The notes under the pieces were generated by a model, which was not told the DNA's origin, made no database searches, and was given only the letters and a program-made list of their open reading frames with translations. From assembly GCF_014279835.1 (NCBI RefSeq), contig NZ_CP047942.1:1240001-1304000 (forward strand): a stretch of 64,000 nt of DNA, read 5' to 3'. Position 1 is the stretch's first letter. The number at the start of each line of letters is the position of its first letter. Shown here in pieces: positions 1 to 64,000 of this stretch. The stretch is from Synechococcus sp. MVIR-18-1. Lineage in GTDB: Bacteria; Cyanobacteriota; Cyanobacteriia; PCC-6307; Cyanobiaceae. Both the position numbers and the translations under genes were made by a program.

Positions 1-326
1 TGGTCAAAACGACTTTCTGTTCGTTTTAAATAACCGGCCACTCCTCCCTGCTGACGCAGAGAGTCGAAGCTTCCATAGCGTCCGGTAATTAATTTGTGTG
101 GATAGGCCTGATGCCCTACATCCCAAACCACTTTGTCCTGGTCCAGATCAAGGGTTTGGTATAGGGCCAGGGTTAATTCAACAACGCCTAATCCAGGGCC
201 AAGATGTCCGCCGCTGTTTGACACCACTTCTAAATGGCGTTCACGAATTTGCTTGGCCACCTCTTCAAGCTGCGCCGCGGACAGTCCGTGCAGCTGATTG
301 GGATGGGTTAATTCGCTCAGATGCAT
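1..326 (-). CDS. dxs: 1-deoxy-D-xylulose-5-phosphate synthase, N-terminal part (cut by window edge)
   Basis: The reverse strand from an ATG at 326 reads [20 protein letters not shown] and continues through [17 protein letters not shown] and [17 protein letters not shown], the thiamine-diphosphate-enzyme N-terminus typical of Dxs. About 108 residues are visible and the rest lies beyond base 1. Dxs condenses pyruvate with glyceraldehyde 3-phosphate, the first step of the MEP isoprenoid pathway that feeds chlorophyll phytol and carotenoids. It is divergent from ilvA with only 50 to 80 bases between the two starts, so the promoters must be packed or overlapping. Identification is secure because the [11 protein letters not shown] and DVGHQAY motifs are diagnostic. 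Confidence 0.93.
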
Positions 327-405
327 ACCCATCCCAAGACCGATTCAGTCAATCTACGAGCCTCCCCGACCCTTCGCGATGGTGAGTGGTTGTCAGACTG
401 CAGTG

Positions 406-1932
406 ATGGATCATTATTTGCCGAGGATCCTGCGCGCCCGCGTCTATGACGTGGCCAGGGAAACCCCTTTAGAACTTGCCAACAACCTGAGCCGAAGGTT
501 GGGCAACAGCGTTTGGTTGAAACGGGAAGACCTTCAACCCGTCTTCTCCTTCAAGTTGCGTGGTGCATACAACCGAATGGCTCAACTTTCTGAAGCTGAG
601 CTGAAACTCGGGGTGATCGCCTCAAGTGCTGGAAATCATGCACAAGGAGTGGCACTTAGTGCATCTCACCTCGGTTGTAGAGCCGTGATCGTGATGCCGG
701 TCACCACCCCTGGCGTGAAAGTTGATGCTGTCCGCCAGTTGGGAGCAGAGGTGGTCCTGCATGGTGAGACTTACGACGAGGCCTATGCGGAGGCCAGGTC
801 ACGCAGCGAAGCGGAACAACTTTGCTTTATCCATCCGTTTGACGATCCGGAGGTGATTGCTGGACAGGGAACGGTGGGCATGGAGATCCTCCGACAGTGC
901 CATCAGCCACCCGATGCGATTTATGTGGCTGTGGGTGGTGGTGGTTTGATCGGCGGAATCGCCGTGTACGTGAAAAGTCTCTGGCCTGACGTTCAAATCA
1001 TTGGTGTTGAACCCCACGACGCTGCCGCCATGACGCTGTCGTTAGAGGCCGGTGAACGCATTCGATTGCCACAGGTGGGTCTATTTGCAGATGGAGTCGC
1101 TGTCCGTGAGGTGGGTGAGCACACCTTTGCTTTGGCCCAGAAGTACGTTGATGACATCGTCACGGTGAGCACCGATGAAATCTGTGCAGCCATCAAAGAT
1201 GTTTTTGAAGACACCCGTTCGATTCTCGAACCGGCAGGTGCCCTCGCGATTGCGGGACTCAAGGCTGATGTAAGCCGGCGGTCGCTTCAGAATCAAAACC
1301 TTGTTGCTGTTGCCTGTGGAGCGAACATCAATTTCGCGCGCCTGCGCTTCGTTGCTGAGCGTGCCGAATTAGGTGAGGAACGTGAAGCGATGCTCGCCGT
1401 AGAAATCCCCGAGCGTCCGGGAAGTCTTCGCTGCCTATGTGAATTGCTGGCAGACCGGAGCCTGACTGAATTTTCCTATCGAATGGGGGCTGGTGATCAG
1501 GCCCACATTTTCATGGGCGTTCAGGTGAGCGGGCCCGATGACAGAGCGACTTTGATCGACCATCTCAAAGCGCACGGTTATGCCTGCCTAGATCTCAGTG
1601 ACGATGAACTCTCGAAGGTGCATCTCCGGCACATGGTTGGGGGTCGACTCCCCGCGAGTTCATCGGCCAGCAATGTTCAGGAGCTGCTTTATCGCTTTGA
1701 GTTTCCAGAGCGCCCAGGGGCCTTAATGCGCTTCGTGACGGCCTTGCATCGCGACTGGAGCATCAGCATTTTCCACTACAGAAATCATGGAGCTGATGTT
1801 GGTCGGATTGTGGTCGGTGTTCTTGTTAGCACCGATGATCTCAAGGACTGGCAATCCTTCCTAAGTGACCTTGGTTACAGCAGTTGGGAAGAAACAAGTA
1901 ATCCTGCTTACCAACTCTTTCTTGGTGGATGA
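406..1932 (+). CDS. ilvA: Threonine ammonia-lyase, biosynthetic, with two ACT-like domains
   Basis: PLP enzyme that deaminates threonine to 2-oxobutanoate, the committed step of isoleucine synthesis. From the ATG at 406 the protein is 508 residues, close to the usual length of the long biosynthetic form. The PLP lysine is in SFKLRGAYN at about residue 50 and the phosphate-binding glycine loop is GGGGLIGG at about residue 178. Two ThrD/ACT-like regulatory segments follow, beginning near EIPERPGSLRCLCELL and FEFPERPGALMRFVTAL, so feedback inhibition by isoleucine is expected from the family. An ATG at 379 is an alternative start; the open frame reaches 298, but that stretch overlaps the divergent dxs start and reads unlike protein. 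Confidence 0.95.
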   Translation: MDHYLPRILRARVYDVARETPLELANNLSRRLGNSVWLKREDLQPVFSFKLRGAYNRMAQLSEAELKLGVIASSAGNHAQGVALSASHLGCRAVIVMPVTTPGVKVDAVRQLGAEVVLHGETYDEAYAEARSRSEAEQLCFIHPFDDPEVIAGQGTVGMEILRQCHQPPDAIYVAVGGGGLIGGIAVYVKSLWPDVQIIGVEPHDAAAMTLSLEAGERIRLPQVGLFADGVAVREVGEHTFALAQKYVDDIVTVSTDEICAAIKDVFEDTRSILEPAGALAIAGLKADVSRRSLQNQNLVAVACGANINFARLRFVAERAELGEEREAMLAVEIPERPGSLRCLCELLADRSLTEFSYRMGAGDQAHIFMGVQVSGPDDRATLIDHLKAHGYACLDLSDDELSKVHLRHMVGGRLPASSSASNVQELLYRFEFPERPGALMRFVTALHRDWSISIFHYRNHGADVGRIVVGVLVSTDDLKDWQSFLSDLGYSSWEETSNPAYQLFLGG

Positions 1933-2022
1933 GGTGGTGTGAATGGCTAAAACCTGCACCAGCGTTACTTTGAAACCGGTTCATATGGGGAGGTAATGGC
2001 ACAAGGATTGGAGCGAAGCAAC

Positions 2023-2526
2023 ATGCAGGAGTTCAATCTCTCTCTTCCAGCTCGCTTGGAGGCCATCCTCTACCTGAAGGGAAAAGCCCTCTCCCTTTCG
2101 GAGTTGGCTGAGCTAGCTGACGCCAGTGAAAAAGAAGCTGAACAGGGCTTACTCGCGTTGGTTGCTGGTTATGCCCAACGGGATACGGCTTTAGAAATTC
2201 ATGAAAACAGCGGACGTTACAGCCTTCAGCTTCGGGCTGGTCTTGGAGAACTGGTTCGTAATCTTCTACCGGTCAATCTGTCCACCGCAACGCTGAGAAC
2301 GCTTGCAACGATTGCCTTGAAACGACGAATTCTTCAGTCGGAGCTCGTTGAATTAAGGGGGTCAGGCGCCTACGACCACATCAAAGAGCTGCTCAGTCAG
2401 AACTTCATTGAACGCAAACGCCAAAGCGAGGGGCGCTCGTATTGGCTCAGCCTTTCTGAAAAGTTTCATCGCACATTTTCTGTGCTTCCTGATAGAGGGA
2501 TCTCAGAACCAGACCAGGCTGCATAA
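2023..2526 (+). CDS. scpB: Segregation and condensation protein B
   Basis: Winged-helix subunit of the SMC-ScpA-ScpB condensin, which compacts and helps segregate the chromosome. About 167 residues from the ATG at 2023 (MQEFNLSLPARLEAILYLKG); an upstream ATG at 1996 would add nine residues. The N-terminal helix with EAILYLKGKALSLSELAELA and the second winged-helix stretch LRTLATIALKRRILQSELVE with GSGAYDHIKELLSQNFIERK match the family. It follows ilvA on the same strand by about 90 bases and precedes the yggT gene by 33, so co-transcription with yggT is likely. Confidence 0.85.
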   Translation: MQEFNLSLPARLEAILYLKGKALSLSELAELADASEKEAEQGLLALVAGYAQRDTALEIHENSGRYSLQLRAGLGELVRNLLPVNLSTATLRTLATIALKRRILQSELVELRGSGAYDHIKELLSQNFIERKRQSEGRSYWLSLSEKFHRTFSVLPDRGISEPDQAA

Positions 2527-2559
2527 AGTTCACCTATTACTCACGCTCAAGAAGCACCA

Positions 2560-2862
2560 ATGGATTTGAGTTTTGTTTCCACCTTTCTTCAGATCATTGC
2601 CCAGACGCTACAGATTTATTCGTTTGTCTTAATCGTTCGAGTGCTTCTCACCTGGTTCCCAAATGTGGATATGGGGAACCCAGTGCTTAGCACCGTGAGT
2701 TCGATTACCGACCCCTACCTCAATGCCTTTCGGGGCCTGATCCCTCCACTAGGAGGGCTGGATCTTTCTGCCATTCTCGCCTTCGTTGCCCTGAGCTTGA
2801 TGCAGCAGCTCCTGGTGTCCGCCAGTTACGCGTTTGCCGGTGGCTTTGGCAACTACGGCTAA
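2560..2862 (+). CDS. YggT family membrane protein
   Basis: A 100-residue integral membrane protein with two long hydrophobic segments, at about residues 15-35 and 68-90, separated by the family signature LTWFPNVDMGNPVLSTVSSI, TDPYLNAFRGLIPPLGGLDLS. YggT proteins are widespread in bacteria and in chloroplasts (CCB3/YlmG), where they are linked to cytochrome assembly and nucleoid distribution; the exact role in cyanobacteria is unsettled. It lies 33 bases after scpB on the same strand. The match is good, but function is by family only. Confidence 0.85.
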   Translation: MDLSFVSTFLQIIAQTLQIYSFVLIVRVLLTWFPNVDMGNPVLSTVSSITDPYLNAFRGLIPPLGGLDLSAILAFVALSLMQQLLVSASYAFAGGFGNYG

Positions 2863-2898
2863 GGACGATTTGAGTATGGACAATTTGAGACAAGGGCC

Positions 2899-3228
2899 TC
2901 AGCGATGATCGCCGCTCCCTTTCAGCTGCCCACGCGCTGAACGATCACGCAATTTGCTGAGGTTTTGGTTGGCCACATCCTCCAGCTCATACCCAAGTTC
3001 GCTGGCTAGTTGAGCGACGTACCAGAGCACATCACCCAGCTCCAGGGCAATCTCAGCTCTTACCTCATCGTCAAAGTGTCCTGCTCGATCGCGTAGCACC
3101 TTTTTCACTTTGTCTGCGACCTCCCCCGCCTCACCAGTCAGTCCGAGGGTTGGATAGATGGGATTGCTGCCAGCATCTGGGTACAGAGCGGTGAGCCGTG
3201 CAGCGGCCTGATAGGCATTCAGGTCCAT
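2899..3228 (-). CDS. MazG-like nucleotide pyrophosphohydrolase
   Basis: A small all-alpha NTP-PPase of 109 residues from the ATG at 3228 (MDLNAYQAAARLTALYP). The metal-binding pattern is present: GLTGEAGEVADKVKK gives the first ExxE pair, and EIALELGDVLWYVAQLASEL gives the ExxxD segment. Such enzymes hydrolyse nucleoside triphosphates to monophosphates and pyrophosphate and can act as house-cleaning enzymes. In-frame ATGs at 3237, 3252 and 3255 are alternatives; the frame stays open to 3546, but that part is antisense to pyk and should not be used. It is divergent from pyk and convergent with yggT. Confidence 0.8.
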   Translation of the reverse strand: MDLNAYQAAARLTALYPDAGSNPIYPTLGLTGEAGEVADKVKKVLRDRAGHFDDEVRAEIALELGDVLWYVAQLASELGYELEDVANQNLSKLRDRSARGQLKGSGDHR

Positions 3229-3317
3229 ACGAAACATGTTGAAGAGAGTCATCATCCAACAAGTTGTCGAGTCCAAAAGGGCAAGACGGTAGATTCCGCA
3301 AGCTTCAAGACCTGTGG

Positions 3318-5102
3318 ATGGCCCAGATCGATCTAACCCGTAGAACCAAGATCGTGGCCACCATTGGGCCCGCAACGGAAAGCCCTGAAAGGATCCGTGA
3401 ACTGATTCAAGCCGGAGCGACCACGTTTCGACTGAACTTCTCCCATGGAGATCACAGCGAGCACGCTGAAAGGATCGCCACGATTCGACAGGTGGCCCAC
3501 GAATTGGGAGCCCACATCGGCATCCTTCAGGATCTTCAGGGTCCAAAGATCCGCTTAGGTCGGTTCGAAGAAGGTCCGATCACGCTCGCGAAAGGTGATC
3601 AATTCGCACTCACGGCTAAGCAGGTGCGTTGCAATCAGACGGTTGCAACGGTCACCTACGACAAGCTGGCCGAAGAAGTGTCTGCTGGAAGTCGCATCCT
3701 TCTTGATGACGGTCGCGTTGAAATGAAGGTTGAGCGAGTCGATGCCGTCGACCAGACCCTTCACTGCTCGGTCACGGTTCCTGGCGTGTTGTCCAACAAC
3801 AAGGGGGTGAATTTCCCTGATGTGCAGCTCTCTGTAAGAGCTCTCACCACAAAAGATCGTCAGGATCTCGCCTTTGGTCTTCAGCAGGGTGTGGACTGGG
3901 TCGCGCTGAGCTTCGTGCGCAACCCCTCTGACATGCAGGAGATCAGAGAACTGATTCGTAAGCACGGTTACACCACTCCTGTGGTCGCAAAAATCGAAAA
4001 GTTCGAAGCGATTGATCAAATTGACGCGATCTTGCCGCTTTGTGATGGCGTGATGGTGGCCCGTGGAGATCTAGGGGTTGAAATGCCCGCAGAAGAGGTT
4101 CCTCTCCTTCAAAAAGATCTGATCCACAAAGCCAACAGCCTCGGGATTCCGATCATTACGGCAACTCAGATGCTCGATTCCATGGCTTCGAGCCCTAGAC
4201 CTACGCGTGCCGAGGTGAGTGACGTTGCCAACGCCATCCTTGATGGCACTGATGCCGTGATGCTGTCCAATGAAACCGCCGTAGGTGACTTTCCTGTTGA
4301 GGCCGTTGAGACGATGGCGACGATCGCCAGACGGATCGAACGCGATTATCCCCAACGGCCCATTGATACCCATCTGCCGAGCACGATTCCGAATGCGATC
4401 AGTGGGGCAGTGAGCAGCATTGCTCGCCAGCTCAATGCCGCGGCGATTTTGCCCTTAACCAAAAGTGGTGCCACCGCTCATAACGTCAGTAAATTCAGGC
4501 CCTCTACTCCCATCCTTGCGATCACCAGCGAAGTCAATGTGGCGCGCAAACTTCAATTGGTTTGGGGTGTGTCACCACTGCTGATTGAAACCCAGAAGAG
4601 CACCACCGCGACCTTCACCTTGGCGATGGCTTACGCCCAAGAGCTTGGTGTGGTGAAAGACGGTGATCTTTGCGTGCAAACAGCGGGAACACTGGCTGGA
4701 ATTAGTGGCTCTACAGATTTGATCAAAGTGGGGATTGTGAGTGCTGTTCTCGGTCGAGGTACGGGCTTTGGAAGTGGCTCTGTTAGCGGAAAAGTACGCA
4801 TAGCGATGTCTGCAAGTGATTGCGCCCGACTCGAACCAGGAGACATCCTTGTGGCTCGTGAAACGACAGCTGACTACCTCGACGGCATTCGTGAAGCTGC
4901 AGCTGTCATCACAGAACAACCTGGAGAGGATTCTCACGCTGCCGTCATCGCCAAACGACTGGGCGTTCCAGTGATCACAGGGGTGGTCAATGCCACGCAA
5001 GACCTTAGAGAAGGCGAAGTTGTCACCTTGCACGTGAAAGATGGTTTGGTTCATCGGGGTACCGGCAGCAACGTGGCGATGAAATTAGACACCATGCTCT
5101 GA
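3318..5102 (+). CDS. pyk: Pyruvate kinase with C-terminal PEP-utiliser domain
   Basis: Converts PEP and ADP to pyruvate and ATP, the last step of glycolysis. The start MAQIDLTRRTKIVATIGPAT at 3318 is typical; the open frame runs up to 3264. Visible motifs are NFSHGDHSEH, LQDLQGPKIRLG, KIEKFEAIDQID and MVARGDLGVEMP with TATQMLDSM. The protein is about 594 residues, some 120 longer than the classical 470-residue enzyme. The extra C-terminus carries the PEP-utilising mobile-domain motif EQPGEDSHAAVIAKRLGVP with its histidine, an architecture found in cyanobacteria and Bacillus. It starts about 90 bases from the divergent MazG-like gene and is followed after 19 bases by an ABC permease. Confidence 0.95.
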   Translation: MAQIDLTRRTKIVATIGPATESPERIRELIQAGATTFRLNFSHGDHSEHAERIATIRQVAHELGAHIGILQDLQGPKIRLGRFEEGPITLAKGDQFALTAKQVRCNQTVATVTYDKLAEEVSAGSRILLDDGRVEMKVERVDAVDQTLHCSVTVPGVLSNNKGVNFPDVQLSVRALTTKDRQDLAFGLQQGVDWVALSFVRNPSDMQEIRELIRKHGYTTPVVAKIEKFEAIDQIDAILPLCDGVMVARGDLGVEMPAEEVPLLQKDLIHKANSLGIPIITATQMLDSMASSPRPTRAEVSDVANAILDGTDAVMLSNETAVGDFPVEAVETMATIARRIERDYPQRPIDTHLPSTIPNAISGAVSSIARQLNAAAILPLTKSGATAHNVSKFRPSTPILAITSEVNVARKLQLVWGVSPLLIETQKSTTATFTLAMAYAQELGVVKDGDLCVQTAGTLAGISGSTDLIKVGIVSAVLGRGTGFGSGSVSGKVRIAMSASDCARLEPGDILVARETTADYLDGIREAAAVITEQPGEDSHAAVIAKRLGVPVITGVVNATQDLREGEVVTLHVKDGLVHRGTGSNVAMKLDTML

Positions 5103-5121
5103 GTTAGGTCCCTAACCGTTC

Positions 5122-6351
5122 ATGGCTAGCAAGCTGCCTCTTGCCGACACCGTCGGCATGGCTCTCACCACACTCAAGGCAAATCGCTTACGTAGTTTGC
5201 TCACGATGCTTGGCATCGTGATTGGTAATGCCTCCGTCATCACGCTGGTTGGTGTGGGACGAGGTGCCCAAAATTTGGCGGAGAACCAGCTCAGCAGTCT
5301 TGGAGCCAACGTGTTGTTTGTGGTTCCTGGGAGCAATGACACGCGAAGGCAGGGGGTGGCATTTCCGCGAACCTTGGTGCTGGACGATGCCACTGCCATT
5401 GCAACTCAAGTTCCAAGTGTCAAACGGGTCGCTCCTCAGATCTCAGCCAATGAAGTGGTGCAGGCGGGAGCGAGGAGTACGAGCGCCTCGATCTCAGGGG
5501 TAACAGCAGCGTTTTTACCGGTGCGTAGTTTTGAGGTTGCCCGTGGTCGATTCATCAGTTCCGAGGATGATCTGAGCGCGAAGACTGTTGTGGTGATTGG
5601 TCCAGATCTTCGTGACAAGCTCTTCCCTTCTGGTGCAGCTGTTGGTCAAAGCATTCGGATTAGAGACCAGAGTTTTTCTGTCATTGGGGTGATGGAGCCC
5701 AAGGGAGCGGTCTTTGGTTCAAACCAGGATGAAAACGCCTACATCCCGCTAACAACCATGGTGAGTCGCCTCACTGGCCGTGACCCCACCTATGGAGTCA
5801 GTCTCAGTTTCATCAGTGTTGAAGCGAACGATGAAAAAAGCACAGGGCCAGCCAAGTTTCAAATCACCAATTTGCTGCGGCAACGGCATCGCATCTTGCG
5901 CAAAGACGATTTTGCTGTCAGATCTCAGAAGGATGCTCTCACCATCGTTGGCACGATTACAGGCGGCCTAACCCTGATGCTCGGTGCGATCGGAGGCGTT
6001 TCTCTGCTCGTTGGGGGCATCGGAATCATGAACATCATGTTGGTATCCGTTAGCGAGCGCACAGAAGAAATCGGCTTGCGCAAAGCATTGGGTGCACGTA
6101 GTTCCGATGTCCTTCGCCAGTTTTTGGTTGAAAGTCTTGTTTTGGCGAGCCTTGGTGGCGTGATTGGAACCGCAGTAGGACTTGGCACCGTGGCAGCTGT
6201 TGCCTTCTTTACGCCCTTACCGGCAGCGATTGGTGCTTCGACAATTTTGGTGACGGTGGGGCTATCCGGATCCATCGGTCTGTTTTTCGGAGTTGTCCCT
6301 GCCAAGCGCGCAGCGATGCTCGATCCGATCGTTGCATTAAGAAGCCTTTAA
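5122..6351 (+). CDS. ABC transporter permease, MacB/FtsX type
   Basis: A 409-residue MacB-like permease. The N-terminus (ALTTLKANRLRSLLTMLGIVIGNASVI) holds the first membrane helix, followed by a periplasmic MacB-PCD-like domain and then three C-terminal helices in an FtsX domain with GGIGIMNIMLVSVSERTEEI, GLRKALGARSSDVLRQFLVE and a closing PAKRAAMLDPIVALR. The family works with a separate ATPase in exporting lipoproteins, peptides or antibiotics, or in transmitting force to envelope hydrolases. No ATPase gene is adjacent, so its partner must lie outside this window. It starts 19 bases after pyk, suggesting read-through from that gene. Confidence 0.85.
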   Translation: MASKLPLADTVGMALTTLKANRLRSLLTMLGIVIGNASVITLVGVGRGAQNLAENQLSSLGANVLFVVPGSNDTRRQGVAFPRTLVLDDATAIATQVPSVKRVAPQISANEVVQAGARSTSASISGVTAAFLPVRSFEVARGRFISSEDDLSAKTVVVIGPDLRDKLFPSGAAVGQSIRIRDQSFSVIGVMEPKGAVFGSNQDENAYIPLTTMVSRLTGRDPTYGVSLSFISVEANDEKSTGPAKFQITNLLRQRHRILRKDDFAVRSQKDALTIVGTITGGLTLMLGAIGGVSLLVGGIGIMNIMLVSVSERTEEIGLRKALGARSSDVLRQFLVESLVLASLGGVIGTAVGLGTVAAVAFFTPLPAAIGASTILVTVGLSGSIGLFFGVVPAKRAAMLDPIVALRSL

Positions 6352-6419
6352 TTCACCTTGCCTCGAAACAGCGGTTTAGGTAAGGAAACTCTTACAGTCT
6401 TGCTACTCACGATGAATCC

Positions 6420-8351
6420 ATGAATCAACGCTGGCGTCAGATAGCCCTTTGGATTCTTCCCATAGGCGTCGCGTTGCTGCTTGTTTGGCAGCTGGTTGGA
6501 AGCGGAGCTCTCAATAATCTTCGCAGCAGTAGTGCTCCCACGAGCGGCTCTACCACAGTTGCTCCACGCAATGCTGCCGTTGCTCGAATGAGCTACGGAC
6601 GCTTCTTGGATTACGTGGCAGCTGGTCGCGTCACGGCGGTTGATATTTACGACGGTGGCCGTAACGCAGTTGTAGAAGCGGTTGATCCTGATCTTGATAA
6701 TCGCGTTCAAAGGCTCCGTGTTGATCTTCCTGGCTTAGCTCCTGAGCTAATCAACACCCTGAAAGAAGAGGGCATCAGTTTCGATATTCATCCACCGAAG
6801 ACTGCTCCTCCTGCCCTTGGAATTCTCGGCAATCTTTTGTTCCCCCTGTTGCTGATCGGATCTTTGATCTTTTTGGCTCGTCGTGGCAACTCCATGCCTG
6901 GCGGTCCTGGTCAAGCGATGCAATTCGGTAAGACGAAAGCTCGTTTTGCAATGGAAGCCGATACCGGTGTGAAATTTGATGATGTGGCCGGTGTTAGCGA
7001 AGCGAAGCAAGATTTGCAGGAAGTGGTGACCTTTTTGAAGCAGCCTGAGCGCTTTACTTCAGTTGGTGCACAAATTCCTAAGGGTGTTTTGTTAGTTGGC
7101 CCTCCGGGAACTGGCAAGACTCTTCTTGCTAAAGCCATCGCTGGAGAAGCTGGTGTTCCTTTCTTCTCCCTCTCTGGTTCTGAATTCGTTGAAATGTTTG
7201 TGGGTGTCGGTGCTAGCCGGGTCCGAGATCTGTTTAAACGTGCGAAGGAAAACAGCCCTTGCCTCATCTTTATTGATGAAATTGATGCCGTAGGCCGTCA
7301 GCGTGGTGCTGGAATTGGTGGTGGTAACGATGAGCGTGAGCAAACGCTTAATCAGCTGCTCACAGAAATGGATGGTTTCGAGGGAAATAGCGGAATCATC
7401 ATTCTTGCCGCGACTAACAGACCTGACGTTCTTGACTCTGCGCTAATGCGTCCAGGTCGTTTTGACCGTCAAGTCACCGTTGATGCACCTGATATCAAAG
7501 GTCGTCTTTCCATCCTTGAAGTTCATTCAAGAAACAAAAAGCTCGAAGAAACCCTTACTCTCGACAGCATTGCAAGAAGGACTCCTGGTTTTACAGGGGC
7601 AGACCTTGCCAATTTGTTGAACGAAGCGGCGATCCTTACGGCACGACGTCGCAAGGAAAGCATCGGTATTTCTGAAATTGATGATGCCGTGGATCGCATC
7701 ATTGCCGGAATGGAAGGTCATCCCCTCACCGATGGTCGAAGCAAGCGACTGATTGCCTATCACGAGGTTGGACATGCCTTAGTTGGCACGCTTGTAAAAG
7801 ATCACGATCCTGTTCAAAAGGTCACGTTGATTCCACGTGGACAGGCACAGGGTTTGACTTGGTTCTCACCTGATGAAGAGCAGATGCTCGTCTCGCGCGC
7901 CCAACTCAAAGCTCGCATCATGGGGGCTTTGGGAGGTCGCGCTGCTGAAGACGTTGTGTTTGGTCACTCCGAAGTCACGACTGGCGCTGGTGGAGATATT
8001 CAAATGGTGGCCTCTCTGGCTCGCCAAATGGTGACTCAATTTGGGATGAGTCAGTTAGGACCAATGGCACTTGAGGGTGGCAACCAGGAAGTGTTCCTTG
8101 GTCGCGATCTGATGACAAGGAGCGATGTTTCCGATGCCATCTCCAAGCAAATTGATGAACAAGTGCGCTTGATCGTCATGAAGCTCTACGAGGAGACCGT
8201 TGCACTCGTAGGCCAACATCGCCAAGCCATGGATAAATTAGTCGAGCAGCTTATCGAACAGGAAACATTAGATGGAGATGAATTCCGTGTTGTTGTTGCT
8301 GAATTCACAGAAATCCCCGAAAAGGAACGATTCTCTCCCCTACTAGCTTGA
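6420..8351 (+). CDS. ftsH: ATP-dependent zinc metalloprotease FtsH
   Basis: Membrane-anchored AAA+ protease of 643 residues. Two membrane helices are visible, at about residues 8-28 and 136-154, flanking the lumenal or periplasmic domain. Then come Walker [20 protein letters not shown] near residue 228, Walker [13 protein letters not shown], the arginine-finger region [15 protein letters not shown] and the zinc site HEVGHALVG near residue 448. Cyanobacteria carry several FtsH proteins, including those that degrade damaged D1 protein in photosystem II repair; which paralogue this is cannot be told from one copy. The gene ends at a strong terminator shared with the convergent clpP. Confidence 0.96.
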
Positions 8352-8356
8352 ATAAA

Positions 8357-8387
8357 AAAGACCAGGTTTTGGGAAAACCTGGTCTTT
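8357..8387 (+). terminator. Intrinsic terminator-like hairpin after ftsH (first of two)
   Basis: A perfect 14-bp inverted repeat, AAAGACCAGGTTTT and AAAACCTGGTCTTT, with a GGG loop, beginning five bases after the ftsH stop. The run of A before the stem makes it also usable on the opposite strand. Confidence 0.75.
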
Positions 8388-8407
8388 CAGTTGGTTAGTG
8401 ATGATTT

Positions 8408-8437
8408 AAAAGACCCTCATTTTGAGGGTCTTTTTTT
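8408..8437 (+). terminator. Second intrinsic terminator, overlapping the clpP stop codon
   Basis: Inverted repeat AAAGACCCTCA and TGAGGGTCTTT around a TTT loop, followed by a run of seven T on the plus strand. The T run overlaps the TAA stop of the convergent clpP at 8436-8438. With the hairpin at 8357 it forms a tandem terminator pair in the 84 bases between ftsH and clpP. Confidence 0.8.
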
Positions 8438-9026
8438 ATACAGAGCGAACTGGGCTCTTATCAATGACATTGTCGATCAAGCCATATTCCATCGCCTGTT
8501 GTGGGGACATAAAGAAATCGCGGTCGGTATCGGCTTGGATTTTGTCTAGAGGTTGTCCAGTGCGATCAGCCAATTCATGATTGAGACGATCTTTAAGGAA
8601 CAAGATTTCGTCGGCTTGGATTCGAATATCACTGGCCTGACCACTTGCTCCTCCTAAGGGCTGGTGAATCATGATCCGAGAATGCTGCAAACTGCTGCGC
8701 TTGCCTTTCGCGCCAGCACAGAGCAGAAATGCACCCATGCTCGCGGCAAGTCCAACACAGACTGTGTGCACATCCGGCTTGATGTGTTGCATGGTGTCAA
8801 AAATTCCAAGCCCGTCGTAAACAGAACCGCCGGGGGAATTCACATATAGGAAGATCTCTTTTTCGGGGTCTTCCGCTTCGAGAAAAAGAAGCTGAGCAAC
8901 GATTCGATTGGCGGAATCGCTGGTAACAGGCTCGCCTAAGAAAATAATTCGCTCCCTTAAGAGACGAGAATAAATATCAAAAGCCCTTTCTCCTCTTCCT
9001 GATTCCTCGATCACGATCGGGATCAT
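8436..9026 (-). CDS. clpP: ATP-dependent Clp protease proteolytic subunit
   Basis: Serine protease core of the Clp machine, 196 residues, the usual length. [20 protein letters not shown] is the standard mature N-terminus, so no propeptide is predicted. The nucleophile serine is in [14 protein letters not shown], the histidine in [16 protein letters not shown] and the acidic residue in the [20 protein letters not shown] segment. Cyanobacteria have several clpP paralogues; having the full triad, this is a catalytic one and not a ClpR. A clpS gene lies at 11561, but the two are not in one operon. Confidence 0.95.
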
Positions 9027-9107
9027 GTTGCATAGCTTCAGTTAGAACAATCCTAACGGCGGCGGCAGCGGCGCTATGGTCTTGATTCAAAGTGGGGTGG
9101 AAGGACC

Positions 9108-9851
9108 TTGACGGATCAACGGACGATCGCTGACAGCAAGCGTGCCTTCCATAAAGCTTTTCCCTACGTGATTCCGTCTCTGTACAGAAGAACGGCAGAC
9201 GAGCTCTTGGTTGAGCTGCATCTACTCAGCCATCAGCAGCATTTCAAAAGCGACGCTTTGTTCGCTGTGGGCCTGCGTCAGGTGTTTCAGGCGTTCACGC
9301 AGGGCTACAAACCTGAGACACACCTCGATGAGCTCTATGCGGCCATTTGCAGCTGCAATGGGTTCAATCCAGAGGCTTTGAAACAGCTGGCAGAGGGATC
9401 CACCTCAGCTGTTTCAGGACATACCGTCAGTGAAGTCCGTGAATGGCTTTCCAATCGCGGCGCTGGAGCTCCAGAGCCTTTGGCGTCGGGAATTTCTAGT
9501 GTTGGCGGCGAATCGTTTCACTACTCGCGTTTGATGGCTGTGGGTTTGTTGAGCCTGCTCTCTTCCGCCCAGGGTGGTGAACCTTCTGATCCCGTTGAGC
9601 TCAAGACCCTCGCCCATGAAATTGGTGAGCAACTAGGACTCTCTAAGCCTCGTCTTGACAAGGACCTCAGCCTGTACACAACCAATCTCGAAAAGATGGC
9701 TCAGGCTGTGGAACTGATTGAAGAAACCCTTGCTGCAGAAAGGCGCAAACGAGATCGTCAGGCGGCTGATTCTCAAGCCAGCGATTCACAGACACCTGAA
9801 GCTCAATCTGAGTCGTCAGAGGATTCAGCCGCGGAAGAGAGCACTAATTGA
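9108..9851 (+). CDS. thf1: Photosystem II biogenesis protein Psb29/Thf1
   Basis: A 247-residue Thf1 protein, required for photosystem II repair and thylakoid formation and known to associate with FtsH protease complexes. The conserved opening TIADSKRAFHKAFPYVIPSL and LVELHLLSHQQHFKSDALFAVGL are diagnostic. No ATG fits; the TTG at 9108, eight bases after a GGTGGAAGG sequence, is the best start. The C-terminus is charged and low in complexity (rich in S, E, Q, D), and its last 49 bases overlap the 3' end of the opposing gene at 9803. Confidence 0.9.
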   Translation: MTDQRTIADSKRAFHKAFPYVIPSLYRRTADELLVELHLLSHQQHFKSDALFAVGLRQVFQAFTQGYKPETHLDELYAAICSCNGFNPEALKQLAEGSTSAVSGHTVSEVREWLSNRGAGAPEPLASGISSVGGESFHYSRLMAVGLLSLLSSAQGGEPSDPVELKTLAHEIGEQLGLSKPRLDKDLSLYTTNLEKMAQAVELIEETLAAERRKRDRQAADSQASDSQTPEAQSESSEDSAAEESTN

Positions 9852-11248
9852 CCACTGACTTCCCACCAAGCTTGTTGGCCTGAAGCCTTCAATTTGGACG
9901 CGTGGATTGCTGGTTTGATTTGAAGGTGCAAGGAATCGGCCTGCTTCAGAAGGGCAGGCCATGATCCGTTCATCAGTCCAAGCGACACGAGATCTCGCGG
10001 GCGGGCATTGAGCTTCAGTGCTAAGCGCGTGGATTCGGGGAGAGCTTGATAAAACGGTTTTGTGTCGGGAAGACCTGCCAGTCCGGCACTCAAAAGCATC
10101 GGTTTTTTGGGGTTTTGCAACCAACGCCAGCCGCCCACAATCTTATTTTGCCCCCCACGTTTATCTTTCCAAATCACGGCATCAGATTTTTTGGCTTTGT
10201 CGTCAGCTGGATTAATACGTTCAAAGCCCCGTTCTTCTAAGCGTTTGCTCACGCGATCAAGGACTGAGGCCCAAGCTGCAGATCCTCCTGGCAATGGCGC
10301 CTGAAATTGAAGCCCCGCTCGGTAAGCACCTTTGGCTTGTTGTTTGAGACGAAGCGAAAACGGTGCTAGCGCAAGCCTTGATCGAATCGATTGATTCACT
10401 CCGTACTGATCTTCCAAGGGCTCTTTGATGATTTGGCGACTCAGCAGTGTGCCCAGAATTAAATCGACTCGGGCTCCATGCACTTCTAGAAGACTGTCTC
10501 GATCAAAGTTTGCTGGCTTTCGACGCTCAGAAACCAAAAAATTCCAACCATTTTTGGGTTGTGATGCGGCAAAAGCGAGCGAGCGATCACCAACAACGCC
10601 GCCCCAATGGAGTGTGTTGCCGATCAGGCGAAGTGCAAGGCATCCGTGACTCGCCTGCTGGAGTAGGGGAGCTGTCGTTCCACTAATGGCAGCGAGTGCG
10701 TCGCTCGTCCAAAACACGGCAGGAGCGTTGGCAAGACGCTGCATGCATCGACTTTGAAGGGATGTTGGTTGAGGTGGACGTTCGGGTTGGCGTTGGAGTC
10801 TTTGAATGAGTTGTTGACGATGCAGCTCATCGGAGCCAAGCAACGTCAATCCCAAGACTTGGTGTTTGCGTAAATTTTTCGTGTCGGTGGCAAGAAGTTG
10901 ATCAGGAAGGATCAAATAGGCATCGCCATCTTCTGACCATCCCTGCCACCAGATCGAGCGCCCTTGCCGTTTCCACAAGTTTGCAGCTCGAACGAGGCCA
11001 AGCCGTTGATTCCAAAGCTGGGGCGCTGGGCGTTTTGAATCTCCGTGAAAGGACTGCATCAAGCTGAATGCCCCTGAGACACGGCTCAGCGATGCATGTG
11101 TTCCATCGTCTTGACTTGATGGCTGATTCAGAATGACGCCGATCAAACCGCCCAATAAAACAGCCCCTAAACCCAATGACGTGACGGGGAGGGACTGAGC
11201 GATCGATCGGTAGGTGGAGATCTTCAGGAGTGAGTCAGCTGCGGTCAC
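9803..11248 (-). CDS. Conserved membrane-anchored protein of unknown function (DUF3352-like)
   Basis: A 481-residue protein with one N-terminal membrane helix (about residues 22-42, GLGAVLLGGLIGVILNQP) and a large soluble remainder, presumably on the far side of the membrane. The arrangement and the segments SGAFSLMQSF, GDAYLILPDQLLATD and LVSLGLMNGSWPALLKQAD recall cyanobacterial DUF3352 proteins, but I do not recognise a catalytic motif. The start is a GTG at 11248 that overlaps the 49-residue gene upstream by 14 bases, so it is probably translated as the third gene of a petN operon. Its last bases overlap thf1 tail to tail. The link to petN is suggestive only. Confidence 0.7.
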   Translation of the reverse strand: MTAADSLLKISTYRSIAQSLPVTSLGLGAVLLGGLIGVILNQPSSQDDGTHASLSRVSGAFSLMQSFHGDSKRPAPQLWNQRLGLVRAANLWKRQGRSIWWQGWSEDGDAYLILPDQLLATDTKNLRKHQVLGLTLLGSDELHRQQLIQRLQRQPERPPQPTSLQSRCMQRLANAPAVFWTSDALAAISGTTAPLLQQASHGCLALRLIGNTLHWGGVVGDRSLAFAASQPKNGWNFLVSERRKPANFDRDSLLEVHGARVDLILGTLLSRQIIKEPLEDQYGVNQSIRSRLALAPFSLRLKQQAKGAYRAGLQFQAPLPGGSAAWASVLDRVSKRLEERGFERINPADDKAKKSDAVIWKDKRGGQNKIVGGWRWLQNPKKPMLLSAGLAGLPDTKPFYQALPESTRLALKLNARPRDLVSLGLMNGSWPALLKQADSLHLQIKPAIHASKLKASGQQAWWEVSGQLVLSSAAESSDDSD

Positions 11249-11384
11249 GAGAACGCCTGCGACGACGATCTTTCCACTCGATGGTGGAGAGGTAAGCGAC
11301 TATCACGCTGACAAAGACCAAAAGGACCGCAGCGGTCATCGCCAATCCCTGACTGACGATGGGAGCTTGCAGTGCTTCGTTCAC
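11235..11384 (-). CDS. Small single-helix membrane protein encoded behind petN
   Basis: From a GTG at 11384 the reverse strand reads VNEALQAPIVSQGLAMTAAV, then a hydrophobic stretch LLVFVSVIVAYL, and ends in a very basic tail with five consecutive arginines. It is 49 residues long with one predicted membrane helix at about residues 15-32. The start lies one base after the petN stop and its end overlaps the next gene by 14 bases, which argues strongly for real, coupled translation. I do not recognise it. By context it could be a small thylakoid protein. Confidence 0.6.
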   Translation of the reverse strand: MNEALQAPIVSQGLAMTAAVLLVFVSVIVAYLSTIEWKDRRRRRSRDRS

Positions 11385-11385
11385 T

Positions 11386-11487
11386 TCAGAAATTCAGGGT
11401 GCCATCACCGTTGCGACCCCAGACGACCATGGCGATCGAGAAACTGAAGACAGCAGCCAGTGATGCCCAGGCAATCGTGAACAGCAT
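11386..11487 (-). CDS. petN: Cytochrome b6f complex subunit VIII
   Basis: A 33-residue single-helix protein reading [20 protein letters not shown] and ending [13 protein letters not shown]. The whole length and the C-terminal [11 protein letters not shown] match PetN, an essential small subunit of the thylakoid cytochrome b6f complex that passes electrons from plastoquinol to plastocyanin. It is first in a three-gene reverse-strand run, followed after one base by the 49-residue gene. It is divergent from clpS with 73 bases between. Confidence 0.95.
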
Positions 11488-11560
11488 TGAAATAACGCTT
11501 GAATGCAGTGAGCTTACCTAGGTTCCTCCACGGAACTGACTGGTTGATTCATTACTTCTT

Positions 11561-11857
11561 ATGACTATGGCAACACCTGGAACCGCGAGCGTCCTTCAAC
11601 CGGAACGCACAACCCTCCGTTACCCGAATGCAAGAGTCATCGTTCTCAACGATGACGTCAATACGTTTGAACACGTGGTTGAGTGCTTATGCAAAATCAT
11701 CCCTGGGATGAATAGTGATAGGGCTTGGACACTTGCCCACCAAATCGATGAAGAAGGCGCTGCAGAAGTGTGGGCTGGTCCCCTAGAGCCAGCTGAGCTC
11801 TACCACCAACAACTCAGCAGTGAGGGACTCACGATGGCTCCATTGGAACGTAATTAA
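11561..11857 (+). CDS. clpS: ATP-dependent Clp protease adaptor ClpS
   Basis: A 98-residue N-degron adaptor that hands substrates with destabilising N-termini to ClpA/ClpC. The core motif VIVLNDDVNTFEHVVECLCK and the later AWTLAHQIDEEGAAEVWAGP match the family. An ATG at 11567 is an equally good start. The stop overlaps the start of the downstream pucC-like gene as TAATG, so the two are coupled. Cyanobacteria often hold two ClpS types; I cannot say which this is. Confidence 0.9.
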   Translation: MTMATPGTASVLQPERTTLRYPNARVIVLNDDVNTFEHVVECLCKIIPGMNSDRAWTLAHQIDEEGAAEVWAGPLEPAELYHQQLSSEGLTMAPLERN

Positions 11858-13263
11858 TGCCTCTTGCCGCAACCGTTGATCTGAATGACGTTCCAGGTCT
11901 TCGCTGGCCGACCCTGCTCCGATTGAGTCTCTTTCAAGCCTGTCTTGGAACCCTTGCGGTGCTTTTCACTGGGACCTTTAATCGGATTCTGATTACAGAA
12001 CTTGCCTTTCCTGCATTGCTGGCGGGTGGAGGTTTGGGATTTGAGCAATTGGTCTCACCAGCACGGGTGCTGTTCGGACATCTCAGTGACTCCCATCCCT
12101 TAATGGGCAAACATCGGACGCCTTATGTCCTGCTCGGGACGATCGCCATCTGTGTTTTGGCGATTCTTAGCGTTCCGGTGAGTTTCAAAGTGAAGGAAGC
12201 TCTCGATAGTGGATCACCCTTGATAGCCGCTGCCGGTATTGCTGCATTTTGCGGTTTATTTGCTCTTTATGGATTGGGTACTTCTTTAGCAAGTACTTCT
12301 TATTTAGCCCTCGTCATTGACCGCACAACCGAAGAGCAAAGGCCACGATGCATCGGTGTGATTTGGGCGATGCTCACAGTAGGAATCATCGTTGGCGCCA
12401 TTGCGATCAGTCTTGCCGTCCGCTCAATCGATGGCATTTCAGATCCAGTGATTCTTCAGAACTGGCTTCAGAAGTTCATGATTTCGATCACTGCGATTGT
12501 GATGCTGTTGGCAATTATCTCCACTTGGGGCGTTGAAAAACCAATAGCTCCTGAATCTGTTCGCGCTGTACAGGATTTAGTCACACTTAAAGATGCCTGG
12601 GGAGTTGTTACATCAAGTCGACAAATTGTTATATTTTTTGGATTTTTAGTTTTATTTACTCTCGGACTATTCTTGCAGGATCCGATTCTAGAGAGTTTTG
12701 GCGCAGAAGTGTTTGGAATGCCAGTATCTAAGACCACATTGCTTAATGCTTGGTGGGGATCGGGAACCCTTGTTGGTTTACTTTTAGCAGGTTGGTTCAT
12801 CACCCCAAAACTTGGAAAGTTGGCCACTGCCCGTTTGGGTTGCTGGATGGTGATGGGTTCTTTGTTCCTATTGGTAGTGAGTGGTTGGCAACAAGCTTCT
12901 GGACTACTTCCTGTCGTGATGGTGTTGTTTGGCCTAGCTGCCGGAGTTGGCACCAACAGCGCACTCACCCTGATGCTCGATCTCACTCTTCCAGAGATGG
13001 CTGGAACATTTGTAGGCATTTGGGGGTTAGCACAAGCGCTCTCTCGGGGATTTGGAAAGGTCGTGGGTGGTGGGCTGCTTGATCTTGGTCGTCAGCTTTT
13101 GCCCAATGCTGGACCGATGGCTGGTTATGGCTTGGTTTTTACGATTGAAATCCTTGTCATGGCAAGCGCTTTGATTGTTCTGAATCAGCTCAGCGTCGCT
13201 CAATTCAGAGAAACCACTACCCAACGACTCGACATGGTGTTGATGGCAGAAATCGACGCTTGA
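11857..13263 (+). CDS. PucC/BCH family major-facilitator protein, probable chlorophyll carrier
   Basis: A 468-residue polytopic membrane protein with about twelve hydrophobic segments. The opening LRLSLFQACLGTLAVLFTGTFNRILITEL and FGHLSDSHPLMGKHRTPYVLLG, with a late VGTNSALTLMLDLTLPEMAGTFVGIWGLAQAL, are characteristic of the PucC/LhaA/Bch2 subfamily, whose members deliver bacteriochlorophyll or chlorophyll to antenna complexes. It overlaps the clpS stop by one base, so its translation is probably coupled to the adaptor. It converges on the small reverse gene at 13265 with one base between stops. Substrate is inferred from the family. Confidence 0.82.
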   Translation: MPLAATVDLNDVPGLRWPTLLRLSLFQACLGTLAVLFTGTFNRILITELAFPALLAGGGLGFEQLVSPARVLFGHLSDSHPLMGKHRTPYVLLGTIAICVLAILSVPVSFKVKEALDSGSPLIAAAGIAAFCGLFALYGLGTSLASTSYLALVIDRTTEEQRPRCIGVIWAMLTVGIIVGAIAISLAVRSIDGISDPVILQNWLQKFMISITAIVMLLAIISTWGVEKPIAPESVRAVQDLVTLKDAWGVVTSSRQIVIFFGFLVLFTLGLFLQDPILESFGAEVFGMPVSKTTLLNAWWGSGTLVGLLLAGWFITPKLGKLATARLGCWMVMGSLFLLVVSGWQQASGLLPVVMVLFGLAAGVGTNSALTLMLDLTLPEMAGTFVGIWGLAQALSRGFGKVVGGGLLDLGRQLLPNAGPMAGYGLVFTIEILVMASALIVLNQLSVAQFRETTTQRLDMVLMAEIDA

Positions 13264-13264
13264 A

Positions 13265-13492
13265 TCAAGCAGCAGGTTTGCGCGTGGAGCAAGTCAGTGA
13301 CAACAGAGCTTTGGTGCGTAAACGTTGTGTTTGAGCAGCAAAAACATACCGAATCACCTTCCCAGGGCAAAACGCGAGCCCCCGCACCTCATCACCATGG
13401 ACCTCTGCCGTAAGGATCTTGACTTTTGGGCCCATTCGAGATGTCAACGGACCAGAGATTTCAGTTCTAAGGGAATCGACGGATCGGAGCAT
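13265..13492 (-). CDS. Small conserved-looking hypothetical protein
   Basis: About 75 residues from an ATG at 13492 (MLRSVDSLRTEISGPLTSRM); a TTG at 13501 would add three. The middle, GPKVKILTAEVHGDEVRGLA then FCPGKVIRYVFAAQTQRLRT, looks like a small beta-rich basic domain. I do not recognise it. It abuts the stop of the pucC-like gene and is divergent from the DUF2103 gene at 13566. Confidence 0.5.
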   Translation of the reverse strand: MLRSVDSLRTEISGPLTSRMGPKVKILTAEVHGDEVRGLAFCPGKVIRYVFAAQTQRLRTKALLSLTCSTRKPAA

Positions 13493-13565
13493 GGCTCGCA
13501 AGGAACGCTTCCCTCATCTCTAGCCAGAGCGGCTAACTTAAACAAGCTTTACTTTTGTACCCCTC

Positions 13566-13850
13566 GTGGGCCGTCTTGTCGTTACGCACAGCACCTATGT
13601 AAAGGGCCTCATACCTTGGCTCAAGGTGTTGGCGAATGACCCACAGATCCAGACCATCACCCCAGGCGTGATCGCAAGAGTGAAGGGGCGTTGCCAAGAC
13701 CTCACGCTAAGGCCATCGGTTCCAATCCGAGGTGGATTCAAGCTGATGGCGCGCCGTGGCAGGACAGCTCAAGAAGTCTTCGTCATTACAACTCTGGATA
13801 AATCAGACTTGATTGAACGATTAGCCAGCTCCAGGTCTTCGATTTTTTAA
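13566..13850 (+). CDS. DUF2103 family protein
   Basis: A 94-residue protein from a GTG at 13566. The string GRLVVTHSTYVKGLIPWLKV, then ITPGVIARVKGR and VPIRGGFKLMARRGRTAQEVFV, matches DUF2103, a small family found in cyanobacteria and archaea and annotated as possible metal-binding; its function is not established. It is a stand-alone gene between two reverse-strand orphans. Confidence 0.82.
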   Translation: MGRLVVTHSTYVKGLIPWLKVLANDPQIQTITPGVIARVKGRCQDLTLRPSVPIRGGFKLMARRGRTAQEVFVITTLDKSDLIERLASSRSSIF

Positions 13851-13921
13851 ATGCATGAAGCGTGTGCTATCCCAATGAATCGATTTATGGATTTAGTAAG
13901 AGTTTATTATTGGCGCATCAA

Positions 13922-14230
13922 TTAGTTTTTCGTTAACTCAAAGGTTGTAACGACTGTCCAAGTAGCGCGGATCTCTCTATCTTTCTGACTATTTCCGGTT
14001 TCGTACTCACCTTCATAGCCCAAAATCATTGTTTTTCTCTCATTGAGCTTGCATGCTCGGTTAAAGAGCGAATAGTCCATGCCAAAACGTATGGTTTCTT
14101 TTCTGGTTTCCTCTTGCCAGTTATTGCACCTTTCCTCAGCTTCAACACCTTCTTCCATATTGTTAGGCGACATGAAGTCATTGCAGCCAAAGAGCCCTAG
14201 GAGCACCAAGAGAAATGTAAGTTGTTTCAT
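13922..14230 (-). CDS. Putative lipoprotein, unknown function
   Basis: A 102-residue protein starting MKQLTFLLVLLGLFGCNDFM. The short hydrophobic leader ending LFGC is a plausible lipobox, so the mature protein would be lipid-anchored from the cysteine at residue 16. The rest is polar with two further cysteines (ERCNNW and RACKLN) that might pair. No family is recognised. It sits in an AT-rich patch of small envelope-type genes. Confidence 0.6.
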   Translation of the reverse strand: MKQLTFLLVLLGLFGCNDFMSPNNMEEGVEAEERCNNWQEETRKETIRFGMDYSLFNRACKLNERKTMILGYEGEYETGNSQKDREIRATWTVVTTFELTKN

Positions 14231-14396
14231 CGGGACTCATCTGTAGCGTAATTTTAGCTTTCTCCCAGATCTTTACTAGTTTCGTCTCGTCAATAACGCA
14301 TTGTTTAATCAGCTTGATCACCAAGTTTCTTGAGACCGAGCCTCAAGTTAATGATATCCTTCAGTGAAGCCAGTATGATGTATCAAGCAGACATCA

Positions 14397-14570
14397 TCAG
14401 AGACTAACGTCTTTGAAAATAGCTGATTCAGTTTGGATATGACTGGTTGGGTTTTCCTGCTTTTCTATGTATTCCAGAAATGTTGCAGATCCAGTGATAA
14501 TGATAGCCAACGGCAAGAAATATGAAAACTGGAACTTATTGGATTTTCGTTTGAAAATGAAACGAGACAT
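14397..14570 (-). CDS. Possible small single-pass membrane protein
   Basis: A 57-residue open frame from an ATG at 14570, reading MSRFIFKRKSNKFQFSYFLP then a hydrophobic stretch LAIIITGSATFL and a polar tail. Basic residues before the helix give a normal inside-positive signal-anchor. No match is recognised and it lies in a 600-base stretch otherwise without genes, so coding is plausible but unproven. Confidence 0.4.
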   Translation of the reverse strand: MSRFIFKRKSNKFQFSYFLPLAIIITGSATFLEYIEKQENPTSHIQTESAIFKDVSL

Positions 14571-14836
14571 GGTTTAATCTCAAGTATCCACATGCTAGAA
14601 GCTAAAAGCATTACAGCTTGAGATTAAGCTTTGAGTTGTCTTAGAGGAATATGAGATTCTCACCCAATGATCCAGTTGCGTGACCTAGGAGTTTTGATCC
14701 CAGAAAAGGATTTCTTACTACACTTTGTGAGTTTGAGGGTTGTTAAACAACAAGTGCTTTGTTCGCGACATGATCAGGAATAAAGCCTGGCCTAGCTCGA
14801 TTAAGATGATATAATTACTATAATTTATGAAAATCA

Positions 14837-15040
14837 GTGTTTAGTAATAATTCTCTTCCAAATGCCCTTAAAGTGGTTTATTGGTTGTGGGCATTTTCTT
14901 TCCCCTACGATTATCGATTCCTACCATTACCAGAAGACCCATCGGGTATCACTTTTATTGGTTACTGGATTATCTGGCTGGGACTTGGTGGATTATTGGT
15001 CATTCCATTTGGTGAGTGGATGAATAAGAGTAAAAAGTGA
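14837..15040 (+). CDS. Small membrane protein, unknown function
   Basis: A 67-residue frame from a GTG at 14837 with two hydrophobic segments, ALKVVYWLWAFSFPYDY and ITFIGYWIIWLGLGGLLVIPFG, and a basic end (WMNKSKK). This looks like a real two-helix membrane protein, not noise. Not recognised; picocyanobacteria carry many such short orphan genes. Confidence 0.5.
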   Translation: MFSNNSLPNALKVVYWLWAFSFPYDYRFLPLPEDPSGITFIGYWIIWLGLGGLLVIPFGEWMNKSKK

Positions 15041-15068
15041 ATAGTTTGCGCAACATATAGATGATCAG

Positions 15069-15416
15069 TTATCGATGATCAATGGCATCCCAAAGTCTCG
15101 ATTTTTTGACCAATCGCCTTCTTCCACAGTATTTGCCAACATAAGTTTGCCAATCCCACATCAAGAAAACGACGTCTTGTGCTAATGCTTTGTTGCCTGC
15201 TTGCCTCACTTCAGAGGCTTTAGTATTCATAGAGTGCGCGAGATTAATTGCATTTGTACAAGCACCACTAATATTATCATTGTTATATTGAATATCGACG
15301 CGATTTATTCCAGATTTCCACTGATCAAGTGGTAATACTTGGGCTTCAGTGGTCCCTGCAAATAATATAACCATACCAGCCAAAGAGCCTGGGACAACTC
15401 GTTTGAAGGAGTTCAT
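15069..15416 (-). CDS. Secreted hypothetical protein
   Basis: A 115-residue protein with a Sec-type signal peptide (MNSFKRVVPGSLAGMVILFA ending GTTEAQ). The mature part, from VLPLDQWKSGINRVDIQYNN to CTNAINLAHSMNTKASEVRQ and VVFLMWDWQTYVGKYCG, has two cysteines that could form a disulfide. No family recognised. Low GC and small size match its neighbours. Confidence 0.55.
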   Translation of the reverse strand: MNSFKRVVPGSLAGMVILFAGTTEAQVLPLDQWKSGINRVDIQYNNDNISGACTNAINLAHSMNTKASEVRQAGNKALAQDVVFLMWDWQTYVGKYCGRRRLVKKSRLWDAIDHR

Positions 15417-15840
15417 TGACTAGGCCAAACAGTATCAACATAGCAATACCATTAAAATGACACCATTAAACGAAGCCATTAGAAATCTTGCTGCGCTGGA
15501 TTCAATCTGCCCAATGAATGCAGGGCAGAGATCGCATCAGAACATAACTGCGCATTTTTTTATTTCGCTGTTATGTATGGCAATCGCCCCTGTTGCAAGC
15601 AACTCCACTTCCTCTGCAATCGTTCAAATCGATTTTTATTGTTTGATTATCAAAATGGTGAACCGCTGTGCCGTGCGAGCCCCAGTGTTCGACCTGGAGT
15701 TACCAGAAGGGGCGAAAGATTTCGAGAGGATTCGTTTCCGGCTACAAGGCCGGTTTACGGCACCAACACGACAGTCACCCCATGTCGAAAGAGAGTCAGA
15801 TCAGAGCACTAGAAAAGGCCGTCACCAACACAGCAGTTCT
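15417..15840 (+). other. 424-base stretch without a supportable gene
   Basis: Three overlapping plus-strand frames stay open here (from 15457, 15573 and 15668), none with a recognisable protein, and the longest runs into the 3' end of purK. From about 15650 the GC content rises. Around 15735-15762, TTTCCGGCTACAAGGCCGG can fold as a short hairpin. This could be a decayed gene or a structured RNA; I make no call. Confidence 0.35.
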
Positions 15841-17043
15841 TTACCAATTTAGGGGAAGAGGCCAGATTTCACGAATCCTTTGCAGCATTTGCTGGCCTCG
15901 CTCGCCACGCTCATCGGCTGTATGGCCATTGAGCAGGGTGGTGACATGACCCACTTTGCGCCCGGGGATCTCATCTTTTCCGTACCAATGCAGATGCAAG
16001 GCATCGATCGAGCGTAGTTTTGAAAGCCGTTCTTCAAGTGGTTCAGCCTGGTCAGCACTGAGACCAAGGAGATTGACCATCAAGGAGCCATCGGCAATGA
16101 ATTCTGGATTGGGGACATCAAGCCCTGCGGCAATACAGAGTTGTTGATCAAATTGGCTGCTTGAACAAGCCTCAATTGAGAAATGCCCTGAATTATGCGT
16201 TCGTGGTGCTATTTCATTTACGAATAAACCCTCTGACCCGTAGAAAAACTCCAATGTCATCACTCCTACATAGCTGAGCTTTGTGAGAAGTGAGGCCGCA
16301 ATGTTATAGGCCGTTGCTTCAACGAGTTGACTCACCGGTGCAGGTGCGATGACCCAGTCGCAAACCTGATTTTTCTGATGTGTTTCAGCTAAGGGCAGGC
16401 TACGAATACGCCCCTTTGAATCTCTGCTGACAACGAGAGCAAGTTCTTGTTCGTAGGAAACCCAGGCCTCGATTAACCACTCATTGGCATCGACGTTTCG
16501 AAGCAACTGTGCCAAACCATTTAGATCTTCTACAACCCTTGTGCCCTTCCCGTCGTAACCGCCGTAGGCAGCCTTCGCCATAACGGGAAAGGTCCATCCG
16601 CTCGGTAAGGATGGCGACCCAGGATTGAGTTCAGCTAATGAAATCCAATCTGGACTTGGAATCAAAAGGTCATTGAGTAGGCGCCTCTGGGACAACTTAT
16701 TGACAAGAGGGACCAAGCTCGCCAGTGATGGAGTGAATTGCACTCCCTGTCGCTCCATAGGCATCAAGGCATCGACAGCGACCCATTCGTTTTCGAAGGT
16801 GATGCCTACGCAATGCGATGACAGCTCCCTTGTTGCACGGACATCTGTGGATCCAGCAATCACTAAATCCTTAGCTAGTGAGGCAGCAGGGTCTTCGGCT
16901 TTAGAAGCTTGCACCGCAAGCGTCAAACCTCGTGTTTGCGCTGCTTCACCGAGCATGAGGGCAAGTTGCCCTCCACCGATCACCCCAATTGTGTTGTCAG
17001 CGTTGGGCATCCTTTGCAGATCGGTCTGAGTGGAGCTTGTCAT
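15841..17043 (-). CDS. purK: N5-carboxyaminoimidazole ribonucleotide synthase
   Basis: ATP-grasp enzyme of 400 residues that carboxylates AIR with bicarbonate in purine synthesis. The N-terminal Rossmann-type motif NTIGVIGGGQLALMLGEAA is diagnostic, followed by ITFENEWV, the ATP-grasp lysine region FPVMAKAAYGGYDGKGTRVV and the metal/ATP loop EFFYGSEGLFVNEIAPRTHN with GHFSIEAC. The start MTSSTQTDLQRMPNADNTIG at 17043 leaves a short extension; an ATG at 17010 is an alternative. It lies 27 bases downstream of the ABC permease gene on the same strand. Confidence 0.95.
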   Translation of the reverse strand: MTSSTQTDLQRMPNADNTIGVIGGGQLALMLGEAAQTRGLTLAVQASKAEDPAASLAKDLVIAGSTDVRATRELSSHCVGITFENEWVAVDALMPMERQGVQFTPSLASLVPLVNKLSQRRLLNDLLIPSPDWISLAELNPGSPSLPSGWTFPVMAKAAYGGYDGKGTRVVEDLNGLAQLLRNVDANEWLIEAWVSYEQELALVVSRDSKGRIRSLPLAETHQKNQVCDWVIAPAPVSQLVEATAYNIAASLLTKLSYVGVMTLEFFYGSEGLFVNEIAPRTHNSGHFSIEACSSSQFDQQLCIAAGLDVPNPEFIADGSLMVNLLGLSADQAEPLEERLSKLRSIDALHLHWYGKDEIPGRKVGHVTTLLNGHTADERGERGQQMLQRIREIWPLPLNW

Positions 17044-17070
17044 TCTCTCCTTTTAGCAACGATGACAGCC

Positions 17071-17967
17071 TTAAATCAGGCTTCGTTCTCCTCCGAACGC
17101 AAGTCGAATGGCAGTTAGCAATAGAACGAGCAGGAACAGCGCGAGGCCAACCGTACAGGCGTAGCTGATTTCAAGTTCTGCGAAGGCCTGGTCGTAGACG
17201 TAATAAACGAGGGTGCGAGTGGAGTCTGCAGGGCCACCCTGTGTCATCAGAAACACCTCCTCAAACACCTTGGTCGCTGCAATCGCGGAGATCACGGCCA
17301 CCAAGGTGACGTACGGACGCAGCAAAGGCAAAGTGATATCAACATGCTTTCGCCAGCCTTCACTTCCATCCAACTCAGCGGCTTCATAGAGCTCTGTTGG
17401 GATGCCTTGAAGTCCTCCCAGGAAAATCACCATGTAATAGCCCAAACCTTTCCACAGGGTGACGAGCATGACTGAGGGAAGGGCTAAAAATGGATTGGTT
17501 AAAAAATCGATGGGGATGAATCCTTGACCAAATAAGGCGCCAAGCCATCCGTTGATTAAGCCGTTTTCGGCATAGAGCCATCGAAAGGCAATTGCAGCTA
17601 CAACGATCGAAACTAAAACTGGCGTGTAGAAAGCAGCACGCAGGATGTGCACACCTGGAAGGATTCGATTGACAAGAACCGCCAGGGTTAGGGCGCCGAT
17701 CACAATGGGTGGAACAACCCCGAATAAATAAATCAAAGTGGTGCCAAGCACCTGATAAAACATTGGATCGCCAAGAAGCCTCTGAAAATTGGTTAAGCCG
17801 ATGAATTTCAGTGGCTCGGTGACATCTAGACCTGTTTGCGTGAAACTAATTACAAGCGCCATCAGTGCAGGAACCAGCACGGAAAGGCTTAGAAGAATTA
17901 AGGCAGGAGCTAGAAAACCCCAGGCGATCAGCGTGGACCGGTGTTTGGACGTTGAAGGCAGGGCCAT
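17071..17967 (-). CDS. Sugar-type ABC transporter permease (MalF/UgpA-like)
   Basis: A 298-residue inner-membrane permease with about six helices. The EAA loop that contacts the ATPase is clear: [20 protein letters not shown] then LPLLRP. The opening [27 protein letters not shown] and [20 protein letters not shown] are typical of the first permease of carbohydrate uptake systems (MalF, UgpA, GgtC types). The ATG at 17967 is preferred; a GTG lies just before it. The binding protein, second permease and ATPase are not nearby, so the substrate cannot be named. Glucosylglycerol or a sugar is a guess from marine relatives. Confidence 0.85.
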
Positions 17968-18017
17968 CACCAGCGCCAGATGGTTTGAAGGAGAATAGAT
18001 CCGTCACAGCGGCCGGC

Positions 18018-19151
18018 ATGACCAAATCCCAATTGAGCTCAACATCAGCGCTAGCTGCAAAACGTATCAGCGTTGCGCTCGAACACCATCCTTATGACGT
18101 TGTGATCAACTCCGGCGGAGTCGATCATCTCGGTGCTGAGTTACTACGAATTGGGATTCGCCCCAACACCAAAATTCTGGTAGTCAGCAATGCAGATGTT
18201 GCAACGCCTTACGGAGGCCGATGCCTTTCAAGCCTCGCCGAGGCGGGATTTCAATCCAGTTTGCTAACGATTGCTGCGGGTGAGGAACAAAAGACACTCA
18301 ACACCTTCAGCACGATTCTTGATGCTGCCAAAGAGAACGGGTTAGAGCGTCAGTCACTCATGCTCGCTCTAGGGGGTGGGGTTGTTGGCGACATGACTGG
18401 TTTTGCGGCCTCTTGCTGGCTGCGCGGAATCGGCGTCGTGCAGGTGCCGACAACGCTATTGGCCATGGTGGATGCCGCCATTGGCGGAAAGACTGGTGTG
18501 AATCATCCAGGCGGTAAAAATCTGATCGGCGCCTTTCATCAGCCACGGTTGGTGATGATTGATCCCGACACGCTTCAGACGCTTCCCGTGCGGGAATTTA
18601 GGGCTGGTTTAGCTGAGGTCATCAAATACGGAATGATCGGAGATACGGATTTGTTCGACTTGCTCGAGCGTTCCGCCGGCTTTGACGACGCTCTCTCCAT
18701 GTCCACCGAGCTGCTTGAAACTTTGCTCGAACGGTCTGCGCAAGCCAAAGCCCTCGTTGTTGCTGCTGATGAAAAAGAGGGAGGTCAGAGGGCCATCCTC
18801 AATTACGGCCATACGTTTGGACACGTCGTCGAAACACTCACCGGATACGGCACCTGGCTCCATGGGGAAGCGGTAGCGATTGGCATGGTGGCGGTGGCTT
18901 CCCTTGCCGTTCAGCGCGGTGTGATGCCCCAATCCGATGCGGAACGTCAGAAACGTTTGATTGAAAATGCTGGATTGCCTATCCAATGGCCAGATCTCGA
19001 TCCAGATCTGGTTTTAAGCACGCTTCAAGGCGACAAGAAAGTCCGCAATGGTCGTCTTCGCTTTGTCATGCCGTCAGGCATCGGTGCTGTGTCGATCGTG
19101 GATGACGTCAGTAATGACGAAATCAGAGCTTGCCTAGCAGCGATGGGTTGA
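18018..19151 (+). CDS. aroB: 3-dehydroquinate synthase
   Basis: Second enzyme of the shikimate pathway, converting DAHP to 3-dehydroquinate with catalytic NAD and a divalent metal. The ATG at 18018 gives 377 residues. The NAD/dinucleotide motif [20 protein letters not shown], the segment [20 protein letters not shown], then [10 protein letters not shown] and the metal-binding region [20 protein letters not shown] with [10 protein letters not shown] are all present. The frame is open to 17865, but the upstream part is antisense to the permease. It is divergent from that permease with about 50 bases between and converges on midA. Confidence 0.96.
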
Positions 19152-19155
19152 TGCC

Positions 19156-20385
19156 TTAAGGCTCTTGCAGGAATTGACTCCGCTCCCCTGTTCCTGAGTT
19201 TGGAAGCAACGGGTTGAATCGCAGGAACGACAGCCAGCGAAATTCACCAAGGCAGGCAGGATCCACGAGACGCAGGAGTGCTTCACGTCGTTGCAGAACC
19301 TCAGCAAGTTGGTGTCCCGGAAGCTGTTGAAGACTGCTGAACCGCTCAGCAAGGCCTAAAGCGAGCAAAGCCTCTCCCTGGCGGCATTGCCCCTCCAGGG
19401 TCCATCCGTTGCTTGTGGCCTGGTGTACGACGGTCTCAAGACAGAGATGGGCCGTGAGGTCTTGTTTTCCTGCATCAAGCAAGACGTTGTCACTTGCCCG
19501 TTGGTTTTGGTAGGCCATGAGGGTCCCCTCCCCGCGTGGAGCGGAGTAGTAGCGATGAGCCTCGAGGGCGTAGTCAACAACAAGCAGATGGCCCGCAATG
19601 AACGCCTCAGATGCTTCTGCGAACCAATCGGCGCACGCGTCATGCCATTCCGTTGTCCATCCATCCTCAGCATCTTCTGGAGGCAAGGCAATCTGTGTGG
19701 CTGACAACGTTGCGTCCATGCGCTCTTGAAGCTCTTGAGGGATGGGTTCTGTTCCCCAGTGCAGTCTTTTCTCGCCATCGCTTCCTTGTTGCAATTGAAC
19801 GATTTGACGCCGTAGCCGTCCATCATTCAGAACAAGGCGCTCCACCGCAAAGGCATCGAGGAGCTCATGAGCAATCAAGACACCAATGACCGGGCAGGTC
19901 TTGAGATTGGATAAGGAGGTCCAACGGTGTGGAAGACGTTGCTGGGATTCGTATGAGCTCTGGTGCTGCTCTAAACGTTTGCGTTGACGCTGTTCCATCC
20001 CTGGATTGGTCTCCACCAAAACCAGCTCAAGGCGATGGATCAGGTCGGGAAGCTGCTCAACCAAATGATCGATGAGGTCACAACTCAACTCCGCTTCGCC
20101 AGGCCCAACCTCAACGATGGACAGGGTTTTGGTTGGGTGGTTCAGGGCGAGAGTTCGAAGCCACTGGACAAGTTGACAACCCATCAAGGCTGAAAAATCA
20201 GGACCAAGGGTGGTTGACGTTACAAAATCACCTTCCTTGCCAATCTTCAGATGGCCACTGCCATAGGCCCCGTATTCAGGGTCATGCAAAGCCCAGGCCA
20301 TGAACTGGGAGAAGGGTACGGAACCTCCTGATTGCTCAAAGCGCTGTTGAAGCCATAAAGGGCAAGACGCAGAGTGGCCTGTCAT
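19156..20385 (-). CDS. SAM-dependent methyltransferase, MidA/NDUFAF7 family
   Basis: About 409 residues from the ATG at 20385 (MTGHSASCPLWLQQRFEQSG). The family landmarks are FSQFMAWALHDPEYGAYGSG, the GKEGDFVTSTTLGPDFSALM motif, the SAM-binding glycine motif LSIVEVGPGEAELSCDLI, and PVIGVLIAHELLDAFAVERL. Mitochondrial NDUFAF7 methylates an arginine in complex I. The cyanobacterial members are uncharacterised, though an NDH-1 related role is tempting. It is convergent with aroB (four bases between stops) and divergent from psb32. Confidence 0.85.
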   Translation of the reverse strand: MTGHSASCPLWLQQRFEQSGGSVPFSQFMAWALHDPEYGAYGSGHLKIGKEGDFVTSTTLGPDFSALMGCQLVQWLRTLALNHPTKTLSIVEVGPGEAELSCDLIDHLVEQLPDLIHRLELVLVETNPGMEQRQRKRLEQHQSSYESQQRLPHRWTSLSNLKTCPVIGVLIAHELLDAFAVERLVLNDGRLRRQIVQLQQGSDGEKRLHWGTEPIPQELQERMDATLSATQIALPPEDAEDGWTTEWHDACADWFAEASEAFIAGHLLVVDYALEAHRYYSAPRGEGTLMAYQNQRASDNVLLDAGKQDLTAHLCLETVVHQATSNGWTLEGQCRQGEALLALGLAERFSSLQQLPGHQLAEVLQRREALLRLVDPACLGEFRWLSFLRFNPLLPNSGTGERSQFLQEP

Positions 20386-20415
20386 TGACGAGAATGCCTG
20401 TAATGCGACAGAGCT

Positions 20416-21225
20416 ATGGGAACACAACCGCGCTTCACACGATTTTTGTTCCCCCTGTTCAGCTTATTTCTGTTGCTCCTCGTCGCAAATCCTGTCCAAG
20501 CGATTGACAACCCAGAGCTACTTCCCGACCATCCAACGCCGGTGATCGATCTAGCTCGAGCCTTTAGTGACAATCAACTCAAAGAACTGGAAACGTCGCT
20601 GGATGCGTTTGAACAGCGCAGTGGCTGGAAACTGAGAGTTCTCACTCAGTATGAAAAGACTCCTGGGCTCGCCGTTAAAGAGTTCTGGGGCCTCGATGAG
20701 CGCAGTTTGTTGATTATTGGAGATCCTCGCGGTGGGAATCTGCTCAATTTCAACGTGGGCGATGCCTTCTTTGCATTAATGCCTCGCACCTGGTGGGTAG
20801 AACTGCAAACGCGCTATGGAAATCAGTTTTACGTCCGCGACAATGGTGAAGACGGTTCACTGTTGGCAACGATCGGAGCCGTAGAACTTTGCTTGGATCG
20901 TGGCGGGTGTCAGTTTGTTCCTGGTTTGCCACAGGAACAATGGCTCTTAACTCTGGCGACTTCAGTGCTCGGTGGCTTAATCGCAGGATTTGCTGCTTAT
21001 CCGCGCAAAGAAGGTGAACGGATCGCTTGGGCTTGGGTACTCCTGTTATCTCCCTTATGGGTGATGTTGTTTGGAGTGTTTGGTATCGCACCGGTGGTGA
21101 CACGAACAAGCGATCTCTTGCCGCTTGTTCGGAACGGGATGGGATTTATTGGAGGCATGGTGGGTGCTTATCTCATCGCCCAGACAATCGTTGGTCGGAA
21201 ATTGGCAAAAGAAACAGACGAATAA
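20416..21225 (+). CDS. psb32: TPM-domain protein, Psb32-like
   Basis: A 269-residue protein with a signal peptide (FLFPLFSLFLLLLVANPVQA), a TPM phosphatase-like domain (about 30-170, beginning PTPVIDLARAFSDNQLKELE) and a C-terminal membrane region of two or three helices. This is the architecture of Psb32, related to plant TLP18.3, which protects photosystem II from photodamage and helps its repair. The lumenal domain would follow export across the thylakoid. It shares a 30-base divergent gap with midA. Confidence 0.8.
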   Translation: MGTQPRFTRFLFPLFSLFLLLLVANPVQAIDNPELLPDHPTPVIDLARAFSDNQLKELETSLDAFEQRSGWKLRVLTQYEKTPGLAVKEFWGLDERSLLIIGDPRGGNLLNFNVGDAFFALMPRTWWVELQTRYGNQFYVRDNGEDGSLLATIGAVELCLDRGGCQFVPGLPQEQWLLTLATSVLGGLIAGFAAYPRKEGERIAWAWVLLLSPLWVMLFGVFGIAPVVTRTSDLLPLVRNGMGFIGGMVGAYLIAQTIVGRKLAKETDE

Positions 21226-21252
21226 TTCTGTCTCTTCAGGTCAAGACCCTGA

Positions 21253-21993
21253 TCAAGGCATACCACAAAGAATCTTGGGTCCTGTGCAAACAGGGGCTTT
21301 TAAGCCCTTGCTGCCATCATCTCCGCTGAGAGCTTCCTGGCGCTTATCTCTGATCTGACGCAGCTGACTCAAATTGACTTTGTAAAACGATTGAAGATTG
21401 ACGAAGCGTTTTACAGGCTGGCCGTAATAGCTGCGACCGCGAAGCGTTGGGAAAGAGGCCCACTCAGGGGCAAGTTTGGCCGCCAACTGAGGTGTCATCA
21501 CACCAACATCCGTTAGCCGTAGAGCTTTGCGCCTTTGAACGAGGAACAAGGCCCCTTGATCTTGAACTTCAGGTCCAAACCCCCTCACACCCAGACTGCG
21601 CTTCACAAGATCCCAGGTGAACGGCATGAACTGATAAGCGCCCGCCGCCGCACTCGCATAACGGGAGGAGTAGATGACACGATCGGGATGGCGATCCATC
21701 GACCCCATCAGACTCCCGCCAAACATCACGCGGTAACCAACATCGTGACCGTTTTTCCAGGTTCCTTCAGCAAAGCGAATCGTGTTGAGAAGAGCTCGCC
21801 GTTCTGGGGTAATGATGTATGGAAGAGCGCTTACAGACTGATCTGTTGGGGTAGTCAGTCCCGAACGGGAGGCTTCAAGGGTTGGCATCGCAGCGACAGC
21901 AGCTTGAGCTGACTGAGACGACATCAACAAAGGACCAAAACTTGCGAGAGCCGCTGGAAGGATTCGACAGACAGTTTTCGCAAGGAAAGTCAT
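21253..21993 (-). CDS. Exported lysozyme/transglycosylase-like protein (GH104 type)
   Basis: The ATG at 21993 gives a signal peptide (MTFLAKTVCRILPAALASFG to SQSAQA) and a mature domain. RRALLNTIRFAEGTWKNGHD carries the catalytic glutamate position, followed by YRVMFGGSLM, HPDRVIYSSRYASAAAGAYQ and FMPFTWDLVKRSLGVRGFGP, matching the lambda-endolysin-like GH104 family that cleaves peptidoglycan. Proteins of this kind in cyanobacteria are presumably involved in wall remodelling, not phage lysis; no phage genes are near. A long upstream open extension to 22095 is unlikely. Confidence 0.8.
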   Translation of the reverse strand: MTFLAKTVCRILPAALASFGPLLMSSQSAQAAVAAMPTLEASRSGLTTPTDQSVSALPYIITPERRALLNTIRFAEGTWKNGHDVGYRVMFGGSLMGSMDRHPDRVIYSSRYASAAAGAYQFMPFTWDLVKRSLGVRGFGPEVQDQGALFLVQRRKALRLTDVGVMTPQLAAKLAPEWASFPTLRGRSYYGQPVKRFVNLQSFYKVNLSQLRQIRDKRQEALSGDDGSKGLKAPVCTGPKILCGMP

Positions 21994-22256
21994 ACGTGAA
22001 AAAAAGAAAGATTGATCGAAGGAGGAGATCAACAGACCGCAGCGAGGCGGCACTCGAAATATCAGCAAAAAATAAATTGAACACAACGGGCTCAATGGAC
22101 GGAACTTTGACGAACACGCTCAATCAGCCCAAGAGCTGATGTGCCAGATGAGCCATTGTCCCTAGGGACTGGCAAGACTCAAATGGGACGCATCCTGCGC
22201 CAAAACCAAAGAGGGCCGTCCGTCTCGGCATAGATAAATAAAAGTAATTGCTGCGA

Positions 22257-23351
22257 TCAGTCGTGCTGAACTGTGTTCATTGCAACCGAGACCAAAGCCT
22301 TTGCTGCCTCTTCCGCGCCTTGTTTTGAACCAATCGGGCGGATTGCATCGACAAGTTGTTGATCCAGCTCCCATTCTCCTTGATTCAAAGCATGGCGACT
22401 AAGAATCTTGTGCTGTCCGAATGATCGAAGACCATTCATGAGGACGGAAGCTTCCGCGAAGCCATCACGCTCCACGACATGCATGCCTAGGTCTTGGCTT
22501 AACGCTTCACAAAACGTGCTGTAACCAGGCTTGCCTAGGTGCCGCTCGCAAAAAGGCATAACATCAAAAGGACGCACGCTTTCGGGCAAAAGAGTGACAT
22601 TGGCCTCATATTTCAAGTTGGCCCGAAGGTGAGGAGCCACGGGGGCTGGCATCAAAAAATGATGATGAGGCCAGAGACGAAATAGGGCAGGGTCAATTGC
22701 TAGACCAAGGCCCCCAAATCCAACAAGCACGAGGGGCTGTTGAATCGTGTCCAAGTGCGCTCTCAATGGAGCAGGAAGCTCGCGCAAGGCAGACACGGTG
22801 AGACCTAACGGCTGCTCATCTAAACCCCAAGGCATCGCCATTGAAAAGGGGCAGCGCAACAGCAGCTCACCCTGCCGATATTGAGCGCGAGCTGCTGCTG
22901 CGTATTCGCTGAATCGACCACCAAGCGGCTCATAAATGTCATCCCAACCGAAATTCCCCATCCAAACCAAAGGAGCTCCCAACCGTTCAGATAGAACTGC
23001 TGCTGCCGGAGGAATGTCACCTACAACAAGCACTGGAGTGTTCTGCTCACCAATCCAGGCAACCTCTTGATCGATTCGTTGTGGCAGATCAGTCTCCAGA
23101 GCCTTCAAAGACGCCAACGTCTTCTCTTGATCAACGCCGAGGGCATCGGCCTGGATCATTCCCACATCCCACCCAACGAAGCGTTGCTCTACGGGCACAG
23201 CAGCGCAGACGAGCTTTAGAAAATCAGCAGAGACATTGGAACTGACTACAAGCCTCCATGACGGCTTAAGGCGGTGCAAAGCGCACAGAACAGTGGCTTG
23301 TCGTGCAGCGTGACCAAAACCATGGCTGCTTAGGCAGACATAAATCAGCAT
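22257..23351 (-). CDS. Glycosyltransferase-like protein (MurG/GT-B type fold)
   Basis: A 364-residue soluble protein beginning MLIYVCLSSHGFGHAARQAT, the SxxGxGHxxR nucleotide-sugar start seen in GT-B proteins, with a later LVLVGFGGLGLAID and the C-terminal donor-binding stretch MPFCERHLGKPGYSTFCEAL. Family members include sugar kinases/transferases of the GHMP-linked type and MurG-like enzymes, so the acceptor is not predictable. Its start overlaps the end of the metallophosphoesterase gene by seven bases, so the two form a coupled pair. Confidence 0.7.
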   Translation of the reverse strand: MLIYVCLSSHGFGHAARQATVLCALHRLKPSWRLVVSSNVSADFLKLVCAAVPVEQRFVGWDVGMIQADALGVDQEKTLASLKALETDLPQRIDQEVAWIGEQNTPVLVVGDIPPAAAVLSERLGAPLVWMGNFGWDDIYEPLGGRFSEYAAAARAQYRQGELLLRCPFSMAMPWGLDEQPLGLTVSALRELPAPLRAHLDTIQQPLVLVGFGGLGLAIDPALFRLWPHHHFLMPAPVAPHLRANLKYEANVTLLPESVRPFDVMPFCERHLGKPGYSTFCEALSQDLGMHVVERDGFAEASVLMNGLRSFGQHKILSRHALNQGEWELDQQLVDAIRPIGSKQGAEEAAKALVSVAMNTVQHD

Positions 23352-24202
23352 GGCGATCGACTTTCACTGGGGTGCCGCAACAACGTTTGTTCATAAGCGA
23401 GGGTTCCATTTGGATGGAACCAGCGATGACTGACAAGGCTGAGATGACGCCCCTCAAATTCAACCCAGGTGAAATGGATCAAGGTTTGCCCAGCTTCGTC
23501 TGAACCCGAGCGAGGAACGCAGGCGGCATTGACGTAGGCGGTGCCATAACGATCACGATGGAAAGTCATCCGTTCACCCTTGCCTCCTCTGAGGCTGTGG
23601 TGCATGTGGCCAAATACCACAAGATCTGCGGCTCGGCGGCGACGGAGGGTCTCAACAGCGATCGCTAGATCGCGATCACCCCAGTCGATGTGGGGATGCT
23701 TCCAATCCCGACCACAGATGCTGGACGCATCAGATCCAAGACCAGTAGGCCCACTGTGAGCAAGCAATACAAGTGGCCAATCCTCGGGAGCATGGGACGC
23801 CGCTTTAACGATCCGATCCACTGACTCCTGTTCCGTGACTGGGCCGAAAACGCTTTGCACCGCTTCAGAGATATGGAAACCACCTCCTGAACTGCATTGA
23901 AGGCCGCCAACAATGGCAACGGCTGGTGACGACCAATTGCGCAATTTCCAGGAGCAGTCGAGATCACCCAACATTGAAATCTGCTGCCGCAGTCGTTCAC
24001 CAGTGCGATCTCTGCCCCGGTCGTGATTACCAAGAATCACGGCGCAGGGGAGCTTTAGACGTGTGATTGCCTTCACTAAGCGCAAATCACCATCACTCAA
24101 GTCGCCCACGAACAAAAGAGCATCAGGACGTAACTGCTCGAGCAGTTGTTCGTCGTGACAACTCCAGTCACCGTGAAGGTCTCCGGCTATGGCGAGGCGC
24201 AA
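23345..24202 (-). CDS. Calcineurin-like metallophosphoesterase (TIGR04168-like)
   Basis: A 285-residue enzyme with the full binuclear metal signature: MRLAIAGDLHGDWS, LLFVGDLSDGD, VILGNHDRGRD, LLAHSGPTGLG and VVFGHMHHSLRG. The short N-terminus and the lineage fit the cyanobacterial/plastid TIGR04168 group, whose substrate is unknown. It is the first gene of a two-gene reverse run with the glycosyltransferase-like gene and is divergent from nadA. It is not the ligase-associated phosphoesterase PdeM, as far as I can judge, although it lies 1.4 kb from the ligase cluster. Confidence 0.8.
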   Translation of the reverse strand: MRLAIAGDLHGDWSCHDEQLLEQLRPDALLFVGDLSDGDLRLVKAITRLKLPCAVILGNHDRGRDRTGERLRQQISMLGDLDCSWKLRNWSSPAVAIVGGLQCSSGGGFHISEAVQSVFGPVTEQESVDRIVKAASHAPEDWPLVLLAHSGPTGLGSDASSICGRDWKHPHIDWGDRDLAIAVETLRRRRAADLVVFGHMHHSLRGGKGERMTFHRDRYGTAYVNAACVPRSGSDEAGQTLIHFTWVEFEGRHLSLVSHRWFHPNGTLAYEQTLLRHPSESRSPC

Positions 24203-24254
24203 TCTGGTCAGGAGTGGTGCCTAGGCTTTGGACATCCTGCCCGATGTGGCCAGA

Positions 24255-25232
24255 ATGTCTGCAATCAACACTGAGACAGATCTAGGGATCAGGATCATGA
24301 AAGACGCTCCCAGTGATCTCGTAAGCGCCATCAACCAGCTTCGAAGGGATCGGAACGCCATCGTTCTGGCGCACTATTACCAGGAGCCAGAAATACAAGA
24401 TATAGCTGATTTCATTGGTGATTCCTTAGAGCTTTCACGAAAAGCAGCCAACACAGATGCGGATGTGATTGTTTTTTGTGGCGTGCATTTCATGGCAGAG
24501 ACAGCAAAAATTTTAAGTCCAGAGAAAATTGTTCTGCTACCTGACAGCGAGGCAGGATGTTCACTAGCAGATGATTGTCCAGCCGATGATTTTGAGGCAT
24601 TTAGAGCAAACCATCCTGAGCATTTTGTTGTGAGTTACATCAATTGCACAGCAGCTGTAAAAGCGCAAAGCGACTTGATATGCACAAGTAGTAATGCGGT
24701 TGACTTGGTCAATCAACTTCCATCTAATCAACCGATTCTATTTGCACCAGATCAGAATCTGGGTCGTTGGGTGCAACGACAAAGTGGTCGTGAGCTCACA
24801 TTGTGGCCTGGACGCTGCATCGTTCACGAAACATTTAGCGAAGAAGCGTTGTTGAAACTAAAGCTAGAACACCCTGATGGAGAAGTCATTGCACATCCTG
24901 AATGTATGGAAAACCTTCTAGACCTTGCCGACTTCATAGGCTCAACCAGCAAACTCCTAGCGCATGCTCAAACAAGCTCAGCAACAACATTTATCGTGCT
25001 CACCGAACCCGGAATTTTGCATCAAATGCAAAAGATGGTTCCAAATAAAAGGTTTATCGATGTTCCGGGGCTAGACGGGTGTAGCTGCAATACATGCCCG
25101 TATATGCGAATGAATACACTCGAAAAACTATGGCATTGCCTAGAAACACTGGAACCCAAGATTGAAATGGACGAAAACCTTCGAGTCAAAGCATTGGCAC
25201 CAATACAGAAAATGCTGGAGATGAGCAAATAG
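24255..25232 (+). CDS. nadA: Quinolinate synthase
   Basis: [4Fe-4S] enzyme that condenses iminoaspartate with dihydroxyacetone phosphate to quinolinate in NAD synthesis. From the ATG at 24255 it is about 325 residues. The three cluster cysteines are in [31 protein letters not shown] and [39 protein letters not shown] and [14 protein letters not shown] are family landmarks. An upstream ATG at 24228 and one at 24297 are alternatives. It is the last clearly core gene before the AT-rich stretch, and its own third-position AT content is already higher than that of aroB. Confidence 0.94.
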
Positions 25233-25609
25233 AAAAATTAAATAACCACTCTTCAATAACAAAAGGGACAATACAATTGACGCTCGAAAAGAATCATAAA
25301 TAAAGATCTCATCAGAAAATCAATACACATAGCTATGATATGCAGAAAACCATTGCTCAGCAAAAACAGCAAACGAAGTAGAACAATACAACAAATGCAA
25401 TGTCAATTCATCATGGATTACCTGAAACCGAAAAAGGGTAAAAGAGTTCAACAATTAAGAAACTGCTCATCATTGAAATGAGCTGCACTTTTACAAGGAA
25501 ATGCAAAGCGAATCAAGACAACTAAATAAGTCATAGACACGATCAACAAAATAATCTTAAAAAGCCAATGGAGAACCACATTGAGAGAGAAAATTCGACA
25601 AAATAAGGT
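25233..25609 (-). other. AT-rich intergenic stretch at the island's left edge
   Basis: 377 bases with marked AT richness between nadA and the exonuclease gene. The one candidate gene is a 43-residue reverse frame at 25448-25579 (GTG start) encoding VVLHWLFKIILLIVSMTYLV, a hydrophobic helix, then a polar tail; it could be a small membrane peptide but has no support beyond hydrophobicity. I see no tRNA fragment or direct repeat that would mark an integration site. The promoter for the exonuclease-ligase pair should be here. Confidence 0.35.
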
Positions 25610-26587
25610 ATGGCGGTTCTTGAGCAACGAACTGAAGGTTTGTACTGCCCTGCAGCAGGGGTATGGATTGATCCAACGCGTCCAGTGAAACGAGCACTCT
25701 TGACCCATGCCCATGCAGATCATGCAAGAGCTGGGTCTGAAGAATATTGGGCGGTGAAACAGTCGGAAGGGGTTTTAAGACAACGACTAGGACGGGAGAT
25801 CAAGCTTAATGCAGTGAGCTATGGAGAAACACTCATCATTGGAGAAGCAAAGATATCGTTTCATAGTGCGGGGCATGTCTTAGGAAGTGCTCAGATACGT
25901 ATCGAAGTAGGAGGCGAAGTATGGCTTGTGACAGGCGATTACAAACGATGCCATGACCCAAGTTGCGAACCATTTGAAGCGGTGAAATGCGATGTACTGA
26001 TCACAGAATCAACCTTCGGTTTGCCGATCTATCACTGGAAGCCAGGAAAGGAAATAGCAGCAGAAATTTATAAATGGTGGAATGATGAAAAGGATCGTCC
26101 ATCATTATTGTTTTGCTATGCATTTGGAAAAGCACAACGCGTACTAGCCGAACTAAGTGGACTGGGAATCAATGAGGAAATTCTCCTGCATGGAGCTGTG
26201 GAAACGGTGACACGACACTATCGTGAAGCAGGAATCAACATGGCTAAAACACGTCCAGTGAGTGAATTAGAACGCAAGAATCCACTCAGAGGCAGATTAA
26301 TCATTGCTCCCCCATCTGCATATCGATCCAGTTGGATGAAGCGATTTAAAGAACCACAAACAGCTTTTGCATCAGGTTGGATGGCTGTGAAAGGAGCGAA
26401 AAGAAGAGGTGGTTACGAAAGGGGCTTCGTCCTAAGTGATCATGCAGATTGGTCCGGTCTCATAAAAACAATTAAAGAAAGTGAAGCCAAACAGGTCTAT
26501 GTCACACATGGACAAGAAGATGTGATTTCACGATATCTGCGGGAAGTAGAAGGCATCAAAGCAAATCCACTCAAATCATTAAGCTGA
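25610..26587 (+). CDS. Ligase-associated DNA exonuclease, MBL/beta-CASP fold
   Basis: A 325-residue metallo-beta-lactamase-fold nuclease. Metal ligands are visible in LTHAHADHARAGS (HxHxDH), HSAGHVLGSAQIR and LVTGDYK, with ESTFGLPIYHW and GFVLSDHADWSGL giving the beta-CASP motifs. The string GLYCPAAGVWIDPTRPVKRA is typical of the ligase-associated exonuclease group (TIGR04122). Such proteins are SNM1-like and thought to trim DNA ends before joining. The gene precedes an ATP-dependent ligase by 10 bases, the family's normal partner. AT-rich composition sets it apart from upstream core genes. Confidence 0.9.
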   Translation: MAVLEQRTEGLYCPAAGVWIDPTRPVKRALLTHAHADHARAGSEEYWAVKQSEGVLRQRLGREIKLNAVSYGETLIIGEAKISFHSAGHVLGSAQIRIEVGGEVWLVTGDYKRCHDPSCEPFEAVKCDVLITESTFGLPIYHWKPGKEIAAEIYKWWNDEKDRPSLLFCYAFGKAQRVLAELSGLGINEEILLHGAVETVTRHYREAGINMAKTRPVSELERKNPLRGRLIIAPPSAYRSSWMKRFKEPQTAFASGWMAVKGAKRRGGYERGFVLSDHADWSGLIKTIKESEAKQVYVTHGQEDVISRYLREVEGIKANPLKSLS

Positions 26588-26597
26588 GGTTCAATTA

Positions 26598-28298
26598 ATG
26601 CGCAATGTTAGCTTTAGAACATTTGGAAACTTGATAAACACCCTTGAACAGTGCAATTCTACAAAAAAGAAGATCAACCTAATTAGTACATTCATAAAGG
26701 ATATTGATCCAAGAGACGGATCATGGATACTCCTATTATTGATGGGCAGTCGACAGAAAAGACTGATCACAGGTCGACGTTTGAAAGAAATTCTACAAGC
26801 ATCCTCAAAAATGCCCTCGTGGCTTATTGATGACTGTTTTGCTCAAGTGGGAGACTCCGCAGAAACAATTAGTTTATTATGGCCACAATTAAAGAATGAA
26901 CTTACTACCACAGATATTGAATTCGAGGAGAATGACAATAAATTGTTTAATGAGACAAAAGAGTCAAAACCCCTTCATTGGTGGATGGAAACCTTGCTGC
27001 CAGAGATTAAAGATTCAACAGAAACAACACAACAAAGATTAATACTGAAATTGTGGAGTGAAATCACAGACCAAGATCACTACTTAACAAATAAACTAAT
27101 CACAGGTGGATTCAGGAATGGTGTGTCAAAAGGCCTCGTTGTTAAAAGTATTGCACAAGCATATGAACTAGATGAAAGCACCGTACTTGAGCGTCTGATG
27201 AAACCAATGGAAATCAATAAAGTATGGTTTCAAGAATTAACTCAACAAGTGTCGGAAAAAAGAACAGATCGTGGAGCCATTCCCTATCCCTTTTACCTAG
27301 CAAGTCCTGTTCAGATTGAAGACATTAAAGAAACCCCACCAGCTGATTGGAGATTGGAATATAAATGGGATGGTATTCGTGGACAATTGATAAAAAGGGA
27401 CACTGGCGCTTATCTATGGAGTAGAGGAGAAGAACTTGTGAATCATGTATTTCCTGAAATAATAGAGATGGCAGAAGATCTTACTGATGGCACGGTGCTA
27501 GACGGTGAGATATTATGTTGGCAAAAAGATATAAGCAAACCGATGGCTTTTGCGTCGTTGCAACGCAGGCTTGGACGGAAGACAGTGAACAAGAAGTTAT
27601 TGAAGGAGTGCCCAACAGTATTCATGGCATACGATATTTTAGAACATAAATCAACAGATATTAGAGCGTACGATCTAAGAGATAGATTAAAACTTTTGGA
27701 GTGTATACAACAAAGCTGTAATCATCCATGCTTAATGATGGACAGTGAAAAAAAGTTTGCAGAATGGGAAGAACTAACTAAAATAAGGGATCGAGCACGT
27801 CTCGAAGGTGCCGAGGGTTTAATGATTAAAAAAAACAGCTCACACTATTTATCAGGCAGAAAAAAAGGATATTGGTGGAAATATAAACATGATCCTATGA
27901 CTCTTGACGCAGTTTTAGTATATGCACAAGCTGGAACGGGTAAAAGGGCAAATCTTTTTACTGACTATACATTTGGATTATGGGATGACAGTAATAAAAA
28001 TTCAAGGGATCGAAAACTAGTAACTTTTGCAAAGGCATATTCTGGACTAAACAATTCTGAGTTAATGGAATTAGACAAATGGATACGCGCTCATACAATC
28101 GAACGATATGGACCAACAAGAGTCGTTGAGCAGAAACAGATTTTTGAAATCGCCTTTGAGGGCGTTATGGAGTCAAAACGCCATAAATGCGGACTTGCAG
28201 TACGATTTCCAAGAATCCACCGATGGAGAATTGATAAACCAGTTATGGAAGCAGACTGTATCGAACAAGCGCAAGCATTATTAAAGCAAGTTATATAA
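26598..28298 (+). CDS. ATP-dependent DNA ligase (ligase-associated cluster type)
   Basis: A 566-residue ligase in addition to the NAD-dependent LigA that every cyanobacterium needs. After an N-terminal DNA-binding domain, the nucleotidyltransferase motif I is EYKWDGIRGQL with the adenylated lysine near residue 256. DGTVLDGEILCW is motif III, LEGAEGLMIKKNSSHYLSGR covers motif IV, and GYWWKYKHDP is motif V. The C-terminal OB domain ends with MESKRHKCGLAVRFPRIHRW. It lies between the MBL exonuclease and the Lhr-like helicase, the arrangement of the bacterial cisDNA-repair cluster known from proteobacteria. One 60-base line in it (27181-27240) is only 35% GC by hand count. Confidence 0.92.
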   Translation: MRNVSFRTFGNLINTLEQCNSTKKKINLISTFIKDIDPRDGSWILLLLMGSRQKRLITGRRLKEILQASSKMPSWLIDDCFAQVGDSAETISLLWPQLKNELTTTDIEFEENDNKLFNETKESKPLHWWMETLLPEIKDSTETTQQRLILKLWSEITDQDHYLTNKLITGGFRNGVSKGLVVKSIAQAYELDESTVLERLMKPMEINKVWFQELTQQVSEKRTDRGAIPYPFYLASPVQIEDIKETPPADWRLEYKWDGIRGQLIKRDTGAYLWSRGEELVNHVFPEIIEMAEDLTDGTVLDGEILCWQKDISKPMAFASLQRRLGRKTVNKKLLKECPTVFMAYDILEHKSTDIRAYDLRDRLKLLECIQQSCNHPCLMMDSEKKFAEWEELTKIRDRARLEGAEGLMIKKNSSHYLSGRKKGYWWKYKHDPMTLDAVLVYAQAGTGKRANLFTDYTFGLWDDSNKNSRDRKLVTFAKAYSGLNNSELMELDKWIRAHTIERYGPTRVVEQKQIFEIAFEGVMESKRHKCGLAVRFPRIHRWRIDKPVMEADCIEQAQALLKQVI

Positions 28299-28466
28299 TG
28301 CAAATTAACTCAAAAAATATAGGTTATAAGATGAAAGAGTCTATTGTAAGGAAATGAGTCAGATGAAAATCAAGATAAGATCTGTCTATCTCAACAAAGT
28401 ACATATCAAGCGCAGAGGAGCACAAAGTAAAAGCTTATACAAAAGGCAACCAATCAATCATTACCA

Positions 28467-30953
28467 ATGAAAAAAAAATCAGGATGTGATGGAGGTCATA
28501 CAACTGAAGATCTACTCAAACCGATCGAGAGTTGGTTTACACATCAAGGATGGACAGCATCTACCTTTCAAAGACAAAGCTGGCATTCCTATTTAGATGG
28601 TGCGAGCGGTCTCATCCAAGTGCCAACTGGATCGGGAAAAACCTATGCAGCAGTGATGGGTCCCATTGCAAGGATCCTGTCTGAAGAAACAAGTCCAAAA
28701 GGACTACGAGTGCTCTATCTCACTCCCTTAAGAGCTCTAAGTCGGGATTTGTCGCTAGCAATTCAGGAACCAATCCATGCGATGCAGTGGCCAATACGTG
28801 TAGGGACAAGGAATGGAGACACATCCTCAACAGAACGAGCCAAACAGCTTAAAAGTCCACCTGAAATCTTAGTTACTACACCAGAATCACTCTGTGTATT
28901 AATGAGTAATCGAAAAGCAAAAGAATTATTTGATGGATTGCATACAGTCATTCTGGATGAATGGCATGAATTAATGGGAAGCAAGCGCGGAAGCCAAACA
29001 GAATTGGCATTAAGTTGGCTGAGACATCAGCAACCTTCATTGCAAACATGGGCATTGAGCGCCACAATCGGAAATATTGAGGAAGCTACTGAGCATGCAT
29101 TAGGAATCAGTACTGCAAATAAAGTAATAATAAATCATGCACCAAAAAGAAAAACAACAATTAGAAGTATAATCCCAGAATCCATTGATGGATTTCCCTG
29201 GGGTGGACATCTAGGCCTACGCAATTACGAAGGACTCATTGCAAAGCTAGATCCGAAAATAAGTACATTACTATTTACAAATACACGGAACCAATCAGAA
29301 CGATGGCACCAATGCTTACGTTATGCATGCCCGGAAATGGAGGGGTTACTAGCTCTTCACCATAGTGCAATAGATCGTTCTGAAAGAGAAGCTATTGAAG
29401 AAAATATGAAAATGGGGTTAATCCGTTGGGTGGTTTGTACAAGTTCACTAGATCTAGGAATTGACTTTCAACCTGTAGAAAAAATTGTTCAAATTGGTAG
29501 TCCTAAGAACATCGCACGATTACTACAAAGAGCTGGGCGTTCGGCTCATTCCCCTGGAGGAGAATCACAAGTACTATTTATGCCCACAAATGCATTAGAA
29601 CTCCTAGAGCTAAGTGCATTAAGAAGAGGCCTAGACAATGATTTAGTAGAAAATAGAAAAACGCCTAGTAAGCCGCTTGATGTACTACTTCAACATTTAA
29701 CTACATTGGCATGTGGACCAGGCTTTAATCCTGAAGAGACACTCATAGCAATCCGTAGAACAGCTTCGTTTGCTTCATTAGAAGACGAAGAATGGAAATG
29801 GTGTCTATTGTTTCTCGAAAAAGGAGGAGTCTGTTTAAATGCATATACACGCTTTCGTAAACTTGAATGGAACGCTATTGAAAAGCTGTTTTTTGTAAGT
29901 GATCAATCAATAGCCCGACTTCATCGGCTGAATATTGGGACGATCACTTCTGCACCTTCCGTGCGTGTTCGCTTTAGTCGTGGTATCTATCTTGGACATG
30001 TTGAAGAGAGTTTCATCAGTCAATTAAAACCAAAAGATGTATTCTTCTTTGCAGGACGTCAATTAGAACTTATCAGAATGAAAGAAATGACAGCCTATGT
30101 AAAAACAACAACCAGGAAGAGTTCAATGGTTCCAGCATGGGCAGGAGGTCAGATGGCCTTATCTGATCTTTTGACGACTCAGCTGAGAGAAGAGGTATCA
30201 CGAGCATCCAAGTTAATTCTAGATACACCAGAGTTAATGTCTTTAAGACCCTTGATCGATCGACAACTGGACTTGTCAATGATTCCTAGTGAAAATCAGT
30301 TTTTAATTGAAACATGTATTACCAAGGAAGGACAACATCTTTTCGCCTATCCATTTGAAGGACGTTTTGTTCACGAAGGACTAGGCTTTTTATGGGCATC
30401 ACGCCTATCAAAGTATCAAAAAAGTACAATCACTGTATCAGTAAATGATTATGGATTTGAACTTTTAGGGCCCAAACAATATCCATTAAGCAAACTAGTT
30501 GAAGAAACTCTAGAAATTCTATTGGATGATAAAGATCTAGAGGAAGACATTGAAAATGCATTAAACTTATCAGAATTGTGTAAACGACGCTTTCGAAGTA
30601 TTGCTCAGATATCAGGACTAATGATGCAAGGATTTCCAGGTAAAAACAAAAGTAGTGGACAGTTGCAAATCAGCGGATCTCTACTGTGGGATGTATTCAA
30701 TAAGCATGAACCAAAGAATCTACTGCTAAGGCAATCACGATTTGAAGTACTAAATGAACAGCTTGAGTTACCTCGTTTAAAAAAAGCATTACAACGAATA
30801 CGAAAAGGTGACATTATCCATAGTGAAATCGTTAGACCAGGTCCACTAGCGTTTCCACTGTTAGTTGAGCGATTACGATCTCGGCTCAGCAATGAGTCAA
30901 TATTAGAAAGAGTCACAAGAATGCAAAATGAAGCGTTGCGGCATGAAAGGTAA
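28467..30953 (+). CDS. Ligase-associated DEAD/DEAH-type helicase, Lhr-like
   Basis: An 828-residue superfamily 2 helicase. Motif I is QVPTGSGKTYAAV near residue 52, Ia LYLTPLRALSRD, and motif II LDEWHELMGSKRGSQTELAL, a DEWH variant in place of DEVH. Motif III is ALSATIGN, motif V VCTSSLDLGIDFQ and motif VI LLQRAGRSAHSPGG. The long C-terminal half with VRVRFSRGIYLGHVEESFIS corresponds to the Lhr winged-helix and beta-barrel region (TIGR04121 type). Lhr proteins move on single strands and unwind RNA-DNA or branched DNA. The start is 168 bases after the ligase, so it may have its own promoter, although all three genes point the same way. Confidence 0.9.
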   Translation: MKKKSGCDGGHTTEDLLKPIESWFTHQGWTASTFQRQSWHSYLDGASGLIQVPTGSGKTYAAVMGPIARILSEETSPKGLRVLYLTPLRALSRDLSLAIQEPIHAMQWPIRVGTRNGDTSSTERAKQLKSPPEILVTTPESLCVLMSNRKAKELFDGLHTVILDEWHELMGSKRGSQTELALSWLRHQQPSLQTWALSATIGNIEEATEHALGISTANKVIINHAPKRKTTIRSIIPESIDGFPWGGHLGLRNYEGLIAKLDPKISTLLFTNTRNQSERWHQCLRYACPEMEGLLALHHSAIDRSEREAIEENMKMGLIRWVVCTSSLDLGIDFQPVEKIVQIGSPKNIARLLQRAGRSAHSPGGESQVLFMPTNALELLELSALRRGLDNDLVENRKTPSKPLDVLLQHLTTLACGPGFNPEETLIAIRRTASFASLEDEEWKWCLLFLEKGGVCLNAYTRFRKLEWNAIEKLFFVSDQSIARLHRLNIGTITSAPSVRVRFSRGIYLGHVEESFISQLKPKDVFFFAGRQLELIRMKEMTAYVKTTTRKSSMVPAWAGGQMALSDLLTTQLREEVSRASKLILDTPELMSLRPLIDRQLDLSMIPSENQFLIETCITKEGQHLFAYPFEGRFVHEGLGFLWASRLSKYQKSTITVSVNDYGFELLGPKQYPLSKLVEETLEILLDDKDLEEDIENALNLSELCKRRFRSIAQISGLMMQGFPGKNKSSGQLQISGSLLWDVFNKHEPKNLLLRQSRFEVLNEQLELPRLKKALQRIRKGDIIHSEIVRPGPLAFPLLVERLRSRLSNESILERVTRMQNEALRHER

Positions 30954-31123
30954 CATAATTATTGAAAACGGCAGAATAACTAGTGATTAGATAAAATAGC
31001 ATACTTATTTGTATCCCAGGTCAAATTGTTTCAAGCTGCCAGTTGAAAGCTATTTAAATTTAGGAAAGGAATGCAAGCAGTGCAAAGCTTAAATACCTAG
31101 AATATATAAGTTGTAGTGATTCA

Positions 31124-31606
31124 ATGCCAATTGAAGAAAATGTATCGGATTACCCAAGGCCACCATTGATTGAGCTAGTGAATGGGAATGTCTCGGTTCG
31201 TATTGCTGATGAAATTATTGCTGAGGATACCCGCTACGTGCGTGTATGTGAAACCTTTCACCCACCAACGATCTATATCAATCCAAAGGCTTTTGTCCAT
31301 GGCTCTCTACAACAAATCTCTGGACGTGGCTCATTTTGCGAATGGAAGGGAGTAGCTGAGTATTGGTCACTGAGCAAAGCTGATGGAACAGATTCACGAT
31401 CACGTGCTGGATGGAGCTATCCAAGACCAACAGAACGTTTTTCACTCCTTAAGGATTGGATAAGTCTGTACCCCCGATTAGTTGATGCTTGCATTTTGGA
31501 AGGTGAACATGTTTCACCTCAACCTGGTTCATTTTATGGTGGGTGGATTACAAGTTGGACGATTGGGCCCTTTAAAGGCGACATAAACCATCCGGAGTTA
31601 ATCTGA
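31124..31606 (+). CDS. DUF427 domain protein
   Basis: A 160-residue protein with the DUF427 pattern: VNGNVSVRIADEIIAEDTRY, HPPTIYINPKAFVHGSLQQI, GRGSFCEWKGVAEYWSL, and AGWSYPRPTERFSLLKDWIS. The family is widespread with no settled biochemical activity; the fold is a small beta-tent. The stop overlaps the next gene's start as TGATG, so it is coupled to the PAP/fibrillin gene. It follows the helicase by 170 bases on the same strand. Confidence 0.8.
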   Translation: MPIEENVSDYPRPPLIELVNGNVSVRIADEIIAEDTRYVRVCETFHPPTIYINPKAFVHGSLQQISGRGSFCEWKGVAEYWSLSKADGTDSRSRAGWSYPRPTERFSLLKDWISLYPRLVDACILEGEHVSPQPGSFYGGWITSWTIGPFKGDINHPELI

Positions 31607-32154
31607 TGAAATGCAAGGAACAATTAACGAACTTACTTCAATCAGATCCTAAAAGTTGCTTCATTCCATCATTGATCGAGGAATTTGAATTGCTATCAAG
31701 GGTTAACCTTGAAACTGATATAACATTACTTAAGGGAGTTTGGGAATTAAAATGGAGTAGCTCAAGTCAGCCTTGGCTTAAGCAAGCTCCTTGGCTTGAA
31801 AATCTCCAGATTCTTGATCCAGTACAAAAAAAAGGGGTTAATCTATTACGTTTAAGTGCTCCCATTGGCTCTGTAGTGGGGATTGCTGTTGAAGCTGAAT
31901 TGTCGATCAATAGCACCAATCAAGTTGGCGTACAGTTTAAAAGAGGCGGCTGGCTTGGTCCCTCTTTAGGCAATGGATGGAGACCAAAGCTTTTAGCTAC
32001 GATTAATCAATCCTTTCCTGCTTGGCTCGATATCACAGGGTTAGATGACTCACTTCGGATTTGCCGTGGAAATGCGGGCACGTGCTTTGCGCTGCTGAAG
32101 AGAACCGATTTAGCAGTGAATGACTGGATTCCTCAATCCATAGGAAAAGGGTAG
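31606..32154 (+). CDS. PAP/fibrillin family protein
   Basis: A 182-residue protein resembling plastid-lipid-associated proteins: LKGVWELKWSSSSQPWLKQA near residues 42-60, a lipocalin-like beta-rich middle (GVNLLRLSAPIGSVVGIAVE) and a late DDSLRICRGNAGTCFALLKR. Fibrillins bind lipids and support thylakoids and plastoglobules under light stress in plants. Cyanobacteria have short versions of unclear role. It overlaps DUF427 by one base, an arrangement that suggests joint function. Confidence 0.72.
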   Translation: MKCKEQLTNLLQSDPKSCFIPSLIEEFELLSRVNLETDITLLKGVWELKWSSSSQPWLKQAPWLENLQILDPVQKKGVNLLRLSAPIGSVVGIAVEAELSINSTNQVGVQFKRGGWLGPSLGNGWRPKLLATINQSFPAWLDITGLDDSLRICRGNAGTCFALLKRTDLAVNDWIPQSIGKG

Positions 32155-32396
32155 AAATCGATCTAGATAATTTGTAGGTCAGCTATTTCTTAAAAGCTTT
32201 TTATCATCTACAATTATTGACAATTCAACAGGTAAAAGCACCTGCAAGCGAACAGGTAACAGTGGGGATAATCGTCAAGCGACGTACCTATTTCAATTGA
32301 GCTTTCCTCCTTCACAATAAATTTGCTTTGATCCATCTCATCGGGGAGCATGAAGGTTGTTTTGAGTGTACGCTGTAACAAGTACGGTTAAACAAG

Positions 32397-32921
32397 ATGA
32401 GGTATCGTTCGCTTCTACTAGCAATATTTCTGGTGTTCATTTCATTGACAATATCTTCTTATACAGATGTCAATGGAGACTTTCAGCGGAAAGGGATAGA
32501 AAAGCTGGAATTAGGTAATTACAATGGAGCTATTGTTGACTTCAGTAAGGCGATCGAAATAGACCCTAATGATGCAGTCACTTATGACTATCGAGGAGTT
32601 GCAAAGGCTAAAAAAGGGGATTTTTCCGGGTCAATCATTGATTATGATAAATCTATAGAATTAGACCCATATCGAATTGATACATACGGAAATCGTGGAA
32701 TTGCGAAGGCTAGATCTGGCAATCTAAATGAAGCTATTTTAGATTTTGATTCAGCAATCTCAATTGATCCAAACAATGGTAATGCATTCTTCAACCATGG
32801 AATGTCAATGGATATGACTGGAGATTTAATGACTGCTTGTCTAGACTGGAAAAGAGCTGTAGAGCTGGGCGATGACAAAGGAAAGAAGTTTGTAGAAAAA
32901 AACTGTTTGAAATCAAGCTAA
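32397..32921 (+). CDS. Exported TPR-repeat protein
   Basis: A 174-residue protein with an N-terminal hydrophobic signal (YRSLLLAIFLVFISLTISSY) and about four tetratricopeptide repeats: ELGNYNGAIVDFSKAIEIDP, then KGDFSGSIIDYDKSIELDP, SGNLNEAILDFDSAISIDP, and a degenerate TGDLMTACLDWKRAVELGD. TPRs are protein-binding scaffolds; the partner is unknown. Such small exported TPR proteins are frequent in accessory regions of marine Synechococcus. Confidence 0.75.
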   Translation: MRYRSLLLAIFLVFISLTISSYTDVNGDFQRKGIEKLELGNYNGAIVDFSKAIEIDPNDAVTYDYRGVAKAKKGDFSGSIIDYDKSIELDPYRIDTYGNRGIAKARSGNLNEAILDFDSAISIDPNNGNAFFNHGMSMDMTGDLMTACLDWKRAVELGDDKGKKFVEKNCLKSS

Positions 32922-32994
32922 AGCGCAGTATTCAAATCATAACATTTTCGCTAACAAATCTATAAGCTCTTATATCATGATGTACTTTTAAATG

Positions 32995-33465
32995 TTAATC
33001 ACTCTCGGGTAACTCATCAAATTCGGGCTTGCCAACAAGCAATATATCACAATCTATTTCATTGATTTGCACAACAAGTATTCGCCTTGGGCTTTCAAAA
33101 AATTCCTTTTTTGCTGTACCTATGGCATCAACTAAATCATCTATTGTGACCATTGCACCATTTGCGACATCCTTCTTAGCCTCATCCCACATCAAACAAA
33201 ATTCATCTACCTCATTCATATGAGACATCATCATTTGCTTCATAGCTTTTTCAGAACCGATCTGTAATGACAGTTGGCTATATTTTTTAACTAAGGGCGA
33301 AGACATTGACATCGACACCTTTAGGTGATTCGATAGTCCTGAAATATTTATTTCTATTACCTCACAGTTTGGATTAATAATAATACAAGGAATCGCCATA
33401 TCAAATAGTTCATGACTTATTAGTCTATTCCAATGATTTTCAATCTCTGACCAATTCTTCTTCAA
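32995..33465 (-). CDS. Unknown protein, paralogue of the gene at 35639
   Basis: A 156-residue acidic soluble protein with no recognised domain. It aligns by eye along its whole length with the 158-residue protein at 35639-36115: both begin with a W-x-(D/E)-IENHW-x-RL pattern, share PC(I/V)(I/L)I near residue 27, a central helical stretch, D-IDD(L/I)-x-A near residue 115 and PR(R/K)(I/M)L(V/I)VQ near residue 130, followed by D-LLV. The conservation at both ends argues that both are real genes. It has no signal peptide or membrane helix. Function unknown. Confidence 0.6.
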   Translation of the reverse strand: MKKNWSEIENHWNRLISHELFDMAIPCIIINPNCEVIEINISGLSNHLKVSMSMSSPLVKKYSQLSLQIGSEKAMKQMMMSHMNEVDEFCLMWDEAKKDVANGAMVTIDDLVDAIGTAKKEFFESPRRILVVQINEIDCDILLVGKPEFDELPESD

Positions 33466-33599
33466 TTGAAAGAGCCTATTCCAGTGGGTAATACATGGTC
33501 AAAACCAGAGTTTTTTTAATAAGATTGGAAATATATTTTAACTAAAGAGTCATAGAAAGAGTTAGGCTTTGAAAATGAAAGTATAATACAAAGCAGGAA

Positions 33600-34493
33600 T
33601 TAGTCAATTAATGCTTGCTGGTAATCCTTAATCGACTCTTGCAGCCCTATTTTCTTTAATCTTTCAAGGAATAGCTGACCTTTCGTGGGAAGTCCTCCTG
33701 GATGGTTTAGTTCATACCCCGTGACCTCTTCCAGTCCGATAGATGCCAATTCATAAAACGATGTACTAATTAAAAGTGTAGCAATTTCTGCATTCTGAAA
33801 ATTATTGAGTGCATCAAGTTCTGAAGCCTGGTCTACTAAGTCCATACGAATTGGATATTTGGCAAACTTAACCAGCATTTGAAAATCAATTTTTGACTGA
33901 AGCCATGGTCGGCATACATCTTCATAAGCAAGGATTAATTCTCCAACAGGTGGACAGAACGCGTTAGTATCTAACTGTTTTGATACATTATTTATACCCC
34001 TATCCTCAATGATAATTCTAAGTAATTCAATCGAGAAATCATTGTATGACAAACAGAAAAAACCTTCTCGTAACGATTGAATCGAGGCTTCTGTTGCTCC
34101 ATCACAAAACTCAGCGATCAGTGGTTGAAGCTTATTAAGTAGCTCTTGTGCCTGAGTCGCTGTTACAGAGATCGGTTCATGAGAACTTTGATCGTTCTTA
34201 TTTGCAGAACGCGAGACAAGCCATTGACTTGGTGCAGTCGTGAACTCAGATGGAACCTTGGAATATGCATTTACTTCAGTTAGAGCCGCGAGTGCCATAT
34301 CGACAGACTGGTATCCAGCAGCCTCAGCCTTTAATTCCCAATCAAATTTTTCATGCAACGCCTTTTCAATGGTTAGGACAACTGATGCGAGGTCTAGCTC
34401 CGTATCGCTTACACCAAGTTGAACAGCCAAACTCCTCAACGTCACGAGCTCTGCATCGGCGATGAAAATTTGATTCTTTAGCTCATCAAGCAA
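33600..34493 (-). CDS. Unknown 297-residue protein
   Basis: A mostly helical, acidic soluble protein. The first 65 residues (MLDELKNQIFIADAELVTLR, then SLAVQLGVSDTELDLASVVL) read like a coiled or winged-helix-like segment. The rest, with QAQELLNKLQPLIAEFCDGA and YELASIGLEEVTGYELNHPG, has no recognisable motif. Its upstream neighbour, a possible 48-residue gene, ends 15 bases before its start. Length and regular codon structure make it a confident gene, but its role is unknown. Confidence 0.6.
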   Translation of the reverse strand: MLDELKNQIFIADAELVTLRSLAVQLGVSDTELDLASVVLTIEKALHEKFDWELKAEAAGYQSVDMALAALTEVNAYSKVPSEFTTAPSQWLVSRSANKNDQSSHEPISVTATQAQELLNKLQPLIAEFCDGATEASIQSLREGFFCLSYNDFSIELLRIIIEDRGINNVSKQLDTNAFCPPVGELILAYEDVCRPWLQSKIDFQMLVKFAKYPIRMDLVDQASELDALNNFQNAEIATLLISTSFYELASIGLEEVTGYELNHPGGLPTKGQLFLERLKKIGLQESIKDYQQALID

Positions 34494-34508
34494 TGGCTTA
34501 CCTACCTT

Positions 34509-34655
34509 TCATGAAATAGTAATAGAGGAAATAGCTTCTTGCTGGACATAAGCGTTGAAGCCTATCTTTAGCTGCCCCTTGATCCGGACGCAGCTATGCG
34601 CTTTATGATGTTGCCGCGTTCGAGGCATGACTTCCTCATTGGCCATGTTCAGCAT
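34509..34655 (-). CDS. Possible 48-residue basic protein
   Basis: Reverse-strand frame from an ATG at 34655 reading MLNMANEEVMPRTRQHHKAH and ending QQEAISSITIS; a GTG at 34682 would add nine residues, and ATG 34646 would remove three. It is basic and rich in histidine. The stop is 15 bases before the start of the 297-residue gene, consistent with an operon. It is more GC-rich than its surroundings. No match is recognised, and it might be the tail of a decayed gene. Confidence 0.35.
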   Translation of the reverse strand: MLNMANEEVMPRTRQHHKAHSCVRIKGQLKIGFNAYVQQEAISSITIS

Positions 34656-34848
34656 GGTATAAACACTCACGAATGAGTCCACAAGGCTGTAGTAGAGTCT
34701 TCACATAACTACATACTTCCCCGTGTCAGGTTATTCGACGAAATTTTTTGCTCTGAATGCGCCTCTAGTTATTGATACGACAGTAGTGCTTTTGGCTTTA
34801 TCACAGCTCACAGCCTTGAGAGTTGCTAAAAAAGATCAAATCTAAGCT
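34656..34848. other. Intergenic stretch, divergent promoters expected
   Basis: About 190 bases between the possible 48-residue reverse gene and the small forward gene at 34849. Together with that weak gene the stretch from 34494 to 34848 is 355 bases without a firm CDS. I see no tRNA, hairpin with T run, or recognised riboswitch. Confidence 0.3.
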
Positions 34849-35064
34849 ATGACTATTGATCAACACTGTAAAAGCCAACAAAGCACAGCAGACAGAAATT
34901 TTATGGATTTTAAATTTACAAAACCAGGATCGACAGAACAACTAAAATCTCTCGAGAGTCTTCATACATTAGTTTGTCAATGGGTAGTGTTCTTTCATGG
35001 TGATGAAAGCTATGATAAAGAAAAAGTTTCATTAAAAGAAGCTATGTTCTCGAACATTTACTAG
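34849..35064 (+). CDS. Small hypothetical protein
   Basis: A 71-residue frame from an ATG at 34849 (MTIDQHCKSQQSTADRNFMD) containing LESLHTLVCQWVVFFHGDES. It is soluble, mixed in charge and of unknown family. The supporting evidence is only an intact frame with an ATG in an otherwise empty interval. Confidence 0.4.
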   Translation: MTIDQHCKSQQSTADRNFMDFKFTKPGSTEQLKSLESLHTLVCQWVVFFHGDESYDKEKVSLKEAMFSNIY

Positions 35065-35257
35065 GCTGTCAAGATTTTCTCTCTATTTTTTGTACCTATC
35101 AATTCATTTGCGTGATAATATTTTTCAACTGAATCGTGCATTAGTTTGATTTTAGTCATTCTACGGTTTTATTTTTTACGAGTTTGTTGGATTTCAAATA
35201 ATATTCAATTTTTTTATCATTTGGAAAATACTTTTAAGTCATAATTACACCTATCAT

Positions 35258-35530
35258 TTATAGTCGTCTTTCATTCTTCAAATAACTACTGAGCTTAATA
35301 CTCAGGACAATAACTGCTGGTACTAAAGTGATTAGGTTAGCAAGCAAAACTGGACCATCATCTACCATCCACCCATAGATGGACCAGAACGTCACACCAG
35401 CTGTAAATAGTAGATACATTCGTAATGAGATCGATTGCGTATCTCTGCTTCGTAGCGTTTTTAGCGCTTGTGGAAAAAAGCTGACTGTTGTTAAAGTTGC
35501 AGCTATATACCCAATCAAATCAGCATTCAT
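35258..35530 (-). CDS. SemiSWEET-type sugar transporter (PQ-loop, MtN3 family)
   Basis: A 90-residue, three-helix membrane protein. LIGYIAATLTTVSFFPQALK carries the PQ-loop motif, followed by TLRSRDTQSISLRMYLLFTA, GVTFWSIYGWMVDDGPVLLA and NLITLVPAVIVLSIKL, the layout of bacterial SemiSWEETs, which dimerise to move sugars such as sucrose by facilitated diffusion. Length is exactly that of the family. It is alone on its strand, with AT-rich flanks. The substrate is an inference. Confidence 0.88.
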   Translation of the reverse strand: MNADLIGYIAATLTTVSFFPQALKTLRSRDTQSISLRMYLLFTAGVTFWSIYGWMVDDGPVLLANLITLVPAVIVLSIKLSSYLKNERRL

Positions 35531-35638
35531 GAAAAACCAGGAAGTAATATACTATCCTATAGTAACAATCAAATGAAAACACAAAAACTATCTAATAATA
35601 AAAATACTAAGCAGTGAACTGAAATATACGGGAATTAA

Positions 35639-36115
35639 TTACTGAGTGGCAACCATCTTCCTGCCATCATTGGAAGGTGGTGAAACTAATAAGAGATCTG
35701 CTCGAGACTCCCCCATTTGAACAATCAGCATCTTTCGTGGAGCTGCAATAAAACCTTTATTAGCGACATCCATTGCGTGAAGGATGTCATCAATATCACC
35801 TAAGGTATCATTTCGAGACAGCTGTTTGATCAAGGCAAGCTCTTCAAAAAACTTCTGGCTGTTGCTTTTATATGTATCCATCATTTTGCTCCTTGCAGCT
35901 TCTACTCCATACTCAACAGCGTTTTGAAGATAATCCTTCAAGAGTTGTCTCGACAGCGTTGGAGGCATATTAATATAATCTATTAAGTCAAAAAGGGTTG
36001 TTTCAAATAAGTCTCCATCTTTATCTATCAAAACACAAGGAGTCTCTAGTACAAAAGTTGGTTGATCTCTTAGACGTATCCAATGATTCTCAATGTCATT
36101 CCAGCTTTTAGACAT
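35639..36115 (-). CDS. Unknown protein, paralogue of the gene at 32995
   Basis: A 158-residue protein opening MSKSWNDIENHWIRLRDQPT, parallel to the 156-residue protein at 32995. Shared positions include the IENHW core, PCVLID, the acidic stretch LGDIDDILHAMDVANKGFIA and APRKMLIVQMGESRADLLLV. The middle (residues 45-100) is diverged. Two copies 2.2 kb apart on the same strand suggest an old local duplication or independent expansion of a family. No known domain. Confidence 0.6.
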   Translation of the reverse strand: MSKSWNDIENHWIRLRDQPTFVLETPCVLIDKDGDLFETTLFDLIDYINMPPTLSRQLLKDYLQNAVEYGVEAARSKMMDTYKSNSQKFFEELALIKQLSRNDTLGDIDDILHAMDVANKGFIAAPRKMLIVQMGESRADLLLVSPPSNDGRKMVATQ

Positions 36116-36510
36116 AGGATTTGGTTCTCCGAGAATTACGTAATGTAGTCAATGAAAAATAGTGGCTAAATGTTGAATATCCAAAAGGCTTTATTAAGGC
36201 TCGATTTAAATTATCAAGTAGATCTATTTAATAACCATATTGCAAAAATTATAAATTAATGAATTTACCCATTCATGATAACCAATTCTGATGCGATTCC
36301 TGCGGAATATTTGATTCTCCACACATATCTCTTTTGCAATAAAACCATATTAACAACCAAATGACTAGTCATCTTGACATGATGGAGGATATATTAACAA
36401 TCGGCGATTATAATTCTGAGTTCGATTGTCAATCAATTATAGAAATCTATAAGCAGCTTTGATTTAGGGCATTCAAAGCACTAGCATAGGTATTCAGCGT
36501 CATTACAGCA
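36116..36510 (+). other. AT-rich 395-base stretch with one possible tiny gene
   Basis: Mostly AT-rich sequence. The only frame worth noting is 36361-36462, 33 residues, MTSHLDMMEDILTIGDYNSE then FDCQSIIEIYKQL, an acidic peptide with an ATG start; there is no independent support for it. No terminator-like hairpin is evident after the gene at 35639, which reads away from here. Confidence 0.3.
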
Positions 36511-36840
36511 GTGGTTTTTCCATACTTAATCGTATTCCTGATTATTTCATTGTTTTTCAAGCCGTTCTGGAATCTCTATCGTCTGTTAATTCATTGGTCT
36601 TTTTTACTTATTTTGTCTCCTTGGATTGTAGGAAAAGCGTTGAGTGCACGCTGGGCTGAAGACGATTATGGAAATGGACCAAGATTAATTGCTCTTCCTA
36701 TAGCATTAGGAGGTTACTGGCTATTGTATGGTTCATATGTTCATCCAGAATATTCGCTATTTCCACTCTTCATTTATTATTTTGTAGCGTGGCCTGCTTT
36801 CCGTCATAGTGATGCTTGGGAAAAACTAAACAGGAAATAA
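36511..36840 (+). CDS. Membrane protein of unknown function
   Basis: A 109-residue protein from a GTG at 36511 with three or four hydrophobic segments: MVFPYLIVFLIISLFFKPFW, LLIHWSFLLILSPWIVG, LIALPIALGGYWLLYGSYV and YSLFPLFIYYFVAWPAF. A short charged loop (SARWAEDDYGNGPR) sits between helices two and three. Not recognised; likely an inner or thylakoid membrane protein. Confidence 0.55.
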   Translation: MVFPYLIVFLIISLFFKPFWNLYRLLIHWSFLLILSPWIVGKALSARWAEDDYGNGPRLIALPIALGGYWLLYGSYVHPEYSLFPLFIYYFVAWPAFRHSDAWEKLNRK

Positions 36841-36942
36841 AATTTTCATACTCTTGACTTGAACAGACATAGGGTATACATTAATCCAATTTTCTTAAAG
36901 TAAATATATGGTTTGGCCTTTAAAATTTTTTAAATATGATAA

Positions 36943-38178
36943 TCAGTCAGTCGTATCCCCAATATCTTTAGAAGTCATTTGTTCTGGTAACCGTAACCCT
37001 GTACTTGACTGCAGCTGCTTCAATAATGTAGCAATTGACAGACTGTTCTGCCCATCACGTTCTCCAATCAGATTGACTTCTTCAACTTCGATGGGTTGCA
37101 CAGTATCGCTTAGCATCGTTAGAAGCGGTTCCAGCTTTTGCAATAGGAACAGACGCTTGGCATCGCTACCTGATCGTTTTAGTGACTCAACAAGATCACG
37201 TAATCCTTCTGCTTGAGACCTTCCTTGTTCAATAATTGTTGCAGCTTCACCTTTCGCTTCAGCCATCATTGTTTGACATTCTGATTCCGCAGGAGCGATA
37301 ACATCAGCTTCTAATTGTTGTAAAACTTGCTTGATACGTTGTTCCTGTACTGGAAGCTCTGCTTCTGCACGAGCCAGCTCAGCACCAATACGTGCCTCTT
37401 CCTCAGCAACCAAGGCGTCACGCTTTGTTAGTGCATCCTGAACGCGTTTATTTGCATTCGCTGTCGCAATTGCCAGGTCTTTATCAAGTCGACGTAGCGA
37501 TGTAATACGTTCGTTTTCTGCACGCTTCACAGCAGATTGAGATTTGGCCTCTGCTTCTGCTATTCGTGAATCCCTCTTCAATTCAACTAGTTGCTTCCTA
37601 CCAATTGAATCAAGATACAAAACATCATCGGAGATATTTTGAATTTGGAGAGTATCTAACACCAAACCTAGCTTTTGAAGATCGTCTTCCGCTTCCTCTA
37701 GTAGCGTTCGTGCAAAGGTTACCTTGTCCTCATTTAATTGCTCCGGAGTTAAACTAGCCATGACACCTCGAAGATTCCCTTCAAGGGTTTCTTTTGCAAT
37801 ATGCCGAATTTCGTCTTGCGATTTCCCAATTAAACGTTCAATGGCGTTATGAATACCTGGTTCGTCACCTGAAATTTTTATGTTTGCAACGCCAGACACG
37901 TTTAAAGGAATACCACCACGTGAATAAGCGCTTTCAACTTGCAAATCAATGATCATATTGCTTAGGTCTAATCGCATCACCTCTTCGAGCAATGGGATGC
38001 GCAAAGCACTACCGCCTCGAACGGTTCGATAACCAACTGTTTGACCTGATCCAGTTGTGCGTCTAAGACCGGCAAAAATCAAAGCTTCGCTCGGTTGACA
38101 GATGTAATACAACTTTTTGAGGAGCACTATGAAGGCCCATACGCCCGCTCCGCCTGTTAGAAGAATAGACAAAAACAT
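36943..38178 (-). CDS. Flotillin-like SPFH protein, second copy
   Basis: A 411-residue protein with an N-terminal membrane anchor (MFLSILLTGGAGVWAFIVLL), an SPFH/band-7 domain (about 30-170, with IYICQPSEALIFAG-like start, GVANIKISGDEP and LEGNLRGVMASLTPEQLNED) and a long alanine/glutamate-rich coiled coil. Flotillins oligomerise in ordered membrane patches and influence protease access and membrane fluidity. The ATG overlaps the stop of the upstream flotillin gene by one base (TAATG), so translation is coupled. It differs from its partner enough to suggest hetero-oligomers. Confidence 0.85.
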   Translation of the reverse strand: MFLSILLTGGAGVWAFIVLLKKLYYICQPSEALIFAGLRRTTGSGQTVGYRTVRGGSALRIPLLEEVMRLDLSNMIIDLQVESAYSRGGIPLNVSGVANIKISGDEPGIHNAIERLIGKSQDEIRHIAKETLEGNLRGVMASLTPEQLNEDKVTFARTLLEEAEDDLQKLGLVLDTLQIQNISDDVLYLDSIGRKQLVELKRDSRIAEAEAKSQSAVKRAENERITSLRRLDKDLAIATANANKRVQDALTKRDALVAEEEARIGAELARAEAELPVQEQRIKQVLQQLEADVIAPAESECQTMMAEAKGEAATIIEQGRSQAEGLRDLVESLKRSGSDAKRLFLLQKLEPLLTMLSDTVQPIEVEEVNLIGERDGQNSLSIATLLKQLQSSTGLRLPEQMTSKDIGDTTD

Positions 38179-39503
38179 TACTGATTACCTCTGTTTGAAA
38201 GGGTGTCGATCAGGTCAATACCAAAGATTTCTTTGACTTGATCAAAGAACTGTCGTACGACGACGTGATTCAGCGCTACGAGGCTGGCAAGGCTGGATGC
38301 ATCGTTGCCATCCAACGTTGTGATCCTTTTCAAATGAAGACGTCCTGGAAGACGTGTGGCGTGATCAAGCACCATTTCAATTTGCTGAAGAAGAAACACA
38401 AGCTCTGCTGTGCTGCCTGCCTCTTCCCAAACCTGAGTGAGCAGATCATTCACTAAGGCACTTGCTTTAACGTCCTCCGCCGTTGCAGCAGCCATTCCAC
38501 GAGCTCTCAGCTCTTTTGCCTTTTGATTGGCTTGAGCTGGAAGGACTTGTTCGGCTTGCAGCCGTAGTCGTTCTAGCTCCGCCCTAACTTTTTGAAGTTT
38601 TTGCTCCGCTATCGCTCTAGCTTCCAGTTCCGCTGCTTCTGTTCGCTGCTCTTCAGATCGTGCCTTTTTTTCCATTAAGGCAACTTTGGTTCGCACACCG
38701 TTGTCCTTTTCAAGCACGACGGTCTGCGCATCAGTCCGAACCACTTCGGCTTTTTCCTCCATTTCAGCTTCAATCCGCTCGGCTTGACCGATCGCTTCAG
38801 CTTCAGCAATCTCAGCATCACGAACGATCTGAGCCACTCTTCTGCGACTGATTGAGTTGAGATAATCAACATCGTCGGAAACGCTTTGGATCTTTAACGT
38901 GTCCAGCTGAAGTCCGAGTCGCCTCAGATCATCTCCTACATCCTTGGCAATTTGCTCAGCAAAACGTAGTCGGTCCTCATTGACCTCTTCTGGCGTGAGC
39001 TGAGCGAGAACACTACGTAAATTTCCTTCTAGGTTTTCTTGGGCAACCTGAATAATTTCACGAGGATCGCGTCCCAGGAAACGTTCAATTGCGTTGTTAC
39101 GAACATCAGGATCCGTACTGACCTTCACATTGGCAATGGCCTGAATATTCAGCGGTGTACCTCCATTAGAATAGGCATTTTTTACTTCAACTAAGACTGG
39201 TAGCAGCGTGACATCCATACGCCGTGCTGTCTCGAGCACTGGTTTTACAAATGTCCAGCCGCCGTTTGCAACGACGCGATATCCCTTCAAGCCCTGACTT
39301 CCCTGATTGGTACGCGATCCCGTTACCACCAGCATCTCGTTGGGTCGACAAATCCGAATCATCCATCGACTTAGAAGTGTCAGTCCAACGAGACTGACGA
39401 CAACAATTCCAACCCCACCTGCGATTGTGTTGTTTTGATCCCTAGACAGGAAACCAACCGATGGTGAGGGCTGCTCACTGAGCAGTCGTGAAGACATGGG
39501 CAA
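38178..39503 (-). CDS. Flotillin-like SPFH protein, first copy
   Basis: A 441-residue paralogue of the gene at 36943. After a membrane helix near residues 28-48 come the SPFH elements RICRPNEMLVVTG, IQAIANVKVSTDPDV, RNNAIERFLGRDPREIIQVA and QENLEGNLRSVLAQLTPEEV. A coiled coil rich in E, A and R follows, and a C-terminal oligomerisation region. It sits between an NfeD-like gene upstream (50 bases) and the second flotillin downstream (one-base overlap), a three-gene membrane-domain operon. Confidence 0.87.
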   Translation of the reverse strand: MPMSSRLLSEQPSPSVGFLSRDQNNTIAGGVGIVVVSLVGLTLLSRWMIRICRPNEMLVVTGSRTNQGSQGLKGYRVVANGGWTFVKPVLETARRMDVTLLPVLVEVKNAYSNGGTPLNIQAIANVKVSTDPDVRNNAIERFLGRDPREIIQVAQENLEGNLRSVLAQLTPEEVNEDRLRFAEQIAKDVGDDLRRLGLQLDTLKIQSVSDDVDYLNSISRRRVAQIVRDAEIAEAEAIGQAERIEAEMEEKAEVVRTDAQTVVLEKDNGVRTKVALMEKKARSEEQRTEAAELEARAIAEQKLQKVRAELERLRLQAEQVLPAQANQKAKELRARGMAAATAEDVKASALVNDLLTQVWEEAGSTAELVFLLQQIEMVLDHATRLPGRLHLKRITTLDGNDASSLASLVALNHVVVRQFFDQVKEIFGIDLIDTLSNRGNQ

Positions 39504-39553
39504 CGGGAAGCTGATCCTGGGTTAGCTCCGTAGAAGAAGATTGTCCACAAACC

Positions 39554-40072
39554 TCACAACCGGTCCACGCGCAGGGTGTATTCATCACTGGCCAGCACGA
39601 CCACAGCCGTACCTTCTTCAAGTCGTCCCGCGTTGCTCAGGGCTGGTCTTCGAATCAAACTGCCACGCACGCGTAATTCAACAAAACCACGTTCCGCTTG
39701 GGTGATAGGCAATGTCACCAAAGCCTGTTGACCAATAAAGTCGTCATTGCGGATGAGTGTGTCTGCCTCCCGACGGCTCATAAGGCGCAACACATGAGAT
39801 GCAGCCCATCCCATACCCAAACCCATTGAACAAGCAACAAACAAGGAAAGGAATCCACTGTCCTTTGGGCTAAGCAACAACATCAACAGTCCACACAAGC
39901 CGAACCCACAGAGACCAAACGACCAAAACGGAGTACTGAATAGCAGGCTTAGGTTTCCGCCCGAACCATCACCATCAAACCCTCCGCCATCGAGACCATT
40001 GCCATCGTTATCAAGGGAGAAGGCGATTAAAACTGCTCCTGCAACAAGGCAAAAGGAATAGGTCCAAATCAT
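39554..40072 (-). CDS. NfeD-like membrane protein
   Basis: A 172-residue protein with two or three N-terminal membrane helices (MIWTYSFCLVAGAVLIAFSL, SFGLCGFGLCGLLMLLLSPK and SLFVACSMGLGMGWAASHV), a glycine/aspartate-rich loop (DGGGFDGDGSGGN) and a C-terminal beta-rich OB-like domain ending VVLASDEYTLRVDRL. NfeD proteins are encoded beside flotillin or stomatin genes and work with them in membrane organisation. Here it is the first gene of the operon, matching the usual pairing. Identity rests on context plus the OB-like tail. Confidence 0.75.
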   Translation of the reverse strand: MIWTYSFCLVAGAVLIAFSLDNDGNGLDGGGFDGDGSGGNLSLLFSTPFWSFGLCGFGLCGLLMLLLSPKDSGFLSLFVACSMGLGMGWAASHVLRLMSRREADTLIRNDDFIGQQALVTLPITQAERGFVELRVRGSLIRRPALSNAGRLEEGTAVVVLASDEYTLRVDRL

Positions 40073-40294
40073 CGATACTCAGCCGCTGAGTGTTCATAAT
40101 GGTGGTCTTGATCAATTCTGGACCCATTACTCAAATACGTCTACTACCAATGGTTGAGTTTGATCAGCATATTCATGAGACTAAGGGAACCAAATCATTG
40201 AGATCGATGTCCCCTCCTGAAGCACCAACTTTTATTTCATTGAGATTAACAGTCTAAGAAAAGTATCTTTCCTCATCTCCACTGGTGTGACACC

Positions 40295-41089
40295 ATGAAT
40301 GATCAAAATTTATCCTCCCTACAAAACTGGAATGCATTTTGGGATTATCACCTCGGAGCCTGGGATGGGCAATGGACACGTTATAAACCAAGTGGAGAGT
40401 TGTCAGAATCCTTCTTAAGTAATCGATCGTTTGAATCCGATCCTGAAAAAAAGATTATTAATCAATTTAATCAGTATTTCTATAATCATGGCGAGCATGA
40501 GGAAAAGCATTGGACGTACAGCTTCAAAGATCACTGCAAAAAAGATGGATTCATGCATCCTGCGAGCGACTATATGCGGGGATTGGCTTTTCGCGATGGA
40601 TCTGCTGCATGGCTTGTTCTTCAGGCCAAAAAAGAACAATATTTTCCAATGGAGCTTTTTCTTACCAACAAGAATGTTCGCTGCAGCGTTGGCATGCTTT
40701 ATGGGGTCGATGGTGAACTTCAAAGAACAGCTTGCATTCGTGAGCGACGTAAGGATCTTGATGATTCATCGTGGTCGAATACAAGTGAGCTTGTTCCACC
40801 TTGGGAAAACAGAAACCAATGGCATGGAATCACTCAAATTATTGATACTGATTTGACTCGATCTTCGATTAATACCACGTTCGAAATGAAACCACAAACG
40901 AATGAAGAAGAATATTTTTTCCCTGATAACATTGTGTTACGTTGTCCAGCAAGAATCACTCTCAACCAAAAATTTACAATTACCGGGATCTGGCTTGAAT
41001 CCAAAAATCATCTGAAAACAATCAAAGCATTCTATGGGAATGATTCAAAACTAATTGATGTTCGCTTCAGTATTTACAACCATAAATAG
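40295..41089 (+). CDS. DUF3598 family protein (calycin-like)
   Basis: A 264-residue soluble protein. The beginning LQNWNAFWDYHLGAWDGQWT followed by RYKPSGELSESFLSNRSFES is typical of cyanobacterial DUF3598, which has a lipocalin-like double barrel and is distantly related to bilin lyases of the CpcS/T class. Function is unknown; ligand binding is an inference from the fold. It stands alone and converges on the DnaJ-domain gene. Confidence 0.65.
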   Translation: MNDQNLSSLQNWNAFWDYHLGAWDGQWTRYKPSGELSESFLSNRSFESDPEKKIINQFNQYFYNHGEHEEKHWTYSFKDHCKKDGFMHPASDYMRGLAFRDGSAAWLVLQAKKEQYFPMELFLTNKNVRCSVGMLYGVDGELQRTACIRERRKDLDDSSWSNTSELVPPWENRNQWHGITQIIDTDLTRSSINTTFEMKPQTNEEEYFFPDNIVLRCPARITLNQKFTITGIWLESKNHLKTIKAFYGNDSKLIDVRFSIYNHK

Positions 41090-41109
41090 CTTTTGCACTT
41101 CAGCATGAG

Positions 41110-41937
41110 TCATGCATTCATGATGAGTAACTGATAGGCTTCATTGACTTTACGAAATGAATCGGGTGAACCGCCAAGATCTGGATGATGTTGTTTAACT
41201 AAGCGCCTATAAGACTTTTTAATAGAGTCTTGAGATGCCCCATGCTTGAGACCTAAAACTCGGAGTGCTTCGATGATTGATAACTCCGTAGATTTATTTC
41301 CTTCACCGTAGGACTGGTAGTTGCGATCTGAAGCTCGCTGATCAGACCTTGTTCTGCGACTTTTTTGTGAGCTCCTTTGTCTATTTTTTAATTCAAAGAC
41401 AACCCGTTGTGGGTCTTCGTCAAGCCATTCACGAGACCTAATTCCATACAGAGCAAATGCTGCAAGTACTGCGCATCGCTTTTTTGTGACCGGCTTAAGC
41501 ATGGCAGCAATTAAATCGGTACCCAGCCCAGGCATCAGCCGATCCAATCGTTGTTGAAGATTGAGATGAGGGTGAAAACTGGCCCGATTCAATGCATCGA
41601 TTAGATGCTCAAGTTCGCTGAGACGAAGGGCATTCCATCCCTGCTGCTTTGCAAGGGCTTCTCCCCAACGTTCAACCTGTTCAGAAGAGACGGATGGTGC
41701 TGTGTCTCCATGCTCTTGTCGACGCGGATTTGAGCGCTGTTGTTGTTTTGACTGGGATTGTGTCCACTGACGCTGACGGAGCACATCAAGCTGCCTTTTC
41801 AGCTGCAGAACCTGTCTACGCAGACTGTCATTTTCAGCCAAAAGGGCGTCAACGTTGCTTGTAACCGTCTGACGACGATGCGGTTCTGCCGCTGACGACC
41901 ATCGCCGAGGATCAAACCCCATTAGCAGCCAAAACAA
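41110..41937 (-). CDS. Protein with a C-terminal J-domain
   Basis: A 275-residue protein. An N-terminal coiled coil (ENDSLRRQVLQLKRQLDVLR) precedes a helical middle and a basic serine/arginine linker. The last 65 residues are a J-domain: ALRVLGLKHGASQDSIKKSY, then RRLVKQHHPDLGGSPDSFRK with the HPD motif, and VNEAYQLLI. It should stimulate a DnaK partner, but lacks the G/F and zinc domains of true DnaJ, so it is a specialised co-chaperone. A C-terminal J-domain is less usual than an N-terminal one. Confidence 0.85.
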   Translation of the reverse strand: MFWLLMGFDPRRWSSAAEPHRRQTVTSNVDALLAENDSLRRQVLQLKRQLDVLRQRQWTQSQSKQQQRSNPRRQEHGDTAPSVSSEQVERWGEALAKQQGWNALRLSELEHLIDALNRASFHPHLNLQQRLDRLMPGLGTDLIAAMLKPVTKKRCAVLAAFALYGIRSREWLDEDPQRVVFELKNRQRSSQKSRRTRSDQRASDRNYQSYGEGNKSTELSIIEALRVLGLKHGASQDSIKKSYRRLVKQHHPDLGGSPDSFRKVNEAYQLLIMNA

Positions 41938-42143
41938 CGCACGGCATGCTCAGCCATCCTGCTCAGATCACCATAGGGTGAACGATCAGACTCTCACAGA
42001 GGTTGTTCACGTCCAGCATTCTGACCAAACTGTCTGTGAAGCGACCATCCTTTCAAAACCGACGATTCAGCTGACTTGAGTCCAATCCATAAAATGAATA
42101 CGATCAGCAGATCGTTCACCATTAAATAGATTTATCATTCTCC

Positions 42144-42869
42144 ATGAATATTATTCTCCTCAAAACGCAAGACTTTCTTAGTGATTCAAATACAGCACAC
42201 ATTCGTGATTATCGATTAACGCATATCTTAAAGGTCTTAAATCCAACTATTGGAGAATCATTAAAAGTAGGCCTACTGGGTGGTGATTGCGGTCATGGCA
42301 TCGTTGAGTCTATTGATTCACAAGTTGTACGACTTAAGGTTGTTCTAAACCAATCAGCCCCTCCAAGGCATCAATTTGACATTGTCCTTGCCTTACCACG
42401 ACCAAAGATGTTACGACGAATTTTACGTACGATTGCAGAATATGGTGTTAAGAATTTACACTTGATCAACAGCGCAAGAGTAGAGAAGAGTTACTGGCAA
42501 AGCCCTCTTTTGCAACCAGAAAAAATTCAGGAGTCACTCGTTGCAGGCATGGAACGCTCCAAAGATACACTGATGACGAATGTACAATTTTATCCACGGT
42601 TCCGCCCTTTTGTAGAAGATCAATTACCCCATCTCTGCGGATCTCGTAGCTGCTGGATTACAGACATGGGTGCAGAAAATTCAGCAATTGATCTTAATAT
42701 TGCCTCAAAACCCTCTGTCGTCATGATTGGACCTGAAGGTGGATTCGTACCCTTTGAAGTTGATCTGGCAACGGCAAAGATTGCATCGCCAATACATCTA
42801 GGCACAAGAGTTCTTAGTGTTGATACGGCAGTCACCACAGTATTAGCTCAGGCATTGCCAAGTATTTAA
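42144..42869 (+). CDS. 16S rRNA m3U1498 methyltransferase family (RsmE-like)
   Basis: A 241-residue SPOUT-class methyltransferase. The PUA-like N-terminus (IRDYRLTHILKVLNPTIGES) is followed by ALPRPKMLRRILRTIAEYGV, KIQESLVAGMERSKDTLMTN and the SAM-knot motifs VVMIGPEGGFVPFEVDLATA and HLGTRVLSVDTAV. RsmE methylates U1498 in the decoding centre. Cyanobacteria can carry more than one RsmE-like gene and this one is somewhat diverged, so rRNA specificity is probable, not certain. It converges on znuB. Confidence 0.8.
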   Translation: MNIILLKTQDFLSDSNTAHIRDYRLTHILKVLNPTIGESLKVGLLGGDCGHGIVESIDSQVVRLKVVLNQSAPPRHQFDIVLALPRPKMLRRILRTIAEYGVKNLHLINSARVEKSYWQSPLLQPEKIQESLVAGMERSKDTLMTNVQFYPRFRPFVEDQLPHLCGSRSCWITDMGAENSAIDLNIASKPSVVMIGPEGGFVPFEVDLATAKIASPIHLGTRVLSVDTAVTTVLAQALPSI

Positions 42870-42919
42870 TATCAACGATCCATCAATGATTCAAAGAAGA
42901 CAAGCAAAAGGCGCATGAA

Positions 42920-43756
42920 TTAGGATGATCTTGAATTGAGGTGGATGCTGCTGCTTAGCAACATTGCGAGTAGAAAACCAAGGAATTGAACCATCACGAC
43001 TGAAGGACCTGAAGGCAAATTTGTTAAGCCCGAGAAAAGGAGACCTAGCAATGCACATCCACCACCAATAGCAGAAGAAATCATCACATACACTGGAAAA
43101 CTTCGACTCAATAAACGGCCAGCACAAGCGGGAATCACAACAAAGGCTGAAATGAGCAACACACCTACAGCCTTGATTGATATGGCAACCACAACAGCCA
43201 AAAGGATGACAAATGCCAAACCATGCCAACGCGTACGTACTCCCATCGCGCCCGCCAAATCCTGATTCAGTGTGAGCAATACTTGAGCCCGCATACTGAG
43301 GCCTAGATAGATCACACTTGCAACAAGAAAGACTGCAATCACAACGATATCGAGTGGACTAATACCGAGGATATCTCCAAACAACAACTGTTGAATACCT
43401 CCGCGGTACGTCTTCACGCGACTCAGCACCAGAATCGCTACGGCCAGTGAGCTTGAATAAACAATGTTAAGCAGCGCATCAGTGGGAAGAGCACTGCGTT
43501 CAACCAACTGACTCACAAGCAGTGCAAAAAGCACGGCAAAAGGAATCAATACAAGCGTGGGATTCACGCCAAGCAGAATGCCAAGAGTGATTCCCAACAG
43601 AGATGAATGGCCTAAAGCATCGCTGAAGAACGACAGCTGACGAAGTACGGCAAAGCTGCCGAGTACTCCGCCAAGGGCACCTGTAAGCATCCCTCCAAGC
43701 AACGCCCTTTGCATGAACGGCTCAGACAGAAGGCTCCAAAATTGAAATTCAACCAT
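42920..43756 (-). CDS. znuB: Zinc/manganese ABC transporter permease, ZnuB type
   Basis: A 278-residue ABC-3 family permease with seven or eight membrane helices. FMQRALLGGMLTGALGGVLG, SFFSDALGHSSLLGITLGIL and AIKAVGVLLISAFVVIPACA (approximate residues 13, 43 and 190) are landmark segments. It overlaps the end of the ATPase gene by eight bases and is the last gene of the metal operon. The family transports Zn, Mn or Fe; zinc is inferred from the Zur-like operator and the ZnuA type. Confidence 0.88.
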   Translation of the reverse strand: MVEFQFWSLLSEPFMQRALLGGMLTGALGGVLGSFAVLRQLSFFSDALGHSSLLGITLGILLGVNPTLVLIPFAVLFALLVSQLVERSALPTDALLNIVYSSSLAVAILVLSRVKTYRGGIQQLLFGDILGISPLDIVVIAVFLVASVIYLGLSMRAQVLLTLNQDLAGAMGVRTRWHGLAFVILLAVVVAISIKAVGVLLISAFVVIPACAGRLLSRSFPVYVMISSAIGGGCALLGLLFSGLTNLPSGPSVVMVQFLGFLLAMLLSSSIHLNSRSS

Positions 43757-44516
43757 GGGGCTGAGGCACCATATTGAGGCCGTAAAGCTCTCCTAACCGC
43801 TCCTCACTGAGGGTTGCTTGCGGAGTGCCACTGCAGCGAAGACTCCGGTTCAGGCAAAGAACCTGATCGCTGCTGCGTCGAACCATCTCTAAGTCGTGCG
43901 AGACCTGCAAAACAGTCCAACCCTCCTCACGGCGTAGGTCGAGCAATTGCTGCTGAAACTGCTCATTGGAATGAACATCAAGACCGGCTTGCGCTTCATC
44001 GAGCACGAGCAAGCGTCGTGGACGAACAAGGCAAAAGGCCAGCAGAACACGTTTCAGCTGATCACCCGACAATTCCGTCAGCAAGCGTTTGCGTAGATCA
44101 CAGGTTTGGGTTCGGTCTAAGGCTCTCAAGACAGCTGCTGTTCTTTGCTTACCCGACCTCCACGGCAGGCTTGGTCCTGGCAAGTCAAACCCAAAGCCCA
44201 CAAACTCAGCAACACTGAGCGGAATCAACCCTTGAATCACAAGGTTTTGAGGTACATAAGCGATCTGAGCCCGCACAGAACGCGGCAAACAACCATTGGC
44301 AGCTATGGGCTGACCCAGCAGCTCAACACGCCCAGAAGCATGGGGAAGCAGTCCAAGCAAAGCAGCGACAAGCGTGCTCTTTCCTGCTCCATTGGGACCG
44401 ACAAGGGCCGTGTCGCTTTCAGCAGGGAGAGAAAAGGAAACCCCCTCTACTGCCAAACGCCCTCGGCGTTCGACGCTTAGATCATGAACCTGGAGGATTG
44501 CTTCTTTCACACTCAT
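43749..44516 (-). CDS. znuC: Zinc ABC transporter ATPase, ZnuC type
   Basis: A 255-residue ABC ATPase. Walker A is LVGPNGAGKSTLVAALLGLL, the Q-loop lies in IAYVPQNL, the signature is LTELSGDQLKRVLLA (LSGDQ, not LSGGQ), Walker B is LLVLDEAQAGLDV (DEAQ) and the switch histidine follows in LQVSHDLEMV. It is two bases after znuA and overlaps znuB. The signature and Walker B variants are conservative, and activity is expected. It powers import through ZnuB. Confidence 0.9.
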   Translation of the reverse strand: MSVKEAILQVHDLSVERRGRLAVEGVSFSLPAESDTALVGPNGAGKSTLVAALLGLLPHASGRVELLGQPIAANGCLPRSVRAQIAYVPQNLVIQGLIPLSVAEFVGFGFDLPGPSLPWRSGKQRTAAVLRALDRTQTCDLRKRLLTELSGDQLKRVLLAFCLVRPRRLLVLDEAQAGLDVHSNEQFQQQLLDLRREEGWTVLQVSHDLEMVRRSSDQVLCLNRSLRCSGTPQATLSEERLGELYGLNMVPQPHG

Positions 44517-44518
44517 CC

Positions 44519-45475
44519 TTAGCTTCCGAAGGACTGGATAAGGGAGGCCACGTTCTTGTCCATGACCTTGAAGTAAGTATCGGGCTGTTTAGAAGCTTGT
44601 TCTGAACCTGTTTCCAGCGGATCAAACGTCACGACCTTGACACCAAGATCTAAAGCCAACGCATTAAAAGAACGGTCACCTTCCTGGGGTTCACTCAAAA
44701 GGGCCTTGAGTTGTGACTGCTGTACCTTTTTGGACACGCGTTGGAGATCCTCTGGTGTGGGGTTCATCTCGGGAACATCAACGACAAAATCCGCTTTGAG
44801 ACCATAACGCTCTGCGAAATAGGGAGCAAAGTCATGGAAAGCGATGAACGTCTGACCCCGGAAAGGCTTGAGCTGGGTTGCAATTGTTGTATTCAAGCCC
44901 TTCAGCTGAGAAGCGTATGCAGCCGCCCTTTTTGTGTACCCATCGGCGCAATCTGGATCAGCTTTCACAAGGCCATCACGGATATTTTCGACCTGTTGAA
45001 CCGCACGGAGTGGGTCCAGCCAAATGTGAGGGTTGACCTCGCCATACTCCTGGTCCCCCTGCTTAGCTTCATCCTGATCGTCGTCTGACCTGATCACAGC
45101 CACGCCACGACTTGTATCGACAACTTGAAGCGAGTTATTGTTTGCTGAGGTAATTAATTTGTCTAGAAAGTATTCCATCCCTAGTCCATTTTTTACCAAG
45201 ACCGAGGCATTACTTAGAGCTGAGATGTCGGCAGGCGTAGCCTGGAAATCATGGGGGCCAAGATTTGGTGGAATCAATGACGTGACAGTGGCGCATTCAC
45301 CGGCGACCGCTTCCGTGAACAGAGTGATAGGTAAAAACGTTGTAACAACGTTGAGTTTTGATTGATCACTATTACGATTCGTTTTTTGCGATGTGCCACA
45401 GGAAACGAGAAACGCCATAAGCAGCAACGCACCAGAAACAGAGAAGAATGATTTAGAACGCAAGAGAGAAAACAT
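44519..45475 (-). CDS. znuA: Zinc ABC transporter substrate-binding lipoprotein, ZnuA type
   Basis: A 318-residue cluster A-I binding protein. The lipobox is in LLLMAFLVSCGTSQ, so it is lipid-anchored. Metal ligands: the histidine of LGPHDFQATP, that of EVNPHIWLDP, that of FIAFHDFAPYFAERYGL, and a C-terminal acidic residue in VKVVTFDPLETG. A short acidic loop (DDDQDEAKQGDQEYGEVNPH) lies where ZnuA proteins carry a His/Asp-rich flexible loop, here with little histidine. It follows the porin by 36 bases and precedes znuC by two, in one operon. Confidence 0.9.
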   Translation of the reverse strand: MFSLLRSKSFFSVSGALLLMAFLVSCGTSQKTNRNSDQSKLNVVTTFLPITLFTEAVAGECATVTSLIPPNLGPHDFQATPADISALSNASVLVKNGLGMEYFLDKLITSANNNSLQVVDTSRGVAVIRSDDDQDEAKQGDQEYGEVNPHIWLDPLRAVQQVENIRDGLVKADPDCADGYTKRAAAYASQLKGLNTTIATQLKPFRGQTFIAFHDFAPYFAERYGLKADFVVDVPEMNPTPEDLQRVSKKVQQSQLKALLSEPQEGDRSFNALALDLGVKVVTFDPLETGSEQASKQPDTYFKVMDKNVASLIQSFGS

Positions 45476-45511
45476 GGGAATGAAGAAAATTAAGTTTGAA
45501 TTTGAAGTAAT

Positions 45512-47104
45512 TTAAAAGTTGAAAGTTGTTTTTACCAATCCACCTAGTTGACTAAACGTATTATCGTTATCATCAAGATCAGTATTTTGACCCTCCGGAC
45601 GGCTCAAATAGAATAATGCGGGTGTAACACTAATGTTGTCAGTGACCTGGAACTGGTACCACCATTCCCATACATAATTACCATCAGCTGGAGTTAAATC
45701 ACCTTTCAGACTAGTTGCAAAAATAGGTTGGCCTACAGCCATACCTGCATTGTTGCCTTTCAGGAAGACGTCTGCCCATTCCAGACCAAGATTCCATGAC
45801 TGACTGGCCGTGACATCTCCAGCATTCTTAGCGTAAACAGAGTTATAGCCATAACCTGCTGAGACAGATGGTATCCAACCACTGTCTTGTGGTTGCCAGG
45901 AGCCGCCAATACCCCAAGCATTCATAAAGCTGTTACCACCTGAAAAGTAGTTTTCTGCAGCAAATGGAGTGCCAAAACTACCGGCTAATTCAGATGGACT
46001 TTGAACACCTGACCAAATTGCAGCGATGTTCCAGCTTTCTGATTCATAAGCAATTTGTATAGTTCCTGAAGCTTCTGAAAACTCAGTTCCTATACCACCA
46101 GCATTGGGGTCTGAACTTGAACCCTGAGCAGCAACATAGTTGGCAGAGACGCTGAAACCGTTGTCAGCTGACCAACTAACACCAGCTCCTGTTCCCAGGT
46201 TTTTGTTGTAAGCAGCTGGAGCACCATTTAATGTTGTTATATCCAAGATTGCATCGATTGGATACGCACTAGGCCATACGGCAAGCATATCTTCCTGACC
46301 AACACGAGCACCGAGAGTGAAGGTGAGTGAGTCGGCAACAGAAAATTGATAAAAAAGCTTGTCAATTCCTAAATTACTTCCACCATTTTCTTGAAATGCT
46401 GTTTCTAAAGTTGACAATGCATTAGGACTGCCTCCAAAAGCAAAATTACCATCGAAGTTACCTGTTCTTAAGACAGTAAGCAATAAATCCTTTCCCGTGA
46501 AACTAGTTTCAAGACTTAATTGAAGGTCGTAATTGAACGTAGTAGCGCCAAAATCTCTATTGGCTGCATCTGCTTTTGATTTGGTTCCAGAAAAGTTATT
46601 GGCACCAACAACAAACGTTGCCAATCCTGAAAGCTTGGTGGTGGTGGAGAACTGAGTGGCTTCCAGTTCGCCAACGCGGGCTTCAAGCCCGTCAACACGG
46701 CCCTTGAGGATGGCAAGTTCTTTTTCGAACTCTTTCATCAGGCGCTTCAGCTCGTCGGTCACTTCGGTGACGCGGTCGAGACAGGCGTTCAACAAAGCAG
46801 CCGCTTCAAAGCGGGTCATCGCCCTGTTACCGCGGTAGGTGCCGTTGGGATAACCAGCAACACAGCCGTAGCGCTCGATCAGGTTGCTAAGAGCCTGATA
46901 AGCCCAATCGGTTGGGTAAACGTCTGAAAACTGAGTGATGCTGGTGACTTGCTCGCGGCTGCTGGCAACAGAGTGCACCGTGTTTTCGGGCATATCATTG
47001 ATACTGAGATCAATAACACTGGATGCTTTGCTCTTCGGATTAGCTGTCGAAAAAACAATACTCAAAGTTGCAGGCACAATGAATATTTTCCGAATTAAAT
47101 TCAT
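45512..47104 (-). CDS. Outer-membrane porin with SLH domain (SomA/OprB type)
   Basis: About 530 residues from the ATG at 47104 (MNLIRKIFIVPATLSIVFST signal peptide). An SLH domain follows (FSDVYPTDWAYQALSNLIER, YGCVAGYPNGTYRGNRAMTR), which binds the peptidoglycan-linked polymer, then a coiled coil (EFEKELAILKGRVDGLEARV) and an OprB-type beta barrel ending in phenylalanine (VKTTFNF). Cyanobacterial genomes have many such porins. This one lies between hupE and znuA on one strand with 84- and 36-base gaps, so it is a candidate metal-permeable porin. A strong AAGGAGG at 47132-47138 is too far (27 bases) from the ATG to serve it directly. Confidence 0.9.
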   Translation of the reverse strand: MNLIRKIFIVPATLSIVFSTANPKSKASSVIDLSINDMPENTVHSVASSREQVTSITQFSDVYPTDWAYQALSNLIERYGCVAGYPNGTYRGNRAMTRFEAAALLNACLDRVTEVTDELKRLMKEFEKELAILKGRVDGLEARVGELEATQFSTTTKLSGLATFVVGANNFSGTKSKADAANRDFGATTFNYDLQLSLETSFTGKDLLLTVLRTGNFDGNFAFGGSPNALSTLETAFQENGGSNLGIDKLFYQFSVADSLTFTLGARVGQEDMLAVWPSAYPIDAILDITTLNGAPAAYNKNLGTGAGVSWSADNGFSVSANYVAAQGSSSDPNAGGIGTEFSEASGTIQIAYESESWNIAAIWSGVQSPSELAGSFGTPFAAENYFSGGNSFMNAWGIGGSWQPQDSGWIPSVSAGYGYNSVYAKNAGDVTASQSWNLGLEWADVFLKGNNAGMAVGQPIFATSLKGDLTPADGNYVWEWWYQFQVTDNISVTPALFYLSRPEGQNTDLDDNDNTFSQLGGLVKTTFNF

Positions 47105-47188
47105 GGCTATTTTAATGTTTGTACAATAAGTCCTCCTTTCCATCAAGAAGGAAGAGGTCGTGAATGTTTTTCTCTATTGATCTGCGTA

Positions 47189-47821
47189 TTAGTCGATCAG
47201 TGCGACCCAGGCAAAGGCAATTCCGATACCCATCCAGATCCCAGCACCGAGACGACGCCCTTGCTCTCCAAGGTGAGTGATCACGGTTTGCGATAAAGAG
47301 CAGACAAGGGCTAATAAAACACCTTGTCCTATTAGCAAACCTAAGAAGTAGGTGATGAGAGGAGTGGGCTCCGCTCCGACAATGGTGCTGCCAAGCAAAA
47401 AGCCATGCAGACCAAAGAGCGGCAGAAGCCAGGCAGCTGGAGCGATTGAAAGCGCGATCAGGCCCTCAACCACAAGGCTTAACGACACGAGGGCTTCAGC
47501 CCAGGGCGCAACTACATCAGGTAAGGGGATGAACTGAGAAATCAGGCTTCCGCCTAAGCCGATGGCCAGCATTGGAATAATCCAGGCGCTCGGACGCTTA
47601 AGACCAATGAATGCGATGGCCAGCAAAAAGAGCAAATGGTCTGGCCCAAGAAGTGGGTGGCCAATGCCACTCACAAGACCCGACCATCCGGTGAGCTGGG
47701 TGCTGTCACCCATGCCAAACGGGTGGTGAGCAAAAGCTGGACTTCCCAGCAAAAGGAGAGGAATAATTCCTAGGGCAGCCGTTTTGATCGGCCCCAAGAA
47801 GGCCTGTTTCGAAAGAGTCAA
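47189..47821 (-). CDS. hupE: HupE/UreJ family metal (probably cobalt or nickel) transporter
   Basis: A 210-residue membrane protein from a TTG at 47821, with GAGGA six bases upstream. The start was chosen because it begins a clean signal peptide (IKTAALGIIPLLLLGSPAFA) whose cleavage exposes HHPFG, the metal-binding N-terminus of the family. GIGHPLLGPDHLLFLLAIAF is the HupE signature and LFGLHGFLLG the second motif; about six helices. The frame is open to 47914, but that part is occupied by the riboswitch. A cobalamin riboswitch in its leader points to cobalt; the Zur-like box and znuABC downstream point to zinc, so the substrate is open. Confidence 0.85.
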   Translation of the reverse strand: MTLSKQAFLGPIKTAALGIIPLLLLGSPAFAHHPFGMGDSTQLTGWSGLVSGIGHPLLGPDHLLFLLAIAFIGLKRPSAWIIPMLAIGLGGSLISQFIPLPDVVAPWAEALVSLSLVVEGLIALSIAPAAWLLPLFGLHGFLLGSTIVGAEPTPLITYFLGLLIGQGVLLALVCSLSQTVITHLGEQGRRLGAGIWMGIGIAFAWVALID

Positions 47822-47848
47822 TTGTCGATCCTCGTCGGTTGTAGATCT

Positions 47849-47975
47849 GGCGGGCGTTCTGACTGACGGCTCCCGAAGAGACGCTTCACAGCTGCGGGAC
47901 AGCGACGGAATCACACCGTTCTTTCCCCGTTTCCTTCTCAGGCTGACCCCTGAGAAACCAGTAGAAGAACTTTAG
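47849..47975 (-). promoter_or_regulatory. Cobalamin riboswitch, compact type, in the hupE leader
   Basis: Read on the reverse strand, the leader contains the conserved cobalamin-aptamer core in order: ACGGGGAAAGAACGGTGTGA (about 47930-47911), ATTCCGTC, GCTGTCCCGCAGCTGTGA (47903-47886) and GTCAGAACGCCCGCC (to 47849). A stem TCTCAGG...CCTGAGA (47955-47936) precedes the core. The peripheral GCCACTG domain of the large class I aptamers is missing between the core and the 3' strand, so this resembles the short class II / AdoCbl-variant form common in marine bacteria. The aptamer ends 27 bases before the TTG start, close enough to control translation by hiding GAGGA. Confidence 0.85.
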
Positions 47976-47989
47976 CTCAGTTCTTACAA

Positions 47990-48008
47990 AATGAGAATCA
48001 TTTTCATG
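47990..48008 (-). promoter_or_regulatory. Zur/Fur-like operator upstream of the hupE riboswitch
   Basis: The 19-bp sequence AATGAGAATCATTTTCATG is an imperfect palindrome (7 of 9 pairs about a central C) matching the Fur-family pattern with the core GAAT-N-ATTNNCAT. It lies about 15 bases before the start of the riboswitch, where a promoter is expected. Zur is preferred over Fur because znuABC is downstream and a similar site occurs at 60070 before a COG0523 gene. Confidence 0.65.
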
Positions 48009-48570
48009 TTCTCGTTCCTCGGCATTTCGTCCCAGTCAGGCACTACGGATGCAGCCGATTGATATTGAGAGACAACATCCACCCAGAGCATTAGCGATGG
48101 ACTAAGGAGGAAGACCTTGCCATGATTCGCTGCCGTTGCCGGATCGAACATCATGCCTCATAGCATCCACGACCCCCTGTTCAATCCATTGATTGCACTT
48201 GAAACGCTGCGGCCCTGATGCTCGGAGTACAAAGAGCAATCACGTTGAATGAAATTCCATCAAAAGGCAACATCTAAATCAACCGACCACAGCTCTTGCA
48301 AACGCATTAACCATGTTAATTGTGCAAACTAGTTGATTAGGATTGAGTCAACATAGACCTCTTTCAACATTATATATACAACAAACCTTTAATCAAACCA
48401 TGAACTATGCCTGGCTTATTCATTTCTCGAAACGAAAGCAGCTCTAGTTGAATGAATAAACACAATCTTTTTGAAGGATCATGAAGACGAAACCAATGAC
48501 AAGAGGTAACCTCTAATCAGTTTCAACACTGAACCTCTAAACACTTCATGCAACATCATGAAAAAGACAT
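48009..48570. other. Intergenic stretch upstream of the metal operon
   Basis: About 560 bases with no recognisable gene. The one item of note is a strong AAGGAGG at 48104-48110 followed by a 13-codon frame at 48122-48163 reading MIRCRCRIEHHAS on the plus strand, which may be chance. The rest, AT-rich from 48300 on, shows no hairpin with a T run, no tRNA and no long repeat. The promoter of the 75-residue gene at 48571 is presumably at its right end. Confidence 0.35.
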
Positions 48571-48798
48571 ATGAACATTGACGAGTTCCAGCGAGATCTG
48601 TCCAAGCGGATTGGAAAGCGAGTCACCAAAATCTTGACAAGTGATGGCAAGGCCGTACAGGATTTAACCGATCTCTTTCAACCATCACCAGCCGGTTTTG
48701 CAGGACAACTCATTGATGTTGATGGATCTCGGCACTCCTGGGTGTTGTGGCAAGAGGCAGGTGAAATGTGGAACTTTCAATCAACATTCATCTCATAA
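48571..48798 (+). CDS. Small hypothetical protein
   Basis: A 75-residue soluble protein, MNIDEFQRDLSKRIGKRVTK, then ILTSDGKAVQDLTDLFQPSP and SRHSWVLWQEAGEMWNFQST. The regular alternation and good ATG make it a likely gene, perhaps a small beta-barrel domain. No family recognised. It is followed after 57 bases by the broken VanX-type gene on the same strand. Confidence 0.5.
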   Translation: MNIDEFQRDLSKRIGKRVTKILTSDGKAVQDLTDLFQPSPAGFAGQLIDVDGSRHSWVLWQEAGEMWNFQSTFIS

Positions 48799-48855
48799 TC
48801 ATTGATATCAGTATTTGGTTTAATGACCTAAAGCAAAAGGAAAAGCCTTAAAGAT

Positions 48856-49484
48856 GTGCTGATCCTGCTCAAAGTGGCGGCTGGATTTTGTCTTTGCATC
48901 CCACTCAGCGCATTGCCTAGTGGTGCTGAGACCCCATTAACGTGCAGCGGCCTTGACCTTGTGTCATTAAATAGGGTTTCACCAAGACCTCTGTTTGAAA
49001 TTCGCTATGCCAGTTCTAATAATTTTCTAGGACAAACCCTTTATCCCAAGGTTGACCACAACTACGTTGTCCCGTGGCCTTGGCACTACAAAACGTCCAA
49101 CAAGATCTTGCCAAGGAAGGACTTAGATTAAAAATTTGGGATGCTCATCGTCCACTTGCTGTTCAGCAGCTGATGTGGGATGCAATCCAAGACCTTCGCT
49201 ACGTTTCAGATCCCTCAGTCAATGCTGGACGTCATACCCGAGGCGCTTCAGTGGATGTAACACTCATCAATCAGCAGGGGAGTCCGTTGCGAATGCCAAC
49301 GGATTACGACGATTTTTCGAAGTCCGCCCATGTGGATGCTGATGGCGTTCTCGCTGACCGCGCCGCCAATGCTCAAAAACTACGAACGGCAATGGAGCGC
49401 AGAGGATTTCGTTTCTTTGCCACGGAATGGTGGCATGTCGACTGGCACAACTGGAAATTCCTGCCGGTCATCGCACCCTCATGA
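48856..49484 (+). pseudogene. D-alanyl-D-alanine dipeptidase (VanX/DdpX, M15D), frameshifted
   Basis: Two overlapping frames together make one VanX-type enzyme. The first (48856-49131, GTG start) has a signal peptide (ILLKVAAGFCLCIPLSALPS) and the start of the domain, FEIRYASSNNFLGQTLYPKV. The second frame, open between 49056 and 49484, continues with QLRCPVALALQNVQQDLAKE, IWDAHRPLAVQQLMWDAI, the zinc site GRHTRGASVDVTL (H and D) and EWWHVDW (E and H). The join needs a one-base shift between 49053 and about 49062. All catalytic residues survive in the second part, so the break is recent or a sequencing error. Without the shift the product would stop after about 91 residues. Confidence 0.8.
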
Positions 49485-49499
49485 TTCCGAATCAAACTG

Positions 49500-50186
49500 T
49501 TGTCTGATTCAGAGGGCTCTTTGGCCACCTTTCTTGTTACAGGCGCAAACAGGGGCATCGGTCTTGAATTCTGCCGTCAACTACAGGCTCGTCATGACCA
49601 GGTAATTGCTGTATGTCGCCAAGCGTCTCCAGAGCTTGAGGCCATCGGTGTGGAGATTCAGTCCGGCATCGAACTGAGCAGTGAAGCCTCTATCTCCGCG
49701 TTAGTTCAGAACTTACAGAGTCGGTCGTTGGATGGCGTCATCCTTAATGCTGGTATTTTGCAATCCATGGATCTCGAGACCCTTGATAGCGAAGGGATCA
49801 AACGTCAATTTGAAGTGAATGCCCTAGCCCCGTTGTTGTTGGCGCAATCGCTAGTGGAACTGATGCCCCGAGGCGCAAAGCTGGCCCTGATCACAAGTCG
49901 AATGGGTTCGATTGACGACAACACATCGGGTGGCTCTTATGGGTACCGGATGTCCAAAGTGGCGCTGAATATGGCTGGTCGATCACTATCGATCGACCTG
50001 AAACCACGCGGAATTGCGATAGCCATCCTCCACCCAGGGCTTGTCAGCACGCGCATGATCAACTTCAATCCAAAAGGAATCAGCCCAGAAAAAGCGGTGA
50101 TAGGGCTCCTGGCACGAATTGATGAGCTAGAACTCGAGGCCAGCGGGACCTTTTGGCATTCCAGCGGACAACAGCTTCCCTGGTGA
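49500..50186 (+). CDS. Short-chain dehydrogenase/reductase
   Basis: A 228-residue SDR from a TTG at 49500. The cofactor motif is LVTGANRGIGLEFCRQL, NAG is in GVILNAGILQSM, the catalytic serine is in ALITSRMGSIDD and YxxxK is YGYRMSK. The family is the C-factor-like or sniffer group, NADP-dependent, with substrates unknown. It follows the VanX-type gene by 15 bases and may share its transcript. It converges on the epimerase-like gene over a 310-base gap. Confidence 0.88.
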   Translation: MSDSEGSLATFLVTGANRGIGLEFCRQLQARHDQVIAVCRQASPELEAIGVEIQSGIELSSEASISALVQNLQSRSLDGVILNAGILQSMDLETLDSEGIKRQFEVNALAPLLLAQSLVELMPRGAKLALITSRMGSIDDNTSGGSYGYRMSKVALNMAGRSLSIDLKPRGIAIAILHPGLVSTRMINFNPKGISPEKAVIGLLARIDELELEASGTFWHSSGQQLPW

Positions 50187-50496
50187 ATTGATACTTCAAA
50201 ATGATGAAGCAATTTTCCACCGTTGATTTCAATAGCCGAAGATTGAAATCCTTAATTTTATCAATGAAATAATTATGTTGAACTCTTCAATGCTATGAGG
50301 AGATCCTTTTTGCTGTTTCAAAGACGATTAGAAATTATCTTAAAAATACTCCTACATGTTTAGACTGAGATCCTCAAAAGCGATACTTTTTAATGAAAAA
50401 ATAAGAAAGCAATCAGGACTTATATACATGTAGAGCTAGTTAAACGATGGTTGAACCTAGCTCTACAACTTAGATGATTAACTACCAATCAATTGC
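50187..50496. other. AT-rich convergent intergenic stretch
   Basis: 310 bases between two converging genes. No frame longer than about 22 codons has a good start. It contains the inverted repeat at 50429-50467, listed separately. Confidence 0.4.
50429..50467. repeat. Perfect 11-bp inverted repeat, possible bidirectional terminator
   Basis: TGTAGAGCTAG at 50429-50439 and CTAGCTCTACA at 50457-50467 are exact reverse complements with a 17-base loop, and the pairing may extend a few bases into the loop (GTT...AAC). It lies 30 bases beyond the stop of the reverse gene at 50497, as a terminator would, though neither side carries a clear T run. Confidence 0.5.
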
Positions 50497-51345
50497 CTAA
50501 ACAGGGGTAGGAAGGAGCATGGAGGGAGAACTCAAGCGGAACCCCTCTGATTTTATTTTTTCATTACTTACTTTGGCATTCATCGCCCGAGCTCCTGGGC
50601 TATTTTCATTGGCCCAAATCACAGGAGGCAATCCATCAATATCACAAATTTCATTTGACAATTCGCGCCTACTGAGCTGCATATCGTCAACAAGGTTGTA
50701 AGTTCCCACAAGCTGGTTGTTAAAAGCGAAACTCACACCGTTGGTGATATCGACAATGCCACTCCAAGCAGGAACGTCATTCCCATTTTTTGGGATCTGT
50801 TCACCAGCTGCCTGTTTGATCATCGAAACCATATCCCTACCGGGGCCATAAATACCTCCTAAACGCATCACGCAGATTTTTGTATCAGGCCGATCAATGG
50901 TGAGCAATACATTTTCTGCTTCCACCAACATCGCATTAACAGGGTTTACAGAGTCAACAGATGAATTTTCAGTTACCATCTCGCCGCGATGATCTCCATA
51001 CACACCAGCAGAGCTGATGTAGGTCACGTGGAGAGGCTGGATGGACTGACGACAACGCAAAGCGCGGGCAAGGTTTCGAATCCCGCTAGAAAAAACCGAT
51101 TGATATCCATCACCGTTTTGCGTAGGGGCCACGCTGATCAGCAGACCCTGCTGGTCTTCAAGGAATGAAAAATCGCAGTTTGGGTCAGCGAGATCAAGGC
51201 TGATCGGTTCATTGACAACGTTGCGCAACTCAGCGAACCGTTGAGAGGTGCGGGTTGTACCAATGACGTAATGGCCTTGGCTCTTCATGTTTGCCGCCAC
51301 GAAGCTACCGACGTAGCCACAACCAATAACGGAGTAGGAAGACAT
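50497..51345 (-). CDS. NAD-dependent epimerase/dehydratase-like protein (SDR fold, YeeZ-like)
   Basis: A 282-residue extended-SDR-type protein. The N-terminal dinucleotide motif is YSVIGCGYVGSFVAANMKSQ, of the GxGxxG type, followed by GTTRTSQRFAELR and YISSAGVYGDHRGEMVTENS, then CVMRLGGIYGPGRD. The active-site YxxxK is not evident after ISSAGVYGD, so it may act as a sugar or carotenoid-like substrate binder without classical epimerase chemistry, as in YeeZ/ActC-like proteins. It is divergent from the polyketide operon by 250 to 330 bases. Confidence 0.78.
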   Translation of the reverse strand: MSSYSVIGCGYVGSFVAANMKSQGHYVIGTTRTSQRFAELRNVVNEPISLDLADPNCDFSFLEDQQGLLISVAPTQNGDGYQSVFSSGIRNLARALRCRQSIQPLHVTYISSAGVYGDHRGEMVTENSSVDSVNPVNAMLVEAENVLLTIDRPDTKICVMRLGGIYGPGRDMVSMIKQAAGEQIPKNGNDVPAWSGIVDITNGVSFAFNNQLVGTYNLVDDMQLSRRELSNEICDIDGLPPVIWANENSPGARAMNAKVSNEKIKSEGFRLSSPSMLLPTPV

Positions 51346-51598
51346 CTGGCAACAATTGAGTCAACCCATTTTTACAAGTCTTTACCCGTCAAGCGTGAGT
51401 CGATCGATACCGTATCGATGACGAGTGAGGCATGTACAGGTGCTTCAGCAAGAATCGATCCGCGCAGGGGTGATTCCCATAACCTCAGGCAAAGCGCTTC
51501 CACCGGAGGATTCTTAGCGGTCTTAGGACACCAACGCCTCAATCCCGAGAAGCCAAAAGCCCAACTGAGAAGCGTCTCCAGACCATATTTTTCTTAGC

Positions 51599-52345
51599 TT
51601 GTCCAAACAAAGAAATGGGCGACCGATGATCTGGGGTGCAGCTCTCAATAACCGAGATCGTCAACCGGAAGTAATGGATCAACCTGGCCTCGATCCAAAG
51701 GAGCATGCAAAAGCACTGATGGGCTTGCGACGCATCAATGCAATCAGCCGTTGTTCTGCTGGTCTATTTCGTGCCATCGAGGCCCTTGCGATCACGCAAC
51801 CAGAACAACCACTTCGCGTTTTGGAGCTCGCCTGTGGAGGAGGTGATACAGCCATCGACCTTGCCCTGATGGCTCAACAAAAGGGGTTGGCAATCGAAAT
51901 TCATGCCTGTGATCTAAACCCTGAGGCCGTTGAGATTTCACGCTCGAATGCGGAGAGGAGAAAAGCAGAAATCACTGTGTTTACTGCCGATGCTTTAACA
52001 AAACCCATAGAACACAGCACCTTTGATGTGGTGTATTGCACGCTATTTGCGCATCACTTGGATGAGGTTGACGTGGTTCGTCTTTTAGAAGTGATGGCAT
52101 TGCGATCTCGGAAACTCGTGCTCGTGGATGATTTAATTCGTAGCCGGATTGGCTTTGCACTGGCCTGGATGGGAACCCGTCTCTTAAGCCGTTCCTGGGT
52201 GGTTCATACCGATGGTCCTCTCTCAGTACGCGGCGCCTTTCAACCCGATGAAATGATGAGCATCGCCAAGCAAGCAGGCATGAAAAATGCTCAGATCAAA
52301 TGCTCATGGCCAGAGCGATACCTGTTGACTTGGGCCCATTCCTGA
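51599..52345 (+). CDS. SAM-dependent methyltransferase of the type III PKS operon
   Basis: About 248 residues from a TTG at 51599; an ATG at 51674 (MDQPGLDPKEHAKALMGLRR) is the better-conserved-looking start and would give 223 residues. The SAM motif is LRVLELACGGGDTAIDLALM, followed by EIHACDLNPEAVEISRSNAE and FDVVYCTLFAHHLDEVDVVR. It is one base before the FAD oxidoreductase gene. In similar bacterial clusters this enzyme methylates the resorcinol or pyrone product of the polyketide synthase; here that is inference from context. Confidence 0.85.
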   Translation: MSKQRNGRPMIWGAALNNRDRQPEVMDQPGLDPKEHAKALMGLRRINAISRCSAGLFRAIEALAITQPEQPLRVLELACGGGDTAIDLALMAQQKGLAIEIHACDLNPEAVEISRSNAERRKAEITVFTADALTKPIEHSTFDVVYCTLFAHHLDEVDVVRLLEVMALRSRKLVLVDDLIRSRIGFALAWMGTRLLSRSWVVHTDGPLSVRGAFQPDEMMSIAKQAGMKNAQIKCSWPERYLLTWAHS

Positions 52346-52346
52346 G

Positions 52347-53507
52347 ATGGACATGTTGTGGGATGTCCTGATCATTGGAGCTGGACCAGCTGGAGGTCTT
52401 GCTGCTCTGGATTGTGCCAAGCAAGGATTGCGCGTCATGCTTGTTGAGCAACGTTCGTTTCCCCGCTGGAAAGTCTGTGGATGCTGTTTTAACAACCAAG
52501 CTCAAGCGATTTTGAGTTCTCGAGGTGAGACCACCTTGTTTGAAGATTGCGGCGGACAAAGACTGGACAGCTTGCGCCTCGGACTACGCGGTCGTGAAGC
52601 ATCGTTGGCATTACCGAATGGCTATGTCCTTTCTCGAGAACAATTCGATCAAGCCCTGATCAATGCAGCAATCAAAGCTGGAGCGTCAGCTCGCTTTCAG
52701 ATGACTGCGCAAGTGGAAGAAGCGAGCCCTAACTACAGACGTGTGCGCCTTAAAGATCATCAAAGTGGGACTACCAGCCATGTCAACGCGCGCGTTGTGC
52801 TGGTCGCCGCAGGCCTGTCTCAGCGTTGTCTTCCCCAAAACGAAGCAGGGCAAAGCAGGATTCGCAAGCAATCCAGACACGGTGCCGGATGCGTCGTGGA
52901 TGATGACACCGATTACTACCCCAGTGGATCTATTCACATGGCCATTGGAAATCAGGGCTATGTGGGATTGGTTCGCAGGGAAGACGGATTGCTGAATCTT
53001 GCGGGGGCCTTTGATCGAGATGCACTCTCCCAAGGTCAAGGAGCTGTGGATGCAGCACAAAATGTTTTGAATCAGGCAGGATTTCCAGTGCCACCGGCAC
53101 TCCAACAAGGGCAACGCTGGCAACTCACTCCTGCTCTCAGCCGCACTTCCAATGTGGTGGCAGGGGATCGCTTTCTTGTGATGGGCGATGCCGCGGGATA
53201 TGTCGAGCCTTTCACTGGTGAAGGGATGGCCTGGGCCTTAACGGCAGGTGCTGCTGCAGCACCATTCGTACTGGAAGGCCTGGAACGGTGGACTGAAGAC
53301 TTAGAAATGCGCTGGAAGGCAACGCTTCAGGTGCATATCGGCAGGAGACAAACAGTCTGTAGAGCCTTGTCCTCAGTCTTAAAACGTCAGGCCTCCACAA
53401 CAGTTTTATTTGAACTTGTGAAACGTTGGCCCTCTATAGCTGAATCGATCGTCTCCAGCCTGAACGAAGAAAAGCTGCCATCGCCCAAAGGTGAGCCATG
53501 CCTTTGA
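52347..53507 (+). CDS. FAD-dependent oxidoreductase (geranylgeranyl-reductase-like)
   Basis: A 386-residue flavoprotein. The N-terminal FAD-binding motif DVLIIGAGPAGGLAALDCAK and VEQRSFPRWKVCGCCFNNQA, with the C-terminal GDAAGYVEPFTGEGMAWALT, place it in the GGR/PHBH-like superfamily. CGCC-like residues near position 44 are in the usual substrate-side loop. It lies between the methyltransferase (one-base gap) and the type III PKS (10-base overlap), so it probably hydroxylates or oxidises the polyketide product. The overlap makes coupled translation likely. Confidence 0.87.
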   Translation: MDMLWDVLIIGAGPAGGLAALDCAKQGLRVMLVEQRSFPRWKVCGCCFNNQAQAILSSRGETTLFEDCGGQRLDSLRLGLRGREASLALPNGYVLSREQFDQALINAAIKAGASARFQMTAQVEEASPNYRRVRLKDHQSGTTSHVNARVVLVAAGLSQRCLPQNEAGQSRIRKQSRHGAGCVVDDDTDYYPSGSIHMAIGNQGYVGLVRREDGLLNLAGAFDRDALSQGQGAVDAAQNVLNQAGFPVPPALQQGQRWQLTPALSRTSNVVAGDRFLVMGDAAGYVEPFTGEGMAWALTAGAAAAPFVLEGLERWTEDLEMRWKATLQVHIGRRQTVCRALSSVLKRQASTTVLFELVKRWPSIAESIVSSLNEEKLPSPKGEPCL

Positions 53508-54592
53508 TGTTTCGTGGTCTAGGAACCGCAGTACCCGAACAGAGCGTCAATCAAACAGAGTCCACAACACTGTCTGAGTGGGTGAGTGCAGATCGTCCCG
53601 AACGCGCCTCGCTCGTACGCCGCATTCAGAGACGCTCGCAAGTCCAAACCAGGGGCAGTGTTTTATTAACTGGCGATGCAACCCAAACGATCCATCAACG
53701 TTTGCCGTTTTATGGGGTTAATAGCCCAAGGACAGAAGAACGAATGGAAGCGTATCGCCTAAACGCTTCCTTGTTGGCACTCAAAGCATGTAAACGTGCA
53801 CTCGCAGAATCACAACTCTCTGCTGGTGTAATCACACATCTAATCACGATCAGCTGTACAGGGTTTCATGCTCCTGGCGTTGATTGTGATCTCATCGATC
53901 AACTTCAGTTGTCTCCCAATGTCCAACGCACACATATTGGATTTATGGGGTGTCATGCGGCATTGAATGGTTTACGCGTTGCCCGCGCCTTTGTAGAAGC
54001 TGATCCAAAAGCTGTTGTTCTCCTATGCGCTGTGGAATTGTGCAGTGTTCATTTGCAATACGGCTGGAATCCTGAACATGTCGTGGCCAATACGTTATTT
54101 GCAGATGGTGCTGCTGCTTTGGTCGCTACTCATGCTGAGACATCCAACCCGAAATCAACGTCAGGAAAGGTAGCCCTGCAGGCCTCTGGATCCACAGTGA
54201 TTCCAAAGACCCATGATTTAATGCATTGGCAAATTGGCGATCACGGATTCTCCATGGGCTTATCCCCCAAAGTACCCGAAGCGATTTCCACATCATTGCA
54301 ACCATGGCTGAACAAGTGGCTTCATGCCAGTGGAACGGATCTCAATAGCATCCAACATTGGGCCATTCACCCTGGAGGGCCAAGAATTCTTCAAGCGTGT
54401 GCTGAGTCATTGTCACTTAGTGACGATCAACTTGCTCACTCAAGAGAGATTCTGAGTCAGCATGGAAATATGTCGTCAGCAACAATATTGTTTGTTCTTG
54501 ATCAGATGCGACAACATGATTGTCATGGACCATGTGTCGCGCTTGCGTTCGGCCCAGGCTTATGCGCAGAGGTTGCCTTGATCACCCTATAA
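53498..54592 (+). CDS. Type III polyketide synthase (chalcone/stilbene synthase family)
   Basis: A 364-residue iterative ketosynthase that acts on acyl-CoA starters and malonyl-CoA without an acyl carrier protein. The catalytic cysteine is in ITISCTGFHAPGVDCDLIDQ near residue 120, the histidine in WAIHPGGPRILQACAESLSL near 290 and the asparagine in SQHGNMSSATILFVLDQM near 323. All three match the CHS triad, so it should be active. Starter specificity cannot be read from sequence; bacterial relatives make alkylresorcinols or alkylpyrones. It is the third gene of a compact operon. Confidence 0.92.
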   Translation: MPLMFRGLGTAVPEQSVNQTESTTLSEWVSADRPERASLVRRIQRRSQVQTRGSVLLTGDATQTIHQRLPFYGVNSPRTEERMEAYRLNASLLALKACKRALAESQLSAGVITHLITISCTGFHAPGVDCDLIDQLQLSPNVQRTHIGFMGCHAALNGLRVARAFVEADPKAVVLLCAVELCSVHLQYGWNPEHVVANTLFADGAAALVATHAETSNPKSTSGKVALQASGSTVIPKTHDLMHWQIGDHGFSMGLSPKVPEAISTSLQPWLNKWLHASGTDLNSIQHWAIHPGGPRILQACAESLSLSDDQLAHSREILSQHGNMSSATILFVLDQMRQHDCHGPCVALAFGPGLCAEVALITL

Positions 54593-54656
54593 AATTATTA
54601 AAAGGATCTGCATAGTCGCACCTTTTAATGATCACGATTCCAATCGAGGGCTCCTG

Positions 54657-54670
54657 CTTATTATCATTAG
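54657..54670. promoter_or_regulatory. Possible Fur-like half operator before the DUF411 gene
   Basis: CTTATTATCATTAG, read in reverse CTAATGATAATAAG, matches the core AATGATAAT of Fur boxes with one mismatch at the edge. It ends 21 bases before the ATG at 54692, so it could overlap the -10 region. No second half-site is clear. Confidence 0.3.
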
Positions 54671-54691
54671 CGTGTTGTTGAGCAGATAGAG

Positions 54692-55186
54692 ATGAAACGG
54701 TTTTATTCAGGAGTTGTGATGGCGCTATTTTTTGCCATCCTGCCTCTTTCGGTGGAGGCACAGCAAACAGCAGTTGCTGTGGAGCCATCAATGAATTCTG
54801 AGTCCATTCCTGACATTGCCATTTATCGCTCTGAGAGCTGTGGCTGCTGCACAAAATGGGGAGAACACGTAGAAACAGCAGGCTTCAGGATCCAAGACAA
54901 GGTGGTCGAGAATATGGAGACTTTCAAACAAGCCAATGGCATTACCCCGGAGTTGTCGTCTTGCCACACAGCGGTTGTTGATGGCTATGTCGTAGAGGGC
55001 CACGTTCCGGCAGCATCCATCAAAAAAATGTTGCAGCAACGGCCAGACATTAGAGGCCTAGCAGCACCTGGAATGCCGATGGGATCTCCTGGAATGGAAA
55101 CAGCAGGTGTTAAAGCTGAAGCTTTTGATGTACTTGCCATCGCACACGACGGCACGACCACTGTCTTTGATCAGATCAGGCCTTAG
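54692..55186 (+). CDS. DUF411 periplasmic metal-binding protein
   Basis: A 164-residue protein with a signal peptide (MKRFYSGVVMALFFAILPLS to VEAQQ). The DUF411 core begins IAIYRSESCGCCTKWGEHVE with the CxCC metal site, then PELSSCHTAVVDGYVVEGHV and DIRGLAAPGMPMGSPGME, a methionine-rich end typical of copper ligands. DUF411 proteins are linked to copper handling and often sit near efflux genes; none is here. It is alone, downstream of the PKS gene by 99 bases. Confidence 0.85.
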   Translation: MKRFYSGVVMALFFAILPLSVEAQQTAVAVEPSMNSESIPDIAIYRSESCGCCTKWGEHVETAGFRIQDKVVENMETFKQANGITPELSSCHTAVVDGYVVEGHVPAASIKKMLQQRPDIRGLAAPGMPMGSPGMETAGVKAEAFDVLAIAHDGTTTVFDQIRP

Positions 55187-55426
55187 TGATCGTTTGCTTA
55201 TATGTTGGCAGACTCTCTCAGAATCGGTCGTAAGGGTTAAGACCTTTCGCACCTCCTTCCTCTCTTAGCTGACGCTCGTGCGAACACCCATTGCATCAGC
55301 ACCTTGGCTAAAAAAAAGAATATTGGTCAGGACACAATCATGACCAACGAAAAACCGTTGAATTTAATTCAGCTCTACCAGGAGACTCATCAAAAGGTTA
55401 TGTCACACTCTAATTAAAACCAAGAC

Positions 55427-55792
55427 CTAGACAGATTTATTAGACGACCGCATCAAGCTCCTCTCTCTATTAAACATGAATAGGCCGAATGAAAACGCAA
55501 AAGAGATACCAAAAGTAGCAACAAAGTAAAGATACCAATACTTCATTTTCAGTCTCAATGCCTCAGCAATAATGAATGCAAAAGCAGCAATCAAAACAAG
55601 AGTCAAATCAGCAGCAATAAAACCGGCGGAAGCGTTAGCCCAGACGCCCTGAGAAAATAGGTCGACAATCTCCAGCGGATCAGTCAGACCTAGAGCTTCA
55701 GTTTCTTGGATAAACTGATAGATGCAATACCAAGGCCAGACAATCCCTCCGAAGGCTGTGGCGGCATAAATGGTCAGGCGCAGCTTTGCCAT
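55427..55792 (-). CDS. DUF2834 membrane protein
   Basis: A 121-residue protein with three membrane helices. RLTIYAATAFGGIVWPWYCI, then FSQGVWANASAGFIAADLTL and VLIAAFAFIIAEALRLKMK and YWYLYFVATFGISFAFSFGL match DUF2834, a family of unknown function found in cyanobacteria and other bacteria. It is alone, with AT-rich flanks of about 240 and 280 bases that hold nothing I recognise. Confidence 0.75.
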   Translation of the reverse strand: MAKLRLTIYAATAFGGIVWPWYCIYQFIQETEALGLTDPLEIVDLFSQGVWANASAGFIAADLTLVLIAAFAFIIAEALRLKMKYWYLYFVATFGISFAFSFGLFMFNRERSLMRSSNKSV

Positions 55793-56072
55793 AATGAAAA
55801 AGAGGTAATCCCTAATATCTCATATGAAAAGCAGGGCATAAGTACAAACGCTACAGAATGGCCTACCAATAATCCAACAATCATTCAGAAATTTCAGCAT
55901 TGAGGTTCGTTTGCGAACATCAATAAAATTCCAGACCATCCTGAGAAGCAAAAACGAAGTTATAGATACTTAAAAAGCTGCTACCTATCATCCATTAAAA
56001 ACACTTTTAGAAATCCCGAAATCAAGAAGAGACAAGGAAAATCACCCAAGAGAATAAGCACTGATCTGAATA

Positions 56073-57473
56073 CTACAATCCACCAAAGATGGAAACTCTG
56101 GGAACCGGTACAACATTGAAGCGGTAGGAATCCCTAGGAATTCGAATAGGCACAAGTGTGTATGGAATCGACTCAGCCTGGTCTGAATCAGCCTCCCAAT
56201 GCTGAATCGTTTGCATCCAACGCACCAAAAAAACTCTCACACTGAGCTCAGCCAATGGCAAGCCAGGACAACCATGTTTACCAATCCCTCCTGGGAACCA
56301 ACCTTCCTTAGGGAGCCGAAGGGCACTCCCTGCAAAAGGGCATCCAGGCCCTTGTTTGAGGTTGCCGTTGAGATCAAAGTCACTCATCCACCGTTCAGGT
56401 GCAAACGACTGAGGCTCTGGAAAAAATGCAGACATTGCGTTTCCGATTCGCGGGTCAGCCGTCACAACGGTGCCCGCTGGGATGCGGTACCCAGAAACCT
56501 CAATGTCTTCAGAGGTGATCCGGAAACCGCCTCCAGCCGGGGGTGCTAATCGAAGTGATTCACGCAGTACACCTTGTACGAAGGGAAGGTCCCATGCAGC
56601 GAGATGAGCTGGTGTATCTGGAGACTCCAGATTGTGATTCCTTGCCTCCTCGAGGACCTGATCTCTCACATCAAGACGATGTTTGGTTTGGATTAAACAA
56701 CTAGCCATCAAGGAGGCAACTTCGATATAGGCCCCCCACACCATCAAGACGGTGGCGGTCGCAATGCGTTCATCACTCCACGGCTGTCCATGTTCATCGA
56801 GATTGTCAGTAAAAATCCGGAAGCAAGCTCCGTCCAGTTCGCCGCGTCGATATTTGCCCAAGCGCACTTCCATGTTCTGCTGGAGCGCAGCTAGTGCCTT
56901 CTCTCCCTTCCGAAACGAAGGAAGCTGCTTGCTAAGACTCAGAAGTGCATCGTTGTAAGAGATAAAAGCTTCGATCTCATCCTTCGTTAACGATTCACCA
57001 GCAAAGAGTTCTGAGTAGAGATTGAGACAGAGATGCTTCGCATCGAGCGCGATACACGTACTCCCGTGTTGAGCAATGCTTGATGTGAACTGCACCATGC
57101 AGCGATTGATCTTTGGTAAATAAGACTCAAGATTGGTTGGACTGAAGAGAGCGGAATAGCCACGTCGCGTGGACCGATGTTTCTCACCAGCCTGATTTAA
57201 AGCACCGTCTGCTGTGTGTAAGGCGGTAAAGGCGGCTGGTAACGCGCTTTCACTAATGCTGCGCTCAAGGCGGATGAACTGCTCAACCGCATCTGGACCA
57301 CCAACAACGGCCGTAGGACGAAAGAAGAGGGTTGTGCCGAAAACTGGTCCAAACTGTTGGTGACGTTCTGCGATGAAACCGTCAGGATCCCGCAGGTAAG
57401 CGATGGATTCGCGCACCCCAATGAGCGGACCCGTTCTGCAAGGAAGAGGACGCAAGCTATTGGTGGTGCTCAT
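56073..57473 (-). CDS. Cytochrome P450, with upstream ureidoglycolate-lyase-like gene
   Basis: A 466-residue P450. The heme-thiolate cysteine lies in FPGGIGKHGCPGLPLAELSV near residue 410, the ExxR is in LRESLRLAPP and the PERF-like motif is FAPERWMSDF. The I-helix is atypical: around TATVLMVWGAYIEVASLMAS the usual acid-threonine pair is absent, so oxygen activation may be unusual, as in some cyanobacterial and plant-type P450s (CYP74, CYP8-like). Its ATG overlaps the upstream gene's stop as ATGA, so the two genes are translationally coupled. Confidence 0.88.
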   Translation of the reverse strand: MSTTNSLRPLPCRTGPLIGVRESIAYLRDPDGFIAERHQQFGPVFGTTLFFRPTAVVGGPDAVEQFIRLERSISESALPAAFTALHTADGALNQAGEKHRSTRRGYSALFSPTNLESYLPKINRCMVQFTSSIAQHGSTCIALDAKHLCLNLYSELFAGESLTKDEIEAFISYNDALLSLSKQLPSFRKGEKALAALQQNMEVRLGKYRRGELDGACFRIFTDNLDEHGQPWSDERIATATVLMVWGAYIEVASLMASCLIQTKHRLDVRDQVLEEARNHNLESPDTPAHLAAWDLPFVQGVLRESLRLAPPAGGGFRITSEDIEVSGYRIPAGTVVTADPRIGNAMSAFFPEPQSFAPERWMSDFDLNGNLKQGPGCPFAGSALRLPKEGWFPGGIGKHGCPGLPLAELSVRVFLVRWMQTIQHWEADSDQAESIPYTLVPIRIPRDSYRFNVVPVPRVSIFGGL

Positions 57474-58015
57474 TGGCGTCTATGACTGGCCAGAGACTCA
57501 TCAGTAGCAGATCGTTTGTAGCTGGGTGAGCTGAGGGATGGGTCCAGCATCAACTTGATCGGAGCTGTGAGCGCCTGAAAGTTGTGATCGGTGAGGTTGG
57601 TATCGCCCAACTCCAGGTTGTAAAACAGGGCAGAGGGCTCGTGAAAAAAGGGCCCAGCATGCCAGGTGCCCTGATGGAGCTTCACAGCTTCGCCCGGGTG
57701 GACGTAAACCAATTGCACAGATGCAGCACAAAGCTCCTCGGGAAGCAGCTCTGGAGCGGCGACAGCCAACCACCAAGGCTGGGCGTCAGCAGAACCTAAA
57801 CACTGCGTAGCCCGCTGATGGCGGGTCATGCTTGCCAGAACCGCCGGCCGATGGCGAAGGCGCATCACGTAGTAGCGCAGGTCAGCTCCCTCAAATTTGA
57901 GATGGGCATCAACGTCGCTATGGGGCGTCATGTCATCCACGGGAATAATCGCAGTGCCAAACCGCTCAAACCTGCAGTTCTGCAAGGGAAGGGAGGTCAG
58001 TGTCGCTGCAGTCAT
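57470..58015 (-). CDS. Ureidoglycolate-lyase-like cupin protein
   Basis: A 181-residue protein with the Ureidogly_lyase fold. RFERFGTAIIPVDDM opens the domain, then YYVMRLRHRPAVLASMTRHQ, ATQCLGSADAQPWWLAVAAP and VYVHPGEAVKLHQGTWHAGP, which has the cupin-like histidines. The true enzyme splits ureidoglycolate to glyoxylate and urea, but no allantoin or purine-degradation gene is near. Instead it overlaps a P450 by four bases, so the pair may act together on a different substrate. The start is the ATG at 58015. Confidence 0.75.
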   Translation of the reverse strand: MTAATLTSLPLQNCRFERFGTAIIPVDDMTPHSDVDAHLKFEGADLRYYVMRLRHRPAVLASMTRHQRATQCLGSADAQPWWLAVAAPELLPEELCAASVQLVYVHPGEAVKLHQGTWHAGPFFHEPSALFYNLELGDTNLTDHNFQALTAPIKLMLDPSLSSPSYKRSATDESLASHRRQ

Positions 58016-58399
58016 GACGCAATGATCTCTTGGTATCAGCTCTAGCTCATCGCGTCACGATATTGATGCTTACGATCCGCCAACTGAAAAGAGCTGTAGT
58101 CAGCTCAACAGAAGAAAAACAAAAAATTGACTGGTCAAAAAATCTAATAGAGCCTGCGAAAAGGCTGTTCACGAGGAGAGATCTGATCTGTCATGAAACA
58201 GAAACTTTTGCAAGCTTCTTAGAAGTGACACTACATAAATTGCCCTTAAGAAACCTCGTGTGGACCACAAGATCCAAGGCGTGATCGCAAAGTCGGCAGC
58301 CCTAAAGGATTTGTCAGACATTCCGAATAAAATAATTCCGAAATATCAGGGCATTGCCGGTGTTGATGCATTAAGAATGAGAGATCTGATCGGTTCCAA
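58016..58399 (+). other. Mostly non-coding stretch with a possible 47-residue gene
   Basis: 384 bases, AT-rich on the left. At 58260-58403 a plus-strand frame from a GTG reads VDHKIQGVIAKSAALKDLSD then IPNKIIPKYQGIAGVDALRM, 47 residues, and its TGA overlaps the GTG start of the next gene as GTGA. That overlap and the regular amphipathic pattern favour a real small gene coupled to the 126-residue gene, but I have no match. Confidence 0.4.
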
Positions 58400-58780
58400 G
58401 TGACCACAAAGCAAGAAGCCCATACCATTATCAAGGGTTGCCTTGAGACCAACACTGCGTGGGTAGAAACCTTTAATGAACTTGGTTGCGTGCTGGCATT
58501 CGACCTCGACCCGATGCTTGAAGGGACCGTGACGGTGGATTTCATCGTTAAAGATCTCTGGGACAAAGGAATAAGAGCCACTCAAGACGAAGTTGTTAAA
58601 AGTATTTGCAGCTATGCCATAGAAAATAATTACGTATGGTCCATAGAAACTATTTTTGATAACTACGATTACACAGCCAAAACTCTAGAAAACCTCGGCG
58701 AAGACGGCAAAGCATTATTGACTGATATGGCTGATGATTCAGGCAATGAAGCTTTTAAATCAATGGCTAAAGCTGGATAA
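58400..58780 (+). CDS. Hypothetical protein, 126 residues
   Basis: A soluble acidic protein from a GTG at 58400, TTKQEAHTIIKGCLETNTAW opening, then VDFIVKDLWDKGIRATQDEV and NYVWSIETIFDNYDYTAKTL. Helical and well formed, with no recognised family. It is preceded by a possible 47-residue gene that overlaps its start. It is followed by 290 AT-rich bases without a gene, containing no clear terminator. Confidence 0.5.
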   Translation: MTTKQEAHTIIKGCLETNTAWVETFNELGCVLAFDLDPMLEGTVTVDFIVKDLWDKGIRATQDEVVKSICSYAIENNYVWSIETIFDNYDYTAKTLENLGEDGKALLTDMADDSGNEAFKSMAKAG

Positions 58781-59069
58781 TAGATAACAAACCGAGAATA
58801 GCAAGATCAGCTTTGATTAGATTGAAGGCAAATCAACAGTAGCACTGTTTAAATTAGTTTGAGTGGTGAGTTGTAAATAGAAAGCACTTTTAGCACCTAA
58901 TCCTTGCAAATACTTTTACCAATAATTTCAGTATAGATTTGCATATAGACTTACAACAAGTCATCCCATTAACTCTTTCAGCTTGATTGCAAATAGCGAT
59001 GCCTTTTGTAGTGCATGAGGAGCGTAAATCATTTTACTAGAAATGAAACCATGAACCGCGAGCTGTCGC

Positions 59070-59243
59070 TCAATGCTTGGAAGTCATGGAATGAAGAGCC
59101 ACACGGTTGATCTTTCCCACAGAATTAAGAGGAAGAGAGGGAAGTAGCTGCAGAACTTCTGGAACCTTATACCCAACCCGCTCACGGGCAAAAGTAATCA
59201 GTTCTGGAACTGTGGGCAGATCAAATCCAGATTTAAAGGACAC
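59070..59243 (-). pseudogene. Orphan C-terminal fragment of an acyl-CoA ligase (AMP-binding enzyme)
   Basis: The reverse strand from 59243 to a TGA at 59070-59072 reads SFKSGFDLPTVPELITFARE then RVGYKVPEVLQLLPSLPLNS and VGKINRVALHSMTS. This is the classic C-terminal cap of the acyl-adenylate superfamily, with YKVP and the catalytic lysine in NSVGKINR. The N-terminal 450 residues are missing and there is no start codon upstream; in the same sense the region is taken up by the 3' end of the CobW-like gene, in another frame. It is the residue of a deletion that joined the two genes. Confidence 0.75.
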
Positions 59244-60025
59244 AGTTGAAGGTCTTGTTGTTGCTGACGCAGCTGTGCCTGCTGCATTTCAAGCACGTCA
59301 TCAGTGAGTAAGCAGTCGTTGATCGTGCTCTGGATAGCGGCGTGATCCAGAGCTTTGCCCTGAACTACTAAATGAGAGATGCGATTGGGCCGGGAGGTGA
59401 GTGGCTCAACGGCTTCCAGGGGAAGAAACTGAGAACTCTCTTGGCTCACCATCTAATTGCAGAAAAATGAACGGCCATCAGGCAAGTTCATGAGTGCTTT
59501 GGCGCGATACACATCGCCATAGGCACCATTCACAAGCTCAAACCAAAAACTGCTGAGGCTGTTCGGGTCCCAAACACAGCCGTGAAGAGTGAGATGCCAG
59601 GCCTCGAGCTGGGTGAAGTTCAGCGTGTGGTGCTTGGGTAACTCAGGGTCTCGACCAAACAGAAAGATTCGATCGGGTTTGAGTTGGAAGCTGGTTAACT
59701 GCTTGAGAACGTGAAGGTCGATTCCACCGGCGTTACTTTGATCTGGAGGCTGAAACTGTTGAACCTCAATCAACACCAAGCAGTCCTGGGAAGGCAACGC
59801 TGTTTTTGAAGCTGAAGTTGAAATGGAAAGATCTTGCAGCTTGGGAACCTGATCCATCAACCAAGCGCAATCGATCCCTGCGTTATGGCCCTGTTCCAAC
59901 CCCTCATCACTGGGACCATCGAGCCGCAGGTAGGCGCATTCACCTCCATGCTTAAGCAAGGTCTCAAGAATCCAGGTCGTTTTTCCGCAGCCGGGTGGGC
60001 CAGTGATTAACCAGGTCTGCTGCAT
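59198..60025 (-). pseudogene. COG0523/CobW-family P-loop GTPase, interrupted by an in-frame amber stop
   Basis: The N-terminal part (60025-59453, 190 residues) begins MQQTWLITGPPGCGKTTWIL with a GxxGxGKTT P-loop and runs to PDGRSFFCN. Then comes one TAG at 59455-59453, followed directly in frame by ATG and 84 residues (MVSQESSQFLPLEAVEPLTS, PNRISHLVVQGKALDHAAIQ) that form the CobW C-terminal domain. A tryptophan TGG to TAG change in FFCN-W-MVSQ would explain it. The ATG after the stop could allow re-initiation. COG0523 proteins are metal chaperones; the Zur-like box at 60070 fits a zinc role. The tail reads into another gene's remains. Confidence 0.75.
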
Positions 60026-60069
60026 CGTTCAGGACTTGAGGACAGCTCCACCCACGCAGACATCGCATA

Positions 60070-60088
60070 AATGGGAATCATTCTCATT
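60070..60088 (-). promoter_or_regulatory. Zur-like operator before the COG0523 gene
   Basis: AATGGGAATCATTCTCATT is a near-perfect palindrome, 8 of 9 pairs about a central C, of the same type as the site at 47990. It lies 45 bases upstream of the COG0523 start and also 80 to 100 bases before the forward gene at 60168, so it may serve both. Confidence 0.7.
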
Positions 60089-60167
60089 ATGTCCGATCAA
60101 ATGTCACTTGCGTCTGTACAAAGTGTTGAAATCCACGAGGTTGATGCAACACGATGCGTGATTAAGG

Positions 60168-60410
60168 ATGAATGGGAGTCCATCGATGGGTCTGCAACTG
60201 CAATCCGCTGAGTTCCTCCATGAGGACGGCATCACCTACTGCATCCGCCGCGACACGCTGGAGCAGGACTTCACTATTTATGAAAAGCGCGATGGCCAAT
60301 GGCTCGATTGCGGAATCGATCAGGCGGTGAAAGATCTGAACTTTGCTGAGTTCAAGCGCCTTGGCTTGCTGAGCAAAAAGATCATGGATGCCGATCAGTG
60401 GTTGGCATAG
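60168..60410 (+). CDS. Hypothetical protein, possibly Zur-controlled
   Basis: An 80-residue frame from an ATG at 60168; an ATG at 60186 (MGLQLQSAEFLHEDGITYCI) may be the real start, giving 74 residues. It continues RRDTLEQDFTIYEKRDGQWL and IMDADQWLA. Soluble, unknown family. Its end overlaps the opposing P450 by 29 bases. A separate 40-residue frame at 60089-60211 (MSDQMSLASVQSVEIHEVDA) overlaps it in another frame and starts at the edge of the Zur-like box; which of the two is translated is uncertain. Confidence 0.45.
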   Translation: MNGSPSMGLQLQSAEFLHEDGITYCIRRDTLEQDFTIYEKRDGQWLDCGIDQAVKDLNFAEFKRLGLLSKKIMDADQWLA

Positions 60411-61656
60411 CTCTCACCATCAGGCCGCTGCGGGGCGAGGGGCTGGGCACCAGCTGCAAGGAAAGGTCCTGATCCGGTTCCAGCTGCAGCTTTACCTTCT
60501 GGAGCAGACCTACCACCATCAAACGAATCTCCAGTTCCGCCAGGGCCTTGCCGAGGCACACCCTCTCTCCTCCTCCAAAAGGGAGCAGAGTTTGATCAAA
60601 GGAACCATCAAGATGGCGTTGGGGGCGGAAGTGGGACAGATCGCTGCTATCCATTTGCCCAGAGGGGCTAAGGGCCACCTGGATCACACTGTTCTCTGGC
60701 ACCTCCACATCCGCTAACTCAATCTTGCGCAGGCTGCGGCGGAAGAACCCACCCACAGGTGGGGTCTGGCGCATGACCTCCAATACCGTGGCATCAAGAC
60801 GAGCTGATTGCGGTATTGAGCTGGCTGGCCACGGAGACTCCATCAGCTCAGAAAGCAACCATTGCATCACCTCCGGCTGGATCAGCAGGGCCCGAAACAG
60901 GCAGCTCAGCGATGAAGCTGTGGTCTCATAGCCGGCGAACAGCAAAAGCAACAATTGTTCCGCCAGGTCATCGTCATCCAGCGGAATCCCAGCTTCATCA
61001 AGACCACCACTGATCAGATCAAGCCCCCCCCGATTGCTGCCCTGTTGCAACACCTGCTTGATGCGCTTAAGCAAACGCAGGCGTGCGGCCATGGCACGAG
61101 CGAAGGGAGTACCGGGGATCGCCAGAGGAAGTGAAAACAGGGCCTTGGTCCAGATCTCAAAATCAGCGAAGAGCACCTCGCGGCTTTCTCGATCCAGCCC
61201 CAGAACAGTGGTGGCGATCACCGCAAAAGCAAAGCGGCGCATCATCGCTGATAACGACACGCAACCAGGGCTTTGGATCAGATCATTGGCGAGCTCATCG
61301 ATCAGCCCGGTAATCGATGGGGTGTAGCGGACCAACGCAGCGCTTGAAAACAACTGCCCAACAACCCTACGCCGGGCTTTATGGCCAGGTCCGCTGCGAT
61401 TGGCCAAAGAGCGGCTCCCAAGCAACTGCTTCACACTTTCGGGCCACCAGCCCTCTAAGGAGTCGCCTTGATTGAGCAACTCCGTAATCGCTCGTTCTCC
61501 GCGGATGAACACGATGCGCTGCGCCAGCAACTTGGTGGCGAACACATCTCCATAGGCGTCAAATCGCCGCTGGGCAAACGACGGATCATTGAAGAAATCA
61601 AGGGTCTCCTTGAGTCCGGTCACGGCAGCGGTGCTGGGCAAAGGCTTTGCAGTCAT
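60382..61656 (-). CDS. Cytochrome P450 (second copy)
   Basis: A 424-residue P450 related to the CYP120/CYP110 type of cyanobacteria. The heme cysteine is in LLPFGGGERVCLGKALAELE near residue 370. The I-helix LLLLLFAGYETTASSLSCLF has the AGxxTT oxygen-activation motif, the ExxR is in VLEVMRQTPP and the meander HFRPQRHLDGSF is present. All key residues are intact, so it is a normal monooxygenase. Substrate unknown: retinoid, fatty acid and terpene P450s share this form. It has no adjacent redox partner gene. Confidence 0.93.
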   Translation of the reverse strand: MTAKPLPSTAAVTGLKETLDFFNDPSFAQRRFDAYGDVFATKLLAQRIVFIRGERAITELLNQGDSLEGWWPESVKQLLGSRSLANRSGPGHKARRRVVGQLFSSAALVRYTPSITGLIDELANDLIQSPGCVSLSAMMRRFAFAVIATTVLGLDRESREVLFADFEIWTKALFSLPLAIPGTPFARAMAARLRLLKRIKQVLQQGSNRGGLDLISGGLDEAGIPLDDDDLAEQLLLLLFAGYETTASSLSCLFRALLIQPEVMQWLLSELMESPWPASSIPQSARLDATVLEVMRQTPPVGGFFRRSLRKIELADVEVPENSVIQVALSPSGQMDSSDLSHFRPQRHLDGSFDQTLLPFGGGERVCLGKALAELEIRLMVVGLLQKVKLQLEPDQDLSLQLVPSPSPRSGLMVRAMPTTDRHP

Positions 61657-61836
61657 GGGCCCAAGCGCTAGGAAGCCATCAAGCTATCGCTTTAATCAGC
61701 TGCGTTTTTGAGGGCAGACGGCGCATCCAACGTTTTTAGAGAATTAAATAAGGCAATGAGTGAAGTCCTGGTACAGAAGGAAATGACCGTGTTTTTTGCG
61801 TTCTAAATTACAAACAGAGAAGAGAGAGGGTTTGTC

Positions 61837-63240
61837 ATGAACAAGAAGGTGGTTGTGAAGAAGGTGGTTGTACTCGATACCAATGTTCTTCTGCATGATC
61901 CAGAAGCTCCGAGCAGCTTTGGATCTGATCGCATTGTTCTCCCTATTCAGGTGATCGAGGAAATTGATCGTTTCAAGCGGGATCCCTCTGAAAAGGGTCG
62001 CAACTCCCGTCGGGTCGCCCGGTTGCTTGATGGTCTGCGGGAGCGGGGAAATCTCGCAGACGGTGTTCCATTAACGCCTGATGGTGACGGCACCCTCGAG
62101 GTGGCGTTCTGCCGGGCTGAGACCTTGGCCCAGTTGCCACCGGAACTCCGCGGTGGCGGCGGCGACAACAACATCCTGGCTGTAGCTCTGGAACAGATGC
62201 GGGCTAAGGGCCTAAGCGAAGCTCCAGAGGTGGTGTTGATCACCAAAGACACCAATTTGCGCATCAAAGCTGATGCCGTAGGCCTAGCCGCGCAGGATTA
62301 CGCCAACGACAAAGTGGCGATCTCCGACCTCTATCCGGGGGCAAGAGGCGTGAAGGTCTCAGCTGATCTCATCGATGAGTTGCGTCAAAATGGACGTCTT
62401 TCCCTGAAGGCCCTGCCCGCTGAAGCGGTGGCGTCATTGCAACCCAATGAGGGGGTGACGCTGATTGATCGAGACAGCTCAGACCACACCTTCCTGGCTC
62501 GTCAACACGGCGATTCGGGAGAACTAGAACCTCTGGTTTGGCTGAAACGCGCCCGCCTCGGTCGCCTAAAGCCACGCAACCGCGAACAGAACTTTGCCCT
62601 CGATTTGCTGCTGGACCCATCTGTGGAACTCGTCACCCTTGTGGGTAAAGCCGGAACCGGCAAAACCTTGCTAGCGATTGCAGCCGGCTTGCATCAGGTG
62701 GCGGATGAGCATCGCTATGCCCGGCTGCTGGTGACCCGTCCGCCAATCTCACTCGGCAAAGAGATCGGCTTTCTGCCGGGAACTCTGGACGAGAAACTTG
62801 CTCCTTGGATGCAACCGATCGTGGACAACCTGGATTTCCTGACGGGTGATGCCATGAGCAATGAGCAAAAGGATGATCGCCGCCGCCATGGTGGTGGTCC
62901 AAAAAGCTCCTGGTCTGATCTCCGCGAGATGGGACTTCTAGAAGTAGAAGCCATCAATTACATCCGTGGACGATCGATTCCTCATCAATTCATGGTGGTC
63001 GACGAGGCACAAAATCTCACCCCTCATGAGGTGAAAACAATCGTGACTCGTGTGGGTGAAGGAACGAAGATCGTGTTCACCGGTGACCCTTATCAGATTG
63101 ATAATCCCTACGTGGATGCGGAGAGCAACGGTCTTACTTGGCTCGCAGAGCGCTTAAAAGGTCAAACCCTCGTGGGTCATATGACCTTGACGCGGGGGGA
63201 ACGAAGTGCATTGGCTGAACTAGCAGCCAACATGTTGTGA
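61837..63240 (+). CDS. PIN-PhoH fusion protein (PhoH2/YlaK type)
   Basis: A 467-residue protein combining an N-terminal PIN nuclease domain (VVVLDTNVLLHDPEAPSSFG with its first acidic residues, and VVLITKDTNLRIKADAVGLA) and a C-terminal PhoH ATPase with Walker [21 protein letters not shown] near residue 270 and Walker B FMVVDEAQNL near 386. PhoH2 proteins are RNA helicase/RNases, and phosphate-starvation control has been reported for some. The ATG at 61837 follows GAGAAGAGAGAGG. It is 11 bases before the LOG-family gene, so the two are likely an operon. Confidence 0.93.
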   Translation: MNKKVVVKKVVVLDTNVLLHDPEAPSSFGSDRIVLPIQVIEEIDRFKRDPSEKGRNSRRVARLLDGLRERGNLADGVPLTPDGDGTLEVAFCRAETLAQLPPELRGGGGDNNILAVALEQMRAKGLSEAPEVVLITKDTNLRIKADAVGLAAQDYANDKVAISDLYPGARGVKVSADLIDELRQNGRLSLKALPAEAVASLQPNEGVTLIDRDSSDHTFLARQHGDSGELEPLVWLKRARLGRLKPRNREQNFALDLLLDPSVELVTLVGKAGTGKTLLAIAAGLHQVADEHRYARLLVTRPPISLGKEIGFLPGTLDEKLAPWMQPIVDNLDFLTGDAMSNEQKDDRRRHGGGPKSSWSDLREMGLLEVEAINYIRGRSIPHQFMVVDEAQNLTPHEVKTIVTRVGEGTKIVFTGDPYQIDNPYVDAESNGLTWLAERLKGQTLVGHMTLTRGERSALAELAANML

Positions 63241-63251
63241 AGGAGCAGCCC

Positions 63252-64000
63252 ATGGTTTCAAATTTCCTGGATTCAGGCTTGCCAAGTGAAGATCCAACCC
63301 GAGTGGCTCACAACCTTGAACAGATCATTCACTCGGACAACTATCGACTCGCGCATCAGGATCTTGATCTTCTCAATCGTTCCTCAATGCGTGGCGTAAG
63401 GATGTTGCTGGAAATCAGCAAGCCTGAGCTTTTCTTGGAGGAGGCTGGCATCACCTCAACAATCATTGTGTTTGGAGGTGCACGCTTACAGGAAAAGACA
63501 GCTGCAGAAGCGAGTCTTAAGGAAGCGATCAAAGAGCTGGATGCAAATCCAGATTCAGCAGAATGGAAGCGAAAGGTGAGTCGAGCCAGAAAGATGGTGA
63601 AACTCTCTTCGTATTACGACGCAGCACGAGAATTTGCATTTCTGGCGTCTCATTTTGGTCAATCAGGACCAATCTCAGGGCCTAGTTGTTCTACCCATGT
63701 GATTGTGACAGGAGGTGGTCCTGGAATTATGGAAGCAGCTAATCGTGGAGCTTTTGATGCTGGTTGCCGTTCAATCGGACTGAATATTGAACTACCCCAT
63801 GAACAAAATCCTAATCCATACATCACGCCAAATCTCTGCTTTAAATTTAATTATTTTGCACTGCGTAAATTTCACTTTGTGATGCGTGCCGTAGGTGCTG
63901 TTTTGTTTCCAGGTGGTTACGGCACCCTCGATGAGCTTTTTGAGTTATTAACGTTGCGGCAGGTGGGAACACAACATGCCATGCCTATTGTGCTCTTCGG
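63252..64000 (+). CDS. LOG family protein (partial, cut by window edge)
   Basis: At least 249 residues from an ATG at 63252 (MVSNFLDSGLPSEDPTRVAH), running off the window. The Rossmann-like core is IIVFGGARL, HVIVTGGGPGIMEAANRGAF, then ELPHEQNPNPYI, and the signature PGGYGTLDELFELLTLRQ. This is the TIGR00730-related LOG family, which in plants and some bacteria releases cytokinin bases from nucleotides and in others acts on AMP; older annotations say lysine decarboxylase. It is 11 bases after the PhoH gene. The extended N-terminus is typical of the cyanobacterial long form. Confidence 0.88.
   Translation, partial: MVSNFLDSGLPSEDPTRVAHNLEQIIHSDNYRLAHQDLDLLNRSSMRGVRMLLEISKPELFLEEAGITSTIIVFGGARLQEKTAAEASLKEAIKELDANPDSAEWKRKVSRARKMVKLSSYYDAAREFAFLASHFGQSGPISGPSCSTHVIVTGGGPGIMEAANRGAFDAGCRSIGLNIELPHEQNPNPYITPNLCFKFNYFALRKFHFVMRAVGAVLFPGGYGTLDELFELLTLRQVGTQHAMPIVLF

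What the first reader, a model, noticed from the sequence alone, without database searches (positions are those of the whole stretch)
47189..48008. Zur/Fur-like box and cobalamin riboswitch stacked in one leader before hupE and a metal-uptake operon
Reading leftwards: a 19-bp Fur-family palindrome (48008-47990), then the full core of a compact cobalamin riboswitch (about 47975-47849), then hupE, the porin and znuACB, all on one strand with small gaps. Two sensors, one for a metal (transcription) and one for B12 (RNA), would control the same transcript. Riboswitch-controlled HupE proteins are predicted cobalt importers, while znuABC imports zinc. If the genes are one transcript, B12 status would reach zinc uptake, a link I do not know to be described. 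If not, there must be an internal promoter before the porin or znuA.
Basis: partly seen in the sequence, partly recalled or inferred. Interest (0 to 1): 0.75.

Follow-up and report, generated by a model that had tools for sequence, protein, structure and literature searches.

The report
Zinc-type operator plus B12 riboswitch leader
In a marine Synechococcus, one short stretch of DNA carries both a site of the zinc-sensor type and a vitamin-B12-sensing RNA ahead of genes for taking up cobalt and probably zinc, and a few close relatives keep much the same two-part leader, so zinc and B12 supply may jointly set metal uptake.

Summary
Both elements are real. The riboswitch is RF00174 at 47977-47832 (-), 58.2 bits. 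The box TGAAAATGATTCTCA is one of two exact matches to TGANAATNATTNTCA in the 2.45-Mb genome and scores 22.6 bits with a matrix from sites before znuA or porin-znuACB of other genomes. It covers a putative -35, 17 nt before a putative -10. Behind lie hupE, a porin and znuACB.

The leader persists while its genes change: before hupE alone in G019 and G023; before porin-znuACB without hupE in G012, though 276 nt away. In G007 (UW140) a riboswitch without box abuts the porin of porin-znuACB. Here the Shine-Dalgarno touches the aptamer and no Rho gene was found, so direct B12 control probably reaches hupE only. ZnuA in the three genomes with znuACB beside rsmE lacks the His-rich loop that 19 of 22 orthologues keep, so zinc specificity is uncertain. 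Zur binding, the joint transcript and the metals are inferred.

The parts
47992..48006 (-). Zur-type (Fur-family) operator TGAAAATGATTCTCA; matrix match spans 47987-48008
   Evidence: 1 of 2 exact pattern matches in the genome; 22.6 bits; 15, 14 and 14 of 15 bases kept in G023, G019 and G012 at 16 nt from the -10
47992..47997 (-). putative -35 (TTCTCA), inside the box
   Evidence: read, 17 nt before the -10; weak match to TTGACA; not picked up by the promoter scan; inference
47969..47974 (-). putative -10 (TAAAGT); inferred transcript start near 47962
   Evidence: TA at this place in all 19 leaders aligned; start site not measured
47832..47977 (-). Cobalamin riboswitch aptamer (RF00174)
   Evidence: cmscan 58.2 bits, gathering 31.5; 35 such elements in 27 of 31 genus genomes
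47830..47833 (-). Shine-Dalgarno GAGG at the 3' edge of the aptamer, inside CGACGAGGATCGA
   Evidence: sequence; the motif also follows the aptamer before the porin in G007 and G012; some other leaders have CGACGCGGATCG or CGACGTGGATCG
47189..47821 (-). hupE, HupE/UreJ-family permease, TTG start, motif HPLLGPDH
   Evidence: PF04955 61.3 bits; motif in translation
45512..47104 (-). SLH + OprB porin (NCBIfam 'iron uptake porin')
   Evidence: PF00395, PF04966; NF033921 290.4 bits
44519..45475 (-). znuA-like binding protein without the His-rich loop
   Evidence: PF01297 245.7 bits; alignment
43749..44516 (-). znuC-like ABC ATPase
   Evidence: PF00005 84.9 bits
42920..43756 (-). znuB-like ABC-3 permease
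   Evidence: PF00950 189.6 bits
47131..47152 (-). hairpin in the hupE-porin gap, possible processing or weak termination site
   Evidence: terminator-like match, but 8 found in the region against 5.9 +/- 2.6 in shuffles; fold of the gap z -0.71

Best explanation
This is the promoter and leader of a five-gene metal-uptake operon with two stacked controls. Zur loaded with zinc (gene at L003:1480-1878, SynZur-like) is inferred to bind the box over the -35 and block transcription; when zinc is short, transcription begins near 47962. In the RNA, cobalamin bound to the riboswitch is inferred to hide the hupE Shine-Dalgarno, so HupE, the likely cobalt permease, is made in quantity only when both zinc and B12 are low. 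The porin and the ZnuACB-type ABC system are inferred to share the transcript: their level would be set mainly by Zur, and B12 would reach them only indirectly here (RNA stability or translational coupling), but directly in G007, where the riboswitch abuts the porin. The operon probably serves cobalt supply, or cobalt and zinc together. Shown: the elements, their order, spacing and conservation. Inferred: Zur binding, the transcript, the switching direction, the metals.
For: Riboswitch by covariance model. Box rare in the genome and fitting sites before znuA/porin-znuACB orthologues. SynZur-like protein present: best PDB match 7NE9, E 3.9e-60, which PMC9337993 names as the WH8102 Zur. Box, -10 and aptamer keep their spacing in G000, G012, G019 and G023 although the genes behind differ. 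A riboswitch heads porin-znuACB in G007 (porin TTG 9 nt after GAGG) and G012. No second Zur-type site in the operon, whereas G013 and G020, whose porin-znuACB has no riboswitch, carry such a site just before the porin. hupE-porin adjacency on one strand in 9 of 21 loci. SD and start codon directly follow the aptamer. No Rho: best match 24.5 bits against a cut-off of 509.45, with 8 of 14 control genomes over it.
Against: No transcript, binding or ligand data. The box has A where the 17 training sites have T or G (GAAAAT against GATAAT/GAGAAT). Its relatives score lower: G012 15.8, G023 14.5, G019 10.5 bits (the last two on the reverse strand), while leaders without the arrangement reached 14.2 (G057) and 12.5 (G041), so those three rest on position and core identity, not score. 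The box is absent from AG-683-C23, whose HupE is 89-90% identical. The other perfect pattern match (539949) has no metal gene in its 3-kb locus. In G012 the porin start lies 276 nt beyond the start of a 28-codon ORF that begins at the riboswitch SD. Of 17 genus genomes with this ZnuA, a riboswitch heads the operon in 3 (G000 through hupE, G007, G012), 13 show none there, and G005 is cut by its contig end. Promoter-like matches on the coding strand lie inside the porin (45642-45613) and znuA (45165-45137); the scan found 6 against 3.9 +/- 1.8 by chance and missed the proposed leader promoter, so it decides little. A hairpin lies in the hupE-porin gap.
Confidence: 0.55

Rival explanations
1. Two units: the box and riboswitch serve hupE alone, as in G019 and G023, and porin-znuACB merely lies behind it, with its own promoter or cut off by the gap hairpin.
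For: hupE is alone behind the same leader in G019 and G023; an 84-nt gap with a hairpin; a promoter-like match in the porin 3' end about 140 nt before znuA; a translational switch needs no downstream genes; window-type znuACB behind hupE in 1 of 21 loci.
Against: No promoter-like match or Zur-type site in the hupE-porin gap itself, though the scan is weak. G012 keeps the leader before porin-znuACB without hupE. hupE-porin adjacency in 9 of 21 loci.
Confidence: 0.3
2. The box is a Fur (iron) site, not a Zur site.
For: Fur and Zur boxes share the 7-1-7 palindrome (recalled); the training sites were picked by eye for such a palindrome; the porin is called an 'iron uptake porin' by NCBIfam; the GAAAAT half is unlike the 17 znuA-type sites; three FUR-family genes are present.
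Against: The matrix comes from sites before znuA or porin-znuACB and finds the box. I could not derive Fur sites here: no such palindrome (best 9 of 12) in the flavodoxin locus, and the PF13343 hit did not look like FutA to me.
Confidence: 0.2
3. The ABC system has become a cobalt importer: a ZnuACB copy recruited under B12 control, so the whole operon feeds cobalt to B12 synthesis.
For: Riboswitch before porin-znuACB in G007 and G012; His-rich loop missing in G000, G005 and G012, the three genomes seen with znuACB beside rsmE, and present in the other 19 of 22.
Against: G007 keeps the loop although riboswitch-led. The three His that I take for metal ligands (recalled) are unchanged in the 19 aligned. 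The leader of G005 is not visible (contig end). In the ZnuC+ZnuB tree G005 groups with loop-bearing G013 and G020, so loss does not map to one event.
Confidence: 0.3

Closest known systems
B12-riboswitch-controlled hupE of cyanobacteria
   Same: RF00174 leader directly before a HupE/UreJ permease predicted to import cobalt (PMC4284471 and PMC7689651, passages seen)
   Different: A Zur-type operator over the promoter and, in this genome, porin-znuACB behind hupE; neither is mentioned in the passages seen
SynZur regulon of Synechococcus WH8102 (PMC9337993, passages seen)
   Same: Zur box overlapping the promoter of a znuABC system; SynZur-like protein present
   Different: There the box lies between divergent znuA and znuC, and 'hupE', 'porin' and 'B12' do not occur in the text; here it lies before a riboswitch and hupE
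Zur-regulated cobalt handling in Pseudomonas aeruginosa (PMC13083405, passages seen)
   Same: Zur-regulated operons linked to cobalt trafficking during zinc starvation
   Different: Different genes (pyochelin-linked transport) and no riboswitch in the passages seen

Membership tests
Cobalamin riboswitch (RF00174) | covariance-model score above the gathering threshold over the full model | tested here: met
   58.2 against 31.5 bits, model positions 1-189
Cobalamin riboswitch (RF00174) | binds a cobamide and changes expression | not testable with these tools
   no ligand or expression data
Zur operator | fits the site type found before znuA orthologues | tested here: met
   22.6 bits with a matrix from 17 of the 21 regions
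Zur operator | distinguishable from a Fur operator | tested here: inconclusive
   no Fur sites could be derived in this genome
Zur operator | zinc-dependent Zur binding | not testable with these tools
   needs EMSA; SynZur-like protein present
HupE/UreJ permease | Pfam profile and HPXXGXDH motif | tested here: met
   PF04955 61.3 bits against 23; HPLLGPDH in the translation; motif as quoted
ZnuABC zinc importer | ZnuA, ABC ATPase and ABC-3 permease in one cluster | tested here: met
ZnuABC zinc importer | His-rich loop of ZnuA (typical of zinc ZnuA, recalled; not strictly defining) | tested here: not met
   no His in the loop of G000; 19 of 22 orthologues keep it, G035 with 3 His only
ZnuABC zinc importer | score above the NCBIfam ZnuA cut-off | tested here: not met
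   PRK09545 115.9 bits against 268; none of the 8 NCBIfam models listed for this protein reached its cut-off

The most novel reading that the evidence does not exclude
A zinc-and-B12 AND gate: one leader lets cells raise cobalt import only when both zinc and B12 are short, and the ZnuACB-type system behind it has been re-tasked to cobalt (His-rich loop lost), with B12-riboswitch control of such a system arising at least twice in Synechococcus.
Probability: 0.3. Interest if true: 0.75.

Novelty: new variant of a known kind. Interest (0 to 1): 0.55.

Why it matters
Zinc and cobalt are scarce in surface seawater and can replace each other in some enzymes (general knowledge). A promoter that reads zinc and an RNA that reads B12 on the same message would tie the two budgets together, and the strains named here make that testable. 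It also warns against calling every znuABC behind a Zur-type site a zinc importer.

Tried and rejected
bmtA as the gene beside the other perfect box (539949): no Cys-rich ORF in the 3-kb locus; an integrase-type ORF (PF00589) lies about 660 nt away. Fur sites for contrast: the PF13343 hit did not look like FutA, and no palindrome was found in the flavodoxin locus. CobW for the ORF behind the second window site: no Pfam match; NCBIfam gave only a 15.4-bit partial hit to an unrelated model. The box-like site before hupE of G018 scored 10.1 bits and was not counted as a box. The 141-nt stretch from inside the aptamer into hupE folds less stably than its shuffles (z 2.28); pseudoknots are not modelled, so I drew nothing from it. 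The loop contact that would hide the SD was not tested. I first read the three-subunit tree (97 for the split that sets G000, G012 and G005 apart) as one loss of the His loop; the ZnuC+ZnuB trees did not support that.

With that, and the promoter-scan results now told in full, I lowered the main explanation from 0.6 to 0.55 and the novel case from 0.35 to 0.3, lowered the cobalt-importer rival from 0.35 to 0.3 and raised the two-unit rival from 0.25 to 0.3.

Rows dropped: matrix training used 17 of the 21 upstream regions; left out were the two riboswitch-led porins (G007, G012), a second porin of G020, and G060. The 17 sites were picked by eye for a Fur-family palindrome. The 102 leaders count some genomes twice (named and unnamed copies); L182 and L212-L217 were left out. 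One search aligned 19 chosen leaders, not all. One search aligned 19 of 22 fetched ZnuA orthologues; the loops of the other three (G028, G035, G060) were read, G028 only from its 249-aa main tblastn piece. One search covered 8 of the 20 stretches with Rfam; for the genus genomes the riboswitch positions come.

Papers: I saw search listings with abstract openings and passages of PMC9337993, PMC7689651, PMC4284471, PMC2667541, PMC2770081, PMC13083405 and PMC4771312; none was read whole. In these I saw no description of a box plus riboswitch leader, or of a riboswitch before porin-znuACB.

Full report
Where it is. The window is bases 1240001-1304000 of a single-contig 2.45-Mb genome. Its relatives include Synechococcus WH7803 (G009), UW140 (G007), UW105 (G011) and the SP2 MAG (G019), identified by equal contig length and place. 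The strain itself was not named by any search.

The two elements. Rfam finds a full-length cobalamin riboswitch at 47977-47832. Fifteen to 29 bases upstream of its first base sits TGAAAATGATTCTCA (48006-47992). One other exact match to TGANAATNATTNTCA exists in the genome. Sites of the same kind lie before znuA or porin-znuACB orthologues in relatives. A matrix from 17 of those, none from a hupE leader, gives the box 22.6 bits; the only stronger site in the window scores 25.1 at 60067-60088, and the next unrelated site 9.1. One 2-Mb Markov simulation held none of 20 bits or more.

Promoter anatomy. Seventeen bases separate the box (ending TTCTCA) from TAAAGT, a plausible -10. G019, G023 and G012 show 16 bases and TAAGAT, TAAGAT and TACGAT. 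All 19 leaders that I aligned have TA there. I infer a start near 47962, just before the CUGG that can pair with CCAG near the 3' end of the aptamer, and repression by a protein over the -35. A consensus promoter scan did not pick up this promoter, so its silence elsewhere is weak evidence; on the coding strand it did report matches inside the porin and znuA genes.

Which protein. The genome has three FUR-family genes. The 132-aa product at L003:1480-1878 has its best PDB match in 7NE9, E 3.9e-60, which PMC9337993 names as the WH8102 Zur. I could not derive a Fur motif for contrast, so Fur remains possible.

The leader is kept while the genes change. G019 and G023: box (14 and 15 of 15 bases), riboswitch, hupE, then rsmE, with no porin or znuACB between. 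Window: box, riboswitch, hupE, porin, znuACB, rsmE. G012: box (14 of 15), riboswitch, a 28-codon ORF whose start lies 276 nt before the porin, then porin, znuACB, rsmE, without hupE; its riboswitch is 78% identical to those of G000, G019 and G023 and at most 70% to the other 15 compared. By matrix score alone G012 (15.8), G023 (14.5) and G019 (10.5) would not stand clear of unrelated leaders, which reach 14.2; position and core identity carry the case. G007: riboswitch, porin start 9 bases after GAGG, znuACB, and no box seen; this riboswitch is closest (74%) to hupE riboswitches of other lineages. So two separate links of a B12 riboswitch to porin-znuACB are likely.

Counts in the genus. Searches covered 31 genomes, this one included: 35 riboswitches in 27 of them. 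By position against stand before HupE-type genes (one, in G008, confirmed by Pfam), 2 before porin-znuACB (G007, G012) and 1 before a DUF3721-type ORF (G018). The window-type ZnuA (E 1e-60 or better) occurs in 17 of 31; a riboswitch heads its operon in 3, none is there in 13, and G005 is cut by its contig end. Among 21 hupE loci of at least 68% identity (window and L035-L054), a porin follows on the same strand within 700 nt in 9; window-type znuACB follows in the window only, but two loci (G029, G034) end within 500 nt behind hupE. AG-683-C23 (HupE 89-90%) has hupE-porin without a box.

How far B12 reaches. The SD lies at the edge of the aptamer, and the motif that holds it follows the aptamer before hupE and before the porin of G007 alike. 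The start codon is 8 nt beyond GAGG, and I see no room for a terminator, so I infer control of translation. The search for Rho gave only 24.5 bits against a cut-off of 509.45, so Rho-dependent polarity is unlikely. In this strain B12 would thus act directly on hupE, and on porin-znuACB only indirectly. In G007 it would act directly on the porin.

Which metal. HupE has the HPXXGXDH motif and a riboswitch, as in predicted cobalt importers. In G000, G005 and G012, the three genomes seen with znuACB beside rsmE, the His-rich loop of ZnuA is replaced by mainly acidic or polar residues with 0, 0 and 1 His. The other 19 of 22 orthologues fetched keep it (G035 with 3 His), among them G013 and G020, whose porin-znuACB has a Zur-type site and no riboswitch, and G007, which has a riboswitch. 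The three-subunit tree separates G000, G005 and G012 from the rest (97), but ZnuC+ZnuB alone places G005 with G013 and G020 (69 for protein, 98 for DNA), so a single loss is not established. The correlation rests on three genomes, one with an unseen leader.

Novelty. Riboswitch-controlled hupE and Zur-controlled znuABC are both known in cyanobacteria. In my paper searches and the passages seen I met no report of both controls on one leader, nor of a B12 riboswitch before porin-znuACB. I therefore call it a new variant of a known kind.

Noticed in passing
L034 598-11458 (genome 1500597-1511457): A second riboswitch-hupE pair (53.4 bits) lies on one strand inside a metal island: ZnuA-type ABC genes, DUF3721 gene, riboswitch, hupE, ArsP_1 permease, DUF1980-type gene, further ABC genes and a ZnuA-type protein with a 27.7-bit Zur-type site before it. 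The flanking ABC genes also flank hupE in G005, G013, G019 and G020.
   Followed up: partly
window 60067-60088 and 59453-60025 (-): The strongest Zur-type site of the window (25.1 bits) stands about 40 nt before a 190-aa P-loop-like ORF without a Pfam match.
   Followed up: partly
L152 1501-1515 (genome 539949-539963): A perfect box palindrome in a gene-poor stretch with a phage-integrase-type ORF about 660 nt away; no metal gene found in the 3-kb locus.
   Followed up: partly
window 48856-49484 (+): A D-Ala-D-Ala dipeptidase-type ORF (PF01427, 49074-49484) overlaps an ORF in another frame that looks like its missing start but has no Pfam match; in G012 the matching stretch also falls into two pieces.
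   Followed up: partly
genome 2375844-2377643; L164 1357-3015: A 357-bp tandem repeat, 100% matches over 4.6 copies up to the end of L164.
   Followed up: no
window 15656-15842 (-): 6S RNA (RF00013), 87.2 bits.
   Followed up: no
L145 5917-6068 (G018): A cobalamin riboswitch followed by a DUF3721-type ORF, with no hupE directly behind it.
   Followed up: partly
L039 8790-8804 (G018): TGAAAACCATTCTCA just before the riboswitch-hupE, next to a divergent znuA-like gene; 10.1 bits only, yet possibly another case of stacked controls.
   Followed up: partly
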